16,099 nucleotides of DNA from Methylocapsa sp. (lineage in GTDB: Bacteria > Pseudomonadota > Alphaproteobacteria > Rhizobiales > Beijerinckiaceae). The stretch's first letter is position 1, and every line of letters starts with the position of its first letter. Below are positions 1 through 16,099 of this stretch, one piece after another. The stretch lies in contig JAFMSB010000009.1 in the NCBI GenBank assembly GCA_017353815.1, positions 1-16,099 on the forward strand. Reading direction: 5' to 3'. The position numbers and the translations under genes are program-made. The notes beneath the pieces are model-generated. The model was not told the origin of the DNA, ran no database searches, and saw nothing but the letters and a program-made list of their open reading frames with translations.

Positions 1-639
1 AACATGGACGCGGTGGCCTGCCCATTCGGCGACGGCCGCGTCGTCGGTGAAATCCGCCGCTCCGGCCAAGGCCGCTCTCCGGTGCGCTTCGAGGATAAGA
101 CCGAAGGCGAAGGCCTGGGGAGTCTGGATCGCGCGCAGTTGCGCGCGCGGCAGGGTCGCGCTGACGCAACGGGCCATATCGACTTGTTTGATCGTGTCGG
201 CCGGGGCCAGCCCCGGCACGGCCGCGCCAAAGTTCGCGGCGGCATCGGCGGCGCGCGCAATCAAGGCGGGGCCTACGAAGGGCCGCGCCGCGTCATGGAT
301 CAAGACCACCGCCGGGGGCAGCGGCAGTTTTGCTAGCGCTTCCAATCCGTTGCGGACACTTTCCTGGCGCGTGGCGCCGCCAACGGCCGGCTCCATCAGG
401 GGCTGCCGGAGCTTTGGGACGATGCCTGCCGCACATGCCAGGTAAAGTGCGCGATCCTCCTTCTGGATTACCGGAAGGATGGCGGCCTTGGGTGCCCCGC
501 GCAGAAGAGCCTCGAGCGTGAGGGCGAGCAGCGGCCTGTCCGCCAATTTTTTGTATTGTTTGGGTATCCCCGCCCCCGCCCGCGAGCCGCGCCCGGCGGC
601 CGGGACGAGAATGGCGAGGCCCGCGGGTTCGCCCATCAT
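1..639 (-). CDS. ispD: IspD, 2-C-methyl-D-erythritol 4-phosphate cytidylyltransferase (3' end beyond window)
   Basis: The enzyme transfers CMP from CTP to 2-C-methyl-D-erythritol 4-phosphate, the third step of the MEP isoprenoid pathway in the cytoplasm. The reverse strand is open from 639 to the window edge (213 codons). It shows the nucleotide-binding loop PAAGRGSRAGAGIPKQYKKL near the N-terminus, then ESVRNGLEAL, VLIHDAARPFV, ADTIKQVD and IQTPQAFAFG, followed by TDDAAVAEWAG. These are the family motifs in the expected order. About 20 residues or more of the IspD domain lie outside the window. In many Hyphomicrobiales the gene is a bifunctional ispDF fusion, which cannot be judged here. The start at 639 (ATG ATG GGC) puts the usual dozen residues before the AAGRG loop, with AAGG about 8 nt upstream. 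An in-frame ATG at 654 would add five residues. The gene diverges from ntrB. Confidence 0.93.
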   Translation of the reverse strand, partial: MMGEPAGLAILVPAAGRGSRAGAGIPKQYKKLADRPLLALTLEALLRGAPKAAILPVIQKEDRALYLACAAGIVPKLRQPLMEPAVGGATRQESVRNGLEALAKLPLPPAVVLIHDAARPFVGPALIARAADAAANFGAAVPGLAPADTIKQVDMARCVSATLPRAQLRAIQTPQAFAFGLILEAHRRAALAGAADFTDDAAVAEWAGHRVHV

Positions 640-682
640 GCCTCGTGCCTTCATTTCTCAACGGGACCAAACTTTCCCTGGT

Positions 683-700
683 TTGACAAAAGGCGTCAAT
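683..700. promoter_or_regulatory. Possible overlapping divergent -35 elements between ispD and ntrB
   Basis: A perfect TTGACA lies on the plus strand (683-688) and TTGACG on the minus strand (699-694). The two form an inverted repeat, TTGAC-N7-GTCAA. A good -10 is not evident at 16-18 bp on the plus strand; on the minus strand GAAAGT sits at 17 bp and is weak. The position suits either a divergent ispD/ntrB promoter pair or a small operator. The call rests on motif shape only. Confidence 0.22.
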
Positions 701-753
701 TCCTGCCAGACTGCTGAATATTTGAGCATCCATCACCTTGCCGGGTCAGGCAG

Positions 754-930
754 ATGATTTATTCTGAAAATATGAGCGAATCTGCTAATAAATTAGGCAG
801 TCTTTCGGCCGGGAGACCCATTGGCGTTGGAGGGGAAGAATTTTCGGCAGCCGCCACCACCATTTCCGGATTGATAGCCCCGCGCCACCTATTGCGCGGC
901 AACGCGGGCGGGAGGGAGGAGGTGGCATGA
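754..930 (+). CDS. Possible 58-codon ORF overlapping the ntrB start; unknown, perhaps a dusB remnant
   Basis: An open frame starts at ATG 754 and ends at TGA 928-930, overlapping the ntrB ATG as ATGA. The product begins [15 protein letters not shown] and ends [12 protein letters not shown] do not recognise a domain. The ribosome binding site is weak at 754, and also at the internal ATG 772. The purine-rich last codons mostly serve as the strong ntrB ribosome binding site. The ATGA junction and position are where the 3' end of dusB (nifR3) would be expected in related genomes, so this may be a residue of a deleted dusB or a short leader ORF translationally coupled to ntrB. It could equally be chance. 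Confidence is low that it makes a functional protein. Confidence 0.22.
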
Positions 931-2072
931 GCCTGCCCGTTCCGCAACATCAGCCGCGGTCCGCCTTGGCCTCCGGCGTTCGCGCGGCAAAGCTTTTGAA
1001 CGCCTTGCCTCACCCGGTTGTCGCTGTCTTGCCCGATGGGTCGATTGCGGACGCCAATGCCGCTGCGGAGCTCTTTTTCGGCATGAGCCGGGCGGTTCTT
1101 CAGCAGCAAAATCTTGCGCAACTCGTGCCTGAGGGCTCGCCGCTCACTGGCGTCGTCGAGCAAGTGCAGACGGGAGGCGCCACGATCAATGAATATCGTG
1201 TCTTCTTGCGCCTCGCGAAACCGGAATGCGAGCGGCTCGTCGATATTTTTGTCGCGCCGCTGCAGAATCAGAACGACGGCGTCGTGGTCATGGTGCAAGA
1301 GCAATCGCTTGCCGAGAAGATCGGCCGCCAGCTCAGCCACCGGGGTACGGGCCGCTCCGTCGCCGCGATGGCCTCCGTTCTTGCCCATGAGATCAAGAAT
1401 CCGCTGTCGGGCATTCGCGGCGCCGCCCAGCTCTTGGAAGCGGAAGCAAACGATTCCGACCGCTCGCTTACCCGGCTAATATGCGACGAGACCGACCGGA
1501 TCGTGAAACTTGTGGACCGGATGTGCGCCTTTTCCGACACGCGGCCAACCGAACGCGAACGGGTTAACATCCATGCCGTCCTCGACCATGTTAAAAAAGT
1601 GGCCCAGGCCGGGTTCGCACGGCATATCCATTTTCACGAAAACTACGATCCCTCGCTGCCCCCGGTCCTGGGGAATAAGGACCAGCTCGTTCAGTTGTTC
1701 TTGAATCTGGTCAAGAATGCCGCGGAAGCGATTGGCCAGTCGCGCAGCGATGGCGACATCGAACTCTCGACCGCTTTCCGCCCGGGTGTGCGGTTGAGGC
1801 TGGCCGGCGCGAACGATCTCGTCAGCCTGCCCCTGGAATTTTGCGTGCGCGACAACGGCTCCGGTGTTGCGCCGGAATTGCTCCCGCACCTGTTCAGCCC
1901 TTTTGTTACGACAAAAGCGGCAGGAACTGGCCTGGGACTTGCTTTGGTAGCCAAGATAGCCGGTGATCATGGTGGAACCGTCGAATGCGAATCCTCGCCC
2001 CGCCGCACGATATTCCGGATACTCATGCCCACGTATGTGCGGCGCGGGAGCCAAGGCGGGAGGGCCAGTTGA
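927..2072 (+). CDS. ntrB: NtrB (GlnL), nitrogen-regulation sensor histidine kinase/phosphatase
   Basis: A cytoplasmic kinase that phosphorylates NtrC under nitrogen limitation and dephosphorylates it when PII signals nitrogen sufficiency. The 381-residue protein has an N-terminal PAS-like domain (about 20-125) and no membrane segment. The dimerisation/H-box is [20 protein letters not shown], with phospho-acceptor His154. The N-box is [10 protein letters not shown] (260-269). The ATP-binding G-boxes are DNGSG (309-313) and GTGLGL (333-338), with the F-box LFSPFVTTK between them. The length is normal for the family. The start at 927 is backed by a strong GGGAGGGAGGAGG site just upstream. The gene precedes ntrC with an unusually long 131-bp gap, and the expected upstream dusB is absent. 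Confidence 0.96.
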
Positions 2073-2203
2073 GCTCGGCCCCTTCTGCCTCGGCTTCGCC
2101 AGTTGCCGCGGGCGCTGCCGGCACTCCTTTGCACCGGGGCCGGCCGCTCTTCCGGGCCTTGGCCCGCGTCATCCTTTCGCCCTTTTCGGGAAATTGAGCG
2201 TTC

Positions 2204-3682
2204 ATGGCCGCCGGAAACATCCTTATTGCGGACGATGATACCGCCATCCGGACGGTTATCGGCCAGGCTCTCTCGCGCGCGGGCTATGAGGTGCGCACGA
2301 CCGGCAATGCGGCGACACTTTGGCGATGGGTGCAATCCGGCGAAGGCGATCTCGTGATCACCGATGTTGTTATGCCGGACGAGAACGCCTTCGAGCTTCT
2401 GCCAAAGATGAAAAAGCTGCGCCCGAATTTGCCCATCATCGTGATGAGCGCGCAGAACACCTTTATGACCGCCATCCGAGCGTCCGAGCGCGGCGCATAT
2501 GATTATTTGCCCAAACCCTTCGATCTGCGGGAACTCGTTTCGATCGTGTCCCGCGCCTTGAATCAGCCGAAAGGCGCCGCGCGCGCCGAGCCCGCCGCGG
2601 ACATCGAGAAAATGCCGCTCGTCGGGCGCTCGCCCGCGATGCAGGAGCTCTACCGCGCTCTCGCCCGGCTCATGCAGACCGATCTCACGGTCATGATCAC
2701 CGGCGAATCGGGAACCGGAAAGGAGCTTGTCGCCAGGGCCCTGCACGACTACGGCAAACGCCAGAAAGGCCCGTTCGTCGCGATCAATATGGCGGCAATC
2801 CCGCGTGACCTGATCGAGAGCGAATTATTCGGACATGAGAAAGGGGCGTTCACCGGCGCCGCCCAGCGCTACGCGGGGCGCTTCGAGCAGGCCGAAGGCG
2901 GCACACTTTTTCTCGACGAGATCGGCGATATGCCGATGGAGGCGCAAACCCGGCTTTTGCGTGTCCTCCAGCAAGGCGAATATACAACGGTTGGCGGCCG
3001 CAGCCCGATCAAAACGAATGTCCGCATCATCGCCGCCACGAATAAGGATCTCGGCGTGCTGATCCGGCAAGGGCTGTTCCGCGAGGACCTGTTCTTTCGC
3101 CTCAACGTGGTGCCGCTGCGGTTACCTCCGTTGCGCGAGCGTTTGGAAGACATTGCCGACCTTACCAATCATTTTTTTGCCCTTGCCGCGGCGGAAGGCC
3201 TTCCGCTCAAGCGTATCGACGCCGGCGCCCTCGATGGCCTCAAACGGCATCGCTGGCCCGGAAACATCCGCGAACTCGAAAACCTCACGCGCCGCCTGGC
3301 CGCACTCTATCCGCAGGAGATTATCACCGCCCAGCTTGTGGATATAGAGCTAAGCAACGAGGCTCTCCGGCCAGCTCAAGAGCTTGAGCCGGAAGGAAGC
3401 CAAGGGGACTCTCCATCCGGCAAGCCAAAGAAGCGGCCAACGCTCGCAAGCTCATTGGAACACCATCTCTCGGAGCTTTTCCTCGAAAGCGGAAGGGATT
3501 TTCCGCCGCCGGGCCTCTATCACCGGATCTTGCGCGAGATCGAGCAGCCGCTCATTTCCGCGGTCCTTGCTGCCACGCGCGGCAATCAGATAAAGGCGGC
3601 TGAGGTCTTGGGACTCAACCGCAACACCTTGCGCAAGAAGCTGCGCGACCTCGACATAAAACTGGTGCGCGCGCCACGCTAG
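2204..3682 (+). CDS. ntrC: NtrC (GlnG), sigma-54-dependent nitrogen response regulator
   Basis: Phosphorylated NtrC oligomerises at enhancer sites and activates sigma-54 RNA polymerase at nitrogen-assimilation promoters. The 492-residue protein has three domains. The receiver carries acidic residues D10-D12, phospho-acceptor D54 (VITDVVMP) and K104 (PKPF). The AAA+ domain has Walker A GESGTGKE at 167-174, the sigma-54-contacting GAFTGA loop at 214-219 and Walker [13 protein letters not shown] at about 232-243, with [21 protein letters not shown] downstream. A C-terminal Fis-type helix-turn-helix spans about 443-487 ([17 protein letters not shown]). All key residues are intact. An in-frame TGA lies 9 bp before the ATG, which fixes the 5' limit; the ribosome binding site is weak. 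The usual downstream ntrYX pair is not here: the next gene converges, with its stop 24 bp away. Confidence 0.97.
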
Positions 3683-3706
3683 AGCGGCAGCTGCCTCTTG
3701 ACCGGC

Positions 3707-6700
3707 TTATGTCAGGCGGACCCAAGCTCCTTCCGAGGGCACACGATTGTTGTCGACGATAAAGAGCAGGTGCCATCCCGGCGGGGAATATGTGAGGCCG
3801 GGAGGGGCGACGGCGTGCACCTGGGCTGCCGTCTGGCTGGTAATCACGCAGCCGACATAACGCTGGTTATGGTTAAAGCCGTGAGTGACGGCGCCGGGCC
3901 GCATAAACACGACCTCGGAGATCGTCGCCGCGTTCGGGCTCTGCACCGTGAATGGCGTGCCATGAACAAGCGGCGATGGCGTGACCGTGGTGATGGTTGG
4001 CCGTGGTTGGAAAAAATAGGAGGGCAAATAGCGCTCGTTGTGGGTGAATTGTCCCGCAGTCGGGTTACCTCCCATGATCACGCTTCCGTCGGGCAGCAGG
4101 ATCGCGGCGGAGTGGTAGTTGCGTGTGATGCTCATACTGGGGCCAAGCTGGAAGCCGGCTTGAGGATGTTCCGGATCGAAGATTTCGACAGGTCCGGGGA
4201 AATTTGTGATCCCGCCGGCGACAAACACGCGCCCGTCCGGGAGAAGCACCGCATTCACTTTGTCGCGGGGATTGTTGAGATTCGGAAGAGCCTGCCATGC
4301 TGGGGATGTTACCGACAGATCGATCCATTCCGCGGTTTGCTGCACTGCTGCACGGAGGCCGCCTAGGATCATGACCCGCAGCTCGTAGTTCGGCGGTTTT
4401 AGCGGCAAGAGCACCGCTGTGCCATCCATGTTGACGCCGCGCTGGCCGAAAACCTGGTTGTATTGCAGCGCCGGATTGTCAATGATCGGGTTCGCACCCC
4501 AATTGAACCGGCGGGCGGGCACTTGCGGGCCGGCGATGAAGAAATCGCCGTCCGGAAGCAGGAATGTCCAAGGGTACCAGAAGTACTTAAAAGTAGCGGG
4601 CACTGCTTTCGGGGTGCTCCACGATCCTGCGCCGCCGCCTGGCGCAAATATCTCGAGCGATTGGACGGGCAGGCCTGGAGTGTGTGCGTTATCCTCACCG
4701 AAGAGGGTGAGGGCCCTGCCGTCTTCGAGCGTGACCGTGGTCGGATAAAAGCGGCCGATATTCATGTCGGAGGCGTGGGTGAAGGAATTGGTTGCCGGAT
4801 GAAAGAGAAAGGCGCGGCGCTCCGTATTAGGGCTAAGAGTGGGGTTTCTTGGGTTTGAGTAGTAGCCGGCGTGGACGAGAATGGTGCCCTCCGGGTCATT
4901 TAAGTGAGCGTGGGACCCTGACCAGATGTTCTGGTCATTTGCGAAAACAAACGGCTGATTGGCTGGCTGAGTATAGAGCCCCGTCGTCTGATCCCAGAGC
5001 CGGCATTGATCGGGGCGCGGCCCATAGCCCCAGAAGAGCAGGCGAGACGAGTTCGGGATCAGGACGGCATGCATGAATGTGACCCCGGGGCGGCCGTCCA
5101 GCAGTTCCCACTGGCCGGCGGCCGCGCTTGCGAACCGGTCGAGCTGGACAGCCGGACAGGCGTTGTCTTCTGAGTCACGCGGCAGCCCAGTTTGGGATTC
5201 GAGCTGCTGTGCCTCCTCCTTTGTCAGGTGTATGGTCTCAACCGAACGGAGAAGCGCAGCGAGCCCTGCCGTCCTCGCCGTTTCCACTCCAGACCCGACT
5301 AGGAAATCACCCCGGAGGTCGCAAGGCTGCGCATCCTTATGGGCCTCCCGGCAGCGCTTGAACCCTTCCGGCAGCAATAGAACCGGCGGCGCTTCGGTCT
5401 CCGTGACAAAAGTCTCGCCGGGACCAATGCTACGAGTGTCAATCGATGCGCCGCCGAGACGCCACCTCTGTCCATGGAGATAGATGTTGTGCCAGTTCCC
5501 CATGGCGTCGAGATTAAAGACATGCCAGCGGATTTTCTGGCCGGCACGCGCGACAACGGTTGGCGTGTTGCCGGAAAACGAGCGGCCATTCAAGCAATAG
5601 GAAGGGATGCTTTCACCGCCCTGCTCGACAATACTGTGCCGGCCCGGGCCGTTGTTGGTCCAAGTGACCCGCCCGCCGATACCCACGGTAACATTTGCGG
5701 GCGAGAAAAAGAAATCGCCGATTGCAACGCTCGTATTGTCCGGACCTCCCGCCTCGACAGTAACGGAGCCGCTCATGCTGGCTCCGTGAACGCCGCAAAT
5801 GTAGTTATAGGCCGCGGCGAGCGTGAAGACCGACGTGAAGGATTGACCGGGATCGAGCGTCCCGCTTTGAAAAACCGGCAGGTCCCGGGGGCCGCCCATC
5901 TGATGAATGAACAAAGGTACGTGCAGCAAATGGCCTCCGGGGGGAAGAGAATGCGGAGCGTTCGCGTATTCATCGAGGGTGGCGAGGTAAGTAACGAGCT
6001 CGTCTGGCGTATTATCTAAGTCCATTCTATGCGCATGGCTGGCCGCCGGGGGGATCGCGGGTTTCCTGCCATCTCCCAGCGCCCGTTCTTGCATGGCATG
6101 GTGAGGCGCCAGGGCGGGACGGTTCTCCGGCAGATTCAGGCCTGACGCCACCTCTATCGAGCGTTCGAGAAAGCCGTCGGGGAGCGGAAACTTTGGGAGA
6201 GCTTCATATTCGTCCTCCGGCAGCACGATGAGCCCTCCGAAGAGTCCACGGCTGATCGAGAGGCCCATGTTGCGATAATGGTCATGGAACGGCCATGCCC
6301 CGATCGTCTCCCCGGTCACCTCGTAGCTATAGGTCCAGGTTTGGCCCGGATCGATCTCGTCGGAGCGGCGCCCATCGCTGCTCATTGCTCCAAACGGCCA
6401 CGCCCCGCCGGAGTCGATGCCGTGCGGCAGTCCATGGAGATGGAAGCTATGGGGAACGGCATCCGTGTTTTTGACATGGATTCGCAGCCGGTCGCCCGGC
6501 CTCGCATAGATCACCGTGCCCGGCACGCGGCGGTCGAACGACGGCTCGTTGATATCCGCCGCAACAAGCTTATCAGGCTTGGGGACGAGGTAATTTGGAT
6601 CGAGATATTCCCGGTAGACCAGGGCCGTTAGACTGCGGGCATTGACTTCGTCGCCGGGGATGATCCCGTCCTCATGGCCAATATTGCGCATGCAATCGCG

Positions 6701-6796
6701 CCGGTATTGGATGGGCGGCGTGACGTCGTCGTCCGGTTCAACGGGGGAGTAGCCCTGAATGATTTCGATCTTGAGATAGATATCACGGACTGCCAT
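3707..6796 (-). CDS. Fusion of multicopper-oxidase/cupredoxin domains and a galactose/glyoxal-oxidase-like kelch domain
   Basis: This is a 1029-residue protein. The N-terminal half looks like a multicopper oxidase: HSFHLHG (116-122) and WPFHDH (168-173) are the first two copper HxH motifs. A plastocyanin-like type-1 motif follows, YICGVHGASM, with C334, H337 and M341. A second plastocyanin-like start lies at 358-390, then a further cupredoxin domain with LNGRSF and HNIYLHG (436-442). From about 565 onward it resembles the glyoxal/galactose oxidase propeller, with repeats of the type LLPDGxxxxxGG, RFYPTT (Y684), RNYHSA (Y894, H895) and THGFNHNQR (H972). Residues about 931-1029 form the early-set (DUF1929) C-terminal domain. 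The start is fixed by GGAGGG before the ATG and a stop codon directly preceding it. No signal peptide or membrane segment is visible. Enzyme activity and substrate are unknown; several canonical ligand positions differ (see findings). Confidence 0.88.
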   Translation of the reverse strand: MAVRDIYLKIEIIQGYSPVEPDDDVTPPIQYRRDCMRNIGHEDGIIPGDEVNARSLTALVYREYLDPNYLVPKPDKLVAADINEPSFDRRVPGTVIYARPGDRLRIHVKNTDAVPHSFHLHGLPHGIDSGGAWPFGAMSSDGRRSDEIDPGQTWTYSYEVTGETIGAWPFHDHYRNMGLSISRGLFGGLIVLPEDEYEALPKFPLPDGFLERSIEVASGLNLPENRPALAPHHAMQERALGDGRKPAIPPAASHAHRMDLDNTPDELVTYLATLDEYANAPHSLPPGGHLLHVPLFIHQMGGPRDLPVFQSGTLDPGQSFTSVFTLAAAYNYICGVHGASMSGSVTVEAGGPDNTSVAIGDFFFSPANVTVGIGGRVTWTNNGPGRHSIVEQGGESIPSYCLNGRSFSGNTPTVVARAGQKIRWHVFNLDAMGNWHNIYLHGQRWRLGGASIDTRSIGPGETFVTETEAPPVLLLPEGFKRCREAHKDAQPCDLRGDFLVGSGVETARTAGLAALLRSVETIHLTKEEAQQLESQTGLPRDSEDNACPAVQLDRFASAAAGQWELLDGRPGVTFMHAVLIPNSSRLLFWGYGPRPDQCRLWDQTTGLYTQPANQPFVFANDQNIWSGSHAHLNDPEGTILVHAGYYSNPRNPTLSPNTERRAFLFHPATNSFTHASDMNIGRFYPTTVTLEDGRALTLFGEDNAHTPGLPVQSLEIFAPGGGAGSWSTPKAVPATFKYFWYPWTFLLPDGDFFIAGPQVPARRFNWGANPIIDNPALQYNQVFGQRGVNMDGTAVLLPLKPPNYELRVMILGGLRAAVQQTAEWIDLSVTSPAWQALPNLNNPRDKVNAVLLPDGRVFVAGGITNFPGPVEIFDPEHPQAGFQLGPSMSITRNYHSAAILLPDGSVIMGGNPTAGQFTHNERYLPSYFFQPRPTITTVTPSPLVHGTPFTVQSPNAATISEVVFMRPGAVTHGFNHNQRYVGCVITSQTAAQVHAVAPPGLTYSPPGWHLLFIVDNNRVPSEGAWVRLT

Positions 6797-7333
6797 TTAT
6801 CCCTCCATCGCGGGAAGATATGCGCTCGCGCATAGTTATCTTGGCAGCGAAAATACCTTTATTGCGGTTGGGCCCGCATCCTACATTCAGGGGATGCCGT
6901 TACGCGAGTTGGCCCTACGGATCGGCCCAATCCCCGAGGAATAAGAGCGCAAGTGGTAAAAGAGGAATTCGAGTTTTGTGAATTAACCAACCGGCACTTA
7001 AGACGTAATCGTCAAAGCGGCGTGATGCTCCAAATATATTCACAGCTCGCCCTGGGTAGCATACCGGGCGGACAGCCACAGCATCAAGGGTGCCAAACGC
7101 CTCTCCCGCACCGTTTTCCCTTGTATATCTGCGTCATCTGCACATCGCTCGTCGTGTATATCAGCGGTATAATCTATGGCGAAGGGGGGCGCGCTTGCCA
7201 TACCATTGGCGCAAGGCGAACGCCGCCGCTAAAGAGCATTGGGTGAAGCCAATCTGGTAAAGAGGGCGGTCGTTCGCGGCCGGGCCCGGTTTTCGCCTTA
7301 TTTGGAAACCACGGGCATTCTTAGGAGCCGCCC
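6797..7333. other. 537-bp gene-poor gap between hflC and the fusion gene
   Basis: Both flanking genes are on the minus strand, so this gap should contain the fusion-gene promoter and the hflC 3' region. Parts are noticeably AT-richer than the surroundings (about 6940-7060 and 7120-7180). A GTG-initiated frame (6953-7246, 97 codons) exists on the plus strand. Its codon use is mixed, it has no recognisable domain, and a GAGGA site sits 12 nt before the GTG, so I do not call it a gene. A TATAAT occurs at 7168-7173 (plus) without a convincing -35. No tRNA, mobile element or terminator with a T-tract was found. Confidence 0.5.
6819..6834. promoter_or_regulatory. Palindrome upstream of the copper-oxidase/kelch fusion gene (candidate operator)
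   Basis: TATGCGC-TC-GCGCATA is a perfect 7-bp inverted repeat with a 2-bp centre. It is loosely flanked by AGA and TCT, and its near edge is 22 bp upstream of the fusion-gene ATG. The short spacer fits a dimeric repressor or activator site better than an RNA hairpin. I cannot assign a regulator. Confidence 0.4.
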
Positions 7334-8230
7334 TCACCGGCTCGAAGTGGCGGCCTGGCCGCTCGGTGTGCCAAAATAGCGGAAGAAATCGGATTTCGGG
7401 CTGACCACCATGCGCGTATCTCCGCCTTTTAATCCGGCCTCATAGGCCTGCATAGAGCGATAAAAGGCGAAGAAATCGGGGTCTTTGCCAAATCCTTCGG
7501 CGAAAATATGGTTCCTTTCGGCGTCGCCCTTGCCCCGGATCTGATCGGCATCGCGCCGCGCGTTTCCAAGTGTCACGACAACATCGCGGTCGGCCTGGGC
7601 TTTGATCGTCAGCGACTGCTCCTGGCCTTTGGCGCGAAATTCGTTTGCCTCGCGCGCACGCTCCGCTTGCATGCGCTTAAAAACCTGATCGGAAATCTGC
7701 CGGGGCAGGTCGGCGTGGCGAATTCTCACATCGATCGCGGCGATGCCATAATTGCCGCCTTCCGCATTCACTTGATCACGAATCTTGACCATGAGAGCGT
7801 TGCGATTTTCACGCACGATGTCGGTCTGCGTCGCCTCTCCGAGCACCCGGCGAACCGCCGAGTTCAGAATATAGCCCAGCTGATTGCTCGCCAGCTCGGG
7901 CGAGCGGACGGTCTGGTAAAATTTGAGCGGATCGACGATCCGGTAGCGCAGGAAAGAATCGACCTCGAGCCGGTTATTGTCGGACGCGAGCACTTCCTGC
8001 TTCGGCGCCTCAACAACCAGGATGCGGTTATCGAGATAAACGACACTCTCGATGAGCGGGTATTTGAAGTGCAGCCCTGGCGTGGTGACAAGGCCGCGCC
8101 CGGCAACGGGCTCGCCGAAACGCAAGACGATTGCTTGTTCGGTCTGCGCGACGGTGAACGCTGCGGAAAGCGCCACAATCAGCACCGCGATGACGACCGC
8201 GATCGTAGCAAGTGTGCTCGCGCCCTTCAT
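7334..8230 (-). CDS. hflC: HflC, SPFH/band-7 membrane protein, FtsH modulator
   Basis: HflC pairs with HflK in a large periplasm-facing membrane complex that encloses and modulates the FtsH protease. The 298-residue product has one N-terminal membrane anchor (about residues 7-28) and the SPFH motif VAQTEQAIVLRFGEPV. The core includes GLHFKYPLIESVVYLDNR and the conserved SFLRYRIVDPLKFYQTV, then RRVLGEATQTDIVRENRN and a charged helical region (FKRMQAERAREANEFRAKG). Size and layout match HflC. Its ATG overlaps the hflK stop as ATGA, indicating translational coupling. A degP-type protease gene, a common downstream neighbour in this order, is not present. Confidence 0.96.
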   Translation of the reverse strand: MKGASTLATIAVVIAVLIVALSAAFTVAQTEQAIVLRFGEPVAGRGLVTTPGLHFKYPLIESVVYLDNRILVVEAPKQEVLASDNNRLEVDSFLRYRIVDPLKFYQTVRSPELASNQLGYILNSAVRRVLGEATQTDIVRENRNALMVKIRDQVNAEGGNYGIAAIDVRIRHADLPRQISDQVFKRMQAERAREANEFRAKGQEQSLTIKAQADRDVVVTLGNARRDADQIRGKGDAERNHIFAEGFGKDPDFFAFYRSMQAYEAGLKGGDTRMVVSPKSDFFRYFGTPSGQAATSSR

Positions 8231-9345
8231 TTGCGGCCTCCGTCGGCTGCGCCGGGCGTAAGAGCCCCGAGCGGCAAATAGGGAACGACGCCCTGGCTTT
8301 GGCCCGCGCTTTGGTCAATTATGATTTTATCCGCGGCGCCGAGCACGCGTTCCATGGTTTCAAGATAAAGCCGCTCGCGCGTCACGTCGGGTGCTTTCTT
8401 GTATTGCTCATAGACCTGGTTGAAACGGGATATTTGTCCGGTTGCCTCCGCGACGGTCTGGAGCCGGTAGCCTTCCGCCTCCTGGACGATCGCCGCGGCC
8501 TTGCCTCGCGCCTCGGGGACGACCTTGTTGGCATAGGCTTGGGCCTCGTTGCGCATGCGGTCCTGATCCTGCTGGGCCGCAATCACGTCCTTGAAGGCGG
8601 CGATGACCTGCTCGGGCGGGTCGACCGATTGCAGCTGCACCTTCAACACCCTTACGCCAGCCTTGTACCAATCCAGAATCCCTTGCATAAGTTCTTGGAC
8701 GTTCTTTTCAACGGCTGGGCGTTCGGTAGTGAAAATCGGCATGATATCGTGGCGGCCAATGACTTCGCGCATTGCACTCTCGGCGACCGCCTTCACGGTT
8801 TCTTGCTGATTGGCGACATTGAAAGCATAATCCTCCGGGTGGACCGGGTCGATCTGCCAAATCACCACGAATTTTACGTCGGCGATGTTGTTATCGCCGG
8901 TCAGGATCAGGCTTTCCTCCGGAATGTCGAATTGCATCTGCGCGTTCGGTATCCGCGTATCCTGACGCAAGGAAAAGCCAATGTTGAGCGTATTGCGGTC
9001 GGTGACTGCGAGCTTTTGGACACTGCCGATGGGGAAGGGGAAATTATAGCGCAGCCCCGGCGCGGTCTTGCCCGTGTAGCGGCCGAAAATCATGTTGAGA
9101 CCGACTTCGTTCGGGCCAACCGTGTAGAGGCCAGATGCAAGCCAAACGATTGTGCCGAGAAGCACCAGCGCGAGCACGCCCCGCCCCCTTAGGCCTCCCG
9201 GAGAGGGTATCCACTGTCTGAGCTTTTCCTGCGCGCGCTTCAAAAATTCTTCGAATTCGGGCGGCGGCGCACCCGGTTTTTGACCCCATGGCCCCGGGCT
9301 TGGTTTCCAGGGGCCGCCATTTCCGCCCTCATTGTTCCACGGCAT
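8227..9345 (-). CDS. hflK: HflK, SPFH/band-7 membrane protein, FtsH modulator
   Basis: HflK is the partner of HflC in the HflKC complex around FtsH. The 372-residue product starts MPWNNEGGNGGPW, the Gly/Pro/Trp-rich N-terminus typical of alphaproteobacterial HflK. A single membrane segment follows (about 55-72, GVLALVLLGTIVWLASGLY), then the SPFH domain (VGPNEVGLNMIFGRYTG, GLRYNFPFPIGSV, VVIWQIDP, AMREVIGRHDI). After that come the long helical part (QAYANKVVPEARGKAAAIVQ) and a C-terminus ending in VVPYLPLGAL. An upstream in-frame ATG at 9393 would add 16 residues before the family N-terminus, so 9345 is preferred although its ribosome binding site is weak (AAGAG). It lies 90 bp after folA and overlaps hflC by 4 bp. 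Confidence 0.95.
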   Translation of the reverse strand: MPWNNEGGNGGPWKPSPGPWGQKPGAPPPEFEEFLKRAQEKLRQWIPSPGGLRGRGVLALVLLGTIVWLASGLYTVGPNEVGLNMIFGRYTGKTAPGLRYNFPFPIGSVQKLAVTDRNTLNIGFSLRQDTRIPNAQMQFDIPEESLILTGDNNIADVKFVVIWQIDPVHPEDYAFNVANQQETVKAVAESAMREVIGRHDIMPIFTTERPAVEKNVQELMQGILDWYKAGVRVLKVQLQSVDPPEQVIAAFKDVIAAQQDQDRMRNEAQAYANKVVPEARGKAAAIVQEAEGYRLQTVAEATGQISRFNQVYEQYKKAPDVTRERLYLETMERVLGAADKIIIDQSAGQSQGVVPYLPLGALTPGAADGGRK

Positions 9346-9435
9346 GGGAGACTCTTTTTTCCAGAGGACCGGGCTAGGCCCGCGAGCGCTCAAGCGCTCA
9401 ACTTTTGGCCACCATATAGAAGAGTGCAGGTTCGA

Positions 9436-10008
9436 CTACAATGAGGAGCGGCGGCGGACGAACTCCGCAAAGACGAAAGGTGCCTCATCCCCGCCACTTG
9501 GCGGCGGGTGCAGCCGCCCCGTTTCAACCCACTCCGCCCAATTGACGGCAGGAAAGCGCACATTTCCCTCAGGCGCAAGATCGACAAGCGTAAGATGCAT
9601 CCGCCCGGCACGGGCAATCAAGCTCTCGTAAAGGCTTGCTCCGCCCGCAAGGATGATTTCCCCCGCTCCCAATGCTTTGGCCCGCGCTTGGGCAAGATCG
9701 AGCGCGGCTTCACAGCAAAAAGCGATATGGATGTGACCGCCCCGGCTGCCGGCGGACGGCGGCTCGTAGCCCCGGTTCCGGGTGATCACGATCGTCTCGC
9801 GGCCGGGGAGGGCGCGGCCAATCGTATCCAGGGTTTTGCGTCCCATAAGCACGGGCTTGCCCATGGTGATGGCGCGAAAATGCTTAAGGTCGCTCGGCAA
9901 ATGCCAGGGAAGGCCGCGCCCGTCGCCGATCACGCCATTTCGAGCGACCGCGGCAATGATCGCGAGCGGTACCGGCGCAGCTGGACCCCCGGGAGCTGAC
10001 TCAAGCAC
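9436..10008 (-). CDS. folA: FolA, dihydrofolate reductase
   Basis: It reduces dihydrofolate to tetrahydrofolate with NADPH, feeding one-carbon metabolism and thymidylate synthesis. The 190-residue protein carries the DHFR signature from residue about 18: IIAAVARNGVIGDGRGLPWH, then LPSDLKHFRAITMGKPVLMG and MGRKT. ALPGRETIVITR and the nucleotide-binding AGEIILAGGASLYES follow. The reading frame begins with a GTG at 10008. AGGAAG sits about 9 nt upstream and no better ATG is available before the domain, so a GTG start with a short 14-residue N-terminal tail is the best call. Distance and orientation suggest an operon with hflK and hflC, as seen in other Hyphomicrobiales. thyA, often located just upstream, is missing from this position. 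Confidence 0.94.
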   Translation of the reverse strand: MLESAPGGPAAPVPLAIIAAVARNGVIGDGRGLPWHLPSDLKHFRAITMGKPVLMGRKTLDTIGRALPGRETIVITRNRGYEPPSAGSRGGHIHIAFCCEAALDLAQARAKALGAGEIILAGGASLYESLIARAGRMHLTLVDLAPEGNVRFPAVNWAEWVETGRLHPPPSGGDEAPFVFAEFVRRRSSL

Positions 10009-10266
10009 GGCTTCGGCTTCCTACCCCGAAGGGAGGCCCCGCCCGGCTCACGCCGGTTCGTTGCAGAGCCAAAGCAAGAGGCGGCTGCCAGGTTTTCCGG
10101 CCAAATCCCGCGAAAGCTCGGCCAAAGGCGGCATTCAAGGTGGCAGATCGCTCGGTAATGTTTCTCATCATGCGAAAATTTGATGTGCCCAATTCCGGAA
10201 CCGCCTTCGCGAATCCCAATTCCTGTGGCAGATTTATCAGGTTTGGTGTCCGGAAAGGAGTTATGC

Positions 10267-10455
10267 ATGTCTCGCGAAACTCATTTGGCCGCGCTCGAAC
10301 AACGCCACGAAGCGCTCGACAAAGAGATTGCAAACGAATTGCTCCACCCCGCGAGGGACGAACTGAAACTGACCGAATTGAAACGCCGGAAATTGCAAAT
10401 CAAGGATGAGATGGCAAAATTGCAGAGCAGCCACCTGTTTTCTACCCTGAACTAA
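10267..10455 (+). CDS. YdcH-family protein (DUF465)
   Basis: This 62-residue protein begins MSRETHLAALEQRHEALDKE and continues as a charged helical hairpin (LKLTELKRRKLQIKDEMAKL), the hallmark of the small YdcH/DUF465 family. The function of the family is not established. The start at 10267 is fixed by an AAAGGAG site 6 nt upstream. An in-frame start at 10180 would add 29 proline-rich residues foreign to the family. It is monocistronic, with 258 bp to folA on the other strand. Confidence 0.9.
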   Translation: MSRETHLAALEQRHEALDKEIANELLHPARDELKLTELKRRKLQIKDEMAKLQSSHLFSTLN

Positions 10456-10832
10456 GCTTTTCTACCGATAGCCGGGTTCGCGTCTCGATGCCGTGGGCAG
10501 GGCGGGACCGGCTTTGAACCTTGGAAACTCTGCTCCGGCGCGGCATTTCCAGCGGACTCTGCCTGCGCGGAGCAAAAGAACCAAAACCCTGCCGCTGCTG
10601 ATATTGCGCGGTCTTGGCGCTTCAATATTTTTCCTGCGGAGCGGCAGCTCCCGCCCCGAAGGAGCACGCCGGCGGCCAGGCGGCAAAGCCGCCATCATGG
10701 AGCCGCCACAGTCCTAGCTTTACATGATCCGGAGGCGCCCTAGATAGGGCAAACTGTGGTGCGCCCGGCAAGGCCGCCGCGCTTTTTGGCCCGGCATGGA
10801 AACGGACCTCGGGCAACATAGGAGGAGCGATT
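10456..10832. other. 377-bp intergenic region between the YdcH-family gene and the VOC gene
   Basis: No ORF on either strand has a recognisable domain or a good ribosome binding site, and no tRNA or mobile element is visible. The right half contains a nested inverted repeat, listed separately, which together with the VOC promoter probably accounts for what is functional here. Confidence 0.5.
10706..10759 (+). repeat. Nested inverted repeats upstream of the VOC gene
   Basis: The outer arms CCACAGT (10706-10712) and ACTGTGG (10753-10759) are perfect complements. Inside lies the compact palindrome GCCCTA-GA-TAGGGC (10737-10750). The block ends 73 bp before the VOC start codon. It could be a structured 5' leader or two regulator sites. 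Confidence 0.4.
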
Positions 10833-11198
10833 ATGGGCAACCCCTTTGTGCATGTCGAACTCATCACGCCCGACGTTGATAAGGCAAAATCCTTTTACGC
10901 GGCTATGTTTGACTGGAAGCTCGAAGATATGCCGATGGGGCCGGGCTTTACTTACACGATGATCCGGGTCGGCGAAGGCACGGGCGGTGGCATGATGGCA
11001 ACTCCGGAGCCTGGCGTTCCCACGATGTGGGTCCCTTATATGCAAGTCGATGACGTGTCGGCGGCAACCGCCAAGGCGAAATCGCTCGGCGCAAAGGTCT
11101 GGAAGGAGGTCACCGAAGTGCCGGGCGCGGGCAGTTTTTCTGTCATTGGCGATCCGGCGGGCGCGACATTCGGATTGTGGCAGAACAAGCGGGCATGA
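10833..11198 (+). CDS. VOC (glyoxalase/bleomycin-resistance fold) family protein
   Basis: This 121-residue protein is a single VOC module pair. It opens with FVHVELITPDVDKAKSFYAA, followed by MFDWKLEDMPMG and the central GGGMMATPEPGVPTMWVPYM. The second half is VDDVSAATAKAKSLGAKVWK, ending in SVIGDPAGATFGLWQ. This layout matches the group of small VOC proteins similar to the mycobacterial CFP32/glyoxalase-like proteins. H7 and E9 occupy the usual first-strand metal-ligand region, but the substrate cannot be inferred. The start has an excellent GGAGGAG site. It stands alone, convergent with gltA. Confidence 0.9.
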   Translation: MGNPFVHVELITPDVDKAKSFYAAMFDWKLEDMPMGPGFTYTMIRVGEGTGGGMMATPEPGVPTMWVPYMQVDDVSAATAKAKSLGAKVWKEVTEVPGAGSFSVIGDPAGATFGLWQNKRA

Positions 11199-11229
11199 GC
11201 AGCGGGGCGGCCGCGGCGTAGCCCGCTGC
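11199..11229 (+). terminator. Hairpin immediately after the VOC gene stop codon
   Basis: GCAGCGGG (11199-11206) and CCCGCTGC (11222-11229) form a perfect 8-bp GC-rich stem with a 15-nt loop containing GCGGCCGC. It begins at the base after the TGA. There is no T-tract, so it may protect the 3' end or be a weak terminator rather than a classical intrinsic one. Confidence 0.35.
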
Positions 11230-11416
11230 CTTGGCGTAAGCGCCCGCCTCCATCTCCCGGGCGGCCGGTCAAAATCCGTCCCGCTGCGGGCGCATCCTGA
11301 CAAGCGGACAGCGGGCTTGGCGTACGGCCGGTCATGCGGCCAGAACTGGAACCATATTCGGAATCTGAAGTAAATGATAACGACCTCCTCGAAGATTCCG
11401 AACAGCGTGATGCCGT

Positions 11417-11441
11417 AAAACAAAAAGACCGCTGCGCCAGC
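11417..11441 (-). terminator. Weak candidate intrinsic terminator after gltA
   Basis: On the minus strand, 7 bases beyond the gltA stop, GCTG-GCG-CAGC (11441-11431) forms a short 4-bp stem. GG and a T-rich stretch TCTTTTTGTTTT follow. The stem is short; position and T-tract are the main support. Confidence 0.3.
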
Positions 11442-11448
11442 CGCGCCG

Positions 11449-12741
11449 CTAGGCCCTTCTCTCTATGGGCACATAGTCGCGCCGCGCGGGCCCCGTATAA
11501 AGCTGGCGCGGACGCCCGATTTTCTGGCCCGGATCCTCGATCATTTCCTTCCATTGGGCGATCCAGCCCGCAGTGCGCGCCACCGCAAAAAGCGCGGTGA
11601 ACATCGATACCGGGAAGCCCATCGCCCGGAGCGTGATCCCCGAATAGAAATCGACATTCGGATAGAGCTTCTTCTCGATGAAATATTCGTCGCTGAGGGC
11701 AATCTTTTCGAGCCCGATCGCGACCTCGAGGAGCGGGTTGTCCTTGTCTCCAAGCTCGTTCAGCACCTCGTGACAAGTCCGCTGCATAATCTTGGCGCGC
11801 GGATCATAATTTTTATAGACCCGGTGGCCAAATCCCATCAGCCGGAACGGATCATTCTTGTCCTTGGCCCTAGCGATAAACTTCGGAATATTTTCCACCG
11901 TGCCAATCTCCATCAGCATTTTGAGCGCGGCCTCGTTGGCGCCGCCGTGCGCCGGCCCCCAAAGGCACGCCACCCCCGCCGCGATGCATGCAAAGGGATT
12001 TGCGCCGGATGAGCCGGCAAGCCGCACCGTCGAGGTCGACGCGTTCTGCTCGTGGTCGGCATGGAGGATGAAGATCCGGTCAAGCGCCCGGGCGAAAACA
12101 GGGTTGATCCTAAATTCCTCGCAGGGCACCGCATAGCACATGCGCAAGAAATTCGACGAATAGTCGAGGTCGTTCTTTGGGTATACGAACGGCTGGCCAA
12201 TCGAATATTTGTAGGCCATTGCGGCAAGCGTCGGCATTTTGCCAATCAGGCGGAAGGATGCGGTCATCCGCTGGTTGCGGTCGGAAATATCGGTGGAATC
12301 GTGGTAAAAGGCCGAGAGAGCGCCGACGCTCGCGACCAGCACGGCCATAGGATGGGAGTCGCGCCGCAGACCGTGAAGGAAGCTAGCCAGCTGCTCATGC
12401 ACCATGGTGTGGCGCGTTATGCGGTGATCGAAGTCTTTTTTCTGCGCCGCAGACGGCAGCTCGCCGTAAAGCAAAAGATAGCAGGTCTCCAAAAAATCGC
12501 CGCGCTCGGCAATCTGCTCGATCGGATAGCCACGATAAAGCAGAACTCCTTTGTCACCGTCGATATAGGTAATTTCCGACTCGCAGCTCGCCGTCGAGGT
12601 GTAACCCGGGTCGAATGTGAACATGCCCGCCTGCGCATAAAGCTTGCCGATATCCACAACGGATGGCCCGATGGTGCCGGTCTTGACCGGCAGCTCGATC
12701 GTTTTGTCGCCGAAGGTAAAAGAGCCAGTTTTTGCGCTCAT
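11449..12741 (-). CDS. gltA: GltA, type II citrate synthase
   Basis: It condenses acetyl-CoA with oxaloacetate to citrate, the entry step of the TCA cycle. The 430-residue length is that of the Gram-negative hexameric type. The catalytic triad is intact: His265 ([10 protein letters not shown]), His306 (GFGHRVYK) and Asp364 (NVDFYSG). Other family blocks are [55 protein letters not shown] and the C-terminal [16 protein letters not shown]. The start at 12741 ([13 protein letters not shown]) matches the usual N-terminus, with only a weak ribosome binding site. It appears to be transcribed alone. Confidence 0.98.
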
Positions 12742-12820
12742 TGGGCCTGCTTTCGAGGAATACTTTGCGATGCGCTCGGTAAGCCTCAGGCATCGCGCGG
12801 ATTTATGATGCGGCGCAAAA

Positions 12821-12849
12821 ACACTAGCTTAGGATGAATTTTCTTTCAA
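12821..12849 (-). promoter_or_regulatory. Candidate gltA promoter
   Basis: On the minus strand TTGAAA (12849-12844) is followed after 17 bp by TAGTGT (12826-12821), about 80 bp before the gltA ATG. The -35 is good and the -10 matches only at its outer bases. Confidence 0.33.
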
Positions 12850-12988
12850 GCGGGACGCGGGTCGAATGAATGTGGCGCATCCCGGCGCGGCGTGCATGCC
12901 TAAGGCTTGCCTCCGTCTGCTGAGGCGTCTGAGCACGCGGGGGCGAATTATTTTGCGGGCGGCAGAGCCTCGGCGCCCGGGAACGGTT

Positions 12989-13007
12989 GCGCCGCCTGCC
13001 GCGGCGC
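12989..13007 (-). terminator. Hairpin just after argG
   Basis: Six bases past the argG stop the minus strand reads GCGCCGC-GGCAG-GCGGCGC, a perfect 7-bp stem with a 5-nt loop. No T-tract follows, so it may be Rho-dependent or only a 3'-end stabiliser. Confidence 0.35.
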
Positions 13008-13013
13008 GGCCCC

Positions 13014-14270
13014 TTAGCCTTTGCTGATTGGAGCCGAAGCGGCGGACTTACGGGCGCGCCTTGCCAGGGTGCGCAAGCGCAAGGCATTGAGCTTGATGAA
13101 GCCCGCTGCATCGCGATGGTCATAGGCGCCGATGCCCTCCTCGAAAGTGACGAGATCCCGATCGTAAAGCGAATAGGAGCTCGAGCGGCCAACAACCGCG
13201 GCCGAGCCTTTAAAGAGCTTTAGGCGCACGCGCCCGCTGACAAACTCCTGGCTGCGGTCGATGAGCGCTTGCAGCATCTCGCGCTCGGACGAAAACCAAA
13301 AGCCGTCGTAGATGAGCTCGGCATATTTTGGCATGAGCTCATCCTTGAGATGCGCGGCGCCGCGGTCGAGCGTGATCTGTTCCATGCCGCGATGCGCGCA
13401 GTGAAGGATCGTGCCGCCTGGCGTCTCATACATCCCGCGCGATTTCATGCCAACAAAACGGTTCTCGACGAGATCGAGCCGCCCGATGCCGTGTCTGCGC
13501 CCGCATTCATTGAGATGCGCAAGCAAGGTTGCGGGCGTCATCGGCTTGCCATCGATCGCCGCCGCGTCGCCGCGTTCGAAATCGATCTCGATGTATTCGG
13601 CTTCATCCGGCGCATCCTCCGGGCTAATCGGGCACGAATAAATATATTCGGGCACTTCTTGCGCCGGGTCTTCCAGCACTTTGCCTTCCGAGGAGACATG
13701 AAGCAGATTGGCGTCGGTGGAAAACGGCGCTTCGCCGCGCTTATCCTTCGCAATCGGGATCTGGTTTTTCTCGGCAAATGCGATGAGCGCGGAGCGGGAG
13801 GTCAAGTCCCATTCCCGCCAAGGCGCGATCACTTTGATGTCAGGCTCGAGCGCATAATAGGAAAGCTCGAAGCGCACTTGATCATTGCCTTTCCCGGTCG
13901 CCCCATGGGCCACCGCATCGGCCCCCGCCTTGCGGGCGATTTCGATCTGTTTTTTTGCAATGAGCGGGCGCGCGATGGAAGTGCCAAGGAGATAGAGCCC
14001 TTCGTATTGCGCATTGGCGCGGAACATCGGGAAGACATAATCCCGGACAAATTCCTCCCGGAGATCCTCGACAAAAATGTGCTCCCGTTTGATGCCAAGG
14101 AGGAGCGCTTTTTGCCGCGCTGGCTCGAGCTCCTCGCCCTGCCCGAGATCGGCGGTGAAGGTCACGACCTCGCAGCCATAGGTGGTCTGCAGCCATTTTA
14201 GAATGATCGACGTATCAAGCCCGCCCGAATAGGCGAGAACGACTCTTTTCACCTTCGTCTTTGAATTCAT
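13014..14270 (-). CDS. argG: ArgG, argininosuccinate synthase
   Basis: It ligates citrulline and aspartate with ATP cleavage to AMP, the penultimate step of arginine biosynthesis. The 418-residue protein has the N-type ATP pyrophosphatase loop AYSGGLDTS at residues 13-21. Further family blocks are [63 protein letters not shown] and [18 protein letters not shown], and it ends in a lysine-rich tail. The start at 14270 places the SGGLDTS loop at the family distance, although the bases upstream contain no clear Shine-Dalgarno. A plausible promoter lies about 34 bp upstream, giving a short leader. Confidence 0.98.
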
Positions 14271-14303
14271 AGGAGACCGGCGCTGGATGAAGCAACGCGG
14301 CCG

Positions 14304-14331
14304 ACTATAATGGCAGCGTGGAAAGGCGCAA
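14304..14331 (-). promoter_or_regulatory. Candidate argG promoter
   Basis: On the minus strand TTGCGC (14331-14326) is followed after 16 bp by TATAGT (14309-14304), a five-of-six match to the -10 consensus. The implied start would leave a leader of roughly 25-30 nt before the argG ATG. Confidence 0.45.
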
Positions 14332-14501
14332 GCGCGCCGGTTTTTCTCGCCCTTTCATTTCCTGCCCATTGTCAGGAGCTTGCGCCAGGCTTTCGGCGCC
14401 GCGTGGGAGCCCTTTATGGCTAACCGGCGCTTAAGCGATTCGCTTCAATCTTCCTGCTGCGCGGCCTTAAAAATGCAGCCAGGCAAAAGAGGATGATCTA
14501 G

Positions 14502-15365
14502 ATGAATCGCAAAGGTTTCGCCCCCAAAAAAGCGTTGGCGCTCGCCGCGGCCGGCCTTATCCCTCTCGCCGCGGCGGCTAATTTGGCAGTGCCTGCGACA
14601 GCCGCAGATTTTGGGCAGCCTTTACCCGAGCCTCCTCCCGCGTACGATATGGTTGACTTTTCCTCGGGCTGGTATGTGCGCGGCGATATCGCTTATGCGC
14701 GAGAGACTTTCCCCGAAATAACCCCAGACTTTGGATTGATACCATCGGTGCGCAACACTTACAGCACGGGCGCCGGAATGGGGTACAAGATCAACGATTG
14801 GCTCCGCACCGATCTCATCCTCGACTACCGCTCGCCGGTTCAGTCGGCGGGTATCGGAGCGGTGAGAGGCTGCGAGATTGTGCTGCCCGATGTGGTGACC
14901 GGATTACCAACGCCAAGCTCGCAGGTTTGCGCCGGGCACTTCAACACGCAAATTCATCGCTGGGATCTTCTCGCCAATGCCTATATCGATCTCGGTACCT
15001 GGCAGGGCGTGACGCCTTATGTAGGCGCGGGCGCGGGCGTCTCCTGGGCGCGTATCTGGCAATCCGTCAATTGGAGCCTGATTAATGGTCTGCCTTGCCA
15101 AGCAAGCTGCGGATTTCCGGGATTTGGGGGCACTTTCTTCTTCTCCGATTGGGACCGCAGCCAGTCGGTCATGCAGTACCGCTTCGCCTGGGCTCTGATG
15201 GCCGGATTTGCGGTTGCACTCACCGACCATGTGCAACTCGACGCCGGTTATCGCTACCTCAATCTCGGCACCGTCTCCAGCGTTTCGGCGGTCACCGGAG
15301 CGGCTGCATCGCGCACCGTCACCGCCAATGAGGTCCGCGCGGGCCTGCGTTACACGATTGATTGA
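14502..15365 (+). CDS. Small outer-membrane beta-barrel protein (Omp25/porin-like family)
   Basis: This 287-residue protein has a Sec signal peptide: basic MNRKGFAPKK, a hydrophobic Ala/Leu stretch, and cleavage near PATA-ADFG (about residue 34-35). A proline-rich spacer follows, then alternating aromatic/hydrophobic strands such as GWYVRGDIAYARE, YSTGAGMGYKIND, RTDLILDYR, VTPYVGAGAGVSWARIW, FAWALMAGFAVAL and VQLDAGYRYLNLG. The last strand is VRAGLRYTID. This resembles the rhizobial 8-stranded outer-membrane proteins. Four cysteines occur in two pairs (124/143 and 199/203) in predicted loops. AGAGGA lies 10 nt before the ATG. The exact function is unknown, most likely structural or envelope-related. 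Confidence 0.87.
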   Translation: MNRKGFAPKKALALAAAGLIPLAAAANLAVPATAADFGQPLPEPPPAYDMVDFSSGWYVRGDIAYARETFPEITPDFGLIPSVRNTYSTGAGMGYKINDWLRTDLILDYRSPVQSAGIGAVRGCEIVLPDVVTGLPTPSSQVCAGHFNTQIHRWDLLANAYIDLGTWQGVTPYVGAGAGVSWARIWQSVNWSLINGLPCQASCGFPGFGGTFFFSDWDRSQSVMQYRFAWALMAGFAVALTDHVQLDAGYRYLNLGTVSSVSAVTGAAASRTVTANEVRAGLRYTID

Positions 15366-15422
15366 GAGGCGCTTGCAAGCTAAGAGCGGCCATGCTCTCG
15401 CGCTGGATTTTTTTGGGAGGCA

Positions 15423-15643
15423 TACCGCAACGACGAGATCGTCCTCCGCTACAGCCCCAAGATTTGCATCCGCATTTGCATCCGCGCGCGGAAGCCTGCG
15501 TGCGCGGACTTCCGTCCGTCTTCAATCTTGGGAAAAATCCGTGGATTGACGCCGACGGCGCTCCCGCGCGGGAGATCGCCGCGCAGGTCGAGCGCTGTCT
15601 CTCAAGGTCGCTCAGCTTTGAGCTTCTGAAAAAAGCAGATTAG
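15423..15643 (+). pseudogene. Decayed YjdI-type [4Fe-4S] mono-cluster ferredoxin gene
   Basis: Two reading frames together spell a YjdI-like (divergent 4Fe-4S) protein. One frame from 15423 gives YRNDEIVLRYSPKICI. The next frame from about 15490 gives EACVRGLPSVFNLGKNPWID and then EIAAQVERC to the TAG at 15641-15643. The break coincides with a 12-bp tandem duplication and a CGCGCGCGG run. Removing one copy and one CG restores KICIRAEACVRGLP with the family C-x5-C spacing. The first frame has no start codon downstream of the TAA at 15381-15383. The usual CPSGAL motif near the end reads CLSRSL. Several lesions together argue for a pseudogene rather than a sequencing error. The intact family members are small iron-sulfur proteins of unknown role. 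Confidence 0.8.
15462..15485 (+). repeat. Perfect 12-bp tandem duplication within the YjdI pseudogene
   Basis: ATTTGCATCCGC occurs twice back to back (15462-15473 and 15474-15485). It falls exactly at the frame change of the YjdI remnant, between the first and second cysteine of its cluster motif. Confidence 0.95.
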
Positions 15644-15666
15644 CGCCCGCATCCATGGGCGGGCGC
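15629..15666 (-). terminator. Intrinsic terminator of the DUF2076 gene
   Basis: On the minus strand GCGCCCGC (15666-15659) and GCGGGCGC (15650-15643) form a perfect 8-bp stem with an 8-nt loop. TAATCTGC and then six T residues (15634-15629) follow. The hairpin starts 28 bp after the DUF2076 stop codon. The T-tract is displaced by about eight bases, so strength may be moderate. Confidence 0.55.
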
Positions 15667-15694
15667 CCCTTGGGCCCAACTCAAGCGCCCGCGG

Positions 15695-16099
15695 TCAGAC
15701 GTCAAAAGACCCGTCATCGCCCGAGCCGAAGTCGCCGCCGTTGCCGTAATCGCCGGCATCCTGGCTGTCGTCCTGGTCCTGATCGGCATCCTGCTGGTAA
15801 TCGGAATATTGCGCGTCATCGGCGGCATCTTGCTGGGCGTCCTGCACGGCATCGGCTTGCGCAAGATTTGGGTCGGGGGTGTCGTAATAGTTGTTGACAA
15901 TTGTCTCCCCGCCAAAGCCTGGGGCCATTCCGCCATAGCCGGTGCCGATCCCAAGCGGATTGTTATGTCCGGTAAAAAGGCCGCGGATCGAATCGGCAAG
16001 GAGCACGCCGCCCGCCACTCCCGCCGCGGTCCCGAGCGCTCCGCTCAGGAAGCCACCCCCGCCGCCTCCGCCGCCGCCCCAAGGTCCCGGCGCTGGACC
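15695..16099 (-). CDS. DUF2076 domain protein, C-terminal part (5' end beyond window)
   Basis: The reverse strand is open from the window edge to TGA at 15695-15697, giving 134 visible residues. It begins with a proline/glycine stretch and nine consecutive glycines. A small hydrophobic segment follows (FLSGALGTAAGVAGGVLLAD), then SIRGLFTGHNNP and a strongly acidic Asp/Gln-rich tail ending DFGSGDDGSFDV. A Gly-rich linker, an AAGVAGG-VLLADSIRG segment and an acidic tail characterise the C-terminus of the periplasmic-ligand-binding-like DUF2076 proteins of alpha- and betaproteobacteria. Their function is unknown. The N-terminal coiled-coil part is outside the window, so the assignment rests on the tail alone. 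Confidence 0.8.
   Translation of the reverse strand, partial: GPAPGPWGGGGGGGGGFLSGALGTAAGVAGGVLLADSIRGLFTGHNNPLGIGTGYGGMAPGFGGETIVNNYYDTPDPNLAQADAVQDAQQDAADDAQYSDYQQDADQDQDDSQDAGDYGNGGDFGSGDDGSFDV

Follow-up and report, generated by a model that had tools for sequence, protein, structure and literature searches.

The window analysed here is a stretch of 16,099 nucleotides from a draft Methylocapsa genome that is 78% complete and consists of 438 contigs. On its reverse strand it harbors a gene whose product, hereafter the window protein, joins in one chain a multicopper oxidase (MCO)-like half to a galactose oxidase-like half (Table 1). Judged by their sequences, the genes on one side are presumably ntrB- and ntrC-like, and those on the other side we take to be hflC, hflK and a dihydrofolate reductase (DHFR) gene, followed by citrate synthase and argG. 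A gap of 537 bases (6797-7333) lies upstream of the fusion gene; it contains stop codons in the frame of the gene and has a G+C content of about 0.54-0.56, below that of the fusion gene.

Table 1. Positions of the fusion gene, its domains and its copper-site motifs in the window (residue numbers refer to the window protein).
Feature	Position	Strand	Remark
Gene of the window protein, MCO-like/galactose oxidase-like fusion	3707..6796	-	1029 aa
Cupredoxin domain 1, residues 86-200, Cu-oxidase_3	6197..6541	-	half of the trinuclear site
HLHG, H119 and H121	6431..6442	-	His in 120/120 and 119/120 aligned rows, window included
HDH, H171 and H173	6278..6286	-	His in 119/120 and 120/120 rows
Linker, residues 201-285	5942..6196	-	2 Met in the window protein
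Cupredoxin domain 2, residues 286-400, plastocyanin-like	5597..5941	-	extra type-1 copper site
C334-x2-H337-x3-M341	5774..5797	-	complete type-1 ligand set together with H298
Cupredoxin domain 3, residues 401-524	5225..5596	-	dismantled; 13/50 conserved columns changed
HNIYLHG, residues 436-442	5471..5491	-	mostly HNFHPHA in relatives; H439 replaced by Tyr
GSGVETA, residues 501-507	5276..5296	-	mostly HCHVEMH in relatives; three His and the type-1 Cys lost
Kelch-type beta-propeller, residues 561-930	4007..5116	-	
W625-S626	4919..4924	-	Phe-Cys position of GlxA-type propellers; cross-linking Cys replaced by Ser
F683-Y684	4745..4750	-	Y684 at the cross-linked Tyr position, F683 at the GlxA Trp288 position
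Y894-H895	4112..4117	-	copper ligand pair; kept in 300/300 chains
Early-set C-terminal domain, residues 931-1029	3710..4006	-	
H972	3881..3883	-	fourth copper ligand; kept in 300/300 chains

The first-pass annotation had described the gene as a single-gene fusion of MCO-like cupredoxins with a galactose/glyoxal oxidase-like propeller, and sequence, profile and fold comparisons all support this description. Domain searches and fold comparison matched both families: the cupredoxin fold is present in the MCO half and the propeller and early-set folds in the second half, both by fold and by profile tests. The list of related structures hardly extended over the MCO half, so that the lack of further MCO chains in it carries no weight. 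In addition, the window protein aligns co-linearly and over its full length with both halves of relatives in which an MCO is fused to a radical copper oxidase. Three of the motifs listed at that stage (HLHG, HDH and C-x2-H-x3-M) proved to be intact ligands. The further cupredoxin recognised from HNIYLHG is present as well, but its H439 is changed to Tyr and most of its ligands are lost.

The architecture turned out to be widespread, a point that had been left to a count of homologues. Searches with the window protein and with two relatives gave 757 (E <= 1e-3, among 7999 scored candidates), 1336 and 1224 matches, totals which include proteins beyond those whose architecture was seen. Both MCO and galactose oxidase Pfam domains occur in all of the best 120 of the 757 matches, the window protein included, and the other 119 share 59-66% identity with it among the matches listed. 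The best 120 from each of the two relatives, which partly overlap, are nearly all fusions. When 84,980 species were scanned for the sequence pattern with one genome each, 20 fusion loci emerged, in Variovorax, Lentzea, Nitrosomonas, Piscinibacter and metagenome-assembled genomes (MAGs) labelled Nitrospira, Acidobacteria, Pyrinomonadaceae, Fimbriiglobus, Saprospiraceae, Marinobacter and others. The fusions of Variovorax paradoxus ISL-79 and Lentzea aerocolonigenes are examples of intact Ser-type relatives (see below). To judge from these searches, the fusion is a real and widespread architecture that defines a large bacterial family; the open-licence papers searched contained no account of it. 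The text of PMC3192119 contains no occurrence of galactose, kelch or fusion, and that of PMC11267884 no occurrence of multicopper or cupredoxin.

The distribution around the window genome is patchy. A full-length match was found in one of 385 genomes of its class, namely its own, and an order-wide search using a fusion with both halves complete as query again recovered only the window's own gene (1/397 genomes). None of 59 other genomes sampled from genus to order gave a full-length match, and among 398 genomes of the phylum the single other match covers the propeller alone. The gene hflC is present in all 15 genomes of the genus, and DHFR, hflK and hflC lie together in 5/5 same-genus regions. 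None of these five hflC regions, one of which ends 1.4 kb past hflC, contained a match to the fusion protein; in the one region whose individual genes were examined, the gene next to hflC is presumably acyl-CoA dehydrogenase-like, as recognised by its sequence, and lies after it. This patchy distribution, together with the fusion-free same-genus hflC regions, favors a lateral acquisition of the fusion gene. Carriage on plasmids was considered and rejected, as none of 72,556 records covers 80% of either query. The window genome also contains a PF02461 (AMO/pMMO) gene, which is found in 10 of the 15 genomes of the genus, the window's counted, and a galactose oxidase-like protein without an MCO half near the start of contig C108 (L074:73-1839). 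The latter protein has the complete Cys/Trp/Tyr set. We take the organism to be an alphaproteobacterial methanotroph.

The copper sites were compared across 300 aligned full-length chains; the protein searches contributed 283 of them and the species scan 17, and some genes occur twice. The ligand columns were assigned partly from the alignment and partly from the galactose oxidase numbering. In the propeller exactly two states are found. A total of 121 chains (Cys-type) show the GlxA-type set Phe-Cys ... Trp-Tyr ... Tyr-His ... His, and the other 179 (Ser-type), to which the window protein belongs, show without exception Trp-Ser ... Phe-Tyr ... Tyr-His ... His. Every chain keeps Tyr, Tyr, His and His as copper ligands (Y684, Y894, H895, H972). 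The window protein therefore lacks the cross-linking Cys of AA5 enzymes and other radical copper oxidases, which is Ser626, and the second-shell Trp, which is Phe683. According to PMC13094651, this place is occupied by Trp288 in GlxA and by Trp509, beside Tyr510, in Fusarium AldOx; other aromatic residues occur at the corresponding galactose oxidase place within AA5_2, so that the Trp is not absolute. Since the profile alignment to GlxA is weak in the blade with the Cys (4.3 bits), the columns were checked by pairwise alignment within the fusion family. Of 25 randomly chosen Cys-type members aligned with the window protein, 24 have Cys opposite its Ser and one is unaligned there; Trp stands opposite its Phe in 25/25.

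The Ser-type chains form one clade with a support of 0.996 in the propeller tree and 0.93 in the MCO tree, and the Cys-type chains form one clade in the propeller tree (0.993). This tree also separates the 300 fusions as one group (1.0) from five stand-alone outgroups. We examined 14 propeller loci that lack an MCO half; 12 were readable, and all 12 have the Cys. Cys therefore looks like the ancestral state and Ser like a state derived a single time. The change from Phe-Cys/Trp-Tyr to Trp-Ser/Phe-Tyr, complete in 179/179 chains, looks like a coupled swap.

In the oxidase half the window protein has kept all four trinuclear His of domain 1 (H119, H121, H171, H173), which are present together in 296/300 chains, and the complete His, Cys, His, Met type-1 set of domain 2 (H298, C334, H337, M341). 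Domain 3 lacks the intact HxxHxH and HCHxxxH ligand motifs of three-domain MCOs. It reads GSGVETART where relatives mostly have HCHVEMHMM; with H439, H501, C502, H503 and H507, five of the seven ligands that this domain contributes to the O2-reducing centre are lost, and H436 and H441 are left. At every lost position, 118 or 119 of the 120 aligned rows retain the ligand, with the window protein among the exceptions, and the combination HxxYxH/GSGxxxA occurs in no other of the 300 chains. For a conservation test we selected 326 columns that are at least 95% conserved in 147 Ser-type chains with intact oxidase halves. Within residues 401-524 the window protein is changed at 13 of 50 such columns, versus 12 of 276 elsewhere (Fisher p 7.6e-6); among the 147 reference chains the median for domain 3 is 0 and the maximum 5. 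Domain 2 is unchanged (0/16), the propeller is changed at 4/113 columns, and domain 1 carries Y125H, D130G and C149D, two of the three near HLHG. The two Met of the linker compare with a median of six in the intact Ser-type relatives (n=147), 15 of which also have two or fewer. A predicted structure has a pLDDT below 50 at residues 504-511, the lost domain-3 site. We discarded this as a sign of domain-3 loss: when an intact relative was modelled from the same 120-sequence alignment, its prediction was equally uncertain there, so that the model gives no independent support for the loss.

Across the family, all four domain-1 His and all seven tested domain-3 ligands are kept in 267/300 chains. 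The oxidase ligands are complete in 120/121 Cys-type chains, so that 120 aligned chains have both copper enzymes ligand-complete. The first-pass annotation had proposed that the joint protein could couple an oxidation to O2 chemistry on one chain or act as a copper-binding scaffold. The coupling finds no support in the window copy, because most of the domain-3 trinuclear and type-1 ligands are gone and its subfamily has neither the cross-linking Cys nor the second-shell Trp, and the scaffold fits this copy better. The coupling idea suits the Cys-type sister subfamily, of whose 121 chains all but one possess the full residue sets of both enzymes.

A group of 29 Ser-type chains, locus L031 included, has Asp in place of the domain-3 type-1 His (H507D). 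The domain-2 type-1 Cys is also lost in 19 of these 29 and in no chain outside the group. By its residue pattern the H507D group is a second, separate way of losing the oxidase half. The loss of the domain-2 Cys in these 19 chains connects the domain-2 site with oxidase function and speaks against an independent role; it hints that this site serves the oxidase. The window protein shows the opposite pattern, with the domain-2 site kept and domain 3 lost. Membership in the H507D group as cause of the window losses was rejected, since the MCO tree places the window protein in an 18-member clade without these chains; the propeller tree leaves the relation unsettled. A strict coupling of an axial Met to Leu change with the loss of the Cys was likewise rejected because Met forms occur in the Ser clade (13/179, or 10/147 with all other ligands; 121/121 in Cys-type chains). 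A His-rich insert in domain 3 (at least 8 His) is present in 64/121 Cys-type and 0/179 Ser-type chains; the fusions of Bradyrhizobium sp. AZCC 1708 (P0184) and Lysobacter niabensis (P0219), both of them complete in either half, carry long inserts of this kind just before HCHxxxH. A hydrophobic N-terminus resembling a signal peptide was detected in 0/164 Ser-type and 0/119 Cys-type fusions with a crude test (15-residue mean hydropathy >1.6 within the first 45 residues) that would miss unusual export.

The window protein has diverged strongly. Of the 483 columns that are conserved across the 120 aligned rows, it deviates at 55 (median 6), and its branch is long (0.36 and 0.43 versus medians of about 0.10). 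In the MCO-half tree it is nested in the 18-member clade (0.993) and in the propeller tree it stands near the base of its clade (0.816/0.519); this discordance may be due to long-branch error or recombination. The domain-3 losses are carried by one sequence from one draft genome, and no second copy was found. Misassembly or sequencing error is conceivable in a contig from a draft of 438 pieces, but we consider it extremely unlikely: the losses consist of many in-frame codon changes, housekeeping genes adjoin the fusion gene, and the alignment with relatives, at 59-66%, spans the entire protein. At the sequence level, the window copy is a naturally occurring variant that has lost ligands. The G+C content at the three codon positions is 0.637/0.508/0.677 in domain 3 and 0.636/0.478/0.701 in the whole gene, with similar values in the neighbors, and together with the open frame this normal signature argues against a decaying pseudogene. 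The excess of changed conserved columns, the long branch, the rarity of the fusion in the genus and class of the window and the lack of a close relative with the same losses among the 300 chains would all be expected if a laterally acquired oxidase were no longer needed and drifted slowly, with domain 3 as the first part to go. We regard such a decay as rather unlikely, given that the 1029-residue frame has stayed open although about one third of the residues differ from the nearest relatives, that 264 of the 276 columns conserved elsewhere than in domain 3 are unchanged, that the domain-2 and propeller ligands are all kept, and that the coding signature is normal.

The protein could also still be an oxidase that uses an unconventional route, either through the domain-1 His or through a Tyr/Tyr/His/His copper that lacks the Cys and has a relocated Trp (W625). 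The four domain-1 His are retained here and in nearly all other chains, the propeller ligands are universal, and the Trp-Ser/Phe-Tyr exchange is without exception and looks coupled. Galactose oxidase, however, needs its Tyr-Cys link, and no biochemistry of a natural Ser form was found in the open-licence papers searched. In a Cys mutant of GlxA the spin shifts to the second-shell Trp, as reported in PMC13094651; for the function of GlxA the link is described as required in PMC4736821. On balance this route appears quite improbable. We lean towards the reading that the window protein is a laterally acquired protein repurposed for copper binding or one-electron transfer, which would reduce O2 neither at a trinuclear cluster nor via a Tyr-Cys radical. 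Since the O2-reducing centre is lost and the Tyr-Cys cofactor is missing, the function most likely left is copper binding, perhaps with one-electron transfer; the protein probably binds copper and serves a different purpose. The design of the family is a three-cupredoxin MCO with an extra plastocyanin-type copper site in the middle domain, fused to a propeller of the radical copper oxidase type. The gene would have reached the window genome by lateral transfer and may have been repurposed afterwards. Copper would then be bound, and single electrons possibly passed on, through the intact domain-2 type-1 site and probably the propeller copper.

Compared with laccase, CueO and ceruloplasmin, the fusion differs by a type-1 site of its own in the middle domain and by the attached propeller; the window protein in addition lacks the five domain-3 ligands H439, H501, C502, H503 and H507 and, by the crude hydropathy test, an N-terminus resembling a signal peptide. 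Its domain 2 shares the His, Cys, His, Met ligand set of plastocyanin and azurin. From GlxA of Streptomyces lividans and from the AA5 galactose and glyoxal oxidases the fusion differs by the MCO half in front of the propeller, and the subfamily of the window by the exchanges of Cys for Ser and of the second-shell Trp for Phe. The window protein scores 159 bits with the NCBIfam equivalog model of GlxA, below the cut-off of 800. Only small groups of neighbors recur among 18 related loci and the window. Metal P-type ATPases lie near 3 of the 18 loci, two of the three confirmed by Pfam. The Ser-clade linker shares its richness in Met with the cuprous oxidase CueO and, together with the nearby ATPases, suggests a putative role of these fusions in copper handling.

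Copper radical oxidases require a one-electron oxidation for their activation, as shown for a fungal alcohol oxidase with its partner peroxidase in PMC9770985. We hypothesize that in the fusions this oxidation could come from a type-1 copper within the chain itself. Extended to the whole family, a laccase-like enzyme would be paired with a radical copper oxidase, and its type-1 coppers would activate the Tyr-Cys radical site by one-electron oxidation from within the chain, which in some fungal enzymes is the task of separate peroxidases. One clade would have dropped the Tyr-Cys cofactor by the coupled exchange and would now contain a different copper site, and the window protein would be a further step, with the O2-reducing half switched off and the new propeller site kept. 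As a whole this scenario is speculative, and we think it unlikely to hold in full. A complete MCO on the same chain represents a testable built-in activator for a copper radical oxidase. The Ser/Phe clade provides a natural test of what a galactose oxidase-type site does when the Tyr-Cys cofactor is missing, and the window protein indicates which copper sites may disappear without loss of the others.

In an Acidobacteria MAG (L044:2168-11274) a fusion with both halves complete adjoins another MCO, two tyrosinase genes and a LodA gene, and a second fusion-like MCO begins at the contig end. In the class of this genome, 2 of 162 genomes contain a full-length fusion, one being this genome itself. 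The arrangement is similar to known lodA operons that also contain genes for a tyrosinase and an MCO (Campillo-Brocal 2015, PMC4417212); the sections on these operons name the MCO as pfam07731/07732 and do not mention a galactose oxidase half. In contrast, no tyrosinase or LodA-type genes were recognised among the ORFs of the window. A catalase-peroxidase-like gene (Pfam peroxidase) at L033:8074-10290 follows a Ser-type fusion at a distance of about 3.5 kb downstream. In the region L043:4323-16483, another Ser-type fusion has a tyrosinase-VWA protein upstream and a DUF411 protein downstream, both assigned by Pfam, and genes that by eye we take to be CusA/CusB-like efflux genes are also located downstream.
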